This document shows positions 1 through 64,000 of a stretch of DNA of 64,000 bases, one piece after another (within the stretch, counting starts at the first letter, position 1; the number at the start of each line of letters is the position of its first letter). Both the position numbers and the translations under genes were made by a program. Source of the DNA: Okeania sp. SIO2B3 (GTDB lineage: Bacteria; Cyanobacteriota; Cyanobacteriia; Cyanobacteriales; Microcoleaceae); contig NZ_JAAHGH010000003.1 in NCBI RefSeq assembly GCF_010672525.1, positions 1-64,000 on the forward strand. Reading direction: 5' to 3'. The notes under the pieces were generated by a model. It was given only the letters and a program-made list of their open reading frames with translations, was not told where the DNA came from and searched no databases.

Positions 1-168
1 TCAACTGCGGTGCAAAACATGTTCTTAGACGAGAATGCAGCCATAAATATATTAGTCGCGGGCGGGCAGTCCGAGACACTAAACGGACGTGGAGGCAAGC
101 GTAAGACTACTGCAAAAGTAGCAGCAGTCAATGAAGTGTCAACCCACCGAGGAGCTACGGCTCGGTAG
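1..168 (+). CDS. tnpB: TnpB C-terminal fragment (cut by window edge)
   Basis: The first 56 codons are open from base 1 and end at TAG 166-168. They contain LDENAAINIL followed by a Gly-rich tail, which matches the end of TnpB proteins of the IS200/IS605 superfamily, where GxxxxRDxNAAxN carries the last RuvC aspartate. The usual Arg before that Asp is Leu here, but the Asp is kept. TnpB is an RNA-guided nuclease that homes on the donor site. The rest of the gene lies upstream of the window, so I cannot say if it is intact. The last ~110 bases are closely matched by the small element at 17915-18138. Confidence 0.75.
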   Translation, partial: STAVQNMFLDENAAINILVAGGQSETLNGRGGKRKTTAKVAAVNEVSTHRGATAR

Positions 169-203
169 GAATCCCCGTGCCTTTAGGCCGGGGAGGATGT
201 CAA
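169..203 (+). mobile_element. Right end of IS200/IS605-type element
   Basis: Directly after the tnpB stop, a CCCC...GGGG stem around a GCC-TTTA-GGC loop ends in GGAGGATGTCAA. The same terminus closes the element at 17915-18138 and, inverted and diverged, the one at 15903-16285. In this superfamily the subterminal hairpin is the transposase end. The last bases form the omega-RNA scaffold, and the flank after TCAA is the guide. Confidence 0.7.
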
Positions 204-301
204 ACTCACTAGAAAGCCATCAATATTTTCATTCTCTGAAGCTCATAAAAAAACGGCTTTGCCAAATTACTACTCCCTAAAACAAACAAAACCACAACAA
301 A

Positions 302-1573
302 ATGATAAAAATTATCCATCTTTCCGACATTCATATTGGTAGTGGTTTTTCCCACGGTCGTATCAACCCAAAAACAGGTCTAAATACTCGCCTCGAAGAC
401 TTTATTTCCAGTCTAAAACTTTGTATAGATAAAGCAATTTCCGAACCAGTCGATTTAGTATTATTCGGTGGAGATGCTTTTCCAGATGCTACTCCCGCGC
501 CATACATAAAACAAGCTTTTTCTCGCGAATTACGCCGTTTAGTAGATGCTAAAATTCCCACAGTATTATTAGTAGGAAATCACGACCAACATTCCCAAGG
601 TCAAGGAGGAGCAAGTTTAGGTATTTATAGTACTTTAGGAGTGCCCGGAGTAGTGGTAGGCGATCGCTTAGAAACTCACAATATTCAAACTAAAAGTGGT
701 GCTATTCAGATTATTACTTTGCCTTGGTTAACTGCTTCTAGTTTGATGACAAAATCTGAGACTGAAAGTTTATCAATGGGTAAAGTGAATGAGTTATTAA
801 TTGAAAAATTGAAGTTGGTATTAGAAGGAGAAGTTCGCAAATTAAATCCAGAAATTCCGACGGTACTTTTAGCTCATTTAATGGCAGATAGGGCGAGTTT
901 AGGTGCAGAACGTTTTTTAGCTGTGGGTAAGGGTTTTAATATTCCTGTTTCTTTGTTAAACCGTGATTGTTTTGATTATGTAGCTTTGGGTCATGTTCAT
1001 AAACATCAAAATTTGAATAAGTCTAATAATCCACCAATTATTTATCCGGGAAGTATTGAAAGAGTAGATTTTAGTGAAGAAAAAGAAGAGAAAGGTTTTG
1101 TTTTACTTGAATTAGAAAAAGGCGCAGTTAAATGGGAATTTTGTTCTTTGCCTGTGCGAAATTTTTATACTATTAAGGTTAATGTTTCCGAAGCAGAAAA
1201 TCCACAAGCTGAATTGTTAAAAGCTATTAGTAAAACTCATATAAAAGATGCTGTAGTGCGGTTAATTTATCAGTTACGTTCCGAGCAGTTAGATTTGATT
1301 GATAATGGAGTATTACATCAAGCTTTAAGTGAGGCACATACTTATACTATTCAACCAGAATTAGTCAGTCAGTTAGCAAGACCCCGTTTACCAGAATTGG
1401 CAAAAGGTAATAGTATCGATCCGTTAAAAGCATTAAAAACTTATTTAGAAAGTAGGGAAGATATTCAAGATATTCAGGAAGAAATGTTAGAAGCTGCTGC
1501 TAAATTACTATCAGATGGAGTAGATTTGTCGGCAGAAAATTCAGAGAGTCAGTTAAGTTTGTTTAGGGAATAG
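302..1573 (+). CDS. sbcD: SbcD-like exonuclease (metallophosphoesterase)
   Basis: A 423-residue protein of the calcineurin-like phosphoesterase family, matching SbcD/Mre11-type nuclease subunits that process DNA ends and hairpins with SbcC. The metal-binding motifs are visible in order: DIH at 9-11, GGDAFPD at 56-62, GNHD at 92-95, AH near 192 and GHVH at 230-233. The remainder is the usual capping domain. MIKIIHLSDIH is the canonical start, although no clear Shine-Dalgarno sequence precedes ATG 302. No sbcC is seen next to it. It follows the end of an IS by about 100 bp and is followed by repeats, so it looks monocistronic. Confidence 0.8.
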   Translation: MIKIIHLSDIHIGSGFSHGRINPKTGLNTRLEDFISSLKLCIDKAISEPVDLVLFGGDAFPDATPAPYIKQAFSRELRRLVDAKIPTVLLVGNHDQHSQGQGGASLGIYSTLGVPGVVVGDRLETHNIQTKSGAIQIITLPWLTASSLMTKSETESLSMGKVNELLIEKLKLVLEGEVRKLNPEIPTVLLAHLMADRASLGAERFLAVGKGFNIPVSLLNRDCFDYVALGHVHKHQNLNKSNNPPIIYPGSIERVDFSEEKEEKGFVLLELEKGAVKWEFCSLPVRNFYTIKVNVSEAENPQAELLKAISKTHIKDAVVRLIYQLRSEQLDLIDNGVLHQALSEAHTYTIQPELVSQLARPRLPELAKGNSIDPLKALKTYLESREDIQDIQEEMLEAAAKLLSDGVDLSAENSESQLSLFRE

Positions 1574-1617
1574 GGAATAGGGAATAGGGAATAGGGAGTA
1601 GGGAGTAGGGAGTAGGG
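1564..1617. repeat. Heptanucleotide tandem repeat
   Basis: Seven or more head-to-tail copies of a 7-bp unit of the AGGGAAT / AGGGAGT type start in the last codons of sbcD and run past the stop. Such short tandemly repeated repetitive sequences are typical of filamentous cyanobacteria. Others of different unit lie near 5770, 6690, 25610 and 43375-43510. Confidence 0.8.
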
Positions 1618-1798
1618 GGAAATAATTGATAATTTCTGTGGAATAATTCATTTTATTTTTTATTATTGGAGATGTCTATTAATCTATGTCTGGCGTTGCT
1701 GATGCGTGGGTATGATTTGTATTTTTTGGTAGTTGCTAAACTATTGAATAACAAATATTTGAGATTGTTCAATTTTTATTTTCATACCTTGATTCAGT

Positions 1799-1979
1799 AA
1801 TACCAATTTCATAAAATATTACTACAGTGACGACACAATAAACAGGGAACAGGGAAATAAAAACATAATAAAAAAGAGTAAAAAAGGTGAAAAATTTATA
1901 ATTTATGGAATTTATGATTTTTTCTTTTAGGAACAAATCACCAATTAAGATGTAACTACCTTTTTTGAATTTGGTATAA
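1799..1979 (+). repeat. R3 miniature element
   Basis: About 180 bp bounded by ATACCAATTTCATAAAATATT and, on the other side, CCTTTTTTGAATTTGGTATA. The inverse copy is at 19333-19532, where it sits inside an R1 element. No coding capacity. Likely a MITE. Confidence 0.65.
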
Positions 1980-2058
1980 CGCCCTATGTCCTAACCAACT
2001 CCTTCCTGGCTATATTCTTCCTTTTTCCTCACTTTTACTAAAGCTTCAGACTAATTGC

Positions 2059-2160
2059 GATATAACATTTGAAGCAAAGGGTGGAAACATATCAAAAGCT
2101 TAAAACTCAGGCAATGCAATATTTTTCCTTCTTCCTTCTTCCTTCTTTCTTCTGCTATAC
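2059..2160 (-). repeat. R10 repeat copy
   Basis: About 100 bp with a CTTCC-rich tract, ATCAAAAGCTTAAAACTCAG and TCTGCTATA. It is the inverted counterpart of copies at 12343-12446 and 31695-31800, which differ mainly in the length of the GAAGGAA tract. Confidence 0.6.
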
Positions 2161-2227
2161 AACTGAAAATTGGAGTTAGAAAAAATCATTAAATAATCTT
2201 CTAACTAAACAATTCTCAGTTATTCAA

Positions 2228-2333
2228 ATAATTACAGTGGTTTTCACAAAGGTAGACAACAAAACTTCTGCCTTCTGCCTTCTGCCTTTAAGCCAAAATC
2301 TTTGTATTCTATGTTAATGAAAACTGCTGTAAA
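2228..2333 (+). repeat. Empty-site copy of repeat found at 54253
   Basis: Begins TTACAGTGGTTTTCAC, contains TTCTGCCTTCTGCC and ends TGTTAATGAAAACTGCTGTAA. It matches both flanks of the R1 insertion at 54253-54617 and lacks the insertion, so it serves as an empty-site comparison. Confidence 0.65.
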
Positions 2334-3074
2334 TTAACCAAATCTATATCCAAAACCTCTAACTGTAACAACATATTCTGGTTTACTAGGATTTAACTCT
2401 AGTTTTTCCCGTAACCAACGAATATGAACATCTACAGTTTTACTATCCCCAATAAAATCTGGCCCCCAAACTTGTTCTAATAATTGTTCGCGAGACCAAA
2501 CTCTGCGTGGATAACTCATAAATAGCTCAAGTAAGCGAAATTGTTTGGGGGAAATTTTCACTTCTTGACCTCTAACAGTTACTCGACACTCTTCTGGATA
2601 AAGAACTATATCTTTGTACTGAAGCATAATTGGTTGAGGCAGTTGACCTAGACGTTGGCGACGCATCAGAGACCGACAACGAGCCATAAATTCCCGCATC
2701 CCAAAAGGTTTAGTCAAATAATCATCCGCTCCAGCTTCTAAATAGAAAGCACAATTATTTGCACTGCCTCTTGCTCCTAAAATCATGATTGGTATAGAAT
2801 TACCTTGATGTCTTAACATCCGGCATATGTCTAGACCATTAATTGAGTCAAGAATTAGAAGATTGAAAGAAGGTTCACTTTGAATGGATGAATAATTCTG
2901 AACCGTAGGAATTACACTACGTCCGTCTGGAGCAATAACTACTTCACAACTTTGTTCTTCTAGAGCTAAGGCTAACATATCCCGAAATAGCTCTTCAGAT
3001 TCTAATAGCAAAACTTTGCTAGTTATTCTCACGCCAGACTTTAAAAGACTTTCGCTTAGATCGGGGGAAAACAT
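2334..3074 (-). CDS. OmpR/PhoB-family response regulator
   Basis: 246 residues: receiver domain about 20-140 and winged-helix DNA-binding domain about 150-246, ending in the typical VRGFGYRF. The predicted phosphoacceptor is Asp76 (LLILDS) and the conserved Lys is 122 (LTKPFG). The receiver is not textbook: the acidic pocket is ESEE at 25-28 rather than a DD pair, and the position normally Thr/Ser before the ARG motif is Gly100. It may therefore be controlled weakly or without phosphorylation, as in some cyanobacterial atypical regulators such as NblR. I do not assign it to a named regulator. No histidine kinase is adjacent. Confidence 0.85.
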   Translation of the reverse strand: MFSPDLSESLLKSGVRITSKVLLLESEELFRDMLALALEEQSCEVVIAPDGRSVIPTVQNYSSIQSEPSFNLLILDSINGLDICRMLRHQGNSIPIMILGARGSANNCAFYLEAGADDYLTKPFGMREFMARCRSLMRRQRLGQLPQPIMLQYKDIVLYPEECRVTVRGQEVKISPKQFRLLELFMSYPRRVWSREQLLEQVWGPDFIGDSKTVDVHIRWLREKLELNPSKPEYVVTVRGFGYRFG

Positions 3075-3913
3075 AAATATCGCTTTTGATGTATTTGACA
3101 GTAAATCATTAATGTTGCCTGAAGTGAAAATTTAGGCGATCGCTAATTTTGTAGCTAATTAACTTCATTAATGCTCAACCATCCAACAGCTAAAAGCACT
3201 GGTTTTTTTATCCATTCATACAACGCATTCTGACTTTGAAATATTGCTGTTGCTATACTAATAGTAGTAATAGCGGGGCCTGCTCTATAGTCAGGCCATT
3301 GGTCGTTTTTTGGGAGAGGTATCAAGTTAGTAAGCATTGCCCACTTCCATATTCCATTGTTGTGCTGGATACAAAACTTGGATGTCCTCATATTATGTCT
3401 AATAGGTTAAACAAAAGTTAACTCAAGGTTATCAAAAGGTTAAATTATTTTTTCATGAGATTAACTACCTATTAGCTATTAGCTAACCTCCTACGGAGGA
3501 ACTACGTTAACAGCTATCAGCCGAAAAATTTGTACATATAATTAGGGATTGCTGATTAAATCTCAAAGCATTGATAGATAATTTTTTTAGCTTTTATTTA
3601 AAGGATCGAAAAAAGCCCCTGGTTTTCTGTGGAAAACCCTCAAAAAGTTAGTATAAAACCCACCCACACGCACTTCAAGGGCGTATCATTAAAAGTAGTA
3701 TATCAATCCGTAGCTTGGTAGATATTTATCATCAGCAAATCATCTCAATTACTTTTTTAGTAGATCAAATTCCGAGTAAATAATTGAGTATAAACACTTA
3801 CTTGATCGTGTACTCAATCGCGGCAGCTATGATTTTCTGATAAAATTCTGTCTCCAGTATAGCTGTCTGGTGACTCCTGATTCTATACTACATTTTGTGG
3901 TGCGGAATGTGGG
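3075..3913. other. Intergenic region with repeat relics
   Basis: I see no credible gene. It holds an R5-like scrap (about 3470-3535, AGCTAACCTCC...GGAGGAACTACG), the conserved end of an R1 element at about 3541-3600, and an R2 relic of which the inner part and right terminus (GTGCGGAATGTGGG, ending 3913) are clear. The R2 relic lacks the R1 insertion seen in the homologous copy at 25146-25673. Confidence 0.55.
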
Positions 3914-4071
3914 ATAAAAGGCAGGGAAATAGCAAAAAAATCACTCTTATAATTGTTCCGGCTATCTTTTCTATAATTCCTCGTTTATCCTGTAGGGGCG
4001 ATTCGCGAATCACCCCTACTCTAATCTCTCCCACTCCCCTACTCCCCCACTCCTTTAATTTTAGGAGGAGT

Positions 4072-4755
4072 AAAACATCCCCTTTGTGTTCCGGAACAGT
4101 TTTGAAACATTGAAATTAAAGATTGAGAAATTTATGGATAAAACATCCCCTTTGTGTTCCGGAACAGTTTTGAAACATTGAAATTAAAGATTGAGAAATT
4201 TATGGATAAAACATCCCCTTTGTGTTCCGGAACAGTTTTGAACCATTGAAATGTAAAGATTGAGAAATTTAGGGATAAAACATCCCCTTTGTGTTCCGGA
4301 ACAGTTTTGAACCATTGAAATGTAAAGATTGAGAAATTTATGGATAAAACATCCCCTTTGTGTTCCGGAACAGTTTTGAACCATTGAAATGTAAAGATTG
4401 AGAAATTTATGGATAAAACATCCCCTTTGTGTTCCGGAACAGTTTTGAACCATTGAAATTAAAGATTGAGAAATTTATGGATAAAACATCCCCTTTGTGT
4501 TCCGGAACAGTTTTGAACCATTGAAATTAAAGATTGAGAAATTTATGGATAAAACATCCCCTTTGTGTTCCGGAACAGTTTTTAATCATGGAAATTAAAG
4601 ATTGAGAAATTTATGGATAAAACATCCCCTTTGTGTTCCGAAACAGTTTTGAACCATTGAAATTAAAGATTGAGAAATTTATGGATAAAACATCCCCTTT
4701 GTGTTCCGGAACAGTTTTTAATCATTGAAATGTAAAGATTGAGAAATTTAGGGTA
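4072..4755. repeat. Ten-copy 68/69-bp tandem array with palindrome
   Basis: Ten head-to-tail units start at 4072, 4140, 4208, 4277, 4346, 4415, 4483, 4551, 4619 and 4687. Units are 68 or 69 bp, the extra base coming from AAATGTAAAG against AAATTAAAG. Nine units carry the perfect 12-bp palindrome TGTTCCGGAACA; the unit at 4619 has one mismatch. The rest is GATTGAGAAATTTATGGATAAAACATCCCC. Reading frames through the array are a by-product of the 69-bp period. The nearest gene downstream is the creatininase-family gene 250 bp away. Function unknown: operator array, replication or partition site, or satellite are all possible. Confidence 0.9.
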
Positions 4756-4905
4756 TATTTAGGAGTCAGCTTTGCAAACGCACAAAGCATTCCGCCATTG
4801 AAAGGGAATGAGCTAGAAGTCGGGGACAAACAACCCAAGCTTTTCCGTTCCGGAATGCTCTTCTTGCCAAATACTATTATCGGCTACACTACCTTTTTAG
4901 ACTGA
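4756..4905 (+). other. Possible gene remnant after the tandem array
   Basis: From the end of the last repeat one frame stays open to TAG 4899-4901 and reads ...SIPPLKGNELEVGDKQPKLF... then RSGMLFLPN. The composition is more protein-like than the flanks, but there is no good start codon and I recognise no family. The opposite strand is also open (KKSIPERKSLGCL...), so the strand is uncertain. The segment ends with a further TTCCGGAA core (4854-4861), like the array palindrome. Confidence 0.3.
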
Positions 4906-5012
4906 TAGTTGAAGTGCTAATAGCTGATAGCTAGTTAAAAGGTTAATCCCTATTTAAAGTTAGATTAATTTTTCTACTTATATTCAATATCAAAAGTATA
5001 AATAATTAAAAA

Positions 5013-5759
5013 ATGCTACTACAATTAAGTACCTGGTCTGAAGTCGAAACTTATCTGAGTCAATCTCAAGGTATTATTCTGCCAATAGGTTCTACGGAGC
5101 AGCATGGACCAACAGGGTTGATTGGCACAGATGCTATTTGTGCAGAAGTTATATCTAAGGGTGTGGGAGAAACAGTAGGAGCATTAGTCGGACCGACGAT
5201 TAATGTAGGTATGGCATTACATCATACAGGTTTCCCAGGTACAATCAGTCTGCGACCTAGTACGATGATTCAAGTAATTCGTGACTATATAGTTTGTTTA
5301 ACTAGGTCTGGGTTTACCAAATTTTTCTTTATCAATGGCCACGGAGGCAATATTGCGACTCTTAAGGCTGCCTTCTCAGAAACTTATGCTCATTTGGCCG
5401 ATCTAAATATGGCTAATGGGGAGTTGGTCAAGTGCAAGGTAGGAAATTGGTTTATGTGTGGCTCAGTTTATAAATTAGCTAAAGAATTGTATGGCAATGA
5501 GGAAGGTTCTCACGCTACACCGAGTGAAGTAGCTTTAACTCAGTATGTTTACCCAGAAGCAATTAAAGTAGCACCACTTTCAGAAGATGTAGCTAGTGGT
5601 TATCCCATATATGGTGCTGCTAATTTCCGTTACCGATATCCTGATGGTCGGATGGGTTCAAACCCTGCATTAGCAACCCCTGAACATGGTAAGCAGTTTT
5701 ATGAGTTGGCAGTAAAGGAACTGAGTAATTCTTACTTGCAGTTTGTGAATAGTCACTAG
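5013..5759 (+). CDS. Creatininase-family amidohydrolase
   Basis: 248 residues of the creatininase / MftE-like family, metal-dependent amidohydrolases. The motifs are complete: GSTEQHGP at 26-33 with metal ligands Glu29 and His31, Asp40, NGHGGN at 108-113, and EEGSHATPSE near 163-172. The substrate cannot be told from sequence: creatinine hydrolysis is only one activity in the family, and cyanobacterial members are uncharacterised as far as I know. The gene stands alone between the tandem array and a repeat cluster. Start ATG 5013 precedes the usual LLQLSTW opening; the ribosome site is weak. Confidence 0.85.
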   Translation: MLLQLSTWSEVETYLSQSQGIILPIGSTEQHGPTGLIGTDAICAEVISKGVGETVGALVGPTINVGMALHHTGFPGTISLRPSTMIQVIRDYIVCLTRSGFTKFFFINGHGGNIATLKAAFSETYAHLADLNMANGELVKCKVGNWFMCGSVYKLAKELYGNEEGSHATPSEVALTQYVYPEAIKVAPLSEDVASGYPIYGAANFRYRYPDGRMGSNPALATPEHGKQFYELAVKELSNSYLQFVNSH

Positions 5760-5773
5760 GAAGAAGAAGGAGC

Positions 5774-5807
<34 letters not shown>

Positions 5808-5950
5808 GCAAGGAAGGAAGAGAATTTAGAAAGATTTGGCAATGACGCTCAGATGGAAAATTTTTTGGTAGTCCTGGTCACCAACCTGTGAAGATATATA
5901 TTTTTTCATTTCTTCCCATACTCCCCACACTCTTTCTACCATTACTATGC

Positions 5951-6258
5951 ACATTCCGCACCACAAAATGTAGCATAAAAACATAAGTTAAAAGTCAAAA
6001 GTCAAAAGTCAGAAATAAGTCAAAAGTAAGAAATCAGAAGTAATAAGTAAGAAATCAGAAGTAAGAAGTAAGAAGTAAGAAGAAAATTATAGTGGTCAAT
6101 AGGAGTCAAGGATTCAGTCAGTATTTCTGCTTAATATTTAACTGAGAATTTGACTGCCGATCAAGGTAAATAAAGATAATTTATATAGTATAAATACCTA
6201 AGCAAGCTACGGATTTTATACTAATTTTTATGTTACAAATTGAAGTGCGGAATGTGGG
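5951..6258 (-). mobile_element. R2 miniature element with direct-repeat flanks
   Basis: Left ACATTCCGCAC and right GTGCGGAATGTGGG are inverted ends. The 11-mer TTACTATGCAC occurs at 5942-5952, running into the left end, and again at 6259-6269 just after the right end, which suggests a target duplication of about 8-9 bp. Inside are AAGTCAAAAGTCAGAAAT-type short repeats. Confidence 0.7.
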
Positions 6259-6508
6259 TTACTATGCACTACCATCAACTTTCAATTATTTATCCCTATT
6301 CCTTTATTTATCCCTATTCCTTCTTTTCGAGGAGATGTCTAATAATCGCTCAAAACTTGATTGAATTCTACTAATTACTTAATCATTGAAGTCTTGCATT
6401 CTTTTTGAGAAATAATATTACATAGCACTACGCAAATAGGTTAGGGCAATTATAAACACTCAAACAAGCATCAGGAATTACTTCTAACTTCTGACTTGCG
6501 CGTAGCGC

Positions 6509-7010
6509 TATATCATGTCCGCTTAATAGCGTGATAAAAAACTTGGGGTTGCACATTATGGAATGATATTGCCAAAAATTAGTTTAGACTTTGACTAAAA
6601 ATAACCATTAATTAATCATTCTAGCAATTGATTAATCAACAATTCGGCGTTGGTAAAGCGCGTGTATGATATGAATCTTAATTCTTGAGGAGTCAGGAGT
6701 CAGGAGTCAGGAGTCAACCCACCCCTCGCCCCTCCCAGGAGGGGAAGAATGAAGTTGAAACCCCGAGTAGAAAGATAAAGTTTTTCGGGGAGCATAAAGG
6801 TCACGGAGTTCTATCGCGCTCTTATCCGGGCATGGTATCATACCTCAAATTACCAACGCCAACAATTCAATTCAATCAAAAATCTCAAATCATTCGTCGC
6901 TGTGCAATGCCAAAAACTTTCTTCTTTATTTCCTCCTGACTCCTGACTTATAACTTATAACTTATGACGCCTCTGTCGTTATTTATAAGTATTTAACCGG
7001 GCATGATATT
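6509..7010. mobile_element. R8 element, long copy
   Basis: Ends are TATATCATGTCCG (6509-6521) and CGGGCATGATATT (6998-7010), inverted with one mismatch. The short copy at 13173-13329 has perfect 12-bp ends. The interior holds AGTCAGG heptamers (about 6690-6715) and repeat debris, but no gene. Confidence 0.55.
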
Positions 7011-7013
7011 ACT

Positions 7014-7290
7014 TAAGGCTTGCTGATTAAATCTAAAAGCATTGACAGATAAAGACAAGTGCCTTTTTGGGGGCGAAAAAAGTGCGCCTGTTTCAGCTGT
7101 TGGTGCTCATGCATGGAACGTATTTTAGGCTCATAGTTGGGCAGAAAAATTAAGGGACAAAACTTAGCTCCTACCTCCTCGTTCATTCCCATTTCTCCCC
7201 TCCTGGGAGGGGTTAGGGGTGGGTTGTCTCCAGTATAGCTGTCTACCTGTCTCCTACTCCTACTAAAAGACTAGTGAAGCGCAAACCCTA
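7014..7290 (+). mobile_element. R1 miniature element
   Basis: Starts with AGGCTTGCTGATTAAATCTA and the conserved GCATTGACAGATAAAG, continues with AAAAAGTGCGCCTGTTT, and ends GAAGCGCAAACCCTA. No coding capacity. 7291-7620 is AT-rich and holds nothing I can name except the presumed promoter of the following gene. Confidence 0.65.
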
Positions 7291-7635
7291 CTTAAAGTAC
7301 ATTTAATTTATATAATTTTCTACTTCAAACCTTTACCTAGTTTAAATTACGATCTAAATTTAGATATTGAGGGTTGCAAAAACTGAAATTTGAGTTAGTA
7401 TATAACTCATAAACTAATCAATTATATCTAGCAAAATCGATACATAAAATCAGTAAAATAATAGACAAAAAGCTAATAATATTACTTTTTTATCACTTCT
7501 TACCTAAAAAGTATGTTTTGAAAGATTACTTTATTCTTACTGACAAGAATAAGTAATTCCTCTACCGTAAAAGTATGGAGAAAAACAAATAACTTCTCTC
7601 TCAAATGTAGATATTAAGTTTCAGAGGTCAAGATT

Positions 7636-8214
7636 GTGAACAACCAATTAAAAGTTTCCCTAGTAGGTGTCTTAGCAACCGTTGGTCTCTGGGGTTTCAT
7701 ACCTCAATCAGAAGCCAAAGCAGAACAATTAGAAACTACTGACAAAGTAGTATTTACTTGTGTTTCAATGAATGCTGCAGAAAATCAATATGCTACTGTT
7801 CCTCAAATAGTTCGTGAAACACGGGATACAAGTGAGCCTGGACTTTTAGGTGGATATCCCCTAGTAAAACGAGAAGTTATTCAAGTTTCCTCTAAACCAA
7901 TGATTGTGTGGACTGCAACTCTCTCTTCCGATCATCCCAAAGGTGCTTATACTCCTGACCGTCGTTGTCAATCTGTTAGCACTCGTCTAACTAACCTTGC
8001 TTATGCCCTGGGAATGGAAACTTTTGCAGATATCAGTAATATTGGAGTTGTAAACTATGAGCAAGTAGTTTATGTTTCTCCAGAAGAAGAGCCTAGCTTC
8101 GATAATGTAGTATTTACATTAAAGCCAGGAAATCGTGATAAATCAGAAGAGATTATCACTCAATTTAAAGATTTCGGACAAGGTACTGCTAGTGACGAAC
8201 CTATCTACGAATAA
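7636..8214 (+). CDS. COP23-domain secreted protein
   Basis: 192 residues with an N-terminal signal peptide (hydrophobic VSLVGVLATVGLWGF, cleavage near 28-31). The mature part has the COP23 pattern: VVFTCVSM, MIVWTATLSSDHP, then RRCQSVSTRLTNLA. COP23 was named for a 23-kDa membrane-associated protein of a cyanobacterium with circadian abundance; its biochemical role is unknown. The two Cys in the mature part (FTC and RRC) could form a disulfide. The start is GTG 7636 with AGAGG upstream. It sits with a small secreted protein and a trypsin-like protease, a grouping that suggests an extracytoplasmic role. Confidence 0.75.
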   Translation: MNNQLKVSLVGVLATVGLWGFIPQSEAKAEQLETTDKVVFTCVSMNAAENQYATVPQIVRETRDTSEPGLLGGYPLVKREVIQVSSKPMIVWTATLSSDHPKGAYTPDRRCQSVSTRLTNLAYALGMETFADISNIGVVNYEQVVYVSPEEEPSFDNVVFTLKPGNRDKSEEIITQFKDFGQGTASDEPIYE

Positions 8215-8246
8215 GTAAATGGTTTTAGTAGAGATGTTGAGGGGAT

Positions 8247-8370
8247 AACAAAGTCAGAAGTCAGAAGTCAGAAGTTGTTTTTGTAACGGGGATCTTGAGC
8301 AACCCCCCCCCAAAAAAAATTTCGCCTTAAAAGGCTGGGCTTTAGACTCAATTATTTTGATAAGTAAGCA
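8247..8370 (+). repeat. R9 repeat copy
   Basis: AGTCAGAAGTCAGAAGTT, then GTAACGGGGAT, TTTCGCCTTAAAAGGC and CAATTATTTTGATAA. The same order recurs at 60708-60835. 8371-8700 is AT-rich with no feature I can support. Confidence 0.6.
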
Positions 8371-8742
8371 AATAAAATTCCCCTCTTCATTCCTTATTTC
8401 TGAACTCTCTAGTTACTGAATTATTTAAATTGGATAATTTTGAGAAAAGGCTAGTTGAAAATAAGTTTCTCTTCTCAATTCAAACTATAATAAATAGGAA
8501 ATATCCAATTAAAATCTGTAGAAGATTTTCTCAGGCACTAATGGCTTAGTTTTCTCTAAGTTTGTGTCTGTTTTAACTACTTTATGAATTAATTTCTAAT
8601 TTCATTCTCAAAATTATACTTTCTAAATTAAGTAACCTCTAAAAAAGTAGTTAATTGTAGTTAATTAATGGGATAATAAAATAACGCTTTAGCGTGAATT
8701 TGTTTACCCAAAGTATCTCAATCAATTGTCAAGAGGAAAAAA

Positions 8743-9087
8743 ATGAAAGTTACAACTACTAAAACTTTATTTACTGCAACATTAACAATGTTTTGTGCTG
8801 TTAGCTTAAGTGCTACTCCTGCAAAATCTCAAGAAAAGTCAGTAACGAATGTTACAGGTTCCTCAGAACAATTGTTGAGTACCAGTGCTAATAGTTTGCC
8901 CAAGGATAGAAGTACGAGTTTAACTCAACAATCTACTAATAGAGGTAGACATGGATTATCTAGAAATGCACTAGATGATGTCACCAAGAGCATTAATCTC
9001 CAAATGCGGAAAAGTAGAGACCCTAAATGGAAAAGCGAGAAACAATGGTTTGATGAAAAGTGGGACTCTTTGTCTGTAGAATTTTAG
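8743..9087 (+). CDS. Small secreted protein, unknown
   Basis: 114 residues. Residues 1-30 are a clear signal peptide ending near TPAKSQ. The mature part is Ser/Thr-rich, then basic with RGRHGLSR, and ends in an aromatic stretch KWKSEKQWFDEKWDS. There is no Cys in the mature part and no family I recognise. An AGAGGAAAAAA ribosome site lies just before ATG 8743. It faces the trypsin-like protease gene and follows the COP23 gene, so it may belong with that set. Confidence 0.65.
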   Translation: MKVTTTKTLFTATLTMFCAVSLSATPAKSQEKSVTNVTGSSEQLLSTSANSLPKDRSTSLTQQSTNRGRHGLSRNALDDVTKSINLQMRKSRDPKWKSEKQWFDEKWDSLSVEF

Positions 9088-9116
9088 GAGCTTGAGCTTT
9101 TAGTTAATAGACATAG

Positions 9117-9150
9117 GTGTGATAATAAAAAATCAAATCAATTATCACAC
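9117..9150. terminator. Hairpin between converging genes
   Basis: A perfect 9-bp stem GTGTGATAA / TTATCACAC encloses a 16-nt A-rich loop. It lies 30 bp after the small secreted gene and 63 bp from the protease stop. There is no long T run, so termination is only likely. Confidence 0.5.
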
Positions 9151-9212
9151 TAGATAGATCAATTCTTCCCCTCCTTGGAGGGGTTAGGGGTGGGTTCCCT
9201 ACTGCCTACTGC

Positions 9213-10046
9213 CTACTGCCTCTTTTCTGTGATAATTCTAGAAACTGGAATACCCCAACTTAGAGATTCCATTTTTTTGAACTGGTCAACAGATGGTTGA
9301 GAACCATCTGTAAAATTAAATGCTCCAATTCCAGCAATGGGATATTTTGAACGTCCGTTAATACCAATTAACTGACCTTTACTGTTTAAAATTGGTCCAC
9401 CACTCATGCCACTTTTAATATCATTGGTATAACCTAATTGATATCCTTGGCTGAGGGTGCGACTGGGTAACATTTTTACAGCTCCTAAAGTTAACTGAAA
9501 AGCACGACTACCCCAACTACGGGTACTACTCATTTCTGAGGAGTTTGGTTGATGCCAATTGGGAAAACCTGCCGCAATCACAGTTTCTCCTACTGAAAGT
9601 AGATTACTGTTGGCAATTTCTACAACTTGATAAGGGCGATCGCTAGTAAATTGCAATAATGCTACGTCCAGGTTGCCTATTTGAGGAGATGAAACTAGGG
9701 TGGCTTGATGAGTCATCCCATCTCCACTCATAATTGGGTAAAGTTTATTAGAGTTATTGTCAATTACATGATGATTAGTAACAACAGTGTAGGTATTACC
9801 TTGCCGTTTAATAATTACTCCAGAACCAGCACTATTGTCTGTAAAAATTCTCACAGTAACTTGTTGGGCAATATTAGATACTAATGATGGAAGTTGTTGT
9901 AAATCTACTTCACTTGGTTTTGTATAATAAGCTGAATTTTCTACACTGGTTTGAGAGTAAGCACCAGGTACAAATGTGGTGAGACAAAATAATGAAGCTC
10001 CCAAAATTTTACTACTTAAGTTGAATATTGATTTATTATTTTTCAT
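9213..10046 (-). CDS. Trypsin-like serine protease, secreted
   Basis: 277 residues with a signal peptide (hydrophobic ILGASLFCLTTFV, cleavage near AYSQ). The chymotrypsin-fold triad is visible: His93 in TNHHVI, Asp127 in NLDVALLQF and Ser215 in KSGMSGGPIL. It has no PDZ domain after the catalytic part, so it is not a DegP/HtrA with full architecture. Expected to act outside the cytoplasmic membrane. It converges on the small secreted protein gene. A near-perfect 164-bp duplication lies 220 bp upstream of its start. Confidence 0.85.
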   Translation of the reverse strand: MKNNKSIFNLSSKILGASLFCLTTFVPGAYSQTSVENSAYYTKPSEVDLQQLPSLVSNIAQQVTVRIFTDNSAGSGVIIKRQGNTYTVVTNHHVIDNNSNKLYPIMSGDGMTHQATLVSSPQIGNLDVALLQFTSDRPYQVVEIANSNLLSVGETVIAAGFPNWHQPNSSEMSSTRSWGSRAFQLTLGAVKMLPSRTLSQGYQLGYTNDIKSGMSGGPILNSKGQLIGINGRSKYPIAGIGAFNFTDGSQPSVDQFKKMESLSWGIPVSRIITEKRQ

Positions 10047-10266
10047 TTTATTAATACTTTCTCAAAAAAAAATACTTAAATTCCACTGATACCACCCAAT
10101 CTATTTCAAGAAATTTGAAAGTGTGGTGACTATCTCACACATTGGTTAGTGCTAGAGATCGCTTCTGATTTTTTCAACACATGAATTGTTGTTAAGTAAT
10201 TTAATTAATTACTTCAATCAAAAGTAGGTATATGTATCGATTAAGTTCAGCTCCGTCACTTTTAAC

Positions 10267-10594
10267 GTAGTAATGTAGCCATAGCCTAAGTTCTATTTAT
10301 CAAGCCAAAATGACTGTGAAGAACTGATTCGGTATTCTACACTATAGCGGTAACAAAAACACATTATCAGAATAAAAATTTGTCAATTTTTTTGGTCAGG
10401 CTTTTATTTGGCCTTTAATGATAACTATATGTAGTAATGTAGCCATAGCCTAAGTTCTATTTATCAAGCCAAAATGACTGTGAAGAACTGATTCGGTATT
10501 CTACACTATAGCGGTAACAAAAACACATTATCAGAATAAAAATTTGTCAATTTTTTTGGCCAGGCTTTTATTTGGCCTTTAATGATAATTGTAT
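10267..10594. repeat. Two-copy 164-bp tandem duplication
   Basis: 10267-10430 and 10431-10594 are the same 164-bp sequence with only about three differences (TGGTCAGG against TGGCCAGG, and the last bases), so the duplication is recent. It contains ATGTAGCCATAGCCTAAG, CTATAGCGGTAACAAAAAC and a GGCCA...TGGCC hairpin. It lies upstream of the protease gene on its promoter side. Confidence 0.9.
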
Positions 10595-11462
10595 GTAGTG
10601 ATTATCAAAAAAAATTCTCAGGAAGAGTAAAGTAGGAGCGATCGCTTAATAAAAAACAGCCATAATAAATTGAATTTTATTCAAAACTAAGTCAAGACTT
10701 TTGTCAATAAAAAAATCGTCAAAATAAATCCCAGAAAAAGAGAATTATCCTCCGATTTAATCCATGATTATTAATATGAAATGACATCTATAAAAACATC
10801 TTAGTAATCATTTCCTGCGGGATGCTATACAAATGCAAACAGCTATAAGCAGTCAGCGCTTCCTTTGGAATTCTACGCAAAAAGCAATTAGTAATAGACA
10901 TAGGCTTGAAAAAGATATAGACTTTCTCTAAAAGTAGGGAGCAGGGAATAAGGAAGATGTTTTTAGGAAAAAAATACGGAAAATGATTTTTTGAGTGATT
11001 AAACTCTAGTTTATAGCAAATAAAGGGCAAGTTTATTTTCACGCCTATGCCTAATGAATAATTACTTCTAAAGTTTAGTCCGCAGACTTTGGCAGTAACT
11101 TTTATTTTGCATCAATTTCAAAGGTTGCTTTTACCGAAAAATTCTGGGTATGTGCCTTCCCTTTTAAGGGGATAAAAAAAAAGAGAATTCCTTATTTTCA
11201 TAGCCTCCTTATTGCAGAGGTACTGAAGTCCACATTTCCTCCCGAGGAAGCTAACTGATAACTGAAATGACTTTCCGCAAAATTAATAGCTCAAGTCCGA
11301 ACTGCGGACTTTATAAGGCTAGCTAATAGCTGACGACTGTTTGCGCAGAAATGCTTACAAACAAAAAATAAATATGAGAATTAAAGATCATACTATAGAT
11401 TGACAAACCATCCAGAAATGTGTATTCAATTGCTTAGATTAAAATATAATTGAAAACTAAAT
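10595..11462. other. Intergenic, AT-rich with R5 debris
   Basis: No credible gene. About 11200-11362 holds R5 sequence (GAGGAAGCTAACTGATAACTG, GCTAGCTAATAGCTGACGAC, ending AAATGCTTACAAAC), and a related scrap lies near 10800-10870. The rest is AT-rich. Confidence 0.5.
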
Positions 11463-12002
11463 ATGCAATTACCAAATATGCTATCTCGTAGTCCATTAAT
11501 TGTCTTAGGAGCGATCGCTGGAGTGATACTCTCTTCTCAAAGCGCGATCGCCACACAAAAAATAGTAATAAATCTAGTTGGCCCAATAAGAGCATCAATC
11601 AAAGTCAAGGACCTGCGAGTATTTGCAGAAACGGGCAAAACTACCAAAACAATTTCCCAAGCTCTCGGAATATCGAAAATTAATCCTAATACAGTTCGTG
11701 GCTTAATGACATTAGAAGTAGGAGCTAATGTTAGTAACTTAGCCAAAGTGCTTTATAGTAACCTTGGCCAAAATGTAACCAAAGGTATTGCGGAAGTAGT
11801 TCAGACAAGACACAATTACGAAAGCGACAAAGCCTTACGTTCTTCCATAATCTTAGCAGCAGCAGATGACAATCGAATATCAGTCCTGGAAGTTCTAGAA
11901 AAATATCCTACGGAAGAAATGCACATAGATGTAGGTAAAATTAATGAAATCGTAGACAAAGTTAAAGGAACTATTGGTAATCTGGAAGAACTTCTCAGAT
12001 AA
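11463..12002 (+). CDS. DUF1400-type secreted protein
   Basis: 179 residues with a signal peptide (1-31, ending SAIATQ). The mature part (VINLVGPIRASIKVKDLRVFAETGK...) resembles DUF1400, which in cyanobacteria usually precedes an alpha/beta-hydrolase domain. Here the protein stops after the DUF1400-like part and has no GxSxG lipase motif. It is either a stand-alone form or a gene that lost its 3' part; the reading frame ends cleanly at TAA with no hydrolase remnant after it. It converges on sipA with a 2-bp gap. Confidence 0.65.
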   Translation: MQLPNMLSRSPLIVLGAIAGVILSSQSAIATQKIVINLVGPIRASIKVKDLRVFAETGKTTKTISQALGISKINPNTVRGLMTLEVGANVSNLAKVLYSNLGQNVTKGIAEVVQTRHNYESDKALRSSIILAAADDNRISVLEVLEKYPTEEMHIDVGKINEIVDKVKGTIGNLEELLR

Positions 12003-12004
12003 GT

Positions 12005-12301
12005 CTACAATTGATCTGAAGGTGGACTGATTTTAGCAGTATCTTCTTCAATATTATGATGTGGCTGGGCAGTTTCAGCATCAACTGTCGCAGCTTCTAT
12101 ATATTGACTATCTATGAGAAATGCTCCTTTCTCAAAACGAACAGCCCAATAATTTCCTGGTTTGTGACTCAAAACAGTTCCTACTTCACCCAAACGTACA
12201 ATATCAGGGGGACGTAATATCGGCATTGATTCAGCAGTTTTAATGTATGGTGGTTTAATAGCTAACCTTACTTTCTGACCAATAAAAAATTCTTTCTCCA
12301 T
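12005..12301 (-). CDS. sipA: SipA-like regulator (DUF3148)
   Basis: 98 residues. The N-terminal 70 match the small SH3-like SipA family: FIGQKVRLAIKPPYIKTAESMPILRPPD, then GEVGTVL and YWAVRFEKGAFLIDSQYIE. In Synechococcus SipA binds and stimulates the NblS histidine kinase of the high-light/nutrient stress pathway. The last 25 residues are an acidic tail. ATG 12301 is the normal family start. The gene stands alone. Confidence 0.85.
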   Translation of the reverse strand: MEKEFFIGQKVRLAIKPPYIKTAESMPILRPPDIVRLGEVGTVLSHKPGNYWAVRFEKGAFLIDSQYIEAATVDAETAQPHHNIEEDTAKISPPSDQL

Positions 12302-12342
12302 TTTTAATCACCCCAAATATAGCGGTTTGCAAATAAGTTGAT

Positions 12343-12446
12343 ATAGCAGAAGGAGGAAAGAAGAAGGAAGAAAGGATAAGGAAAAATCTGACGTTATCTG
12401 AGTTTTAAGCTTTTGATTTGTCCGCGCCCTTTCCTTCGACTGCTAT
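12343..12446 (+). repeat. R10 repeat copy
   Basis: TATAGCAGAAGGAGG, a GAAGGAA tract, GTTATCTGAGTTTTAAGC and TTTTGAT, ending ACTGCTATAA. Same order as 31695-31800 and inverted at 2059-2160. Confidence 0.6.
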
Positions 12447-12609
12447 AATCAGAATTTGAACAATCAAAATACTAAAGAGCTGATTAATTAGCACTAATTA
12501 ATCATCCAATAGTATATAAATCTACTATACGTTTACTTACGCATTTTTTTCCGTCTTTATATAAAATTGGGCGTTGCATAATTTAGATAGGAATTATAAA
12601 TATTTACAA

Positions 12610-13067
12610 AAAAAACGTGCAGTTGAAAGCCAAGTGGCTTTAGCCCTTGGATGAAAACAAGTTGTGGGAATTTATTCCCAAGTATCCCAAAATGTGGAAT
12701 AATGTTAATGAATACGAGTAGGAACAAGGTTTGTCCCATAGACTCAATGCTTGTAGGGGTGAAACTCCCGCCAGTAAGAAACTAGTAGCACTGTTCTATT
12801 AAGACGCTTGGCACAGGCAAGTAGGCAGCAGAGATAGGGATTTATGGCTCTGACTTGAGTAAAACCACTCTGAAAATAAAACTAAAAAAGTAAAGGCAAT
12901 GTGTGTGGCATTTTTGTCAGCATATCTGAGTCTGTAGGTGGTTTTTGACTGCTACCACTGGGAAGATTAAGTCCAGTGACAGCTAGTAGGTGTGACGAAT
13001 CGTGTTTTTAAACCGATTTGGAACAACTCCTTAGAATCACCCGTACTTCAGTCGGGTGAGAAGTCAA
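12610..13067 (+). mobile_element. IS200/IS605-type remnant with right end
   Basis: The right end is clear: GAATCACCCGTACTTCAGTCGGGTGAGAAGTCAA, read as stem ACCCG / CGGGT with the TCAA terminus. A left hairpin (AAGCCAAGTGGCTT) lies near 12620. No open frame remains between them, so this is an internally deleted element of a different subfamily from the one at 17915. It may still encode an omega-RNA-like transcript. Confidence 0.55.
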
Positions 13068-13077
13068 TCTCTTTCAT

Positions 13078-13172
13078 TACCGAATAATTAAGGTAAAAAT
13101 CCTCTCCTTTAAAGGAGAAACAAGGAAAATTTTTCCTTTGAGTCAATCCTATCCGTTTTTCAAGGAGAGGTA
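13078..13172 (+). repeat. R7-type repeat, short copy
   Basis: ACCGAATAATTAAGGTAAAA, then a TCCTTTAAAGGA hairpin and AGTCAATCCTATCCGTTTTT. The longer copy at 43625-43850 has the same ends. Confidence 0.55.
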
Positions 13173-13329
13173 ATATCATGTCCGTTGGGGCGCGTTTGTG
13201 TAAACCCAAGGGTGAATGTCTGGAAATTTAAGTTTTTTTCTTGCTCTTAAGCATTCCTACTTCTTCCCTATTCTCTCTTCCTTCTTCCTTACCTTAGCTA
13301 TACAATACCGATGCTACCGGACATGATAT
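13173..13329. mobile_element. R8 miniature element
   Basis: Perfect 12-bp inverted ends, ATATCATGTCCG at 13173-13184 and CGGACATGATAT at 13318-13329, around 130 bp of non-coding sequence. 13330-13590 is AT-rich with ATTAATT repeats and the rbfA promoter region. Confidence 0.7.
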
Positions 13330-13597
13330 AATTGTTAATTATTAATTATTAATTATTAATTGTTTAACTACTCCCTAAGCAAGAAAATCATACCCCCACT
13401 TGAGCAACGCCAAACATTCCATACAATATCCTTACTAATGCCTAATGAATAAAAAATTCAAAATCAAAAAACTATAGCCTGGGTATTAATCAACTTCATT
13501 CTCCAAAGCTGCCATAAGTTTATCAGAAGTATCGTAAAAGTTATACAGAACTATTAGAATAGTATAGTTAAGTATTAAATTGTAGGGGGTAATGATC

Positions 13598-14029
13598 ATG
13601 GCTACAGATCGCCGCATTTCCCGGGTTGCTTCTTTAATAAAGCGGGAAGTCAGCCAGATGTTGCTCCATGACATCAAAGATGACCGTGTAGGTATTGGTA
13701 TGGTCAGCATCACAGACGTAGATGTTTCTGGAGATTTACAACACGCTAAAATATTTGTCAGTATCTATGGTTCTGAGGAAGTAAGATTCCAAACTATGGA
13801 AGGTCTAAAATCTGCTACTGGTTATGTCCGGAGTGAGTTGGGTCATAGGATACGTCTGCGTAGGACTCCAGAAGTTATGTTTGTCGAAGACCGCTCTCTA
13901 GAACGTGGGACTCAAATAATATCACTTTTAAACCAGCTTTCTGAAGAACGTCAACAACAGGCAACTGAAAATCCTACAGAATCAGATTCTCAGAATATAG
14001 GAAAACTTACTTCAGACGGAATAGATTGA
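13598..14029 (+). CDS. rbfA: Ribosome-binding factor A
   Basis: About 143 residues. RbfA is a KH-fold factor that binds the 30S subunit for late 16S rRNA maturation. The family sequence is plain: [28 protein letters not shown], then [20 protein letters not shown] and [20 protein letters not shown] chose ATG 13598 (MATDRR) because AGGGGG sits 8 nt upstream; ATG 13592 is possible. In many cyanobacteria a glycoside hydrolase family 3 gene follows rbfA, and its wreck follows here. Confidence 0.93.
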
Positions 14030-14100
14030 AGAAAGAGTCAGGAGACAGAAGACAGGAGACAGAATCAATTGCATGGGGATAGTCAACGACCGGCCACTTC

Positions 14101-14130
14101 GTGTCTACAAACCCAAACAATTGTAGACAC
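14101..14130. other. Perfect 10-bp hairpin after rbfA
   Basis: GTGTCTACAA / TTGTAGACAC with a 10-nt loop, about 70 bp after the rbfA stop. It could be a terminator without a T run or an IS terminal hairpin. The GGTGTCTACAAAC motif recurs near 60920. Confidence 0.5.
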
Positions 14131-14319
14131 CACGGGTGACGGTGGGAATTTATACCCCATAAGGCTTCGGTGCCAGGAGCCAGCTTATCGGAGCATTCGC
14201 AAAAACATTCTACTAACTCGGTCTTCCTGAGGACTAACTTCCAGCCGTTCGCGCAGCGTCTCCGTCAAGAGAAGGCTGTTAATTACCCATTCATTTCTAC
14301 AATACTCGTCACCCTTACT

Positions 14320-15162
14320 ATGAATTTAGCAGAAAAAGTCGCTCAGATGCTTGTAGTTAGAGCTTCCGGCAACCTGTTTGACAATCAAATTCCTGATCCA
14401 GACTGGGAACCTGCTCTATAAAACTGATACAAAGCGTCACATAGTGTGACAACTTGAGGTTTACTTCCTGCTTCTTGTGAGGCCGTCGGCGGTTGCTCAT
14501 CCACAGGCATTCACGGTCGAGCCGACCGCATCTGTCGCTCTTTATACTTGCGTTTAAATCTCGATCTATTGACAAGCCACAGTCAGGGCAATCATAAGTT
14601 CTCAGGCTTAACGGCATATCTTGAACATGACCACACCTACTGCAAGTTTTTGATGATGGAAAAAACCTATCAACTGCTACTAATTTAGAACCGTGCCATC
14701 GTGTTTTATATTCGAGCTGTCTCCGAAACTCATAAAAGCACTGTCTGCTAATTGATTTAGCTAGCTTATGGTTAGCTTTTCATGTCGCGCAGCGAAACAT
14801 ACCGCTAACATTCAAATCTTCGCTTGAGCAACAACGCTATAGATTTGGCAACTCGTATCCAACAGTTTAAGTCTTGGGCAAAAATTCCTCTACTTTTGGC
14901 TGCTGATATTGAGGAGGGAGTAGGTCAAAGGTTCGCCGGGGCAACTTGGTTTCCTCCACCAATGGCGATCGCTGCTATTACTCAAACAAATCTCAAAAAA
15001 GCTATAGAGTATGCTGAAATTATGGGAAATATTACGGATAGTAAAATAGCTAGTTTAACACAAGCATCGCAGGATTTAATTAAAAAATTATTAATAAATG
15101 GTGAATTACAGGGTCTCATCATATACGGTAGATCAGTATACATTGAAACAGTTTTCCTGTGA
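14320..15162 (+). pseudogene. GH3 (NagZ-like) glycosidase, disrupted
   Basis: Two pieces of a glycoside hydrolase family 3 protein remain. 14320-14421 gives LAEKVAQMLVVRASGNLFD, and about 14822-15162 gives IQQFKSWAKIPLLLAADIEEG, then VGQRFAGATWFPPPMA. A tnpB fragment on the other strand lies between them. After EYAEIMGN the sequence jumps to ASQDLIKKLLINGELQGLIIYG, which resembles the C-terminal part, so the catalytic barrel is deleted and the end is frameshifted. The family cleaves beta-N-acetylglucosamine residues in peptidoglycan recycling; this copy cannot be active. The position after rbfA is the conserved one. Confidence 0.75.
14425..14820 (-). pseudogene. tnpB: TnpB C-terminal fragment inside GH3 gene
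   Basis: On the minus strand about 130 codons match the second half of TnpB: LVAVDRFFPSSKTCSRCGH, then CPDCGLSIDRDLNASI. The four zinc-finger Cys (CSRC, CPDC) and the RuvC-III Asp in DRDLN are present, but the N-terminal half is missing. A GTCACACTATGTGAC hairpin at about 14435-14449 may be the right end. It splits the GH3 reading frame. Clearly a dead insertion. Confidence 0.75.
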
Positions 15163-15609
15163 AATGTGATCAGATATACCTTAATGTTTTTTGTTATGGA
15201 CAAATGCCGAAAGCCCTGGCGATCGCTTTAAAGCTTTTCTTTAAAAATTTGCAAATTCACAATACTTAAAAATTTACAAATCTACAAGTATTTCTCTAAA
15301 ATCTAAAAGAACTAGCCTGACTATTGACAAAAAAACATAAAAATGATAATCGGAGACGATTATTTAAGGTGAAGAGGCTAGAGAAATCCTCAATTAGTGA
15401 CTTTGTAGATCATATTTCATAGTACATAGTTGCAATTTAGACCAACACGAAAAGAAATGTTTTGGTTCTATGACTTTTAGAATTCTTATCAAAAGAACAT
15501 AACAAATTGTAACTCTGTATACTGAAAAAATTAACATTCATAATCCGGATTTTTGTTCTATATTATTAATAGCGCCGAAAATTACTAAAAACTACGCAAA
15601 AAGAAAAGG
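15163..15609. other. Intergenic, nothing recognised
   Basis: AT-rich sequence after the GH3 wreck. I see no gene, repeat end or RNA here apart from the promoter region of the DUF4327 gene. Confidence 0.4.
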
Positions 15610-15615
15610 GTGACT

Positions 15616-15840
15616 ATGACTTACACTACAGTTCAATATTCTTTAGACATCATCAGGGATGAAGCACAAGAACTTGTACAAAAAGGAGTCCTTGGACGTC
15701 AGCAACCTATTTATACTCTCTGCCAATACATTCCTATCAGAGAATGGGCTTGTGTAGAAGATGAGTTAGAAAAATGTAACTTTCTACTTAGAGACCGAAT
15801 TGCTGACCTAATAGGTAATGAAAAATGGGAAAACGACTAA
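15616..15840 (+). CDS. DUF4327 family protein
   Basis: 74 residues from ATG 15616. The sequence (YSLDIIRDEAQELVQKGV, GRQQPIYTLCQYIPIREWACVE, ELEKCNFLLRDRIADLI) is the DUF4327 signature, a small cytosolic family widespread in cyanobacteria and of unknown function. Three conserved Cys are present. AAAAGGG lies 5 nt before ATG 15616, which favours it over GTG 15610. A strong terminator-like hairpin follows at once, so it is monocistronic. Confidence 0.85.
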   Translation: MTYTTVQYSLDIIRDEAQELVQKGVLGRQQPIYTLCQYIPIREWACVEDELEKCNFLLRDRIADLIGNEKWEND

Positions 15841-15846
15841 AAAAAA

Positions 15847-15886
15847 CTAACTCAGCTAAATTGGACTATTAGCTGGGTTAGGTTTT
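15847..15886 (+). terminator. Rho-independent terminator of DUF4327 gene
   Basis: A 13-bp stem CTAACTCAGCTAA / TTAGCTGGGTTAG with one G-T pair and a 9-nt loop, followed by GTTTTG. It starts 6 bp after the stop codon. Confidence 0.8.
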
Positions 15887-15902
15887 GTAATTTATCCTAT
15901 TT

Positions 15903-16285
15903 TTGACATCCTCCCGACGTTGCGCTTTGTCGCCCAAGCGGGATTCTTAACTATCGCTGATAGTGGCTGTCTGCTGCCTCTTGACAGAAGAGCTGCGCTT
16001 TTTCCTAGGTCATGTTGCGCAAATATGTCGTGAAGGGTTAACGATAGTTATGCCCTAGCAAAACAATGCACCTACCTCCAAGGCCTTTGCCTCTTTCCGG
16101 TCTTATGGTCGCTCCACAGTACGTCGCTAACATGAAGGCTCCCCTAGACACTGCTAGCCCAGAAGCCTTATCTATTCTAACACACGCTTTGGCAAAACCA
16201 CAAAATTGATTGGTTTTTCCTGGGTCATGCTACGCAAAAATCCCGGCGCTCCCGTGCTTTCCTGAGGGTGGGTCTTCAACCAATG
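15903..16285 (-). mobile_element. IS200/IS605-type remnant, minus orientation
   Basis: TTGACATCCTCCC at 15903 is the inverted right end of the type seen at 203 and 18138, followed by a stem GACGTTGCG...CGCCCAAGCGGGATTC. The inside reads, on the minus strand, like a diverged tnpB tail (ACTGTGGAGCGACC, AAAGGCCTTGGAGG) with no long frame. The far end near 16285 is a guess. It also contains GCTGCGCTTTTTCC debris. 16286-16358 holds nothing else. Confidence 0.5.
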
Positions 16286-16358
16286 TTGAGATCAAATACT
16301 TTTTAATAGCTGGATAAAGGACTAAGATTTATCCAAAAGTAGATATTGTCATGTATGA

Positions 16359-16745
16359 TTAGTTTTGAGAGTTTGACTCCTGAAGCTTCTGTAAATCAGC
16401 TCGTAGATTGGCGATTTCTTGAGTTAGCTCCAGCAAATCTTCTTGTACGTCTGATGATGCAAAACCAGAAGCAGAAGTAGGACTTGAAGAAACGGTTGTA
16501 CTATCAGTATTGAGCTGACTATTTTGTTGGTTCAAAATTGTATCAACAAAGTTCCTAGCTTCTTGCTCAGTCATCTCTCCTCTATCAGCCCATTCCTCAG
16601 TTAGTTGATTGAAATCAGTACTTAATTTATTCAAATTTTCATCTCGCTTAGTAGAGTCTTGCACAGTTTCTATTAAAAAGGAAGTTGCACCTAGAGTGAC
16701 ACGAAATCCTTTTTGTATTATTTGGGTCAGATTATCAGGATTCAT
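16359..16745 (-). CDS. Conserved cyanobacterial protein, phasin-like
   Basis: 128 residues. The N-terminal part (NLTQIIQKGFRVTLGATSFLIETVQD, then EWADRGEMTEQEARNFVDTIL) resembles a small cyanobacterial family sometimes annotated as phasin or granule-associated like. A Ser-rich linker follows (about 78-97), then a C-terminal heptad stretch (LLELTQEIANLRADLQKLQ) predicted to be a coiled coil. No signal peptide. Function unknown; surface association with granules or membranes is only an inference from the amphipathic helices. Confidence 0.65.
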   Translation of the reverse strand: MNPDNLTQIIQKGFRVTLGATSFLIETVQDSTKRDENLNKLSTDFNQLTEEWADRGEMTEQEARNFVDTILNQQNSQLNTDSTTVSSSPTSASGFASSDVQEDLLELTQEIANLRADLQKLQESNSQN

Positions 16746-16957
16746 AAGTGTAAGTTAATTCAATATCAAATGACAATTTCTCTCTGATTACAGATTGAGA
16801 AATAGACTGTACTGGATAATATAACGCGGATAGAAGCAAGTGACAAAGTTATTTGAGAATATTTTTAGCTGGAACTAGATTTTTTTAATCTGAATAACTA
16901 GAAATTTAAAGGCTAATTGATTTTTGAAGCAGAAGCAATTTGTGATTATTATCTACT

Positions 16958-18447
16958 TTATGAAAGTGCTTTAATAATCATCTCTTCTACACCAAAATTT
17001 CTTAACTTCTTTTCAACTTGCGAAACAACATTTTTTAAATTGATATACATCAAGAAGTATTTATTTTCTGTCAACTTGTATATTAGTGAATATTTTACAG
17101 CAAATGATAATAAATCTTTTCTTGGTACATCATCAAATTCAAATAGTTTTTGCAGAATTAATTTTCCACCAAAACTAGGTGAATAATTTTGTAATTTAAC
17201 CCATGAATTATGAAATATGTAGTCTTCATTCAAAGCAGGTATCAAACTATATATTAGTGGAAATTGATTGACGGATTTTCTCACATCAGTATGTTTTAAC
17301 ATATAATTGCTTTCTGCTTTAGTTAAATCCGAGACAAAAACGTCAGCATTTCCTAAATAATTTTCTGGAATGCCAACGTTTCTATATCTTAGATTACCAG
17401 GAAAGATAAATCGTTTAATAGGAACAACTGATAAAAATTCAAATAAAGCATCGTTTGTACTATATACTTTTTCTTGATTATCAAGATTTTGATTTTTTCT
17501 CTTAATTAAGTCTAACTTTTCTTTGGTTAAGATACATTCAAGAGAACTCCAATTATTCTTATTTTGAACAAGCATTTTACATATCAAAATAATTGAAGAT
17601 GTTGAATTTAAAAGTTTATCTTTCCATGATAATTTTTTAAAACTTGCAGCAATAAAATCATCTATTTTATTAAAATCTATTGTAAATAATGGTTCAGATT
17701 TAGGAACATATTCTGGGTCTTCGTATGCTTGAGAAAGATATTTTAACAATAGAAAATATGTTCCACCATCTACTATGAGATGATTAACCAGCAGAGTTAC
17801 ACCATAATAATTTTGATTATGATTCAAAATTACATATACTAATGGAGTATCTTGATTAATAGCATCTGAAGAATTTTTGGGAATATTGAATTCATTGTTT
17901 ACCGAAAAATTGGGTTTAAAGCCTCGCCCTTGTAGGGCGACTTTTTATTTTTATGTTAAGTCAATTGAATATATGCTATAGTGTTATTAGTTGCCGGGGG
18001 GCACTCGGAAACTCTAAACGGACGTGGAGGGAAGCGTTAGACTACCGCCAAGGAAGCAGCACCCTGTGAAACGTCAACCCGCCGAGGAGCTACGGCTTAG
18101 TAGGAATCCCCGCGCCTTTAGGCCGGGGAGGATGTCAAATAAGTTTTTGCATCTAATAAATTATCAAGATTTATTTCCTGTTCGTCTAGATCAATTTCTA
18201 TAAAACCCAAACCAGATTTTTGTGGGTTACATACAACTTTTAATGGAGAGAACAATTTCTTTACCAATCTCCCTCCCAAAATTGGCACACTATCTACTAT
18301 TTGTTGAATTGCTATTTTTAATCTATGAGAATCTATTTGATATTTATACCAACTTATTAGACCATAATAGGGCGAACCTCCCGCTTGACTATCCAATTTT
18401 GAAAGTTAATACTCTTGATGCACATTGTTATTTATAATTAATTCCAT
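16958..18447 (-). pseudogene. HXXXD-type acyltransferase, broken twice
   Basis: The start is ATG 18447 with AGGAG 4 nt upstream. The frame reads MELIINNNVHQEY, TAA, LSKLDSQAGGSPYYGLISWY: an in-frame nonsense codon at position 14. It continues to LLDAKTY at 18139, is cut by the 224-bp element at 17915-18138, and resumes in the correct frame with PNFSVNNEF. The motif NHLIVDGG near the middle corresponds to HHxxxDG / HXXXD of condensation-domain-like acyltransferases (PapA, alcohol acyltransferase). The first His is Asn here, so catalysis was doubtful even before decay. The frame is otherwise open to TAA 16958, so inactivation is recent. Confidence 0.8.
17915..18138 (+). mobile_element. 224-bp tnpB-derived miniature element
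   Basis: The left end has TTTAAAGCCTCGCCC-TTGTA-GGGCGA, a hairpin typical of these elements. The right 145 bp align with the tnpB tail and right end at 58-203 (AACGGACGTGGAGG, GCCGAGGAGCTACGG, and the GGCCGGGGAGGATGTCAA terminus). No protein remains. Exact removal rebuilds the acyltransferase frame (DAKTY-PNFSV), which fixes both boundaries. It keeps what an omega-RNA needs, with the guide being the flank from 18139. Confidence 0.85.
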
Positions 18448-18477
18448 TTAGCTCCTGACAATTAAAGAGATACACTA

Positions 18478-18736
18478 ACGTAAGCATTTCCTACGGAATG
18501 CTGTGCAAACAGCTATTAGCTGTCAGCTAGCCTCCGGAGGAGGAACTGCGGACTTCAGCAACAAGACTCTATCTTAAAGGACAGTGTTTAAATTAACAAC
18601 TTACTTTAAGGGTAAGAGAGACAATTTTTGTAGTAAGACAGTTAAATATTGCTTTGACCCTAAACTAAAAGCAATAGCTGTTAACGTAGTTCCTCCGGAG
18701 GAGGCTAGCTAATGGCTGACGGCTGAATGCTTACAT
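18478..18736. mobile_element. R5 miniature element
   Basis: Starts GTAAGCATTTCCTACGGAATG and ends GACGGCTGAATGCTTACA, inverted ends of 8 bp or more, with AGCTATTAGCTGTCAGCT and CCTCCGGAGGAGG hairpins inside. Similar elements are at 44067-44296 (opposite orientation) and 54761-54957. Confidence 0.65.
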
Positions 18737-18776
18737 ACTAACTAATATCCTTTCATATTTAAGACCACCAAAAATT

Positions 18777-19133
18777 TTAACCTACTTGCTCTAAATATTG
18801 ACTAATATCCTCATTAAGCCTAGTAAGTTCAGCTTCAGTAGTAATCCGAATCCGCTCATCTCGTAAAGTAATCAAAACTTTAGCGGCAAAAGGACTAGGC
18901 CAAATATTAGGATTGCAGTATATTTCTAAAAAGACATCTCCTGTATACTGATATTCTGTAGGTTTTTGTGGAGTTGGTTTGCCAGAAATACCAGCAGCAT
19001 TTTTGGCCGCAACAGATTTTAATTGCTGCATTAATTGAGCTATAACACCTTGTAAATTTCTTGCAGCTTCAGGAGAAAATTCAAAAGATATAGATCCTTC
19101 TACCAAATTCAAGGTTAGTTTAGAAGTAGACAT
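18777..19133 (-). CDS. Conserved cyanobacterial protein, unknown
   Basis: 118 residues, cytosolic. SKLTLNLVEGSISFEFSPEAARNLQGVI at the start, a Pro/Lys linker about 50-60, and FLEIYCNPNIWPSPFAAKVLITLRDERIRI in the second half. I know similar hypothetical proteins from cyanobacteria but no function. There is no catalytic motif or metal site. It stands between repeat elements with its own promoter region. Start ATG 19133. Confidence 0.6.
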   Translation of the reverse strand: MSTSKLTLNLVEGSISFEFSPEAARNLQGVIAQLMQQLKSVAAKNAAGISGKPTPQKPTEYQYTGDVFLEIYCNPNIWPSPFAAKVLITLRDERIRITTEAELTRLNEDISQYLEQVG

Positions 19134-19239
19134 AAGAAATTAAATACAAATAAATATATAGAAACTCTTAGCAATATAGAACTATATCACACAACCTCAA
19201 CCTCAAGCTCAATTTACTATTGCAGAATGGCAGAAATAA

Positions 19240-19690
19240 TTAGGGTTTGCGCTTCACTAGTCTTTAAGTAGGGGTAGGAGACAGGAGACAGCTATACTGG
19301 AGAAATGGCTCGGGAGCGAGGAGGTAGAAGTAATACCAAATTCAAAAAAGGTAGTTACATCTTAATTTGTGATTTATTCCTAAAAGAAAAAATTATAAAT
19401 TCCATAAATTCTAAAATTTTCACCTTTTTTCCTCTTTAATATTTATGTTTTTCTTTCCCTGTTGCCTTCCGGAGCTGTTGCCTTCCGGAGCTGTGTCGTC
19501 ACGCTTTGCAATATTTTATGAAATTGGTATAACAATTGTCAATTTGGGATTTTTCTGCCCAACTATGAGCCTAAAATACGCTCCATACATGAGCATAAAA
19601 AGCTGAAAAATTTGCACTGCAATTAGACCCCAAAAAGGAACTTGTCTTTATCTGTCAATGCTTTTAGATTTAATCAGCAATCCCTAATTA
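19240..19690 (-). mobile_element. R1 element with nested R3
   Basis: Outer ends are TTAGGGTTTGCGCTTCAC on the left and GATTTAATCAGCAATCCCTAA on the right. The R3 element at 19333-19532 interrupts it. 19740-19980 holds further repeat text (a GCCCCCCTAACCCCCC tract and an inverted CAACGCCAAAATTTT end), no gene. Confidence 0.65.
19333..19532 (-). mobile_element. R3 miniature element nested in R1
   Basis: ATACCAAATTCAAAAAAGGTAG on the left, TATTTTATGAAATTGGTATA on the right. Inverted relative to 1799-1979, with the same internal TAGTTACATCTTAATTTGTG text. Confidence 0.65.
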
Positions 19691-19996
19691 AATAGAAATT
19701 AACTTAATTAATTTGGGTATTTCTTGACTTAGTACAAAAAATTTTGGCGTTGCTGATTATGGGTATAATTTTGCCCCCCTAACCCCCCAAAATTGGGGGG
19801 AATAAAACTCTAAAAGTCCCCCTTTATTAATCCCCCTCCCTTCCCCCTTTTCAAGGGGGAAGCCAGAGGATGCTGCGCTTTTTGTTGAATGGGATATGCG
19901 CGGGGGCGAAGGCGAGAACCAAACAATCGTGCATTCATACTTCAATTCAGCAACGCCAAAATTTTGCCCCTCAGTCGGTATCAATAAATTAAGTAT

Positions 19997-20527
19997 TTAA
20001 TCAAAGTTAATATCACTACCCATCTTGGCAAAAGTTAAATCAGCAGGATTCATTTGTTCATATATCTCAAACGGTTGATGAATCCAAGGATTATCAGTCA
20101 AATAATCAACATAGTAATTTGGCTCAAATATTGAGCAAGCTTTATACCATAAAACAGCCGTTTTTAATTCTTGAATTTCTTGACTATAATTATCCTGTAG
20201 CCAAACAATAGATTTTTGAATACTAATTCCCGAATCAACTAGGTCATCAACTAACAAAACATGACTACCTAAAGTATCTGTAGTCATAGTCAAATTTTTC
20301 CCAACCTTAATATTACCTCGCTCCTGACCTTTAATACCGCCGTAGGAAAAAGTAGCGAGAATTGCCAAAGGTTTCCTAAAAATGCGACAGAGAATATCTC
20401 CTACTCTTACTCCCCCCCTAGCTAAACAGACAATTTGATTGAACTCCCATTGGGATTGATAAATCTTTGCTGCTAGATATTCAATTGTTTGATGATACTC
20501 TGGCCAAGAGATGTAAATATCACTCAT
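19997..20527 (-). CDS. Phosphoribosyltransferase
   Basis: 176 residues of the type I PRTase fold. The PRPP-binding loop LLVDDLVDSGIS is at 91-102, and CLARGGVRVGD at 34-44 is the early loop. It resembles the hypoxanthine/xanthine phosphoribosyltransferase-like group that converts purine bases to nucleotides. The C-terminal hood (YVDYLTDNPWIHQPFE) is the xanthine PRTase-like ending, but substrate cannot be assigned. Soluble; start ATG 20527. A 12-bp inverted-repeat element begins 23 bp upstream and may carry or displace its promoter. Confidence 0.8.
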   Translation of the reverse strand: MSDIYISWPEYHQTIEYLAAKIYQSQWEFNQIVCLARGGVRVGDILCRIFRKPLAILATFSYGGIKGQERGNIKVGKNLTMTTDTLGSHVLLVDDLVDSGISIQKSIVWLQDNYSQEIQELKTAVLWYKACSIFEPNYYVDYLTDNPWIHQPFEIYEQMNPADLTFAKMGSDINFD

Positions 20528-20550
20528 TTGTGAACTTTAAAATAATAGCG

Positions 20551-20880
20551 ATCGTACCAATTTTATGTGAGGCTGCACAGAATTAGGTATTAGGTGTTAT
20601 GTCAATTTTATCTGAGGTGGCACAGAATTATGCAATTTATTCACTTGTCTATCTCGATCTACAGTCAACTCTCATAAAATATTATTCTATGCGGCTTCAT
20701 ATTAATTTGGTATCATCTAAAAATAGGATGATTTTAATTTTACCTAAAACTGTCACTTGTATTTCAAGCATTATATTTTGTGAAAGAATAGACATCTCTG
20801 AAAATACTCAAGGATACACTGTAACTATCTTTTTGAAGGAGATGTAGCTAATAATATTCAAGATAGTTAATTGGTACGAT
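20551..20880. mobile_element. 330-bp element with perfect 12-bp inverted ends
   Basis: ATCGTACCAATT at 20551-20562 and AATTGGTACGAT at 20869-20880 are perfect inverses. Inside, GTCAATTTTATCTGAGG repeats the left subterminal text (CCAATTTTATGTGAGGC). One open frame at 20599-20847 (82 codons, LPKTVTCISSIIF) almost fills the element but lacks a ribosome site and resembles nothing I know. Either a miniature element or a tiny gene cassette. Confidence 0.5.
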
Positions 20881-21383
20881 AAAATCAGCACTATAGATAC
20901 TTGCTATTAAAATTTAGCTCAAAAATAGCATCTCAAGTTAACTAATTTTTATATTTTTAAGGCTGATTTATTTATACAAAATAAATGTACCTATTTGTAA
21001 TCTGACAATACCACAGATAGTCAATATTATTGGCTCATATTTATGACAATTTCATCTAAATATTTCTTGAGCTACCCGAAATATTTTCACTAATCTAATT
21101 AGATGTTCAACAAAAATACTTTCAGATACTAATTCTTGATTTTGGGCTTTTTTTTAGGGATTTTAATTGCAGGTTATCCAATATAGGCTTGACCACCACT
21201 AAATCTTTGTTTCTGGTCAAAGTTTTGTTTGGTTTCACATTTTCATAAATGCTATAACAATTTTCTACAAACTGAAATTTTGGTGTTATTCAAATGTATG
21301 TTATATATTCCAATGATTTAGAAAAGAGGTGTATTTGATGATATCTATTTTTCTATTATTAGCTAAGTAAAATAGTCAAAGTA
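20881..21383. other. Intergenic, nothing recognised
   Basis: Very AT-rich. I see no gene, repeat end or RNA structure. Confidence 0.4.
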
Positions 21384-21584
21384 TCAATCTGCTATCTTCA
21401 GCCATCCACGCCTAATAGCATGAAGTAATCGATTAATTGCTGTTGTATCTTCTTCACTCAGATTATGATATAAAAATAAACTTCTTAGTTGTTTTCTGTG
21501 CTCTAGAGTCAAAATGCCAGAGCGATAGACTTGGAATACTAACTCTGCAATTATTACTTCTGGTAAAAGGGCTTGATAGTTCAT
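21384..21584 (-). CDS. Small conserved cyanobacterial protein
   Basis: 66 residues, soluble and helical: LLPEVIIAELVFQVYRSGILT, then LRSLFLYHNLSEEDTTAINRLLHAIRRGWLKI. The pattern is familiar from short cyanobacterial hypothetical proteins often found near photosynthesis or light-regulated genes, but I cannot name a function. Single gene with AT-rich flanks. Confidence 0.6.
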   Translation of the reverse strand: MNYQALLPEVIIAELVFQVYRSGILTLEHRKQLRSLFLYHNLSEEDTTAINRLLHAIRRGWLKIAD

Positions 21585-22144
21585 AGCAGTTCATCATAAT
21601 ATACTATTTATAGTTATAGTATTTCCAATTTAACAATAAATAATTGTGACAGATGACTTAACTCCAAGTGATATTTATCTGAAAAATTAGTGATTTATAT
21701 CACTATAGTCAAAATAGAATTCTTTCAGTTAATATATTAAGGATAATATTTTTTTTATTTTAGTGCCAAAATACAACATAATAATTTGCAATCAGTGATT
21801 ACTATATTTTTATTTCAAAAAAACTTGATCGTCAGAAGCAAATCATACAAAAATGATATTAAGTTAGATGATATTAGCGATAATGAACTGTCTGGATCGG
21901 CTATAAATCAATATGGTTCAGTTACAGATTTTTTTTGTCAGTTCTGTCATCTGAAGAGCTACTTTAATGGTTCCATACCTGATGAGTTTTTGTCTTATCT
22001 GTTTGGGCAGCATTCCGTAGGAAACTGTATTGGGCTATAAATCTTGTAATTATCAATATCAATTATTATATTATGCAAAAAGCTCAAGTACGATATGGCA
22101 GTCATTTCAGTTATCAGTTATCAGTACCTCTGCAATAAGGAGGC

Positions 22145-22420
22145 TTGACATCAGGAATAGTCTCTTTTCTATTGGTTGATTGGAGGCCAGCTCCGAGACC
22201 CGCTCTTGACAGAGCCGCTCCGCTGTTAGCGCAGCTTTGCGATAGCAAACGCCATCCCACCCTGCGGGAAGCTACGAAGATAGAACTTCGTTCCGAGATG
22301 CGCGTTTCGCGTCAGCGTTGCGTTACGCCAGTTTTGCGAAGCAAAAGCAAACGACCGCTTTTTATCCCTTTAAAAAGGGAGGCACATACCCACAACTTTT
22401 CGGTAAAAAATATTGATAAA
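22145..22420 (+). repeat. R7 repeat with GC-rich core
   Basis: CTCCGAGACCCGCTCTTGAC, GCCATCCCACCCTGCGGG and TTCCGAGATGCGCGTTTCGC, ending CCTTTAAAAAGGGAGG. The core is far more GC-rich than its surroundings. Related copies are at 33160-33440, 45048-45255 and, inverted, 43625-43850. Frames inside it are not genes. The rest of 21585-22144 is AT-rich; the 84-codon frame at 21786-22040 is unconvincing. Confidence 0.65.
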
Positions 22421-22469
22421 TCTATGATTTGGCATTAGTAAACTATATTTTAAAATCAGCAAGACATAT

Positions 22470-24347
22470 ATGAAAAATCAGCAAAATTCTTATATTAGCA
22501 TAGTAATAATAGCCACTATACTATTAAATTTCATAATCTTAGGATGTCAAAAAAATAGCCAAAAAATACAGGAATTAGATGACAAAAACAATACAACATT
22601 GTTACAACCAAATACTGTAGAAGAAGAAAGTAAATTTCAAGCAAGAAGTTTGGCAATTCGTAAGAAACTAGCAGCCGTAGACTTAGAAGAACTAGATAGT
22701 TGGTGGAGACCAAGAAATATTGGAGATCCTCATAAATATCTACTGCCAGTAATTTTAGCTAGATTAAGTTTAGAAGACACACAAGCAGGAGAACTTTATG
22801 ATCAAGAAAAAACCTGGAAAATTTTATTCCAACTAGATAAAGATAAACCAGACCTTTATCACTTCCGTAGTTATCTAGATGTGCGAATTTTCTTTTTATT
22901 TAGAGAGAAAATGCCATCTGATGTATTAGCATCTTACAAAAGTCAACTACAACGACCGAAAGTCTTCAACTGGATAAAAACTGGAACAGAAAATCATATG
23001 TTTATGCAACGTGCATCCGGTTTAGCATTGATGAATGGAAGTGGTTGGCCTGTAGGAGACCCAGCAAGTGAAGCTACAAATGAGGCATGGTTGCGAGCAG
23101 AACTGAATAAATTTTTAACTATTGGACAAGGAGAATTTCATTCTTCAGTTTATTATGGATATAGTATTGGTGGATTACTTAATATCTATGATTTTGCTGG
23201 CGACCCAGAATTAAAAAAACTGGCAAAAGGTTTACTAGATTGGTATGCAACTAATATGGCACTAAGACTAAGTTGGGGGACTGCTGGAGGTGCAGAAAGT
23301 CGGGGTTTCGATCGCCGTACCTGGAATAGTGGGTTAAGTGCATTAGCATGGATGTGGTGGGGAGAAGGCACTGAAGCTGCAGAAAAAATGACAAATGGTA
23401 CTGCTAGGTTAGCATTGCCAGCAGCTCTAAGCACATATCGTCCTCCAGAACATCTGCGGGCACTAGCTCTTAAACAAGTGCCACTACCATTTCAGCTCAG
23501 AGCAAGTCATCCAATTTACTACAGTTACTCTCAAGGAAACCGCTTATGGGAAAAATTCTATATAACAGAGGATTATAGTTTAGGAACTTTATTAGAGCCT
23601 ACTCGCAGTTATCAAGTTGAGGGTACAATTAGCGCACAATATGTTACTTATAAGTTAGTAGTGCGCGACCCAGAAGGCATTAATAACGCAGTAGTAGGTT
23701 TAGGTGGCACTTATCATGGACCCCAAGCAACTGGACGTAGTCCTGGCGATCAATATGTTCAGCAGAAGGGAGCAGTAATATTTCAGTTAATTCTTAGCGA
23801 TCAAGATTTGCAAGCAGGAGTTCCAGCACAGTCGCATTTAGTCTTGCCAAAGCGTTATGGCGAACCGACAAAATATAAAAATTGGTATATTTGGCGTATT
23901 GAAAATATTTGGTTATGTGCTCGACCTTGGGCAGATGAGGTAAGTCCTGAACCATTATCTCGGAAATATAAAGATTACCAAGCAATGGTTGCTAAAGGAA
24001 AAAAGACAGCTTGGGTTACTGATGTAGCAAGAGTAGCTGATATTGGAGATTTTGAAAGTTTAAAACAGGCTTTGGATAAAACTCTGGTTGATGATAGTGA
24101 ATGGGATAGTCAAGGGCGTTTGAGTTATTTGAGTTTAGCTGGCGATCGCATAGTTATGACATATCAGCAAGATGGTGCTATTGGGGACGCTGTAATTAAT
24201 GGGGAAAAAAGAATTTTACAAAATTGGCCTGTTTTAGAGAGTCCATACACCAAACAAGAGTTGTATAGTGGGTTACTAGAAGTTGATGACCCTAAGCTAG
24301 GTAAATGGCAATTAAGAGGTAAGTTAATGGGTCCAGAATGGGAGTAG
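22470..24347 (+). CDS. Large lipoprotein, polysaccharide-lyase-like
   Basis: 625 residues. A lipoprotein signal ends in the lipobox IILGC with Cys26, so the protein is anchored outside the cytoplasmic membrane. The central part (TENHMFMQRASG near 170, SSVYYGYSIGGLLNIYDFAGD, then WGTAGGAESRGFDRRTWNSG) looks like the helical toroid of polysaccharide lyases or heparinase-like enzymes, with Asn-His and Tyr/Arg positions that could be catalytic. The C-terminal half is beta-rich. I cannot name substrate or family with confidence. It stands alone, followed by G-rich repeats. Confidence 0.6.
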   Translation: MKNQQNSYISIVIIATILLNFIILGCQKNSQKIQELDDKNNTTLLQPNTVEEESKFQARSLAIRKKLAAVDLEELDSWWRPRNIGDPHKYLLPVILARLSLEDTQAGELYDQEKTWKILFQLDKDKPDLYHFRSYLDVRIFFLFREKMPSDVLASYKSQLQRPKVFNWIKTGTENHMFMQRASGLALMNGSGWPVGDPASEATNEAWLRAELNKFLTIGQGEFHSSVYYGYSIGGLLNIYDFAGDPELKKLAKGLLDWYATNMALRLSWGTAGGAESRGFDRRTWNSGLSALAWMWWGEGTEAAEKMTNGTARLALPAALSTYRPPEHLRALALKQVPLPFQLRASHPIYYSYSQGNRLWEKFYITEDYSLGTLLEPTRSYQVEGTISAQYVTYKLVVRDPEGINNAVVGLGGTYHGPQATGRSPGDQYVQQKGAVIFQLILSDQDLQAGVPAQSHLVLPKRYGEPTKYKNWYIWRIENIWLCARPWADEVSPEPLSRKYKDYQAMVAKGKKTAWVTDVARVADIGDFESLKQALDKTLVDDSEWDSQGRLSYLSLAGDRIVMTYQQDGAIGDAVINGEKRILQNWPVLESPYTKQELYSGLLEVDDPKLGKWQLRGKLMGPEWE

Positions 24348-24640
24348 GGGAGTTTGGGGAGTTTGGGGAGAGGGGGAGAGGGGGAAGAGGGGGAAGCACA
24401 GGAAGTCAGGGGAAGAGGGGAAGAGGGGGAAGAGGGGGAAGAGGGGAAGAGGGGGGAGAGGGGGAAGCACAGGAACTCAAAAAAATATAGGGTTGTAAAT
24501 ATTCTCGCTACGACAATGAATTAGCCCTGGGGAGATGGGGAGATTTGTATATTTGCACAATTAAATGTATTTCTGATGAATATTCTCGCTACGACAATGA
24601 ATTAGCCCTGCTTCCAGGAGGGGCAGGGGAGCAGGGAGCA
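24348..24640 (+). repeat. G-rich minisatellite and ATTCTCGCTACGAC repeats
   Basis: 24350-24475 is a run of GGGGGAGAG / GGGGAAGA units on this strand. It is followed by two copies of ATATTCTCGCTACGACAATG with ATTAGCCCTG (about 24500 and 24580). A third copy is at 63018. No gene in 24348-25140. Confidence 0.7.
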
Positions 24641-25145
24641 GGGGAGAAAGGAGGAAAATCATAGTAGCTAAGTAAAACTACTGAAGTTGTCCAAAAAAAT
24701 GTATTTTTCCATACATTTTTTATCCCGAAAAAGCCGAGCTAAAACTTATTCATAACTCGTCTATTTTGTCAAGCTTTATGTTAAGAAAGATGTGGGTAAT
24801 GGATAGCTCTCAGGAGGGGGAGAGTGAGAAAGATTTGGCAATGGCGCATCGGTTGGAACATTTTTTTATATCGAATTCAGCGAACTTGATGTTATACCAA
24901 ATCTCAAAAAGTTTGCTATTTATCTTTAGTAATGGGGAGATGGGGAGATAGGGAGATGGGGAGACGCTCATCAAACATCACATTTGTGAATAGTAATGCT
25001 ATTACAAATTTTTTAGTTATAAACACTAAATGTAGCGTAGCACTATAGTTTTCATCCTAGCTATATAGTATTTTAGCGTTAATTATCTGAATATTTTTCC
25101 GTAATAATTTTTTAACCTATTAAGTTAAGTAATTTGATCCTTCAA

Positions 25146-25673
25146 CCCACATTCCGCACTTCAATTTGTAACATGAAAATTAGTATAAAATCTGTAGCAA
25201 ACTTAAGCATTTATACTATGCAAGTTATCTCAATTACTTTTTTCGTTCATCAAATTCCGAGCAAACAATTAAGCATAAATACTTACTTAATTGGGGTTTG
25301 CTGAAAAAGTCTTTTTGCTCTTTGTAGGAGACAGGAGACAACCCACCCGCGGGCCCCGACCGTGGAGGGGAAGACAGCTATACTGGAGAAATGGGAATGT
25401 AGAGGAGGTAGGAGCGGGCGTTTTGTCCCAAAATTGTTCTGCCCAACTCTTGCACAAAATGCTAGTTTTTTGAGCAATCTTTACCGAAAACAGGCGCACC
25501 CCTTTTAATCTAAAACAGCTAAAACCTTTATCTATCAATGCTTTGATATTTAATCAGCAAGCCCTAATTGTTTACTCAATCACGACAGCTATGATTTTCT
25601 CCTAAATTCTGAGGACTGAGGACTGAGGACTGAGGACTGATTATATACTACATTTTGTGGTGCGGAATGTGGG
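25146..25673. mobile_element. R2 element with perfect 14-bp ends
   Basis: CCCACATTCCGCAC (25146-25159) and GTGCGGAATGTGGG (25660-25673) are perfect inverses. An R1 element sits inside. The homologous stretch at about 3740-3913 lacks that insertion, giving a natural empty site. Confidence 0.8.
25290..25570 (-). mobile_element. R1 element nested in R2
   Basis: Left TTGGGGTTTGCTGAAAAAGTC, right GATATTTAATCAGCAAGCCC, with TAATT on both sides. Absent from the same position in the R2 relic near 3810. Confidence 0.75.
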
Positions 25674-25724
25674 TTCGATACTTACGATAGAATTTAACAA
25701 AAAGTCACAGACAGAAAATTACTT

Positions 25725-26072
25725 ATGCTATTAAAGTCAACCACTAGACATATACATATCTTTGCCGGAGTTATAGAAGACAATGAACTTGTTCCTGATG
25801 ACAAGGTACTAACTCTCGATATAGATCCCGATAACGAACTTAACTGGAATGATACTGCTGTGCAGCAGATTAACAGCAAGTTTGACGACCTGGTAGAATC
25901 TTATAATGGGGAAGATTTAACTGAATACAACCTACGTCGTATAGGTTCCGATCTAGAGCATTTTGTGCGATCGCTATTACAATCAGGTCAAATTAGCTAT
26001 AATCTAGGTGGTCGTGTCAATAACTATAGTCTAGGACTACCAAGAGTAGACATTGACCCAGAAGCTAAATAG
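25725..26072 (+). CDS. ndhM: NDH-1 subunit M
   Basis: 115 residues. NdhM is a peripheral subunit specific to cyanobacterial and chloroplast NDH-1, which carries out respiratory and photosystem I cyclic electron flow in thylakoids. The signature is clear: MLLKSTTRHIHIFA, LTLDIDPDNELNWN, LTEYNLRRIGSDLEHFVRSLLQ, SYNLGGRVNNYSLGLP. The length is normal. Start ATG 25725 is the family start. It lies 50 bp after the R2 element and ends in a hairpin terminator, so it is a single transcription unit whose promoter may lie in the R2 end. Confidence 0.93.
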   Translation: MLLKSTTRHIHIFAGVIEDNELVPDDKVLTLDIDPDNELNWNDTAVQQINSKFDDLVESYNGEDLTEYNLRRIGSDLEHFVRSLLQSGQISYNLGGRVNNYSLGLPRVDIDPEAK

Positions 26073-26097
26073 CATATTAAAATTTAATCTCTAATAT

Positions 26098-26132
26098 AAT
26101 AATCTGATAACATCACTGTTATCGGATTATAT
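26098..26132. terminator. Bidirectional terminator hairpin
   Basis: TAATCTGATAAC / GTTATCGGATTA, 12 bp with one mismatch and a short loop, AT-rich on both sides. It lies between ndhM and the converging minus-strand gene, overlapping the end of the latter. Confidence 0.7.
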
Positions 26133-26402
26133 TTGTGCTCTTCTACTCTGATAATGTTGCAAAAATTGCTTCATAGATATCTGACGATTGGCCATAAATT
26201 GACTCCAAGTACCAGGAAAAAATTCCTCTAGAGTTTCGACTAAAGCAAAAATTTCCAGATTAAGCATTTTATAATATAATTCATGAGAATGTTTGAGTTG
26301 AGTTAACAGCTCATCTATGTCTATCTTAGGAAGTGGCTGTTTGTCATTAGTTTCTTGATTGGTAAAATTACTAAAAGCACCAGAATCAGAATATTTAGAC
26401 AT
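26127..26402 (-). CDS. Small protein, unknown
   Basis: 91 residues from ATG 26402 (MSKYSDSGAF), chosen because GAGG lies 7 nt upstream; the longer open frame to 26555 has a non-conserved-looking hydrophobic N-terminus. Acidic and helical: LPKIDIDELLTQLKHSHELYYKMLNLEIFALVETLEEFFPGTW, then a basic tail. No motif recognised. It converges on ndhM through a shared hairpin. Confidence 0.55.
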   Translation of the reverse strand: MSKYSDSGAFSNFTNQETNDKQPLPKIDIDELLTQLKHSHELYYKMLNLEIFALVETLEEFFPGTWSQFMANRQISMKQFLQHYQSRRAQI

Positions 26403-26635
26403 GAATGACCTCAAATGACTAAAAATAATATATGATAAAATTAGCTTATACAACTGAATAATTGAAATAATATTTATAGTTTGATCAGGAAAACACTTTA
26501 GTAATTTAGATATTTTGAGATAGGTATTGAAATTATGCTGAAAAATCAATAACAAAGACCTAATTCAACTAGCACAAAGAATTAAAGATAAATCTAATTT
26601 ATAAAAGAAATGGCCGAAAGCTGCGAGGACCCTTG

Positions 26636-28789
26636 ATGCAAAACACTATGCCAAAACACTACCTGTGGGCTATAGGTGAAGGGATCAAAACCTATCGGCC
26701 AGGAGAAATAATAGTAGATCGTTATCAAGTTCAAGGCGATCGAATACTACTGGATACTCAACCAGAAAAAACACCCCAGATGCCCGAAGAAATTCCGGGT
26801 GAAATAGAACCATATTTGAGATTATTTCCCTATAGACTTCATATTCCTCAAGTTTATGGAATTTTATCAGTAACAGAAAAAAAAAGGACTCGAGAAATTT
26901 GGCTCCTAGAAGGAGGGCCAATTGATGCCAATTCAGGAAGCTTAATGCCAGAAATAGCTAGAGCATGGAAAGATGCTACACCAATGCGACAGTTAAATTG
27001 GTTATGGCAAATGGCTCAACTTTGGCAACCGTTGAATGTGCAAAAAGTAGCTTCTAGTTTGCTAAATTCAGAAAATCTGCGGGTAGAAGGACAATTAGTA
27101 CGCTTATTAGAGCTACAAGCAGATCGAAAATCTTTGACATTACAGCACTTAGGTAGATTCTGGCAGAAATGGGCAAGCAATGCTCATCCAGTAGTAGAAA
27201 AATTCTTGAAACAACTGTTTCACCAAATGATTACAGGTGAAGTCCACAATGCAGATCGACTGATAGTACAACTAGATCTAGCTCTGGAAGTATTGGGGCG
27301 ATCGCAAATTAGAAAAATTCACATTGCCACTGCTACAGATACTGGACCTAATCGTTCTAACAATGAAGATGCTTGTTACCCAGCGAGTAAAACAATGATT
27401 AGCTATCCACCGAGTTATAAAACAGTAGCTATGGTCTGCGATGGTATTGGTGGTCAAGAAGGAGGGGAAGAAGCATCAGAGTTAGCAATCAAAGTTTTGT
27501 GCCAAAGATTACAGAATATACCTGAAGATGGAGATCCTCTGACTATAACTACAAAGTTAGAAGAATCTGCTTATGTTGCTAATGATGCTATCTATGAGCG
27601 TAACGATAACGAGCAACGCCAGGGTCGTCAACGGATGGGAACGACTCTAGTTATGGCACTTGCCCATCTCCACGAACTCTACATCACTCATATAGGAGAT
27701 AGTCGTGCTTACTGGATTACTCCAACTCGATGCCATCAAGTAACTCTAGATGATGACGTTGCGACTCGTCAAGTCAGATTAGGCTACTCTTTATATCAGG
27801 ATGCTGTCAACCAAGTAGCATCAGGTGCTTTAGTACAAGCTTTGGGTATTACGGCCTCAACAAGTTTACATCCAACTGTACAACGTTTTCCAATAGATGA
27901 AGATAGTATTTTCTTGATTTGTTCTGATGGTTTAAGCGATAGAAATAGAGTAGAGGAATATTGGCAAACAGAAATATTACCATTGCTACAAGGGAAAACA
28001 AATCTAGCTACAGTGAGAGATAGATTAATAGAAATTGCTAACGCTACAAATGGGCATGATAATGTAACAGTAGCTTTAGTGTATTATCAAGTAACTGATC
28101 AAGGTCAGATAACAGAATTGTCTCTTCCACCTGTAAAAGTTCAGCATTTAAAAGTACAAAAATCACGAAAAAATTCGGAATTTAATTCATCAGATAGTCA
28201 ATTTTTCGAGAATAAACCCAAAAATTTTCCATATGACTCAGAATATAAAAGTGGGTGGTTTTACTTGTCAGGAATTCTGATACTTCTGGTATTAGGTGGA
28301 ATATTAGCATATTTTTTAAGTCCCTTAGCAAAAGAATTAACACAGCCATTGGATGTAAAGTCTCCAAAGATTAATACTTTTGCAGCAAATACGGAAAAGC
28401 CTAGCCAACAACCAAATTCCATATTTTCTCCTAGTTTATCTTTGGATATAGATTCATTGATATTGATTAATCATGGCGATATTTCTCGCGAAAGGTTACA
28501 CGAACCGATTGAATTACTAAATAATACAACAAATAAGAAAGTTATAGGTATAGTTAGTAATGGTAGTATTCTCCAGGTAACTAGAAAATTGAATAAATCG
28601 GAAGAAACATGGTTAGAATTACAGGTTTGTTCAACTGTAACTCCTTCAAATATTGACCTAGAATTATCTAATGTTTTACTACAACCAAAAGATAAAGGTT
28701 GGATTCAAAAAGTTAAAATAGAGAGTAGCTTGGGTGTCATTATTTTGGAAAGAAATTCAGAAAAAATAGATGGGTGTGTAGAAGATTAG
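26636..28789 (+). CDS. Membrane-anchored PP2C-type Ser/Thr phosphatase
   Basis: 717 residues from ATG 26636, with GAGGA 7 nt upstream. Residues 1-225 form an N-terminal region of unknown fold. PP2C spans about 228-490: ATDTGPNRSNNEDA with metal ligands Glu245 and Asp246, VCDGIGGQEGG with Asp270, HIGDSRAYW, CSDGLSDR and GHDNVTVA. All metal Asp are present. One membrane segment follows (about 542-564, YLSGILILLVLGGILAYFL), then an external domain to the end with an SH3b-like pattern (VIGIVSNGSILQV ... GWIQKVKIE). It lies 47 bp before a Ser/Thr kinase whose C-terminal membrane module is nearly the same, so the pair probably works on one signal. Confidence 0.85.
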   Translation: MQNTMPKHYLWAIGEGIKTYRPGEIIVDRYQVQGDRILLDTQPEKTPQMPEEIPGEIEPYLRLFPYRLHIPQVYGILSVTEKKRTREIWLLEGGPIDANSGSLMPEIARAWKDATPMRQLNWLWQMAQLWQPLNVQKVASSLLNSENLRVEGQLVRLLELQADRKSLTLQHLGRFWQKWASNAHPVVEKFLKQLFHQMITGEVHNADRLIVQLDLALEVLGRSQIRKIHIATATDTGPNRSNNEDACYPASKTMISYPPSYKTVAMVCDGIGGQEGGEEASELAIKVLCQRLQNIPEDGDPLTITTKLEESAYVANDAIYERNDNEQRQGRQRMGTTLVMALAHLHELYITHIGDSRAYWITPTRCHQVTLDDDVATRQVRLGYSLYQDAVNQVASGALVQALGITASTSLHPTVQRFPIDEDSIFLICSDGLSDRNRVEEYWQTEILPLLQGKTNLATVRDRLIEIANATNGHDNVTVALVYYQVTDQGQITELSLPPVKVQHLKVQKSRKNSEFNSSDSQFFENKPKNFPYDSEYKSGWFYLSGILILLVLGGILAYFLSPLAKELTQPLDVKSPKINTFAANTEKPSQQPNSIFSPSLSLDIDSLILINHGDISRERLHEPIELLNNTTNKKVIGIVSNGSILQVTRKLNKSEETWLELQVCSTVTPSNIDLELSNVLLQPKDKGWIQKVKIESSLGVIILERNSEKIDGCVED

Positions 28790-28836
28790 TTAGACATAAA
28801 GGCGTTAAAGTTTGATCACTGATAACTGAAAAAACT

Positions 28837-30254
28837 ATGCAATCTGGAAAAATCTTAAGACAACGTTACAAAATTATCGACTCTCCTCTTGGAAGTGGAG
28901 GATTCGGAGATACCTACTTAGCTCAAGACTTAGATCTACCAGAAAATCCGAAATGTGTAGTTAAACAACTCAAACCTAAAAGTTCAGACCCAGGAGTTTT
29001 GCCTATTGCCCAAAAGTTGTTTGAGAGAGAAGCAAGGACTTTGTACAAATTAGGCAAAGACTCAGACCAAATACCAAAATTATTTGCTCATTTCCAAGAA
29101 GGAACAGAATTTTACTTAGTACAAGAATATATAGAAGGGCACGATATAAGTAAAGAACTGACTGGGGGAAAAAATTAAGTGAGTCTTACACTATCACCTT
29201 ACTCAAAGGAATCTTAGAAGCATTAGCAGTAGCTCATCAAAATAATATAGTTCACCGAGATATTAAGCCACAAAATTTGATGCGTCGTAAGTCAGATAAC
29301 AAAATAGTATTGATAGACTTTGGTGCAGTCAAAGAAATAAGTGTACTAACCACAGCTAACCAACCAGGTGCAACAACTTTCACTGTAGCAGTGGGAACAC
29401 CTGGGTATATGCCAAGCGAACAAACTAGAGGACAACCAAAACTAAGTAGCGATATCTATGCAGTGGGAATGGTAGGAATAAAAGCACTGACTGGTAAAAA
29501 CCCAGAAAATTTACCAACAGACCCCAAGACAGAACATATTATCTGGCGAAATGAAGCACGAGTGAGCGATCGCCTAGCAAATACTTTGGATAAGATGGTA
29601 CATGAATATTTTCTGCTGCGTTATGAAAATGCAACAGAAGTATTAGAAGCATTAAATATTCAAACTGGCCAAATAAAAACAGTAGTAAAAACTGGTCAAA
29701 CAAAAACAGTAGTAGTAAACCCTCAAACCCCACTCAATAAAAGCAGAAGACAAATATTGATATTAGAAATATGGATATTAGGAGGTTTGGTATTAGTAGG
29801 TGGAATATTGGCATATTTTTTAAGTCCTTTAGCAAAAGAATTAGTACAGCCATTGGATGTAAAATCTCCAAAACCAAATTCCATATTTTCTCCAAATTTA
29901 TCTTTGGATATAGGTTCATTCATTTTGATTAATCATAGCGCTAATTCTCCCGAAAGGTTACACGAACCAATTGAATTACTAAATAATACAACAGATAAGA
30001 AAGTTAAAGGTATAGTTAGTAATGGTAGTATTCTCCAAGTAACTATGAGATTGAATAAATCGGAAGAAAGTTGGTTAAAATTACAAGTTGTTTGTTCAAC
30101 TGAAAGCTCCTCAAATATTGACCAAAAATCTAATGTTTTACTACAACTACAAGATAAAGGTTGGATTCAAAAAATCAAAATAGAGAGCAACTCGGATGTT
30201 ATTATTTTAGACAAAAATTCAGAAAAACTAGATCTATGTTTCAAGAATTATTAA
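28837..30254 (+). pseudogene. Ser/Thr protein kinase, one-base frameshift
   Basis: Frame 1 (28837-29178) gives the kinase N-lobe: YKIIDSPLGSGGFGDTYLA and CVVKQLKP. It then hits TAA after a six-A run at 29169-29174. One added A restores GGKKLSESYTITLLKG, and the second frame runs on to HRDIKPQNL, IDFGAVKE and GTPGYMPSEQ, then a membrane segment (ILGGLVLVGGILAYFL) and an external SH3b-like domain ending at 30254. All kinase motifs are kept. Either a recent pseudogene, a sequencing error in a homopolymer, or expression by slippage on the A run. The C-terminal module copies that of the upstream phosphatase at DNA level. Confidence 0.8.
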
Positions 30255-30261
30255 TTAATAA

Positions 30262-31076
30262 TTAGGGCTTGCTGATTAAATCTAAAATCATTAACAGATA
30301 AAGCTTTTAGCATTTTTAGGGCTAGAAAAAGTGCTAGAAGTGAGGTCAAAAAGGTTTAAAAAGTTAGCACAAAAGGCTAACTAGGACAGAAAAATTAACA
30401 GACCATTTTTCCGACTACCTCCTCTATAGAACCCCTAAGTGTATCTTTAATTTTCTCTTTTTTGTCAGTCAGGCGATCGCCAATCATCCAAAAGTAGTTT
30501 CACCCCTCAAAATTAGACAAGAAGGGAAAAATATAGATTTAACTTATCACGTTAGTAATTAAAATTATTTATTTTAATCAAACAAGCTCCGGTTTTTTCC
30601 AAATTATTACAAAATATTTCACGCACTTGCGTTATTTCAGGCATTTGGTATCATAGTCTGTACATAAAGTATTTTGCCAATGTTGTGTTTAAAAGTAAAA
30701 TATTCTGTCTTGAATAAAGCTACAAGCAAGTATTTACGTTAATATCATCCAGAATATTTATATTTTTGGCAAAGGTGAATAATCTCAAAACGAGAAATTT
30801 TAGACAAGTAGAAATGCTTAAGTAATTATAGCTATTGACAGATAACAAGTTACATAGAGTAATAAGTTGCGGCCGGCTTTTATAGTCCTAAGTTCATAAT
30901 TTTTCGGTTTCCAGCAACCCTGATAGTTGTTAGGCTGCGATGAATTCGGCTTTCTGTCAGCCAATGTATTTCAAGAAAAGATCCGGTTAGGGGTTTTATA
31001 ACTCCAATTTATTCTTACTCCTGTCTGCTGACTCCTACCCTCAACCATAAGACTTTTTCAGCAAACCCTAATTAAT
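30262..31076 (+). mobile_element. R1 element with long internal insertion
   Basis: Left TAGGGCTTGCTGATTAAATC, right ACTTTTTCAGCAAACCCTAA. Between them a 576-bp segment is bounded by TATAGAACCCCTAA (30425-30438) and TTAGGGGTTTTATA (30987-31000), inverted with one mismatch, so it may be another element. No gene is seen inside. Confidence 0.55.
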
Positions 31077-31129
31077 TGTTAACAAATACATCTCCTTGAA
31101 AAGAAGAGGATTGACTCATTTAGTTTATA

Positions 31130-31268
31130 CTTTGGGCATTGCTGAGAGGGTTATAAATATAAGTGGGGTGGGTATACTTTCTGGGGTGAAAATATCAGGA
31201 ATGGGCATCTTGCCCATTCCACTTCCACAAAACTATTAAAATTATCCCGCATTTATGCAACGCCACAA
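31130..31268. mobile_element. R6 miniature element
   Basis: GGGCATTGCTGAGAGG on the left, TTTATGCAACGCCACAA on the right. The interior carries GGGTATAC / GGTGAAAATATCAGGAAT. The second copy is at 52180-52314. Confidence 0.65.
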
Positions 31269-31284
31269 TTTGAAGTAAAAAATA

Positions 31285-31653
31285 TCAACGATCACTAATT
31301 TCCATGTAACTTAAAAGCCAATTTGCCATAGTAGCACGACGTGCTTGTACAGGGGTAAATTCTCCTATTTTATAACCTTTAAAACCCAACTTTTGCTTTA
31401 GTAACTGTTTATTTTCTTTAGGAATAGAACGAGTCAATTTGACAGTGGGCGGGCGAAATTCAATAAAATTAGGAGGTTCTAGATATTCATCTCGCCACTC
31501 CGGTGCGACACCAGAAGCATCCCATTTATCAGTAGTAGCGTCATAGCGATAACCAAGATAATACCAAACTAATTGATTAACAGTATTATCATCAATCTTT
31601 TCATCAATAATTGCCTGAATAGTTTCTGTATTCAGTGGTGGTAGTTCAGACAT
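31285..31653 (-). CDS. DUF1823 family protein
   Basis: 122 residues from ATG 31653 (MSELPPLN), with GGAG 9 nt upstream; an in-frame ATG at 31668 would add five residues. The sequence (TVNQLVWYYLGYRYD, DASGVAPEWRDEY, PPTVKLTRSIPKENKQLLKQ, LGFKGYKIGEFTP) is the DUF1823 family of cyanobacteria and plastids, of unknown function. Soluble, single copy here, about 200 bp from gap on the same strand but with an R10 repeat between. Confidence 0.85.
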   Translation of the reverse strand: MSELPPLNTETIQAIIDEKIDDNTVNQLVWYYLGYRYDATTDKWDASGVAPEWRDEYLEPPNFIEFRPPTVKLTRSIPKENKQLLKQKLGFKGYKIGEFTPVQARRATMANWLLSYMEISDR

Positions 31654-31694
31654 AAAAGCTGACTCCATTTAACTTATTTTTATATGATTATATT

Positions 31695-31800
31695 ATGATA
31701 TGGCAGAAGGAAGAAGGAAGAAGGAAGAAGAAAAAATCTGGCGTTGTCTGAGTTTTAAGCTTTTGATATGTCAAATGCAGTAATGATAACTGCTATACTT
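31695..31800 (+). repeat. R10 repeat copy
   Basis: TATGGCAGAAGGAAG, a GAAGGAA tract, GTTGTCTGAGTTTTAAGC and TTTTGATATG, ending ACTGCTATAC. Confidence 0.6.
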
Positions 31801-31882
31801 ATGAACCAGGGACATAAAAGAAGAATAAAATGTAGAGGCGTGGAGTACCTCTACCATGATTGAATTATTGCTAGTTAGCTAT

Positions 31883-32974
<1,092 letters not shown>

Positions 32975-33159
32975 TTAGAACCTATCACGAAGATAATTGC
33001 TTCAAATATATTCTTTTCCATATTTTAAGAATTTTTCTGTCAAATGACTTAGGTTTTACGGGAAGCTTATGCCCTATAGAAACCCTGATCGTATCTTCAT
33101 AAATATGCGCGTTTTTTTAGCCTTGAGTTAGGAGACAGGAGTTCATTAATGGATAATGG

Positions 33160-33440
33160 ATAATGGATAATGGATAATTACCTCGGGTTTTAACCGTTAC
33201 GGAATTGAATATAAGGAAATATTATTTCTTCTCTTGGTCCATTGGATATGGCTCTGAGACCCGCTCTTGACAGAGCCGCTCCGCTTTATATGTTGCGGAG
33301 CAAAACGCCATCCCACCCTGCGGGAAGCTCCGAAGATAGAACTCCGTTCCGAGATGCGCGTTTCGCGCCAGCGTTGCAAAGCAAACGACCACTTTTTTCC
33401 CCTTGAAAGGGGAGGCTTTAAACCAGAATTATTAATTATT
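33160..33440 (+). repeat. R7 repeat with GC-rich core
   Basis: TACCTCGGGTTTTAACCG, GGATATGGCTCTGAGACCC, GCCATCCCACCCTGCGGG, GCGCGTTTCGCGCC, ending CCTTGAAAGGGGAGGC. Preceded by ATGGATAATGGATAATGG short repeats. Nearly the same as 45048-45255. Confidence 0.65.
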
Positions 33441-33872
33441 AATTATTAATTATTTGGTAAGAGGGAAGATGTGGGGAGAAATAATACAAAAAACACTCCT
33501 TATAGCTGATTTTTCGTCAAAATTGATGCGCGAAAAGACTTGACTACCATAATTATATAGCGATCAAATGGGTTCTATAGTAGGCAACAGGCAGCAGTGG
33601 GAAAAATATTTCTCTGTCTCAGGTTTATTATCAGCATAAGTCCTAACCAACCTATTCTTTGCTATAGATTAAATAGATTAACTTAGCTACTCAGTAGGTC
33701 GAGTACAAAATTTCATACTTGAGAATATTTTTGACAGATAATACTGAGTTTTTACAGAGTTAAAATCAGTATTATCTACACTGTAAATTGACAATTATTT
33801 CAGCTTAATAATTGTTCTGTCTAACAAATAATTTTATTTAAAGCGCTATCTATCCGTTTTGGATTTGTTATA

Positions 33873-34095
33873 ATTAGGACTTGCTGATTAACTTTCAAAG
33901 CATTGACAAATAAAGGCAAGTGCTTTTTTAGATCGAAAAAAGTGGTCTAAAAAGCTCAAAAATTTAGTATTTTGTGCATACAAGGTCAGAAAAGTCAAGG
34001 AATAATTCTTCCGACTACCTCCTCTTAATTAATTCCCATTTCTACGGAGTTCTAAGTTCTACCCTTACCAAAACTTTTTTTCAGTCAACCCTAAT
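33873..34095 (+). mobile_element. R1 miniature element
   Basis: TAGGACTTGCTGATTAACTTTC on the left, the GCATTGACAAATAAAGGCAA core, TTTTTCAGTCAACCCTAA on the right. About 220 bp, uninterrupted. Confidence 0.65.
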
Positions 34096-34258
34096 TAATC
34101 ATTCTATTTGTATCTGTAATACTGCTGAATAATTGAATAAGCTTAGATGAATTTACTGAAAGAAAATATTTACAAAAAAATCATTTAAATCTCTAGAAAA
34201 TCATTGCAGCTTACGATAAGATTAAGGTATAATTTGAAAAAGTAAGCAATATAAATCA

Positions 34259-34501
34259 ATGAATAATTCATCTGTACAAATTACAACAGTGGCTTTAGAT
34301 TTAAGAATAGTTAGTACAAATTATATTAAAGAAATTACAACTTTTGATGGTCTGAATAAAACAGATGTTAAAACTAATAAATTAGGCAAGGGTTACATTC
34401 TCAGAGGAAGTACAGATATGACTACTTTTTGCAGAGATGAAGAAAGTAATTTTTCAAAAAATAATCATAATAATTCGAGCGCCAATCTTATTTTTGTTTA
34501 A
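34259..34501 (+). CDS. Hypothetical small ORF
   Basis: 80 codons, Asn/Thr-rich (TTFDGLNKTDVKTNKLGKG, ending NNHNNSSANLIFV). No signal peptide, no motif and no clear ribosome site. It does not overlap any recognised repeat, and nothing opposes it. It may be a real small gene or chance. Confidence 0.25.
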   Translation: MNNSSVQITTVALDLRIVSTNYIKEITTFDGLNKTDVKTNKLGKGYILRGSTDMTTFCRDEESNFSKNNHNNSSANLIFV

Positions 34502-34644
34502 TGAGTTACAAAAAAAACTTGATCCGATCTCTACTAGGTGATTTTCTCGTTCTCTATATGTTTTAGATTCTCTATCATGTCGTCTAGGGCGTGTAATCAA
34601 TTAAAGAGGTTGACATTAATGGTATAGTATGCGTATAAAAATAT

Positions 34645-34790
34645 AGCAATGAGCGCTGGCATATTTACAAATTGCAGGAGAGGCCAAATAGCTAAAAGTC
34701 TTATATTATCGGCAATTTATTCCCCCTGTTGCCAGATGAGCTGTTGCCAGATGAGCTGTTGCCTGCGCACAGCGCTATAACTACAGGAAT
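34645..34790 (+). repeat. Dispersed repeat paired with 40925-41065
   Basis: ATATAGCAATGAGCGCTGGC, ATATTTACAAATTGCAGGA, a CTAAAA...TTATATTAT segment and AGCTGTTGCC repeats, ending GCGCTATAACT. The inverse copy lies just upstream of the RND gene. Confidence 0.65.
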
Positions 34791-35441
34791 AACAAAAAAA
34801 GGGCTGCTCTATATAGATGAATAAATGTTATGGCCTGCGTTAGGACCAATGGGAACGCCCATACAAATTTACTACCAGGACATGAAGAAACTGTAGGAAG
34901 GAAAGCATTGGACAATCGCCTCTTTGTAGAAGCTGTTTTATACAGGTATAGAGCCGGAATTCTGAACCAGAGATAACCCAGAAAGATTTGGGGATTTTTG
35001 CGTTGTCCATACCCGTTTTAGTCGTTGGAGCCGTTCAGGGGTATGGGAAAGAGTATTTCACACTCTAGCTGAGGATGCAGAAGTCCGAATATGCCATGAT
35101 CGATGCTACTATTGTTCGTGCTCATACTCGTAGTGCAGGAGCAAAAGACAGTAGTGCAGAGCCAGAAGATATTGGCCGTAGTAAAGGAGGATTAAGCACA
35201 AAAATACATGGGGTAGTAGATGCTCTGGGTAATCCAACTCATTTTTTTTAACTCCAGCTCAAGCATCTGACGAATGATAGAGCAGATGTTCTATTACCAA
35301 TGGTAGAAGCAGAATCAGTATTGGGGGATAGCTTATGATGCTCAGGAGCGAGTAATTAGACCTTTGATTGACAGAGGAATAGAAGTAGTTATTCCTCCAA
35401 AAAAAACCGAAAAGAACTTCGCAATTACGATGAGATATTGT

Positions 35442-36947
35442 CAGGACTTACGCAAATACACTATATATAGCGTCTACCCATTTAGGCGATTGCTGACGCA
35501 AAGCTCCGCTCACGCTTAAAAAATTATAGCGATTGCTGAAGCAAAGCTCCGCTCACGCCTCAAGAGTTTTGCCATTGTTAAAACAAGGGAAAAAAAACAC
35601 CTATAAAATAAAAATAGCCCTGAATTTTATTGTGGGCTTTTTCAGCTCTTGGAGCAAATAATCTGAGAGTAATTCGTGTTTGACCTGATAAATAGTTTTT
35701 CCTATTTTCACTGCTAATATGCATAAGAAATTCCAGACTAACATAGCACAGGCTATGTGATTTTTTTGAATTTTGCTGAGACGACATTGGCAAAATTCAA
35801 TACTTGTTAATTGCTTAATTCTGGCGTGAAATTCTTCAATTTTCCATCTTGTTTGAGATTCAAATTCTACAGCATAAGAGCGAAGATTGACTTAAGTCAT
35901 TAGTGACAACATATTCTGTCCTGTTGGTAGAAACAGTTGCCCGTATGGAGCTTGACTGTCTTGAGTGCGTCTTACATTCTGAGGGGACCTCAGAATTACG
36001 CACTCGCTTTTTTATCTCTAGGAAAACCTTTAACTTTAATTATTTTACCTGATATTTTTTCTGGCTCATTCCAACTTAATTCTCCTATCTTTTTATATTT
36101 TTCTACAACACCAGTATCATCTACGCGCGCGATTAATTTTTAAAGGACAGTAATAAATTTTTCCTATATTGTCTATTAATCCCATTAACCTTTTTGTTGC
36201 ATACCAACTATCCATTAATACAGTCTTGAATGGTAATTTTTTCTTATTTACCACACAGAAAATCATTTCTTCTACATGATCGCTCCTCACGTTTTTTTAT
36301 CGGTATCTGGGTCATAAACTCTATAATCTATTAGCCAAAATTGCTCTATGTTTGGATTAAAATATATACAATTTACTATCCCTATACCACGTTGGCGTAG
36401 CCTTGCGTCAGCAAACTACTTGATGCTCATTACCACGCTCACTGTCGCCGAACTAACTCAATTTTATCACTATGTTTCTTGTTCAAAACTGAATCATCAA
36501 AGATTAAATAACCTTCTCCATTAGTTATAATTTCTTTTTTAACATTTTTCCATAAATCTTGACCATCAAAGTTTTCGATTTTTAAATAACGATTTATCGT
36601 GTCATGGCTAACATTTTCTAGGTGATTTGCTAAAGAGCGTGATTGTATAATTTGTATGAGAATTGAGTAGATATTGGTATGGGATCAATATAGTTAAAAT
36701 TCATCTTTTCAGCTCAAATTAACAATAATATAATCTTACAATAATTAGTCTATTTTAGCAAAATTTATTTACAATTAGCCACATTTACATAGAGCTAAAA
36801 TCAATTATATTACCGTATATTTGTAAAAACTTATGATAATTTTGTTGGTCAGGCGATCGCTATAATTTTTTAAGCGTTAGCGGAGCTTTGCGTCAGCAAT
36901 CGTCTAAATAGGTAGACGCTATATATAGTGTCTGTGCGTAAGTCCTG
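35442..36947. mobile_element. 1.5-kb IS inserted in IS5 transposase
   Basis: Inverted ends of about 90 bp, starting CAGGACTTACGCA...CACTATATATAGCGTCTACC and matched on the right by the inverse through CGTAAGTCCTG. ATTGT flanks both sides (35437-35441 and 36948-36952) as a 5-bp target duplication. Removing the element and one ATTGT rebuilds YDEILYKAHHLIENFFA of the host transposase exactly. A lone similar end lies at 37329-37360. Confidence 0.88.
35590..36704 (-). pseudogene. DDE transposase (IS4/IS701-like), decayed
   Basis: Starts near ATG 36704 (MNFNYIDPIPIS). Recognisable parts are SLANHLENVSHDTINRYLK, GYLIFDDSVLNKKHSDKIE with the first catalytic Asp, then FKTVLMDSWYATKRLMGLI with the second Asp, and KIYYCPLK. 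Frameshifts and stops follow each block, and one break contains a GCAAGGCTACGCCAACG repeat insertion. It is the transposase of the surrounding 1.5-kb element; the family call rests on these motifs only. Confidence 0.7.
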
Positions 36948-37189
36948 ATTGTATAAAGCACATCATCTGATAGAAAATTTTTTCGCGCCTTCTCAAACAG
37001 TATCGAGCGCCATTCGGAGCAAGTGCGGCAGCTATATCGCTACTAGATACAATAAACGTTCGGTTAACTTTCACCGGAGGAATTCCTACAGGCAGCCTCA
37101 GTCATTATTATTAGCATAGCGATCGCCATTTCCATAAAGCATACTATATCCATTTTGTCAATTTTTTAATTGATGACACACCCTAGCAA

Positions 37190-37256
37190 GATGTACGAAA
37201 TTTCAAAGGATACAATTTTTCTAAGGGTGACAATAAATTGACCCTGCCTCCTGGGA
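37190..37256 (-). repeat. Dispersed repeat paired with 62865-62996
   Basis: AGATGTACGAAATTTCAAAG, then ACAATTTTTCTAAGGGTGAC and AATAAATTGACCCTG. The inverse occurs at 62865-62996, where the GTCACCCTTAGAAAAA part is doubled. Confidence 0.65.
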
Positions 37257-37522
37257 GTAGTAGGGGTGATTAACTGTTGAATGAAAATTGTATAAAGTAG
37301 TTGCTATTTGTAGAAAAGTGTTGTCATTAGGACTTACGCATATACGCTATATATAGCGCTCACAACTATTGGACAATAGTTATCATACTCTATACGATGC
37401 TACCGGACATGAGATCAAAGACTTGGATAGTAAAATGGAGGTATATTAGCGAAACAATTTTAAGAATTGAGAGATTATTTCGCTATTTTTCCCTCTTCCT
37501 TCTGCAATAATCCTATCTCGAT

Positions 37523-40500
37523 CTAACTTTGAGGTGGCTTCTGTCTGACAACCTCATCAATATCAGAATCAGAGGTAGTATTTTCTGTAGAATTAGCTTG
37601 ATTTTCAGATGAACCATTGGAACCATTTGCAGTGACAGTGTGCTCACGATCGCTATCTTTGATACCATCATCAACAGATTCATATCCATGAGAATGAGCA
37701 TCATCATAATTTGACAAATCAGGTCGCTCTGACTTCTTAGGTTTTTCACCCTTCAACAGCCATCCCTCCAAATTTTTAACAGCAATATATAAATTAGGAG
37801 TAATCAACAAACTCAAAAGGGTACCAAACAACATTCCCCCAAATATTGCAGTACCAAGAGACCAACGACTACCCGAACCTGCCCCAGTAGCAATAACTAG
37901 AGGCATAAAACCAATCAAACTGGAGATTGCCGTCATCTGAATTGGTCGAAAACGTTGCTCTGCTGCTGTAACCGCTGCCTTAGTAATATTTACACCCTTA
38001 TCCCTTAACTGGTTAGCAAATTCTACAATCAAAATTGAGTTCTTGGAAGCCAAACCAATCAACATCACTAAGGCAACCTGAGCATAGATATCATTTGTCA
38101 CCACTGGCCAAACAGAACCAGCCATAAGTATATTCGACCGAAACCAAATTGCTACCAAAGCACCTAATACCGCCAGTGGTACCGAGAGCATAATAATTAA
38201 AGGGTCGATGTAACTCTCGTATTGTGCTGCTAGTACCAAAAACACCATCACAAAACCCAAGCCAAAAATAATCGGTGCAGCACCACCAGAAGACTTTTCC
38301 TCTAAAGCACTACCCTGCCAAGCATAACCAAAACCAGGGTCTAACAATTCTTCCGAAGCTTGCTCCATAGCAGCGATCGCTTGTCCAGTACTATAACCAG
38401 GAGCAGCTCCTCCTTGAATTTTCATGGAACGGAAAATATTATAGTGAGTAATAATCTCCGGTCCAACAAAATCTTTAATTGTGACTAAACTTCCCAGGGG
38501 AATCATCTCACCATCAACAGAGCGGACATACAATTGATTAATATCATCAGGTTTAGAACGAAACTCAGGTTCTGCTTGAACATAAACCCGATACTGGCGT
38601 TGCCCTAACACAAAATCATTCACATAAGACGAACCGAAATAAATTTGTAAGGTAGAAAATATATCATTAACATTCACATTTAATGCCTTAGCGCGATCGC
38701 GTAAAACTTCAATTTGCTTCTGAGGCTTATTAGCGCTAAATTGACTGTAAACACCTTGTAAACTAGGATATTCTGGGGAATAAGCTGCTCCAATTAATCT
38801 ATTACCATTATCTAGCAATGCTTGAATAGGCAAATTTCCACTGCGGTCTTGCAACTGAAACTCAAAACCTCCTGTACTACCTAGTCCTGGTACTGGTGGG
38901 GCATTCACAGCAAAAGCGTTTACTTCTTTTATTCCTTGCAACGCTCCATTTAATCTTCTGGTGATGCCATAAACAGACTGCTCTGGTAAAGTTCGTTCTT
39001 CCCAAGGTTTAAGTAAGACGAAAAATACCCCTTGACTAGGGTTGAGACCATCAAAACCAAACCCTGCAACACCAAAAGAAGATTTGATTTCGTCAATCTC
39101 CTCAATTTCCTGTTGAATTTTGGCTGCTGCATCAGCATTATAATTGAGGGAAACTCCGTCAGGAGCTTGATAAATTACAATAAAATAACCTTGGTCTTCT
39201 TCGGGAACAAACCCACCAGGAACTAAACCATACATCCAAACAGTTGCAACTAGACCCGCAATAAAAATCCCCATGACAATGATATTAATGCGAGTGAGAA
39301 AGCTGACTAATTTACCGTATTTGTCTTGTAACCAACCAAAACCTCGGTTAAAGGTATCAAATATCCATCCCAAGAGTCCAGTAGCTTCTTGTTTTGGACG
39401 TAGTAACAAACCAGATATACTAGGAGAGAAAGTCAGAGCATTAAAAGTTGAACAGGCAACAGCAAAAGCAATAGTCAAAGCAAACTGTTTGTAAATTACT
39501 CCTGTTGTTCCTGGGAAGAATGAAACCGGAATAAACACAGCCATCAATACTAAGGAAGTAGCGATCGTTGCTCCAGTGAGTTCCTCCATGGCATCCAATG
39601 CTGCTTGTCTTGCCTTCATTCCTTGTTCAATTTTACTAGAGACTGCCTCCACAATCACGATCGCATCATCCACCACCAGACCTGATGCCAAAGTACAAGC
39701 AAACAAAGTCAGAGTATTAATTTCAAAATTCAAAATTTTCAAACCCGCCATTGCGCCAATTAAAGCTACAGGAATAGCGATCGCTGGAATTAAAGTAGCT
39801 CGCCAATCTTGTAAAAAAATAAAGATAATCAAAACCACTAACCCTACAGCTTGGAGTAGAGTAATAACTACCTCTTGCAGTGATACTTCCACGAATAAGG
39901 TTGTATCGTAAGCAACGCTATATTGTAATCCGGGAGGAAAACTCTCACTGAGGTCTGCCATTGTAGCTTTGATTTGATTTGCTGTTTCTAGAGCATTACT
40001 ACCGGGAAGTTGATAAATTGCTAAACCCGTAGTCGGGTCTCCATTATATGTGGTAACTAGATCGTAATTTTCCGCTCCAAGTTCAGCTCTACCAATATCT
40101 CTAACCTTAACCAAAGTACCATTTTCATCTACTTTCAGCACTAAATCTTCAAATTCTTGGGCATTTTTTAACCTACCAATAGCTTGCAGAGGAATTTCAT
40201 AAACTAAATCTGGTGGCGCTGGGTTTTGACCAATTTTACCTGCTCCCACCTGAATATTTTGTTCTCGCAAAGCATTGACTACATCCTGAGCTGTTAATTC
40301 ACGAACTGCCATTTTCTGGGGGTTAAGCCAAATACGCATGGCATATTTCCGTTCCCCTAAAATTGTTGCCTGACCAACTCCAGGAATACGCTTAATTTGA
40401 TCTAAGACATTCAGATCGATATAGTTACTCATAAAGTCAGGACTGTAGTAAAAGTTGCCATTTTCATCTTTTTCTGAGTAAGTGGCAATTACTAAGAGAA

Positions 40501-40918
40501 TATTAGGAGATGCAGCTTCTACAGTAATACCTGTTTGTCTGACTAAATCTGGTAAAGAAGCTTCTGCTTGAGAAACTCGGTTTTGAACATTAACCTGAGC
40601 GGTGTCTCGGTCTACATCATTAGGGAACACAATATTAATACTTGTCTGACCACTATTACTGGTATTGGAATACATATATTTCATGTCTTCCACACCGTTA
40701 ATTTCTCTTTCTAAAATTGTGGTTACGGTATTTTCTGTGGTTTGAGCATCAGCTCCAATATAGGTTGATGATACTTGAATTTCGGTATTAGCTAATTGTG
40801 GTAATTGGGCAATGGGCAACAATGGAATTGAAATTGCCCCCGCTAATATAATTATGATTGTACAAACTGTCGTTAAGACAGGCCGTTTTATAAACGTATC
40901 AGCAATACTTAAAAGCAT
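37523..40918 (-). CDS. RND efflux transporter, HAE1 type
   Basis: 1131 residues, inner-membrane permease of the AcrB/MexB type that exports hydrophobic compounds using the proton gradient. Visible: the first TM start (FIKRPVLTTVCTIIIILAG), the porter-domain motif GITVEAASPNILLV, the TM4 proton-relay Asp pair in GLVVDDAIVIVEAV, and the TM10 Lys in GLASKNSILIVEFAN. The C-terminal ~65 residues are an extra acidic and His/Ser/Asn-rich cytosolic tail. The adaptor gene lies 555 bp upstream on the same strand, separated by repeats. No TolC-like gene is in the window. Confidence 0.92.
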   Translation of the reverse strand: MLLSIADTFIKRPVLTTVCTIIIILAGAISIPLLPIAQLPQLANTEIQVSSTYIGADAQTTENTVTTILEREINGVEDMKYMYSNTSNSGQTSINIVFPNDVDRDTAQVNVQNRVSQAEASLPDLVRQTGITVEAASPNILLVIATYSEKDENGNFYYSPDFMSNYIDLNVLDQIKRIPGVGQATILGERKYAMRIWLNPQKMAVRELTAQDVVNALREQNIQVGAGKIGQNPAPPDLVYEIPLQAIGRLKNAQEFEDLVLKVDENGTLVKVRDIGRAELGAENYDLVTTYNGDPTTGLAIYQLPGSNALETANQIKATMADLSESFPPGLQYSVAYDTTLFVEVSLQEVVITLLQAVGLVVLIIFIFLQDWRATLIPAIAIPVALIGAMAGLKILNFEINTLTLFACTLASGLVVDDAIVIVEAVSSKIEQGMKARQAALDAMEELTGATIATSLVLMAVFIPVSFFPGTTGVIYKQFALTIAFAVACSTFNALTFSPSISGLLLRPKQEATGLLGWIFDTFNRGFGWLQDKYGKLVSFLTRINIIVMGIFIAGLVATVWMYGLVPGGFVPEEDQGYFIVIYQAPDGVSLNYNADAAAKIQQEIEEIDEIKSSFGVAGFGFDGLNPSQGVFFVLLKPWEERTLPEQSVYGITRRLNGALQGIKEVNAFAVNAPPVPGLGSTGGFEFQLQDRSGNLPIQALLDNGNRLIGAAYSPEYPSLQGVYSQFSANKPQKQIEVLRDRAKALNVNVNDIFSTLQIYFGSSYVNDFVLGQRQYRVYVQAEPEFRSKPDDINQLYVRSVDGEMIPLGSLVTIKDFVGPEIITHYNIFRSMKIQGGAAPGYSTGQAIAAMEQASEELLDPGFGYAWQGSALEEKSSGGAAPIIFGLGFVMVFLVLAAQYESYIDPLIIMLSVPLAVLGALVAIWFRSNILMAGSVWPVVTNDIYAQVALVMLIGLASKNSILIVEFANQLRDKGVNITKAAVTAAEQRFRPIQMTAISSLIGFMPLVIATGAGSGSRWSLGTAIFGGMLFGTLLSLLITPNLYIAVKNLEGWLLKGEKPKKSERPDLSNYDDAHSHGYESVDDGIKDSDREHTVTANGSNGSSENQANSTENTTSDSDIDEVVRQKPPQS

Positions 40919-40924
40919 AATTAA

Positions 40925-41065
40925 TCAGTTATCAGTTATAGGGCTGCGCGCAGGCAATAGGTAACAGGCAATAGGGGGAATAAAAATCTTATATTATCAG
41001 ATTTTAGCTATTGGACAATTCCTGCAATTTGTAAATATGCCAGCGCACATTGCTATATCAGTTAT
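40925..41065 (-). repeat. Dispersed repeat between RND genes
   Basis: Inverse of 34645-34790: GGGCTGCGCGCAGGCAATAG, TTATATTATCAGATTTTAGC, TCCTGCAATTTGTAAATATG, CCAGCGCACATTGCTATAT. The rest of 40919-41472 has another repeat (TTGGAGATGTCT end near 41350, GGGTGGG/CCCTCCCAGGAGG scraps), no gene. Confidence 0.65.
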
Positions 41066-41472
41066 GAGTACAGTAATAATTTAACTTCTGACTTTAGCTT
41101 AAGATATTCTCAAGCTCTCAAATTTAGTTACAAGGGAGTAGGGAATATGGTTAAAAGACATAAGATATTTTATTTTAATGCCGAGTAAGTCCTGATATTT
41201 ATAATTCTATAGAACCAACCGTATCTTTTAGCTCTCTCCAGAAAAGAGGGAGTAGGGACCCACCCCTAGCCCCTCCCAGGAGGGGAGTAGGGAGTAGAGG
41301 GAAATAATTGATGACATACTCTACGATAATTGATTTGATTTTTAATGATTGGAGATGTCTTTTGAGGATAAAGATACATGCTTAAGTCAAGTAATAAGAG
41401 CGTACGCCTAAATTTTTAGAGATACCAAACAGGTTCTATAATTACTTCAATCCCCCCATCCCCCCATCTCCC

Positions 41473-43287
41473 CTACTCCCCCACAGTGGGGTTGCCCAAC
41501 TCAGAATCATCAGCAATAGGTATACCATTCCGGAGTTTGACCACACCTGAAACAACTATTTTGTCAGTGCCTTTCAATCCCTCAATTACTTGATAAGCTT
41601 GACCTTGAATGCTTCCCAACTTCACAGGTTTTTGAGTTGCAACCAACTTTTTCTCACCATCCATGATTTTCTCTTCTGCAACAAAAACAAAAGCTTGATC
41701 TCCGATCCGTCTGACAGAGGTAACCGGAACAGTTAATCCTTGTTTTTCTTCCCAGATAACTCTTGCTCTTACCTGTTGGTTGGTCTGCAGTCTCTTTTCC
41801 GCATTATCATATATTGCTTTGACTAAAACAGTCTGAGTTCCTTGACCTGCATCTGGAGATATAAAAGATACCCTACTGCTACCAATTAACTCACCCCTCT
41901 GTTGACTTAGTAACTCAACTCGTGTACCCAGTCTAATTTCAGGCAGTCGGTCTATAGGAATATTAATATTAGCTTCTAAAGTATTATTGTCCTGAATAGT
42001 AGTTAGTTGAGTTTGACTATCCACATAATCACCTACTTTCGGTCGTACATTTCCCACCACCCCACTAATCGGAGCAAGAATATTGTAATATTGTAATACT
42101 ACTTGTTCTGCCACTGCATTTGCCTGAGTTTGTTGTAGTTGACCGCGAGCTTGAACTACCTGACTTTCCTGAGAGGAAATTTGTTCATCTTGAGCTGCTA
42201 TTTGAGCATCTAATGTTTCAATACGACGCTGCAAATCTTTTTTAGCACTTTCTACCTGTGCCTTAGTAGCATCTATAACTTCTTTTTGAGCTGCTATTTG
42301 AGCATCTAATGTACTTGTACGCCTTTGTAAATCTTTTTTAGCACTTTCTACCTGTGCTTTAGCAGCATCTATAACTTCTTTTTGAGCTGCTATTTGAGCA
42401 TCTAATGTACTTGTACGCCTTTGTAAATCTTTTTTGGCACTTTCTACTCGTGCTTTTGCAGCATCAATTTCTTGTTCTATAGCATCTATTTCAGCTTCAG
42501 CTTGTCTGATATCGCGGGTAGCTTGGTCAAACCTTTCTTTAGGAACAGCTCCTTCTTCATACAGGGTAGAAAATCTTACTTGTTCAATTTTTTGGTATTC
42601 TAAAGTTGCTTCTCTTCTTTCTTTTTCAGCTCTCTGTGCTCGTAAAGCTGCTTCGGCATCTTCTAATTGTGCTTCTTCCGATAAAGAACTTGATTCAGCT
42701 AGTAATCTATTTAGTTCCTGGCGCTCTGACCTGAGAGTTGCTTGAGTATTTTCTAAATTAGCTTCTTCAGACAGAAAACCAAATTCAGCTAGTAATCTAT
42801 TTAGTTCCTGACGTTCCCTCCGGAGGTTCGCTTCAGCATTTTCTAAGTTAGCTCTTTCAGAGTTTAAGTCTCTTTGTGCTATTAGTTCTCTTCTATCGTC
42901 CCTCAAGGCTCTTAGTTGAGATTCTGCACTATCCAATTGTGCCTGAGCTGAACTTATCTGAGCAATATTACTATCAAGAACTGCCTGTTGTTGAGAAGGA
43001 TCTATTTGCAGTATGGGGTCTCCTTTTTGAACTCTATTACCCAATGATACAAATACTTGGCTTACTTGTCCACTAACTCTTGGTGTAATAGTTGCTCTTT
43101 CTTTTCCTTCTACTGTTGCGATATACTCTGTGCTGTCTGCAACTTGAGTTTGATCGACTCTGGCTATTTCGACGGCAGTAGGTGGCGGTGCTACTGCTGG
43201 TGGTGTTCCACCTTCACAGGAGCTTAATAGAAGGGCAGATAACAGCAAAGGCCAATATCTAGCCTGGTTGACTAATTTGCTATCCAT
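41473..43287 (-). CDS. RND periplasmic adaptor with enlarged coiled coil
   Basis: 604 residues from ATG 43287; an upstream GTG at 43302 is possible. The lipobox LLSSC anchors it outside the inner membrane. Lipoyl half-motifs flank the hairpin (ATITPRVSGQVSQVFVSLGNRVQKGD and YYNILAPISGVVGNVRPKVGDYV), then beta-barrel and membrane-proximal domains. The coiled-coil hairpin is about 350 residues and built from internal repeats: three 32-residue units (AQVESAKKDLQRRTSTLDAQ) near 285-380, and two or three 30-residue units (RQELNRLLAE) near 150-215. Typical adaptors have 350-420 residues in total. It serves the RND permease next to it. Confidence 0.9.
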   Translation of the reverse strand: MDSKLVNQARYWPLLLSALLLSSCEGGTPPAVAPPPTAVEIARVDQTQVADSTEYIATVEGKERATITPRVSGQVSQVFVSLGNRVQKGDPILQIDPSQQQAVLDSNIAQISSAQAQLDSAESQLRALRDDRRELIAQRDLNSERANLENAEANLRRERQELNRLLAEFGFLSEEANLENTQATLRSERQELNRLLAESSSLSEEAQLEDAEAALRAQRAEKERREATLEYQKIEQVRFSTLYEEGAVPKERFDQATRDIRQAEAEIDAIEQEIDAAKARVESAKKDLQRRTSTLDAQIAAQKEVIDAAKAQVESAKKDLQRRTSTLDAQIAAQKEVIDATKAQVESAKKDLQRRIETLDAQIAAQDEQISSQESQVVQARGQLQQTQANAVAEQVVLQYYNILAPISGVVGNVRPKVGDYVDSQTQLTTIQDNNTLEANINIPIDRLPEIRLGTRVELLSQQRGELIGSSRVSFISPDAGQGTQTVLVKAIYDNAEKRLQTNQQVRARVIWEEKQGLTVPVTSVRRIGDQAFVFVAEEKIMDGEKKLVATQKPVKLGSIQGQAYQVIEGLKGTDKIVVSGVVKLRNGIPIADDSELGNPTVGE

Positions 43288-43371
43288 TGGTATAAGGTTC
43301 ACTGGTAAATTATCTTCTCAATTCTAGCTTGCTGTTGATTTAAGTAATATGATGAAATTATGTCAATGGAG

Positions 43372-43510
43372 GACTCAGAACTCAGAACTCAGAACTCAGG
43401 AGGAAAAAAGAAGGAAGTTTTCGTTTGCGTCAGCGGAACGGAGTTCTATCGTTAATACCATGGAGGAGTCAGAACTCAGAACTCAGGACTCAGGACTCAG
43501 GACTCAGGAG
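43372..43510 (+). repeat. ACTCAGA heptamer arrays
   Basis: Two clusters of 7-bp units (ACTCAGA / ACTCAGG) at about 43373-43400 and 43470-43508, separated by a repeated GAGGAAAAAAGAAGGAAG block. Heptamer repeats of this kind are common in filamentous cyanobacteria. Confidence 0.7.
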
Positions 43511-43624
43511 GAAAAAAGAAGGAAGTTTTTGCTCGCTAATACCATGCATTCAAAAATAATGTTACTAATAAATTTATTACCTTATATTTTTGTGTTTGCT
43601 ACTATTTAATGCTGTTTTACCTCC

Positions 43625-43850
43625 TTTACCGAATAATTAAGGTAAAAATCCTCTTACTCGCCGTGGAGAAACAAGCAGTCGTTTTGCTACGCGACATGTT
43701 TGCGGAGCATTCCGTCAGGAAAAAGCGCAGCTTTCCCGTAGGGTGGGATGGCGAGGAGACCTCACCATATCCATGAGACCAACAGAGAAAAAATTTTCCT
43801 TTTATTCAATCCTATCCGTTTTTAGGGAGAGGTAATTATCAATTATCCAT
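43625..43850 (-). repeat. R7 repeat, inverted copy
   Basis: ACCGAATAATTAAGGTAAAA at the start, GCGCAGCTTTCCCGTAGGG, GTGGGATGGCGAGGAG and ATCCTATCCGTTTTTAGGG at the end. GC-rich core in AT-rich surroundings. Confidence 0.6.
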
Positions 43851-44066
43851 TATCCATTATTGAATATTCCCTCCATACCTTTTTCATAACACTTGGTCTC
43901 CACATCTTAGATAAAAACCCTATAATTTAAACCATTTTTTCTGGGAAAAATTACTTATAGCAATCCGCGCATTGGTTGTGAAAATTTTTATAATAGTTAA
44001 TTTTAAATGAAAACCTTTAAAATTATGACTCGGTCCTCCTGACTCCTAATTGCCACCAAAATATTA

Positions 44067-44296
44067 GTAAGCATTCAGCCGTCAGCCATCAGTTAGCCTC
44101 CTCCGGAGGAACTACGTTAACAGCTATTGATTTTAATTTAGGATAGAAGCTTGACTAATTGTCTTACTATAAAAGTTGTCTCCCTTGCTCTTAAAGTCTA
44201 TATTAATTTAAACACTGTCCTATATGAGAAAGTCTTGTTGCTGTTTGCGCAGCATTCCGCACCGAAAAGCTGACAGCTAATAGCTGAATGCTTACA
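44067..44296. mobile_element. R5 miniature element
   Basis: GTAAGCATTCAGCCGTCAGC on the left, AGCTGAATGCTTACA on the right, with AATATT next to each end as a probable target duplication. Confidence 0.65.
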
Positions 44297-44403
44297 AATA
44301 TTACAACTTAAATTAGGATTGCTATAATCATCAATAACTTGATGTTTAAATCTTGAATAGTGATTACTCAATTGACTTAGAACTATTAGAACTATATTAA
44401 TAT

Positions 44404-44871
44404 ATGGAAACCGCAAATTTTTTGACTTGGTTACTCTTTTTTGGATTGATAAGTGGCATTGGTATTGGTGCTATGATATATGCTTATCGTGGAAAAGGTA
44501 GTATTTCTGTCCTCTTTACAGAATTTATCTCAACATCTTCACCAATACCATCAGAGGCAGAAGTAAATTTTCAACAAGGATGTGAGGCTTATCAAAAAGG
44601 CAATTATCAACAGGCAATAAATAAATTTACTGAAGCTCTCAAAAATAATTCAACTATTGCTGAAGCTTATCATAATCGGGGTTTGGCTTTTGCTAATCTA
44701 CGTCAAGATGATCAAAGTGTAGAAAATTTATTGCAAGCTGGAGAATTATATATAGAACAAAAAAATCAAGATGCTATGGTGATTTTGAAAAAAAATTTGG
44801 AGTTATTAAAGGCTAGAAAAGAAGCTAGTGCCACTACGCGGAAGTTAAAAGTCAAAAGTTATAGGGAATAG
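44404..44871 (+). CDS. Membrane-anchored TPR protein
   Basis: 155 residues. One N-terminal membrane segment (FLTWLLFFGLISGIGIGAMIYAY, 6-28), then tetratricopeptide repeats: AEVNFQQGCEAYQKGNYQQAINKFTEALKNN and STIAEAYHNRGLAFANLRQ, with a third degenerate unit. TPR repeats bind partner proteins; the partner here is unknown. The C-terminal part (RKLKVKSYRE) runs into AAAGTCAAAAGTTA-type short repeat DNA, so the last residues may be an extension from repeat sequence. It stands alone among repeats. Confidence 0.75.
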   Translation: METANFLTWLLFFGLISGIGIGAMIYAYRGKGSISVLFTEFISTSSPIPSEAEVNFQQGCEAYQKGNYQQAINKFTEALKNNSTIAEAYHNRGLAFANLRQDDQSVENLLQAGELYIEQKNQDAMVILKKNLELLKARKEASATTRKLKVKSYRE

Positions 44872-45047
44872 GGAATAGGCAACAGCTCATCTGGCAACAG
44901 TGGGAAAAATATTTCCCTGTCTCAGGTTTATCTATCAGTCTATGTCCTAACCAACCCATTCTTTAAGCTATATAATTTAGCTTTTTTAGGAGTTATATCA
45001 AATCTGTTTGATTGGACATAAAAACATCTCCAAAGCAGACTTCATTA

Positions 45048-45255
45048 ATGGATAATTGATAATGGATAATTGATAATTACCTCGGGTTTTAACCGCTACG
45101 GAATTAAATATAAGGAAATATTATTTCTTCTCTTGGTCTCATGGATATGGCTCCGAGACCCGCTCTTATCAGAGCCGCTCCGAAGATCGCCATCCCTCGA
45201 CCGCTTTTTTCCCCTTAAACGGGGAGGCTTCAAAGCGCGAATTATTTAATTATTA
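45048..45255 (+). repeat. R7 repeat with GC-rich core
   Basis: TACCTCGGGTTTTAACCGC, GGCTCCGAGACCCGCTCTTA and CCCCTTAAACGGGGAGGC. Nearly the same as 33160-33440 but internally shorter. Confidence 0.65.
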
Positions 45256-45341
45256 ATTATTAATTGTTGAATCCCCTACTCCCCACCCCCAAATAGTATG
45301 ATAGTTATTCAACAAGTATTTTATTTTTTGAGGGGGTAATC

Positions 45342-46349
45342 ATGGGATTAGGTATTTTAATTGATGGAAAATGGGTATCTAAACGAGAACAAGAAGATTC
45401 TCAAGGTAGATTTATTCGCCCCAATACCACATTTAGGAATAAAATTACAGCAGATAATTCTAGTGGGTTTAAGGCAGAAACAGGACGTTATCATCTATAC
45501 ATTTCTTGGGCTTGTCCTTGGGCACATCGAACTGCTATTATGCGCAAGTTAAAAGGATTAGAAGATGCTATTGGGTTGTCAGTTGTAGGGGCAGTAATTG
45601 ACCAAAATAGTTGGGAATTTTCTGATTCTGAATCGGGATGTATTCCTGATACTATTAATCATACTAATTATCTTTGGCAAGTTTATCTGAAGGCTGATGC
45701 TAATTATAGTGGGAGAGTTACGGTACCTGTACTTTGGGATAAGAAAAAAAATACTATTGTTAATAATGAATCCCGTGAAATTATTCGGATGTTTGATACT
45801 GAGTTTAATGGTATTGCTAAAAATGACCTGAATTTGTGTCCTGAAGATTTAAAAGATACTATTGAAAAAACTCTTGATACTATTTACCAGCCAATTAATA
45901 ATGGTGTTTATCGAGCGGGTTTTGCAGGTTCTCAATTAGCTTATGAAGAAGGAGTAAAAGATTTATTTGCTGCTTTAGATTATTGGGAAAATATATTATC
46001 AAAACAACGTTATTTGTGTGGCGATCGCTTAACTGAAGCTGATATTTGTATGTTTACTACTTTGCTTCGTTTCGATGTTGTTTATTATGTTCATTTCAAG
46101 TGTAATTTACGTCATATTTGGGATTATCCAAATCTCTGGAATTATCTGAAAGATATTTATCAATATCCAGGGATAAAAGAAACTTGTAATTTTGACCATA
46201 TTAAACGACATTATTACATGAGTCATCCAAATGTTAATCCTACTAAAATTGTACCTATTGGTCCGGAGATAGATTTAGATTCTCCACATAACCGCGCATC
46301 AATAGGTGTCTCCACAGAAGCTCCTGAAACTATGATCCCACCGTTCTGA
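45342..46349 (+). CDS. Glutathionyl-hydroquinone reductase
   Basis: 335 residues, GST superfamily Xi class (YqjG/ECM4 type), which reduces glutathionyl-hydroquinones with glutathione in the cytosol. The active-site motif is SWACPWAHRT with Cys58. The family features LKADANYSGRVTVPVLWDKK, then IVNNESREIIRMFD and GDRLTEADICMFTTLLRFD are complete. GAGGGGGT before ATG 45342 is a strong ribosome site. The C-terminus (about 20 residues after LDSPHNRAS) looks unusual: its last 22 bp are duplicated right after the stop, next to an IS end, so the tail may have been changed by that insertion. Confidence 0.88.
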   Translation: MGLGILIDGKWVSKREQEDSQGRFIRPNTTFRNKITADNSSGFKAETGRYHLYISWACPWAHRTAIMRKLKGLEDAIGLSVVGAVIDQNSWEFSDSESGCIPDTINHTNYLWQVYLKADANYSGRVTVPVLWDKKKNTIVNNESREIIRMFDTEFNGIAKNDLNLCPEDLKDTIEKTLDTIYQPINNGVYRAGFAGSQLAYEEGVKDLFAALDYWENILSKQRYLCGDRLTEADICMFTTLLRFDVVYYVHFKCNLRHIWDYPNLWNYLKDIYQYPGIKETCNFDHIKRHYYMSHPNVNPTKIVPIGPEIDLDSPHNRASIGVSTEAPETMIPPF

Positions 46350-46375
46350 AACTATGATCCCACCGTTGTGACATC

Positions 46376-47720
46376 TCCCACACTAAGCTGATGCTATAGT
46401 GTGGGCTTCTCGTTTCGTTGCCCCGGTATCCCGTCGGGTTCCACAAAGCTCTAATAACAGAATGCCCTACCGCCCTATTTTTTATATTTATCGCCACGTT
46501 CACATCGCGGTCTATTACTGTACCGCAGTGCGGACAAGAATGGGTTCGTATGTTTAATTCTTTATCGACTTTTTCTCCACAATTTGAGCAATCTTGGCTA
46601 GTATTTTTGGGGTTCACTCCTATGGTTTTCACCTCCAGCATTTCCAGCTTTAACAGTCAAAATAGATAGGAATTTGCCCCATCCAGCATCATTAATTGAT
46701 TTACTCAAACGGGTCAATGCTTGCCCTTTGATATTTAAGTTTGCCTCCGGCACGCCGCTCCGCGTCTACATGGGCGATAACCTCAGCTTTTGATAACAAT
46801 TCATTGGCTGTTTTAAAGTGGAAATCTTTACGTTTATCAGCAATCTTTTTATGTTGTTTCGCTACAGCTTTAACAGCCTTGAGCCTCCTTTTACTTCCTT
46901 TTTTCTTTCGATATCAACGTTTTTGCAAAGTTTTTAATCGCTGCTGAGATTTTCGATAGTATTGAGGAATAGGGACAAATTCTCCTTCACTTGTTACTAA
47001 GAATTCCTTCAGTCCCATATCAATTCCCAGAGTGTTTTTTAATGTAGGTTTAACTTCAGTTATTAAAGCTGGAACTGATTTTTCTTCTAGGGATAAAGTT
47101 ACATAATAACCGTCAGCTTTACGACTAATTGTTACTGTTTAAGAGTGAAAACCATCAGGTAACGGCCGATGTTGAATCAACTTTATCTTGCCTATTTTTG
47201 GCAAATTAATTTGATTTTCTTCAATACAGTTTTGTTTGATTTGAGGATAAGTAAGACTACGATAACGCCCTTTTCCTTTAAACCTTGGCTTTCCTAATTT
47301 ATGTCCATTTTTGTCTGCTTTAAACCATCTATCAAAGGCAAGTTTTACCCGTTTTATGCAATCGCGGTAATACTTGAGAATGAATCAGCTTGTACTCAGA
47401 AAACTTGTCTTTGGTATTGACCAAATCTCGTTTTTGAGAGTAATAATTTGGATTATCTCTTAGTTGAGGAATTGGCATCACTAAGGTGCAGGCGTTAACT
47501 GGATAACGGTTTTCTGACCACCATGAGAACCGCTCACTTAACCTATAGTTGTACTGCCGACGCAACAATTCTAACCACATTTCTATTGTGGCTATTTGCT
47601 CTTTGTTGGGTCTTAATTTATATTGGTAGGCAGTCCGCATGGTGGAAAATTTCCGGGGTGATAGCAACATCATAATACAATTTTTTCAAAAGCAATGTTT
47701 ATAACTTTTAAGGGCTTTTT
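46376..47720 (-). mobile_element. IS200/IS605-superfamily element, decayed
   Basis: The right end (minus orientation) is at about 46376: GGGAGATGTCAC with a CCCACACTATAG...CTTAGTGTGGG stem. The left end near 47720 has AAAAAGCCCTTAAAAGTTAT. It carries only a tnpB pseudogene and no tnpA. Confidence 0.65.
46379..47673 (-). pseudogene. tnpB: TnpB pseudogene
   Basis: N-terminus MRTAYQYKLRPNKEQIATIE (ATG 47640), frameshift near 47375, then AFDRWFKADKNGHKLGKPRF, QHRPLPDGFHS, stop, TVTISRKADGYYVTL, and GIDMGLKEFLVTSEG with the RuvC-I Asp. A TGA in KR-stop-YRKKGSKRRLKAV and a further in-frame TAA before INDAGWGKF follow. A last frameshift lies before [15 protein letters not shown] and CPHCGTVIDRDVN, the zinc finger and RuvC-III. 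All catalytic blocks can still be read but not in one frame. Confidence 0.8.
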
Positions 47721-49060
47721 ACTTTCCTAAAATTATGGTGGCAAGAGCGATAATGAGTGCAAATAATGCAAATCTAATAATAGTAGGCAATAAACGTATT
47801 CTGAATGCGAATTCTATACCATTAAGCCATAAATAGGCATCTTTAGTTTTTTTGATAATCCATGAAAAGTTAAACCGTGAAAAGCTGCTTATTGCAAATA
47901 AGATAATTATAGAGCAAAAAACAATTATTGAATTAGCTATCAAATTAATATTTTGTGGTAAAAGAGGTATTTTACTTTCTGTTCTATTGATATTTTCAAC
48001 AACTATTTTTTTTTCTATTTTATCAATTTTTGGAGAAATATTTTCATAGGAAAAATCTGTGACAACTTCACATGAATAGTCTTTCAAAATAGAGCATTCA
48101 AATGAGTTGCAGCTAGGTTTTTCTGTTGTAACAATATTTAGTTTAATATTAAAATTTTTAGGTATATCATTCTTAACTGCTTCACAAAAACTTTCATCTT
48201 TTTGGCAATTTTCTTAGTCCCCGTCTGTGAAAAATATAATGTTATTTGAGGAACTGAAATTCAAAATTTTTTTTGTATCTTCTGTAATTTCATGTTTAGC
48301 TTTTTCAAGTCCTTTTACCAATGCTGTCAGTCCGCTATCATTGGGAACTATTTCATCTTCTACGGCACTAGCTAATTTTGTTTAGTTATTAAGTTGAGGT
48401 TCTTGAAGAGTTCGAGCATTACATTCACCTCTACCAGATTCTCCTCCAACTTCAACTAATCCTGTTTGAATTTTTCTTCCAACTATCTTTTCAAGAAGAA
48501 TATTTTGTGTTTGATTTGGAATTTCTTCAGATCCTAGACTTTTATCTTTAAATTTTTTAGATAAGCTTTGCTTTAATTTGTTTATAGGGTATTCTTTTGG
48601 GTTATCTCGAGTTTCGCATCCTGTGATTGTATTATAAGACTCACATTCCCCCATGCTTCCTGAATTATCTACTATATACATTATGTAATCAGAATAATTT
48701 ATAAGGGGCATCAAAAAAAGAATGCTTGCAGAAAATAAAAGTCCAACAATATATATTACCCAGGGGTGATGTGAGTTGTGATATGAGTTTTGTATCTTTA
48801 CCTATAAAGAATATGTTTGGTGAGTTGTGTCGTTTGTTAACTTGGACATTCGGGTTTGTGTAATTTTTTGTTATAGGAAGAATTTTAACTATATAGGCAG
48901 TAATTATGCCTAATAAAACAGAGTTCAATGATCCGAGAATTCGTAGTGAAAGTTTTTGATTAAAATTGTCTTCTGGAATCCAAGCTAATAGTAGCCATAC
49001 AAGTATGATAATTACTAAAAATACAGTTACTGGTAGTAATCGTATTATACGTTTATTCAT
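47719..49060 (-). pseudogene. Membrane VWA-domain protein, broken
   Basis: Reconstructed order: two N-terminal membrane segments (LLPVTVFLVIIILVWLLLAW; LNSVLLGIITAYIVKI), a one-base frameshift near 48800, and a third membrane segment (VIYIVGLLFSASILFLMPLI). Then a VWA domain with MIDAS DNSGSMG, an in-frame TAA at 48382-48384 (QLNN-stop-TKLASAVEDE), FTDGD with an in-frame TAA right after it, Cys-rich text, and two C-terminal membrane segments. VWA domains bind metal and partner proteins. The partner is unknown. Decay is slight, so loss is recent or the sequence has errors. Confidence 0.75.
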
Positions 49061-49329
49061 GAATTTAATTGGCTAATTAGTAATAGATTAAATTCTTATA
49101 AACTAGGATTAAAATAAAATTCCAGAATGAAAATAAATGGTATTAGGGAGTAGAAAATAGTTCTATCAATAGTTAAGGAACAAGTAGTGTTTAGGGTGAA
49201 TATTTATAATTCATATTTAGATGACAATGATCTTACTTTTTACTTTTGATTTTTGACTTCAAGGAAAGGAAAGAAATTCCCTACTCCCCACTTCCTACTC
49301 CCTACTCCCTACTCCCTACTCCCTATTCC

Positions 49330-50196
49330 CTATTCCTGAGTACAAGCATCATAAAGCATCTGACTATTCTCACTTATCTCTTCCAGCAACCATTCTTGTC
49401 TAATTCTTTCAGCTTTTTTATCGTTAGCAAGAAAGTCATTAATATACTTTTGCCAACTAGAATTTTCTTCCCCTCCAGGAAGTATGAACCCATAACCTGC
49501 ACAAAATGGACGACCATCTTCCTGATTGATAGTAACAAAAGTATAATCATTTTCCATATCTAGGTTCATGCTCAATGCCACACCTAACAAAAGAGTTCCA
49601 TCACTAGCAAAACCACTAACTTCACCATCCGCCAAAGCTTTAATACCTTGTTCTCTAGTTAAAAATTTATCCTCAATTTGTTCTTCAGGATAAGCACTCT
49701 TTAAATCGCTTTCATTGGTAGTATTCCTAACTACACCAACTATGGCATTACCTGCATTTACATCTTCTTCTATACTGCCTCTTTGAGCTAAAACTTGTGT
49801 TGCCGTGATAAAAAAAGGTGCAGAAAAATTAATACCATGTTTTTCTTCACGTTCGGCACTAATAGTATTAGGGCCACACTCCAAATCTACCATACCACTT
49901 TTTACCATATCCCAACGACTTTGGACAGTTGATGTCACAAATCTTACCCTAATTGGCTCAAGTTGATTAGCACTGAGACGTTCACGTAATGCATAGGCAA
50001 TATCTATACAATATCCTTCCCGTTCTCCCTTATCATTCCTGGAACCAAACCAATAGGAATCTTCCCTAACTCCTACTACTATCTGCTCTTTTCTAATAAT
50101 TGTTTCTTGTGTTTGTGAGTGACTAATTTTTTGCGGAAAAATAATCCCCAAAAATGCTAGGGATGAAGCAATAATAATTTTCAGTTTCAAGTTCAT
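49330..50196 (-). CDS. Family 3 extracellular solute-binding protein
   Basis: 288 residues from ATG 50196 (MNLKLKIIIASSLAFLGIIF, signal peptide to about 27); an upstream start at 50226 would overlap the porin gene. It matches periplasmic amino-acid binding proteins of ABC systems: QIVVGVREDSYWFGSRN, GYCIDIAYALRERL, MVDLECGPNTISAERE, FSAPFFITATQVLA. The Cys of LECGPNT and near the C-terminus are typical of cyanobacterial homologues. No permease or ATPase is nearby. It follows a porin gene by 18 bp on the same strand, so the two are probably co-transcribed, porin across the outer membrane and binding protein in the periplasm. Confidence 0.85.
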   Translation of the reverse strand: MNLKLKIIIASSLAFLGIIFPQKISHSQTQETIIRKEQIVVGVREDSYWFGSRNDKGEREGYCIDIAYALRERLSANQLEPIRVRFVTSTVQSRWDMVKSGMVDLECGPNTISAEREEKHGINFSAPFFITATQVLAQRGSIEEDVNAGNAIVGVVRNTTNESDLKSAYPEEQIEDKFLTREQGIKALADGEVSGFASDGTLLLGVALSMNLDMENDYTFVTINQEDGRPFCAGYGFILPGGEENSSWQKYINDFLANDKKAERIRQEWLLEEISENSQMLYDACTQE

Positions 50197-50213
50197 AATT
50201 GTTAGTTTTAAGA

Positions 50214-51980
50214 TTAAAATCTCCAAACGCTGCGAGTTACAAATACCAAAATTGGGTCATTTTTATCATTATGTTCTGGTTGTGTTTCCACGAAAAAACC
50301 AGATGTTATATCTATATTATTTGAAATTCGATAACTGTAGAAAATTTGAAATTGTATGGAGGTATCTGGGTCATCTTCACCATTGTCAATATCAGTCACT
50401 TTTGGCTGTTGACCAACCGAAAGACCTAACATTCCATTCTCAAATACTAAGTCATTTATGGCTACTGTTACTGCCCAATGCCAAATATCAGCTTCATCCC
50501 CTTCGCGCTCCCCTGCTTCTGCTTCAGCATTACTGTAACCAACCCAACCAGAAATAGTAAACGGTGCCCACCGATAGCTAGTTTGAAATCCAAAATGGTC
50601 TGCTGAAGTTGCCACCCTACCAAAAGGCCGTTGAGCATTTTGGCTACCTGTAAAACCTGCTACATTAACTAAATCCGCCGTATAATACGCTCTTACATAA
50701 GCAAAAGAAAAATCAAAATCTAGGGTTGGTGAGACTGTTAATTGAGCATAAGCACTGTTTGTACCATTAAAAATTCCACCACCTTCATTCGGATCATTGA
50801 CTCTACCTGTACCACCACCAGGACCACCTCCGAGATAGGCCAAATCTAACCTGAAGTTATCGTTAATTTGATAACTATAACCTAAACCAGCACCCCCTAC
50901 TTGGATGTATATAGTAGGGTTGTAAGCTGGATACAAAGCCAAACTTCCTATACTACCACTGATTAATTTAGGATTAAGAGCAGGAGCCATTAAATCGAAG
51001 TCAAGTCCAGCAGCTCCTATATAAAGACTCATTTCGTTATTGAGGGGAAAAATATAGTATACCTCTGTCAGTCGTGCTATGTCGTTAGGTGGGGAACCTG
51101 AGTTCAAGAAGGTCATAGCAGTACCTGTATTTACTCCAGGGAGATCTCCAGCTCTGATCCTCGTTCTGAGGAAGTCTCTACCTGTAAAACTGGTATCAAA
51201 GTTAAATGTCAAGGCATGACCAAACCCCAGTTGGCTATCATCAGCACTCACGGTAGCGCCATCTTCTCCATCGTTACCGAAAGCATCATAAAGGGCCATA
51301 GTTACTTGCCCTTTTAGTAATGTTGTGGTAGAAAACTGATTAGCTTCGAGAATATCTGTCCGTGTTTCTAGGGCATTAAGGCGGGATTTAGTATCGGCTA
51401 TTTCGACGGCAAAATCTGCTTGTAATCGTTGACTTTTAGCTAAGTCTTCTTGACTAATATAACCTTCACCGAATTCTTCAATTAGACTTTGAATAACTTC
51501 TAAACATTCGTTGAGATTAGCAGCAAACTCATAACGACTGATGGCTCTATTTCCACCAAATGTACTATTTGGGGAGGCCAATAAACAACCGTAGCGTTCT
51601 GCTAATCCTTGTAAGGCACTATAGGCCCAATCTGTGGGTAGAACATCACTAAGTTGATTGACAGAGTTAACTCGTTCTAGGGAGGGTGGTATTTCGGGAG
51701 GGCGATCGAGTTGATTGTATTGTTCTATTTGTCCTAAAGTATCGTCTTTTTTGTCTGTAACAATATTTGTTTTTTTTTGGTCTAATTCTTCAAGTGGTTT
51801 CGATTTCTGTGGAGGTTGCTTGAGTGGGTTGTATTCCTCTATTTTGTCTAAAATTTTAGCAGTTTGGTCAAGACCTTCACTTGATTGTTGTTTCTGAGCT
51901 TTACTACTTGGGGTAATAGATAAGACAAATCCTATGCCTAAAATTAATGGAAATACTACACCATAAAACTTACGTCCCAT
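50214..51980 (-). CDS. OprB/SomA-type outer-membrane porin with SLH domain
   Basis: 588 residues. Signal peptide (VVFPLILGIGFVLSIT, 8-23), a linker with two DQK/EYNPLKQPP-like segments, an SLH domain at about 110-160 (DVLPTDWAYSALQGLAERYGC), a coiled coil about 185-215, then a beta-barrel rich in aromatic strands that ends in VWRF with a terminal Phe. This is the usual cyanobacterial porin architecture; related proteins are annotated as iron-uptake porins. The SLH domain ties the outer membrane to peptidoglycan-linked polymer. It leads the likely operon with the binding protein. Confidence 0.9.
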   Translation of the reverse strand: MGRKFYGVVFPLILGIGFVLSITPSSKAQKQQSSEGLDQTAKILDKIEEYNPLKQPPQKSKPLEELDQKKTNIVTDKKDDTLGQIEQYNQLDRPPEIPPSLERVNSVNQLSDVLPTDWAYSALQGLAERYGCLLASPNSTFGGNRAISRYEFAANLNECLEVIQSLIEEFGEGYISQEDLAKSQRLQADFAVEIADTKSRLNALETRTDILEANQFSTTTLLKGQVTMALYDAFGNDGEDGATVSADDSQLGFGHALTFNFDTSFTGRDFLRTRIRAGDLPGVNTGTAMTFLNSGSPPNDIARLTEVYYIFPLNNEMSLYIGAAGLDFDLMAPALNPKLISGSIGSLALYPAYNPTIYIQVGGAGLGYSYQINDNFRLDLAYLGGGPGGGTGRVNDPNEGGGIFNGTNSAYAQLTVSPTLDFDFSFAYVRAYYTADLVNVAGFTGSQNAQRPFGRVATSADHFGFQTSYRWAPFTISGWVGYSNAEAEAGEREGDEADIWHWAVTVAINDLVFENGMLGLSVGQQPKVTDIDNGEDDPDTSIQFQIFYSYRISNNIDITSGFFVETQPEHNDKNDPILVFVTRSVWRF

Positions 51981-52179
51981 ATTTTTAGTTTGATGATTTT
52001 ACTGGAAGTACAAAAAGCACTATTATGTTAATATGGTTTGTAACATTATTAAGTAAATATTTATCTTTATTAGGCTGTAGGTGTTAGGTGGTAAATCGTA
52101 GGTGTAAATTCAATACCTAACACTGGAAACGAAGCATAAATTTGGGATATTCCTTCAATAACCCTTCAATAGAAAGAAA

Positions 52180-52314
52180 ATTTTGAGCATTGCTGAGGGG
52201 AGGAATGAATATAAGCGGGTATCTTGCCTGCGGTGAAAATATCAGGAACAGGCAAGATACCCATTCCACAAAACTATTAAAATCCCAAGCGCATTTATGC
52301 AACGCCAAATTTTG
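52180..52314. mobile_element. R6 miniature element with 14-bp internal hairpin
   Basis: Ends TTTTGAGCATTGCTGAGG and TTTATGCAACGCCAAATTTT. Inside, GGGTATCTTGCCTG and CAGGCAAGATACCC form a perfect 14-bp stem. It is placed between the porin promoter region and the next gene. Confidence 0.7.
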
Positions 52315-52517
52315 ATTAAGCTTAATTATCTGGACATGGTATAAATACTCTCTAAATTATTACCAATTACCAATTATTTTTTCTTTTGCGGGTTAATTCC
52401 CCAGCATCAACGGAAGTATTGAAAATTGTTTGGGGTTATGAGACACTCAGTGGCGTATCGAAGACTATCCATAAGCAATTTTTCCTTCTGCCTTCAGCAT
52501 AGCTGCCTTCTTCAATA

Positions 52518-52709
52518 ATGAATGATTCATCACAAAAATACTATATTGTCAAGAAACCAGAAAAAAACTGTGAAATTTTGTCTAGTACACAAGTCGAACA
52601 AAAAAAAGACCCCAACATTATAGAAACATGGGGTCCATTTAATACTGTGGAAGAAGCGATCGCCCGTCGTGTAGGATTGATTCGAGCCGGAAAATGTCAA
52701 CCACAATAA
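52518..52709 (+). CDS. Small conserved cyanobacterial protein
   Basis: 63 residues, soluble: YYIVKKPEKNCEIL, then ETWGPFNTVEEAIARRVGLIRAGKCQPQ. The C-terminal block is well conserved in short cyanobacterial hypothetical proteins; function unknown. It converges on the protease gene with a 17-bp gap. ATG 52518 has no strong ribosome site. Confidence 0.65.
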   Translation: MNDSSQKYYIVKKPEKNCEILSSTQVEQKKDPNIIETWGPFNTVEEAIARRVGLIRAGKCQPQ

Positions 52710-52726
52710 CTAATAGAATTAATTTA

Positions 52727-54028
52727 TCAATCTACTTTTTTGTTTGTTGACTGAGCTTTATTATTCTGGACTTTTGCAATCTCTTGATTCAAAATTTCCA
52801 ATGCTTTTGCATATTGAGGATCGTCAAGAGTACCTATTTTATCCCGACTTTTCCGCAAAGCCTCTTTTTGTTCATCTGTCAGAGAAATTTCTACATCTGG
52901 CTTAATTCCCTCATGGTTAATATCGCGACCGCTGGGAGTGAAATATTTAGCGATCGTCACTGCTAACCCTGCACCTTTACCCACACCACGCACGGACTGC
53001 ACCAACCCTTTACCAAATGTCTTAGTACCTACTAATGTCGCCCGTTTATTATCCTGTAGAGCACCAGAAAGAATCTCACTTGCACTTGCCGAACCCCCAT
53101 CCACCATAATCACTAATGGTTTATCTGTCAAAGACCTATTAGTAGCCTTCTGGCGATCGGTAACACCACTACGGTTTACAGTAGAAACAATATCTCCACG
53201 TTCGAGCCACATCCGAGCAATTTCTACGCTAGCATAAAGTAAGCCACCAGGATTAGAACGTAAATCTAAAATATAACCCGATACATTCTGAGTCTCTAAC
53301 TCATCTATGGCCTCTCGCATTTCACCAGCAGCATTAGCACTAAACTGATTTAAGCGGATATAACCAACTTTACCCAGAGAACTTTCTTTCTGAGAATACT
53401 TTACGGGATGAATTTCAATTTTTGCTCTAGTAATAGGAAAGTCTATTTCCTGACCTTCTCGTTTAATGGTTAGAGTTACTTGAGAACCGATAGGACCACG
53501 GATCAAACTTACTGCCTGATTTATATCCATCCCTTCAGTACTTTGACCATCTATTTTGCTAATAATATCTTTAGCTTGAATACCTGCTTCAAAGGCCGGA
53601 GTATCTTCTATTGGTGAAATTACTACTAATTTTTTTGTATCCTGGTCTTGGGTTAGTTGAATACCTACACCTGTGAGTTCTCCAGAAGTGTCAATTTGCA
53701 TATTTTTAAACTCTTCCGGGTCCATGAAGCGGGTATAAGGGTCTCCTAGCTTTTCTAGCATTTCCCTAATTGCATCATAAGCTTCTTCATCAGTTGTATA
53801 AGTTTGATCGAGATATTCAGTGCGAGTAGCTTTCCAGTCTACTTGATTGAAAGTACCATCAACATAAGTTTTATCAATAATTTGCCAAACTTGGTCGATT
53901 AATTCTTTAGGGTCGTTATTATTTAATGATGCTTGAGAGGAAAGATGAATACCAGCGCCTATGACAGTAACGCCTGTTAACATTAATGCTGTTGCACCAA
54001 GAATTAGCCCACGTTTTGCTATAACCAT
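52727..54028 (-). CDS. Carboxyl-terminal processing protease (S41)
   Basis: 433 residues. N-terminal signal or anchor (LILGATALMLTGVTVIGAG), PDZ domain about 112-200 (TGVGIQLTQD, GIQAKDIISKIDG), then the S41 catalytic core with Ser315 in GGSASASEIL and Lys340 in KTFGKGLVQS, 25 apart as in CtpA. Cyanobacteria have several Ctp enzymes, one of which matures the D1 protein of photosystem II in the lumen; I cannot tell by eye which paralogue this is. The C-terminal tail is Lys/Gln-rich. Same strand as ispG but 1.3 kb away. Confidence 0.9.
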   Translation of the reverse strand: MVIAKRGLILGATALMLTGVTVIGAGIHLSSQASLNNNDPKELIDQVWQIIDKTYVDGTFNQVDWKATRTEYLDQTYTTDEEAYDAIREMLEKLGDPYTRFMDPEEFKNMQIDTSGELTGVGIQLTQDQDTKKLVVISPIEDTPAFEAGIQAKDIISKIDGQSTEGMDINQAVSLIRGPIGSQVTLTIKREGQEIDFPITRAKIEIHPVKYSQKESSLGKVGYIRLNQFSANAAGEMREAIDELETQNVSGYILDLRSNPGGLLYASVEIARMWLERGDIVSTVNRSGVTDRQKATNRSLTDKPLVIMVDGGSASASEILSGALQDNKRATLVGTKTFGKGLVQSVRGVGKGAGLAVTIAKYFTPSGRDINHEGIKPDVEISLTDEQKEALRKSRDKIGTLDDPQYAKALEILNQEIAKVQNNKAQSTNKKVD

Positions 54029-54252
54029 TTTTTTGTTGAATTAATTTAAACAATAATTACTACATCACTACTATTATGCCTAATTTAGCATAAGTAATAT
54101 AATCCTTATAATTAGGTTGTTTGAGATTTAAAAATTAAGATAAAGAAAAGGGAATCAGGTAAATCCTCATCTATAAATTTAGGATATTTAAAGGAAATAC
54201 TTTATTTTGTATTTTGTTTTTATGGTGTATGTCTAAAAAAAAATATTTTTAT

Positions 54253-54617
54253 TGAGATTATAGCGGTTTCCATCAAGGTAGATTACAAAATTTATGCCTT
54301 CTACATGGCTGCCTTTAAGCCATAATTTCTGTATTCTATGTTAATTAGGGTTTGCTGAAAAAGTCTGATGGGTGGTGAGGGTAGTAAACAGGAGAAAACC
54401 CACCCTTAACCCGTTCCAGGAGGGGAGAAATGGGAATGAGCGAGAAGGTAGGAGCAAGAATTGTAAGAATGATTTTTCTGCCCAACTATGAGTCTAAAAT
54501 ACGCTCCTTTTTGAGCGTGAAGATCTGAAAACCAGGCACTTTTTAAAGACAAAAAAAAGACTAAAACTTTGATCTGTAAATACTTTTATATTTAATCAGC
54601 AAGCCCTAATTAAAACT
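54253..54617. repeat. Repeat interrupted by R1 insertion
   Basis: TATAGCGGTTTCCATCAAGG up to TCTATGTTAATTA, then R1, then TAATTAAAACTGCTATAAA. The uninterrupted version is at 2228-2333. Confidence 0.7.
54350..54611 (-). mobile_element. R1 element with TAATTA target duplication
   Basis: GGGTTTGCTGAAAAAGTCTG on the left, TTTAATCAGCAAGCCC on the right, flanked by TAATTA on both sides. 54618-54760 holds nothing recognised. Confidence 0.75.
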
Positions 54618-54760
54618 GCTATAAATGTTGATTTTTCTAGTATTAGTATAAGTGCAATCTATAATTATTTTTGTTTACTATCTTTAATCTAACATTTAGT
54701 ATTAACCATTTTTTGAGGTATATTAAAGTTAGAATTTACTTCTACAGTTATTGAATATTT

Positions 54761-54957
54761 TTGTAAGCATTTCCTGCGGAATGCTGCGCAAACAGCTATT
54801 AGCTGTCAGCTCTCAGCTCTTATGAGGGGGTTTGAATAAATATAGACTGTTTCAGCCAGCTTTTATAGTTATAAATTTTGACTCAATTAGTAAAGCTTTT
54901 AGTTTGAGATAAAAGCAATAGCTGATGGATGATAGCTGACGGCTGAATACTTACATA
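54761..54957. mobile_element. R5 miniature element
   Basis: TGTAAGCATTTCCTGCGGAATG on the left, GACGGCTGAATACTTACA on the right. 54958-55326, upstream of the ispG stop, is AT-rich with only a CTACTCCCTACTCCC scrap. Confidence 0.6.
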
Positions 54958-55326
54958 TTATTTTTAACTATCTCTGCTAATAATAATATTAGTCTCACTC
55001 TCATCTATCAATTATCAGCTTTTCTAATTAAGAAAAATAGTATATTTATTGCCAACATTTATGATATTTTATCTGTATCCAAATTAACTAATTTAGATTC
55101 TTATTAGATTCCTCATAGCAAAAAAATAAAAGCTCCATCTATAACAGTTGTTAATTTATAGCGTTTATCAAATTACTGAGGTACAGTTATTTTTCTTCTT
55201 TTCTACTCCCTACTCCCTACTTCCTACTCCCTAAAATAAAAGAATTTTATACCTCAAACTTCATTAGGAATTTATAACCAAGGAGTGTAATTAAAAATAC
55301 ACTCCCAATTAAACGTTAATTATAGA

Positions 55327-56547
55327 CTAAGGTTCTACCCAACGCCCATCAGCTTGAATTAAATTAATTAATTCTTCAACACCTTGAGACTCAGGGACTT
55401 TTTTAATTTCTTCCCGTCCACGATATAAAGAAATATAACCTGGTTGCTTACCTACATAACCATAATCTGCATCTGCCATTTCTCCAGGGCCATTGACAAT
55501 ACAACCCATAACAGCAATGTCCAATCCTGTTAAGTGTTTTGTCGCCTCTCGCACTTGATGCAGAACATTTTCTAGATTAAATAGAGTTCGGCCACAGGAG
55601 GGACAGGCCACATATTCTACCATTGTTTTCCGCAGACCCAAGGCTTGGAGAATGCTGTAGCAAACTGGAATCTCTTTTTCGGGTGCTTCAGTTAAAGATA
55701 CGCGAATTGTATCCCCTATTCCATCTGCTAAAAGTGTACCTATACCAGCAGTAGACTTAATCCGACCATATTCTCCATCACCTGCTTCAGTTACACCCAA
55801 ATGAAGAGGATAGGCCATACCTAATTCATCCATCCGTTTTACCATTAATCGGTAAGCAGCAAGCATTACTGGTACCCGCGATGCCTTTAGAGAAATTACC
55901 AAGTTGTAGTAGTCTAAAGATTCACAAATTTTGAGAAATTCCAGGGCAGATTCTACCATGCCTTCTGGGGTATCTCCATAAGTAAATAACATTCTTTCTG
56001 CTAAGGAGCCATGGTTAACTCCAATTCGCATGGCTTTATTTTGGTCTCGTAAAGAAATTACCAATGGTTCGAGAGTTTCGCGGATTTTTTTACCTATTTC
56101 CTCAAATTCTGCTTCAGTATATTCGTTTCTGCCAGATTGAGGTTTCTCGAATACATATAAACCAGGATTAATCCTGACTTTATCAACGTGTTTGGCAACT
56201 TCTAGGGCAATTTTCATACCGTTATGGTGAACGTCAGCTACCAGTGGTACGGGTTTGTAGGTCTCTGTTAATTTCTGTTTAATCTCTGCTAAGGATTTGG
56301 CATGGGCCATACTGGGAACGGTAACGCGGACTATTTCGCAACCAATTTCGTGTAAACGACGAATGGCAGCTACGGAACCGTCAATGTCAAGGGTATCTTC
56401 ATTGATCATTGACTGGACTACGACTGGATGACCACCACCTATAGTTACATCACCGACTTTGACTGGACGGGTTTTTCGCCGATGGATAGTTGTGTCAAAG
56501 GCAGGTTGATTTGCTGGAGTTTTGGTTGGGTTTGGTAGGGTTTGCAT
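55327..56547 (-). CDS. ispG: HMB-PP synthase, ferredoxin type
   Basis: 406 residues, IspG/GcpE. It converts 2-C-methyl-D-erythritol cyclodiphosphate to hydroxymethylbutenyl diphosphate, the penultimate step of the MEP isoprenoid pathway, using a 4Fe-4S cluster fed by ferredoxin in cyanobacteria. Substrate-domain motifs: [39 protein letters not shown]. The cluster ligands are in [10 protein letters not shown] and [11 protein letters not shown] near the C-terminus. The length fits the short bacterial form. Start ATG 56547. Monocistronic. Confidence 0.95.
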
Positions 56548-56682
56548 AATGTACTTTTATACTTCTGTAGAGAAAAGTTGAGTAATATATTTTTTCCTAT
56601 ATTTTAGATTGCCATATAATTTGTCAATCTTATTAGTCAAGAGTCGAAAATTAAAAGTCATCTGGAGGTTAAAAAAAAGCAA

Positions 56683-57069
56683 GTGGTAAATATCAACAAT
56701 GTTAGTTTAGACCTTTTATTTGAGGCTCTATTTATTCCTTTAGTAATTATATTTATAGGTTCTATTGCCAAGAAATTAGCAAGAGGGAGAGGTTGGGAAA
56801 GACAAGATTTCTTTTGGGGAATAGAACTTACGTTATCTTCTATTTCTGGAGGTTTAACACTATTATTTGACTCTAATATTAATGCTGATGAAGTGCAAAA
56901 AGCAGGACTATTTATTACGATATCTTTTGGGCTTTTTATCTATGTTTTAAGTTTGCATCAAGAATGGCAAGATACAACACCCAGAGAAGAATCTTTTTGG
57001 TTGATTTTCTTTTCTAATATAATAGGTATAGGATTAATGACTTTATTTGTGTTTGGAATTAAGAGGTGA
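56683..57069 (+). CDS. Small membrane protein, unknown
   Basis: 128 residues with four likely membrane segments (LFIPLVIIFIGSIA, about 13-27; LTLSSISGGLTLLF, about 50-63; LFITISFGLFIYVLSL, about 76-91; FWLIFFSNIIGIGLMTLFVFGI, about 105-126). No motif recognised. The start is GTG 56683 with TGGAGG about 14 nt upstream, so initiation may be weak. Its stop overlaps the start of the next gene (GTGA), which points to translational coupling. Confidence 0.6.
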   Translation: MVNINNVSLDLLFEALFIPLVIIFIGSIAKKLARGRGWERQDFFWGIELTLSSISGGLTLLFDSNINADEVQKAGLFITISFGLFIYVLSLHQEWQDTTPREESFWLIFFSNIIGIGLMTLFVFGIKR

Positions 57070-57332
57070 CAATTTTAGTTATGAAAGAAGAACCTAATGA
57101 CAGTTATCAAAAAAATGAAGCAGCATTTAGCAGAGAAAATGAAAATACTTCTACAACAATAGCGAGTACAGCAATGGTTACAGTATCTCTAATTGGAACG
57201 GGGATAGGAGTAATAGATTCATCAACTCTAATATTAGGAGCTGCTGCAATAAGTGCTGGAGCAGCTTCGGCACTGAAAATTATTCAAAGAAGGAGAAAAG
57301 AGAGAAAAGTAACGCAAGAATTAGAGGAATAA
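57066..57332 (+). CDS. Small protein coupled to upstream membrane gene
   Basis: 88 residues from GTG 57066, or 83 from ATG 57081. AAGAGG lies before both. The N-terminal third is polar and acidic (EEPNDSYQKNEAAFSREN), the middle is Ala/Gly/Ser-rich and hydrophobic (IASTAMVTVSLIGTGIGVI, then LILGAAAISAGAASALKII), and the tail is basic (RRRKERK). It could be a two-segment membrane protein or small pore-like peptide. With its overlapping partner it forms a two-gene unit of unknown role. Confidence 0.55.
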   Translation: MTILVMKEEPNDSYQKNEAAFSRENENTSTTIASTAMVTVSLIGTGIGVIDSSTLILGAAAISAGAASALKIIQRRRKERKVTQELEE

Positions 57333-57351
57333 TGATAGTGATATTAAGTAT

Positions 57352-57546
57352 TATACCGATTTTATAAATGTTTGGTGCAAATAGCTAGGCTATTTCTTAG
57401 GAGTCAGTCCTCAGGAGTCGTATGGGAATTGCTTCAATAACAGTTTTTAGGTCGTAAATTCTCTTTTTTGTCAAAGGAAAACTTCCTGAACTTGTCTTTT
57501 AACCGCACTTATTATTCGTAATATTCTTTTTTAAAATTGGTATTAT
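57352..57546 (+). mobile_element. R4 miniature element
   Basis: TATACCGATTTTATAAATGTTTG on the left, ATATTCTTTTTTAAAATTGG-TATTATA on the right. The second copy is at 63202-63416. 57547-58127 is AT-rich with ATTAATAATT repeats and an R7 scrap (GTTTAAAGCCTCCCC near 57705). Confidence 0.6.
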
Positions 57547-58127
57547 AGAACATTTATAAGCAAAACATTAAGACTCAAATATCGTAATGAATTTATATTC
57601 ATGGCTAATATTCAATAATTAATACAGTACTTGCCGAATAATGAATAATTAATAATGAATAATTAAGAGTTGATAGTTAATAATTATTTATTCAACAATT
57701 CAGGTTTAAAGCCTCCCCTTTTAAAGGGATAAAATAAAAAAAATCCTTTTAGTCAATCCTCTTCTTTTAAGAATAGGTAATTATTAATTGTTAATTGTTA
57801 ATTGTTAATTGCTGAACGATGAGGCAGGAAAAACTAGGATTTGAGTGTGAGATTGTTTCCCTGTGGGTTGGAATGACAAAAATGTGTTGTAATTCGTAAG
57901 TCCTATAATAATTACTTCTCTTTTAAAGAGAAGAGTCAATTCAAGTTATTTTTGTCTCTTTTTTATTCTGAGAAGGAGAGACTTTAAAATTTAATTATTT
58001 TGTAAAAGTTATGACTTTTTGATAACTATAGTGTTTTTATTTAAAATGTAAATATAGATTAATTTTTTTTTATGATCAAAAAAGTGCGCCGTTATAGTAA
58101 CTTATATTCTTATATTTACTACTATTT

Positions 58128-58347
58128 AGGGTTTGCTGATTAAATATAAAAGCACTTATCAATAAAGGTAAGTGCTTTTTTGGAGCGAAAAAAAGTGCAA
58201 ATTTTTAAGCTTGAGTGACCAAAAAGTTAGGATAAAAGGCAGACAAGTACAGTAAAGATACAGGTACAATTATTCCTCCTACTTTCTCTGTTTCCTCACA
58301 CTTCCCACCCTCCCCACACTCTGCTTTTTTCAGCAAAGCCTATTTAA
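58128..58347 (+). mobile_element. R1 miniature element
   Basis: TTTAGGGTTTGCTGATTAAATA on the left, the AAAGGTAAGTGCTTTTTTGG core, TTTTTTCAGCAAAGCC on the right. Confidence 0.65.
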
Positions 58348-58678
58348 TGCTGTTTTCCCTCGTTTAATATTCCCTATTTCCTATTTCGTAGCACTTAGTA
58401 TCTACATTCCAGAGCAAAAAACTATATCGGGAATTTAGTCAAAAACATATCTAGATAAACTCAAAAGTTGATACCAATTCCCATTTATTAATGCTTAATT
58501 TAGGTAATACTTCAGTTATTAAGTAATTAAAAATAGCAGAATAACTTTTTTGCTAATTAGCAGCTCAGTTAATGTTAATTATTCATATCTTTACTCCCTC
58601 TCCTGGGAGGGGTTAGGAGTAGGGAACCTACTTCCCCACTCCCCCACTCTCATACTCCCTACTCTCTTTATTCCCTAT

Positions 58679-60115
58679 TTATTCAGTTACAAAATTATCA
58701 TAATCAACTTCAACTTGTTCTGCATATTTAAAGGCTATTTCACGCACTAATTCTCTAAATTCTTGATGCTTGCCATCAGTAATTTTTTTGACTTGTTTTT
58801 CAAAGGAAGTAGAAACTAATTTTTTATCAAAATCTTTATCTGCTCTAGCATGATCGGTAGCCAGAATTTTTCCCCATTGTTGAGCAACTTCTATAAAACT
58901 ATTTTTATCTGTTAAGTTTTGAATTTTGAGAGATTTTTTATAGGGAGATATTTCTCTCACAGAATAATCACCAGAAAAATCTCCATCAATAGGATTATTA
59001 TCCACAAGTTTTATCCATCCTAAAAAATCATCAGCGTCTTTAATCAATGCTTTATAAGCTAGAACATGGCGTTGGGCACTATTATTAAATATTTTCTGAT
59101 AATTAATGCGGTCATATAAGCTGAATAATTCATAAGTAGGTGTAGGTTGAAACTGATGTTTAATATCTAGGATATGGTCATCATCTAAAGCATCGGTTTT
59201 CCCTTCTATTAATACATAATAACGTGGTGTTCCTAAGGAACCTAAACCTGCATTTAATCTTTGGGCAACATCTTTAACTTTAAAATATTCTGGGTCATAA
59301 TTTAGCTTGCCGGAAAGGGTTTTACCATAATCTATAATTCCTGATTCAATAGCATTTTTAGCATCAGTGGCAAGACCTAAGTTTTCACTGGAAAAATCAA
59401 ACATTCTTTGATTATCTATGACTTTAGTCCATTTTGCTAACATTCCTTGTCGTGTTTTTTGCTCGGCTTTTTCTATGGTTTTTTTTACCTCTCCTTTAGT
59501 ATTAGTTTCTGTAAAATATATTTTAGTTTCTTCATCATTTCCTACATAAGAAGCTAAGGTATCTAGATAAGTTTCACTAAAACTATCAATGACTTCTTCT
59601 TGTTCAGAATTAGATAGGGTAGAATCATTCGCCACTAAAATAATACTGACTGCTAAACGCCACAAATCATATTGATAATCAGCAATAATTGATTCGTCAA
59701 AATCATTCATATCGAAGATAATTTCTCCTTTGTCGTTATTATAAGCACCAAAATTATCAACATGACAATCTCCTAAAATCCAAGTTTTTGTATTAGCATT
59801 ACCAAATTTACTGAGTCTACTATCATTAGCAAAATCTTGCCAAAATAAATGATTTGTTGCTCTATAGAATGCAAATTCTGAATCTTGCATTTGAGCATAT
59901 TTTTCATTTTTAAACTGTTGTTTTTCTACAGGATTTGCATTTTCTAAAATTAAATCTGTATTTAATTCAATGGATTGCAATACTTTTTGTTCACGCCGAC
60001 TATTATCAATGGGTTGAGCTAAAGTATTAGAAGATAGCAATAACCAATTTATAATAATTAGGATAGTTATTACTATGAGGCTATTTCTGATTGTATTAGT
60101 TAATTGATTAATCAT
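58679..60115 (-). CDS. DUF2252 family protein, exported or anchored
   Basis: 478 residues. An N-terminal membrane or signal segment (LIVITILIIINWLLLSSNTLA, about 14-34) precedes a DUF2252 domain, whose fold is related to protein kinase-like phosphotransferases. Key text: FYRATNHLFWQDF, TWILGDCHVDNFGAYNN with an HxDN pattern like a catalytic loop, and IIFDMNDFDES with the metal-binding-like Asp. Later blocks: YYVLIEGKTDALDDDHILDIKH and GKILATDHARAD. Substrate unknown. If the segment is a signal peptide, the domain would act outside the cytoplasm, odd for an ATP-using fold. Single gene. Confidence 0.8.
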   Translation of the reverse strand: MINQLTNTIRNSLIVITILIIINWLLLSSNTLAQPIDNSRREQKVLQSIELNTDLILENANPVEKQQFKNEKYAQMQDSEFAFYRATNHLFWQDFANDSRLSKFGNANTKTWILGDCHVDNFGAYNNDKGEIIFDMNDFDESIIADYQYDLWRLAVSIILVANDSTLSNSEQEEVIDSFSETYLDTLASYVGNDEETKIYFTETNTKGEVKKTIEKAEQKTRQGMLAKWTKVIDNQRMFDFSSENLGLATDAKNAIESGIIDYGKTLSGKLNYDPEYFKVKDVAQRLNAGLGSLGTPRYYVLIEGKTDALDDDHILDIKHQFQPTPTYELFSLYDRINYQKIFNNSAQRHVLAYKALIKDADDFLGWIKLVDNNPIDGDFSGDYSVREISPYKKSLKIQNLTDKNSFIEVAQQWGKILATDHARADKDFDKKLVSTSFEKQVKKITDGKHQEFRELVREIAFKYAEQVEVDYDNFVTE

Positions 60116-60707
60116 TATGAGAGTAATTTGAGTTACATTTAATTATATAAGTTAGCTGGCATTAAAAATTATTGTGATGACAAGGCAGATAGGGCAGCTA
60201 TTGGATTGGTAAAATTACAAAGGGCACAAGGAAATAAATTTTTGACAAACTTTCTTTTCGTCAAATACTGAAGTTTTTTTTGCGGCCTATTCTTCTTATT
60301 TAGTAATATTCGACGCAGTTATAAAGGGTGCATCTCATACCAAGCAAAAATACTTTTTTCCTATATATTCCCTATTCCTTATTCCCTATTCCCTGTTGCT
60401 TTCCGGAGCTGTTGCCTGTTACCTAAAAGCGATAAATTTTTGGCTTTATTCAAAATTGAGATGCACCCGTGATCAAGAAAATATCTTAGAATCGGGAAAT
60501 AGGAAATAGTGGTAAAAATTTCAGACTTTATTCTGTCTATTTTTGAGGCTTTTACAAATCTGACAATAATTACTACTTCCCAACTATTATTGGAAAACTA
60601 AATCGTCATTTTTGCTTCTCCCCAAAACTAGCTAATTACCTGAAACTGCTTCCTATTTCCTCAAACATTTTAATTCTCTATTCACATCATTTAAGGGGAA
60701 TTTTAAC
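60116..60707. other. Intergenic, repeat debris
   Basis: No gene. Around 60330-60480 an inverted pair GGGTGCATCTCA / TGAGATGCACCC brackets about 140 bp and may be another miniature element; it includes TTCCGGAGCTGTTGCC, also seen near 19465. Confidence 0.5.
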
Positions 60708-60835
60708 GAAGTCAGAAGTCATAAGTCAGAAGTTAGAAGTTAGAAGTTATTTCTGTAACGAGGATTTGAGCAAGGCTTCAAAAATATTTCGCCTTAAAAG
60801 GCGGGGTTGCGCGACCCAATTATTTTGATAAATTA
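60708..60835 (+). repeat. R9 repeat copy
   Basis: AGTCAGAAGTCATAAGTCAG, GTAACGAGGATTTGAGCAA, TTTCGCCTTAAAAGGCGGG, CAATTATTTTGATAAA. Same order as 8247-8370. 60836-61060 ends in a CTTCCTTCTTCCTTC tract. Confidence 0.6.
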
Positions 60836-61066
60836 GTATTATTACTAATTCTTTGTCTACCTTCTCTTAAATTTTATTTTTTTCCTTATGGGTTTAATAC
60901 TCACGCGCGTCATCAGCGGTGTCTACAAACTTGTTGGAATTTAAGGGATAGGAGTGGCTTCTTTTAGTCTCTCTATCCACTTTTTTCTTCCTTATTCTTC
61001 CTTATTCTTCCTTCTTCCTTCTTCCTTCTTCAATGGCATAAAATCAATCTTTTCTCTGCACTTATT

Positions 61067-61942
61067 TCAATTTAAATCATTATCATTACTCAAAAATTCT
61101 CGCATATATTGATTAACTAATTGAGGCTGTTCTTGTTGTACCGAATGACCACAATTAGGAATATAGCGAATCTGAAAATTTTCCACATATTCCTCTGTGC
61201 CATAAGTTAATTCTTTTCCTAAAGCCGTATCCTTTTCACCCCAAAGCATTAAAGTAGGAATTCGTAATATTCCCCACTCTTGTTGATTGAAAAATCCAGA
61301 AAATATATTACGATAATAATTAATCATTGAAGTTAAAGCGCCTCGTTTAGCCACAGCATCCTTGTAAGCTTCTATATCAGCATCAGTAACAGCAGATTTA
61401 TTTACCATACTTTTAAAAATAGAACCAATAGCTTGATAATCATCAAATTCAAGCATTAATTCTGGCAAAAAAGGTAACTGGAAAAAAAACATATACCAAC
61501 TTCTCAAAATTTGCTCTGGAGTACCTAATCCCTCCTTAAATTTTGCTGGATGAGGAATATTCATTACAATTAATTTTTCTACCATTTCAGGATTTGCATA
61601 AGCAAAAGACCAAGCTATTCCCCCTCCCCAATCATGTCCTACTAAGACACATTTTTCATAACCTAATTCTTTAATTACTTCTTCTATATCTTTAATAAAT
61701 TCTGACATTACATAAGCAGATTTATCTTCTGGTTTATCACTTTCATTGTAGCCTCTTAAATCTAAAGCAACTACTTTATAATCTTGAGCAAATTCAGGGA
61801 TTTGATGTCGCCAAGAATACCAAAATTCAGGAAAGCCATGTAACATTAACATCAAAGGACCTGAACCTTGAGTCACATAATGAATCTTAATACTATTTGC
61901 TGTGATAAAATTGCTATACCAAGGATTTTCTTTGATTAACAT
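61067..61942 (-). CDS. Alpha/beta hydrolase, epoxide-hydrolase-like
   Basis: 291 residues from ATG 61942 (MLIKENPWYSNF), chosen because GGAGG sits 6 nt upstream; the longer frame to 62023 is unlikely. Fold motifs: LHGFPEFWYSWRHQ (oxyanion HGxP), LDLRGYNESDKP, VGHDWGGGIAW with nucleophile Asp, the acid in LWGEKDTAL, and the base His in CGHSVQQEQP. An Asp nucleophile in GHDWGG with HGFPEFW points to the epoxide hydrolase / haloalkane dehalogenase group. Substrate unknown. Soluble, single gene. Confidence 0.88.
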   Translation of the reverse strand: MLIKENPWYSNFITANSIKIHYVTQGSGPLMLMLHGFPEFWYSWRHQIPEFAQDYKVVALDLRGYNESDKPEDKSAYVMSEFIKDIEEVIKELGYEKCVLVGHDWGGGIAWSFAYANPEMVEKLIVMNIPHPAKFKEGLGTPEQILRSWYMFFFQLPFLPELMLEFDDYQAIGSIFKSMVNKSAVTDADIEAYKDAVAKRGALTSMINYYRNIFSGFFNQQEWGILRIPTLMLWGEKDTALGKELTYGTEEYVENFQIRYIPNCGHSVQQEQPQLVNQYMREFLSNDNDLN

Positions 61943-62266
61943 TGATACCTCCGGAGTAATTACAGTAATTTTAAATAGTTTAACTTTAAACTTTATTCTA
62001 TCATTTTCTGATGATGCAATCAATTATATATATATGGATATAAATTTAACTTTTTTACCACATATTCTAGTGGTAAAATATTCCACATAATCATTGTTAT
62101 TACTGTGGCGATCGCTCCTACGAGAATACCAAAATTTGACATTAAGATTGCATTTAAAATGTATTTATCCCTACGGTAAATTCAAACATCAAAGTACATT
62201 AGACATCTCCAAAAAATCAATAAATTGTGATTTTATAATAAAAAATCTTACTTTGGTCTAGAAATT
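61943..62266. other. Intergenic, promoter region and repeat scrap
   Basis: AT-rich, with one HIP1 site (GCGATCGC near 62109) and an AGACATCTCC scrap at about 62200 that also ends repeats near 1670 and 41350. Confidence 0.4.
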
Positions 62267-62569
62267 ATGGGCACTATATTAGAACATATTCACAGTCATC
62301 ATCAAGAACCAAAAAGTTTCTGAGGAATCAAATATGAACAACTAGAAAAACTCTTAAAACAAGCAATAAAACTACAGGAAGAACGGCATAAATTAGCATC
62401 AACAAAAAAAGTAAGGATTATTGCATCTGGTGGTGGTAGACCACCCAAATTATCACCATCAGAGCAAATCATTTTAACCTTAACTTATTTAAGACATTTG
62501 ACGAAATTTCAACTACGTTTGAATTCAATTTGGAGTAAGTGAAACTACTGCCAATGATATTTTTAATTA

Positions 62570-63524
62570 GGGCTTGCTGATTAAATATCAAAGCACTGAC
62601 AGATATTGGTTTGCTGCCTTTTTAGGCCTTGAAAAAGTGCGCCTGTTTTCGGTCTAAAAAGCTCATGCATGCTAGTATTTTGGGATGATTATGGCAGAAA
62701 AATCTTAGGACAAATATACCCGACTACTTCCTCTATAATTTCCATTTCTCCTGTCTCCTGTCTCCTGTCTCCTACACCTACCACTCATACTTTATTCAGC
62801 AAACCCTAATTAGGGTTTGCGCTCAAAAGTCTTTTTAAGGAGTAAGGGACTCACCCGCGGGCCCCTCCCAGGAGGCAGGGTCAATTTATTGTCACCCTTA
62901 GAAAAAGGGAGTGGAGGAGTGGGGGAGTGGGGTCAATTTATTGTCACCCTTAGAAAAATTGTATCCTTTGAAATTTCGTACATCTTGCTAGAATTAGTTA
63001 ACCAAAAATATAGATTTGTAAATATTCTCGCTACGACAAAAAATTAGCCCTGCTCCCAGGAGGGGAAAAGGAGGACTCACTCCTAACCCCTCCCAGGAGG
63101 GAAAAAGGGGAGTAGAGAGTAATTAGGAGAAACGAGGAATTATAGAGGAGATAGTCGGATATATTTGTCAGAGTGATTTTTTTGCTATCCCCCCTGCCTT
63201 TTATACCAAGCGTGATAAATGTTTGTTAAAAATGGTAGGGACGTTGCATAGTCCGTACGAAAGAAGGAAGAGGAAAGAAGGAAGAAGGGATAAATATTGA
63301 AAAAAAGGGAAAAACAATATAAATAACTATCTAAAATGAACTGGAATAGCTATTTTTAAGCATATTCGAGCAAGGTCCACCTTTTTGTAGCATTCTTTTT
63401 TCAAATTGGTATTATACTAACTTGTTGAGCAAAATCAACTGAAAACCAGGCACTTTTTTCGTTCTAAAAAGGCTAAAACCCTTATATGTCAATGCTTTTA
63501 GATTTAATCAGCAAGCCCTAATTA
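62570..63524. mobile_element. Two R1 elements back to back, with nested repeats
   Basis: Copy one is 62570-62813 (GGGCTTGCTGATTAAATATC to TTATTCAGCAAACCC). Copy two, in opposite orientation, is 62814-63524 (TAGGGTTTGCGCTC to TTTAATCAGCAAGCCC), and contains the paired repeat at 62865-62996, ATATTCTCGCTACGACAAAA at 63018 and R4. TAATTA flanks the pair on both sides, and its removal joins DIFN to YW of the host transposase. Confidence 0.75.
63202..63416 (+). mobile_element. R4 miniature element nested in R1
   Basis: TATACCAAGCGTGATAAATGTTTG on the left, CATTCTTTTTTCAAATTGG-TATTATA on the right. Same ends as 57352-57546. Confidence 0.6.
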
Positions 63525-63799
63525 CTGGTGGACAATAATTGGGTAATTATTACCACTGAGTCTGTTAGAACAGGTAAAAAAACTCAGGCGACAAGAAATT
63601 GTTAAGTAAATTTTAACAGAGTACGAGTTAATTATAGATAGGTATAAACAGGCCATAGAAAGACCTAAAAAATATGAAAAACAAAAAGAATATTACTCAG
63701 AAAGAAAAAAAGTCATACTAGAAAAAGTCAGGTAATTGTGTTGCCTTCAGGTCAAGATATTGTTTATGTAGAATACCGCTTTTTTTTCTCCATGAATGT

Positions 63800-63945
63800 A
63801 GAGGCTTTATACCTTAATTTTTTGTTCAACAATTAATAATTAACAATTACCTATCCTTGAAAAGAAGAGGATTGACTAATTATAAAAATTTTTCTTTATT
63901 ATCCCCTTAAAAGGGTCGGCTTTAAACCACAATTTTTCGGTCAAA
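63800..63945 (-). repeat. R7-type repeat scrap
   Basis: ACAATTACCTATCCTTGAAAAG, AGAGGATTGACTAAT and CCCCTTAAAAGGGTCGGC, ending ACAATTTTTCGGTC. Resembles the ends of the other R7 copies. Nothing else is seen to the window end. Confidence 0.5.
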
Positions 63946-64000
63946 ATGAATGAAGATCAATTCAGTAAAGTATTTTTCCTACTTTGGCCTTCTGAAATTG

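Follow-up and report, generated by a model that had tools for sequence, protein, structure and literature searches.

Several bacterial systems bring Ser/Thr kinases and PP2C phosphatases together. The PASTA-type kinases and their cognate PP2C phosphatases (PrkC-PrpC, PknB-PstP, Stk1-Stp1) are encoded by adjacent, probably co-transcribed genes (review PMC6213207). Fused PP2C-kinase proteins occur in Pseudomonas, and a Synechocystis kinase with a transmembrane segment and an SH3b domain has been described (both in PMC1262709). Cyanobacterial C-lectin kinases have been described among the targets of diversity-generating retroelements and among the paralogues of such targets (PMC7517822). How kinases and phosphatases become matched pairs is an open question.

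The locus described here, from a 64,000-nucleotide stretch of the cyanobacterium Okeania sp. SIO2B3 (hereafter the window), resembles each of these systems in part. As in the PASTA-type pairs, genes for a membrane Ser/Thr kinase and a PP2C phosphatase are adjacent, but in place of an outer PASTA sensor on the kinase, one SH3b-like domain is common to both enzymes, and only two of the species sampled have the pair; a Pfam scan of the kinase of Okeania sp. SIO3B5, the second of these, found no match to PASTA repeats. The catalytic and juxtamembrane parts of the Okeania kinase resemble those of the cyanobacterial C-lectin/FGE Ser/Thr kinases (80–89% identity to the nearest), yet it has a phosphatase tail instead of an FGE/C-lectin domain. 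It can be likened to the Synechocystis protein by architecture alone (kinase, membrane helix, SH3b), and differs from it in having a tail copied from the phosphatase next to it. The phosphatase, like the Pseudomonas fusions, has a kinase fold and a PP2C domain in one polypeptide, but here the kinase fold is N-terminal and without catalytic motifs, and the polypeptide also has a membrane anchor and an outer domain. The NCBIfam serine/threonine phosphatase PRK14559 has a similar catalytic domain, yet the Okeania PP2C falls below its curated cutoff (E 1.7e-81, score 274.9 against 374).

A phosphatase and a kinase with one outer module

The features of the locus, all on the + strand, are as follows.

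26636..28789, +, PP2C-type phosphatase, made up of a pseudokinase, the PP2C domain, a membrane helix and an SH3b-like outer domain (ORF; Pfam PP2C_2, E 1.1e-12; metal-site motifs)
26711..27307, +, N-terminal kinase-fold domain without kinase motifs, a predicted pseudokinase (AF2 model; top-scoring PDB matches are kinases)
28271..28318, +, phosphatase membrane helix (19 residues with a mean hydropathy of 2.4; also present in orthologues, where it is conserved)
28290..28777, +, phosphatase copy of the duplicated module, comprising the second half of the helix, the linker and the SH3b-like domain
28448..28780, +, extracytoplasmic SH3b-like domain of the phosphatase, with two conserved Cys (AF2, structure matches, alignment)
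28790..28836, +, 47-bp spacer between PP2C and kinase; right end resembling leader sequences in the donor family of kinases (GATAACTGAAAAA ahead of the ATG)
28837..29178, +, kinase N-lobe ORF with an early stop, ending in ELTGGKN
29164..29178, +, G5A6 run followed by a premature TAA (G6A6 in the intact orthologue)
29175..30254, +, rest of the kinase, read in the -1 frame and comprising the C-lobe, the juxtamembrane part, the helix and the outer domain (Pfam Pkinase, E 1.3e-20)
29754..29822, +, membrane helix of the kinase, holding the fusion joint
29794..30239, +, kinase copy of the duplicated module, its linker shortened by a 42-bp deletion
30240..30266, +, 3' end of the kinase gene with its flank, which match those of outgroup PP2C genes

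The phosphatase ORF (+ strand, 26633/26636–28789, 718 aa) is intact; with its PP2C domain and its metal-binding Asp motifs (NED, DGIGG, GDSR, SDGL and DNVT, all present) it belongs to the PP2C (PPM) phosphatases. The arrangement given in an earlier note on this DNA, of a PP2C gene followed after 47 bp (28790–28836) by an adjacent kinase gene on the same strand, was correct. So was its observation that the two genes have a membrane-sensor module in common: DNA repeats of 81–92% identity connect 28290–28799 with 29794–30261, and the phosphatase tail as a query matches the kinase tail with a protein identity of about 75–76% (E 1.2e-51). In a genome-wide search of the 10-Mb genome these were the only two copies of the tail, and chance likeness is thereby excluded. 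The copies are not "nearly identical", as that note had it, since the module has 88% DNA identity over 150 codons and 76% protein identity, with dS 0.226 and dN 0.111.

AlphaFold2, run on a 39-row alignment of the tail, gave a confident small beta domain with core pLDDT above 90. Its best PDB matches were the N-terminal domains of the cyanobacterial NlpC/P60 endopeptidases 2evr and 2hbw (Z 7.2; rmsd 3.8 and 2.7 over 75 and 73 residues), followed by endolysin and autolysin domains of SH3b type. The pattern GSILQV...WLELKVCS...GWIQE agrees with such a fold, only one of the 39 tails had a Pfam SH3 match by sequence (SH3_3, E 0.0019), and Pfam and PDB sequence searches with the tail gave no clear family. 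The model and the structure matches thus agree with what had first been guessed from the sequence pattern, and provide moderately strong support for a predicted SH3b fold. Two cysteines are almost invariant in the alignment, compatible with a possible extracytoplasmic disulfide.

The AF2 model of the phosphatase N-terminus (about 200 residues; pLDDT 89, pTM 0.84) has the fold of a protein kinase. Nearly all of the best matches listed by Foldseek and VIA-align are kinases, among them YabT (Z 12.0 over 194 residues), PknB (Z 11.1) and the kinase-like domain of Rv3910 (Z 11.1). In the alignment, by eye, the P-loop, HRD and DFG are missing, and the domain is a predicted degenerate kinase, or pseudokinase, with the kinase fold minus the catalytic motifs. 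The relation is apparent from the fold alone, hhalign giving no significant match to the kinase at the sequence level. Of 116 cyanobacterial genomes sampled across the class, 94 have the domain, frequently in two or three genes each, and a second copy lies in this same genome (G000:C228:329190). The pseudokinase-PP2C architecture is thus widespread in cyanobacteria; a literature search for pseudokinase, PP2C and cyanobacteria together found no paper, which is not proof of absence. The cyanobacterial phosphatase to which we draw notice here, with its pseudokinase and its SH3b-like outer domain, is widespread and apparently uncharacterised.

Direction of transfer and source of the kinase

A profile search across 149 genomes of the order found the tail in 90, nearly always single and in a frame of PP2C length, and found it on a kinase in two of the 149 only, those of this strain (G000) and SIO3B5 (G001). 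As the tail is on the phosphatase across the order and on the kinase in two genomes, these sequences establish that the module passed from phosphatase to kinase. That the tail is instead an ancient SH3b domain inherited independently by both genes we consider highly improbable: some cyanobacterial kinases do carry SH3b domains (PMC1262709), but the independent origin is contradicted by the 88% DNA identity of the two tails, by their being the only copies in the genome, by the restriction of the kinase tail to two of 149 genomes, and by the different domains borne by the other members of the kinase family.

The kinase catalytic part derives from an expanded family of FGE/C-lectin Ser/Thr kinases in Okeania and relatives, to whose nearest members the identity given above refers; most of the closest have an FGE-sulfatase domain at the C-terminus (L081, E 7.5e-53). 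In the studied kinase no FGE/C-lectin C-terminal domain is present, and a PP2C-type tail stands in its place. The fusion joint lies within the membrane helix, where kinase-family RRQILILG is joined to phosphatase-type GGILAYFLSPLAKEL. Because TGGTATTAG at the joint is common to the kinase-family and phosphatase sides, a fusion by short-homology join is plausible.

The explanation that we favor, and think probable, is a sensor transfer by gene fusion, in which the phosphatase tail was placed onto the kinase, with later divergence, exchange and loss. An FGE/C-lectin receptor-kinase gene would have come to adjoin the PP2C gene in an ancestor of the sampled Okeania, and the kinase's own outer domain would have been swapped, at the membrane helix, for a duplicate of the phosphatase helix and SH3b-like domain. 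Such a transfer between opposing enzymes is rare and natural, and as the fusion, the source family, the joint and the later fate can be read from a few related genomes, the locus amounts to a small natural experiment in sensor transfer. A literature search for sensors shared between a kinase and a phosphatase found none, which does not prove that none exist.

The FGE/C-lectin kinase family is expanded in Okeania (L081–L100; in this genome on contigs C1, C157, C168 and C169), and several members are broken. One member in this genome (L095, G000:C1:80484) ends in a CAP domain instead of FGE, so outer-domain replacement in the family was not a single event. In the leaders of the kinase genes L082–L099, and at positions 28812–28825 of the window, repeated GATAACTG octamers stand immediately upstream of the start codon.

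Age, exchange and probable loss

A recent duplication or conversion in this genome, as proposed in the earlier note, is not supported, although a duplication between the two genes did take place: the dS between the window's PP2C and kinase tails, 0.226 (95% CI 0.13–0.35), exceeds the species divergence of about 0.13. Between the window and SIO3B5, dS is 0.135–0.141 for the kinase catalytic part and 0.129–0.134 for that of the phosphatase, and as the two are equal for the same species pair, the kinase predates the split. On these values the copies are older than the divergence of those sampled Okeania species that bear the kinase. Kinase catalytic dN/dS between the window and SIO3B5 is 0.14, which indicates that this half was under purifying selection and hence that the fusion was probably functional in the past.

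The two tails would since have diverged and exchanged short tracts at least once. Within SIO3B5 the tail dS between PP2C and kinase is 0.060, below the species divergence, and both tails have a private segment, SSTVAANTEK; these together point to a later conversion in SIO3B5 and not in the window, and SIO3B5 is the only genome in which later homogenisation is visible.

Among the five Okeania genomes, kinase and phosphatase occur together in two and the phosphatase without the kinase in three (1I7, 2C9 and O. hirsuta). The kinase 3' end, CF.NY plus TAATTAATAATTA, resembles the end of outgroup PP2C genes (CFNN, with a similar flank), and the phosphatases of the window, SIO3B5, 2C9 and hirsuta have a derived CVED end; a shared end of 16 nt suggests that 2C9/hirsuta may once have had a kinase. 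The 1I7 phosphatase module is a mosaic, its first part identical to the window PP2C at 138 of 139 positions and the rest, which has kinase-type features near the end, at 315 of 356 (p 2e-15 against the rest of the gene). Its 3' segment, with a dS of 0.105 to the SIO3B5 kinase tail and 0.181 to that of the window, is nearer the former. A tree of the PP2C genes joins the window to 1I7, then to SIO3B5 (support 99), and 2C9 to hirsuta (100); kinase-less 1I7 is thus nested with the window inside a clade with SIO3B5. The GAPDH grouping is weaker and not identical to this tree.

The simplest reading of these features would be one insertion before the five Okeania diverged, with later loss of the kinase in 1I7 and, probably, in 2C9/hirsuta. 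Exchange between Okeania species, instead of one gain and repeated loss, could also have brought the kinase to the window species and SIO3B5, as its patchy presence and the mosaic, recombining tails might suggest, but kinase dS matches PP2C dS for the same species pair and the end features of 1I7, 2C9 and hirsuta fit a former kinase presence. We regard exchange as quite unlikely, and infer loss as the source of the patchiness.

The kinase tail has a dN about five times that of the catalytic part (0.099 vs 0.020; Fisher p 5e-7) at similar dS. This speed, together with the frameshift described below, the absence of the kinase elsewhere and the broken paralogues in these genomes, could be taken to mean that the fusion is a passing outcome of the birth and death of genes in a large family of kinases: an accident with a weakly constrained tail, decaying and without joint function. 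Purifying selection nonetheless kept the catalytic part across the window–SIO3B5 split, and in outgroup phosphatases without a kinase the tail dN (0.10–0.17) is also above the catalytic (0.06–0.08), so the speed is partly general to the outer domain and fast tails alone do not amount to decay. We consider such a by-product somewhat unlikely.

Beside a conserved downstream gene and GAPDH in two Trichodesmium-group genomes lie decayed remnants of PP2C tails (L101, G025:C8; L102, G010:C213), so in these relatives the phosphatase itself decays at its site; no kinase remnants were found near them.

The interrupted kinase and possible joint function

The kinase (28837–30254), which the earlier note took as one gene, is not contained in a single open frame in the SIO2B3 assembly. 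A G5A6 run at 29164–29174 is followed by a stop codon at 29176–29178, and HRD and DFG are located in the remainder, in the -1 frame from 29175. The SIO3B5 orthologue (L034:3823–5271) has G6A6 and is open over 482 aa, with the Hanks-type motifs GxGxxG, VVK, HRD and DFG all present (Pfam E 4.9e-32); the window kinase has the same set spread over two frames. As the frame is kept in SIO3B5 and at the G/A run of the other family members shown, the break in the window amounts to one missing G, either real or an assembly or sequencing error. If real, the phosphatase alone operates in this genome.

One may still suppose a stable writer/eraser system with one sensor that works in this strain too, the frameshift being such an error or bypassed at the slip site A AAA AAU immediately 5' of the stop. 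The catalytic half is conserved, the window copy has no further stop, the SIO3B5 orthologue is intact, and one-base gaps in homopolymers typically arise by sequencing or slippage. A slip site of this sequence, however, arises automatically from a one-base deletion of such kind, the structure downstream of it is no greater than chance (z +1.0), which led us to reject ribosomal frameshifting, and the pair is missing from three of five Okeania and 147 of 149 genomes; we think a stable system unlikely. No kinase was found beside the phosphatase at the other PP2C loci retrieved (flanks up to 6 kb). The pair with shared tails is therefore not the conserved system that had been proposed. A chance duplication, which the earlier note would have read from a pairing unique to this strain, is likewise not established, given the purifying selection on the kinase and the pair in SIO3B5; homologous phosphatases are, all the same, mostly without a paired kinase. 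What is present is a well-resolved, lineage-restricted sensor transfer, broken in this assembly.

As to how the fused kinase worked, our best working idea from these sequences is that opposed enzymes may have responded to one envelope cue. From the position of the helices, the kinase and PP2C domains would lie in the cytoplasm, with the SH3b-like domains beyond the membrane. In genomes with an intact kinase, the two outer domains may meet a single envelope site or ligand, which in view of the SH3b relatives might be peptidoglycan, and the two enzymes would thereby be co-localised and regulated together, perhaps acting in opposition on the same substrates. That three of five Okeania species manage without the kinase weighs against a joint function. 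Only tentatively do we suggest that the kinase was recruited as a partner of the phosphatase by the copied sensor, under one envelope signal, and that the pseudokinase may contact the kinase.

A dispersed, partly inverted repeat lies around the locus (25288–25569, 30258–30426, 31017–31077 and 33870–33941). It looks like a small non-coding mobile element and is also scattered at the homologous loci of other Okeania.
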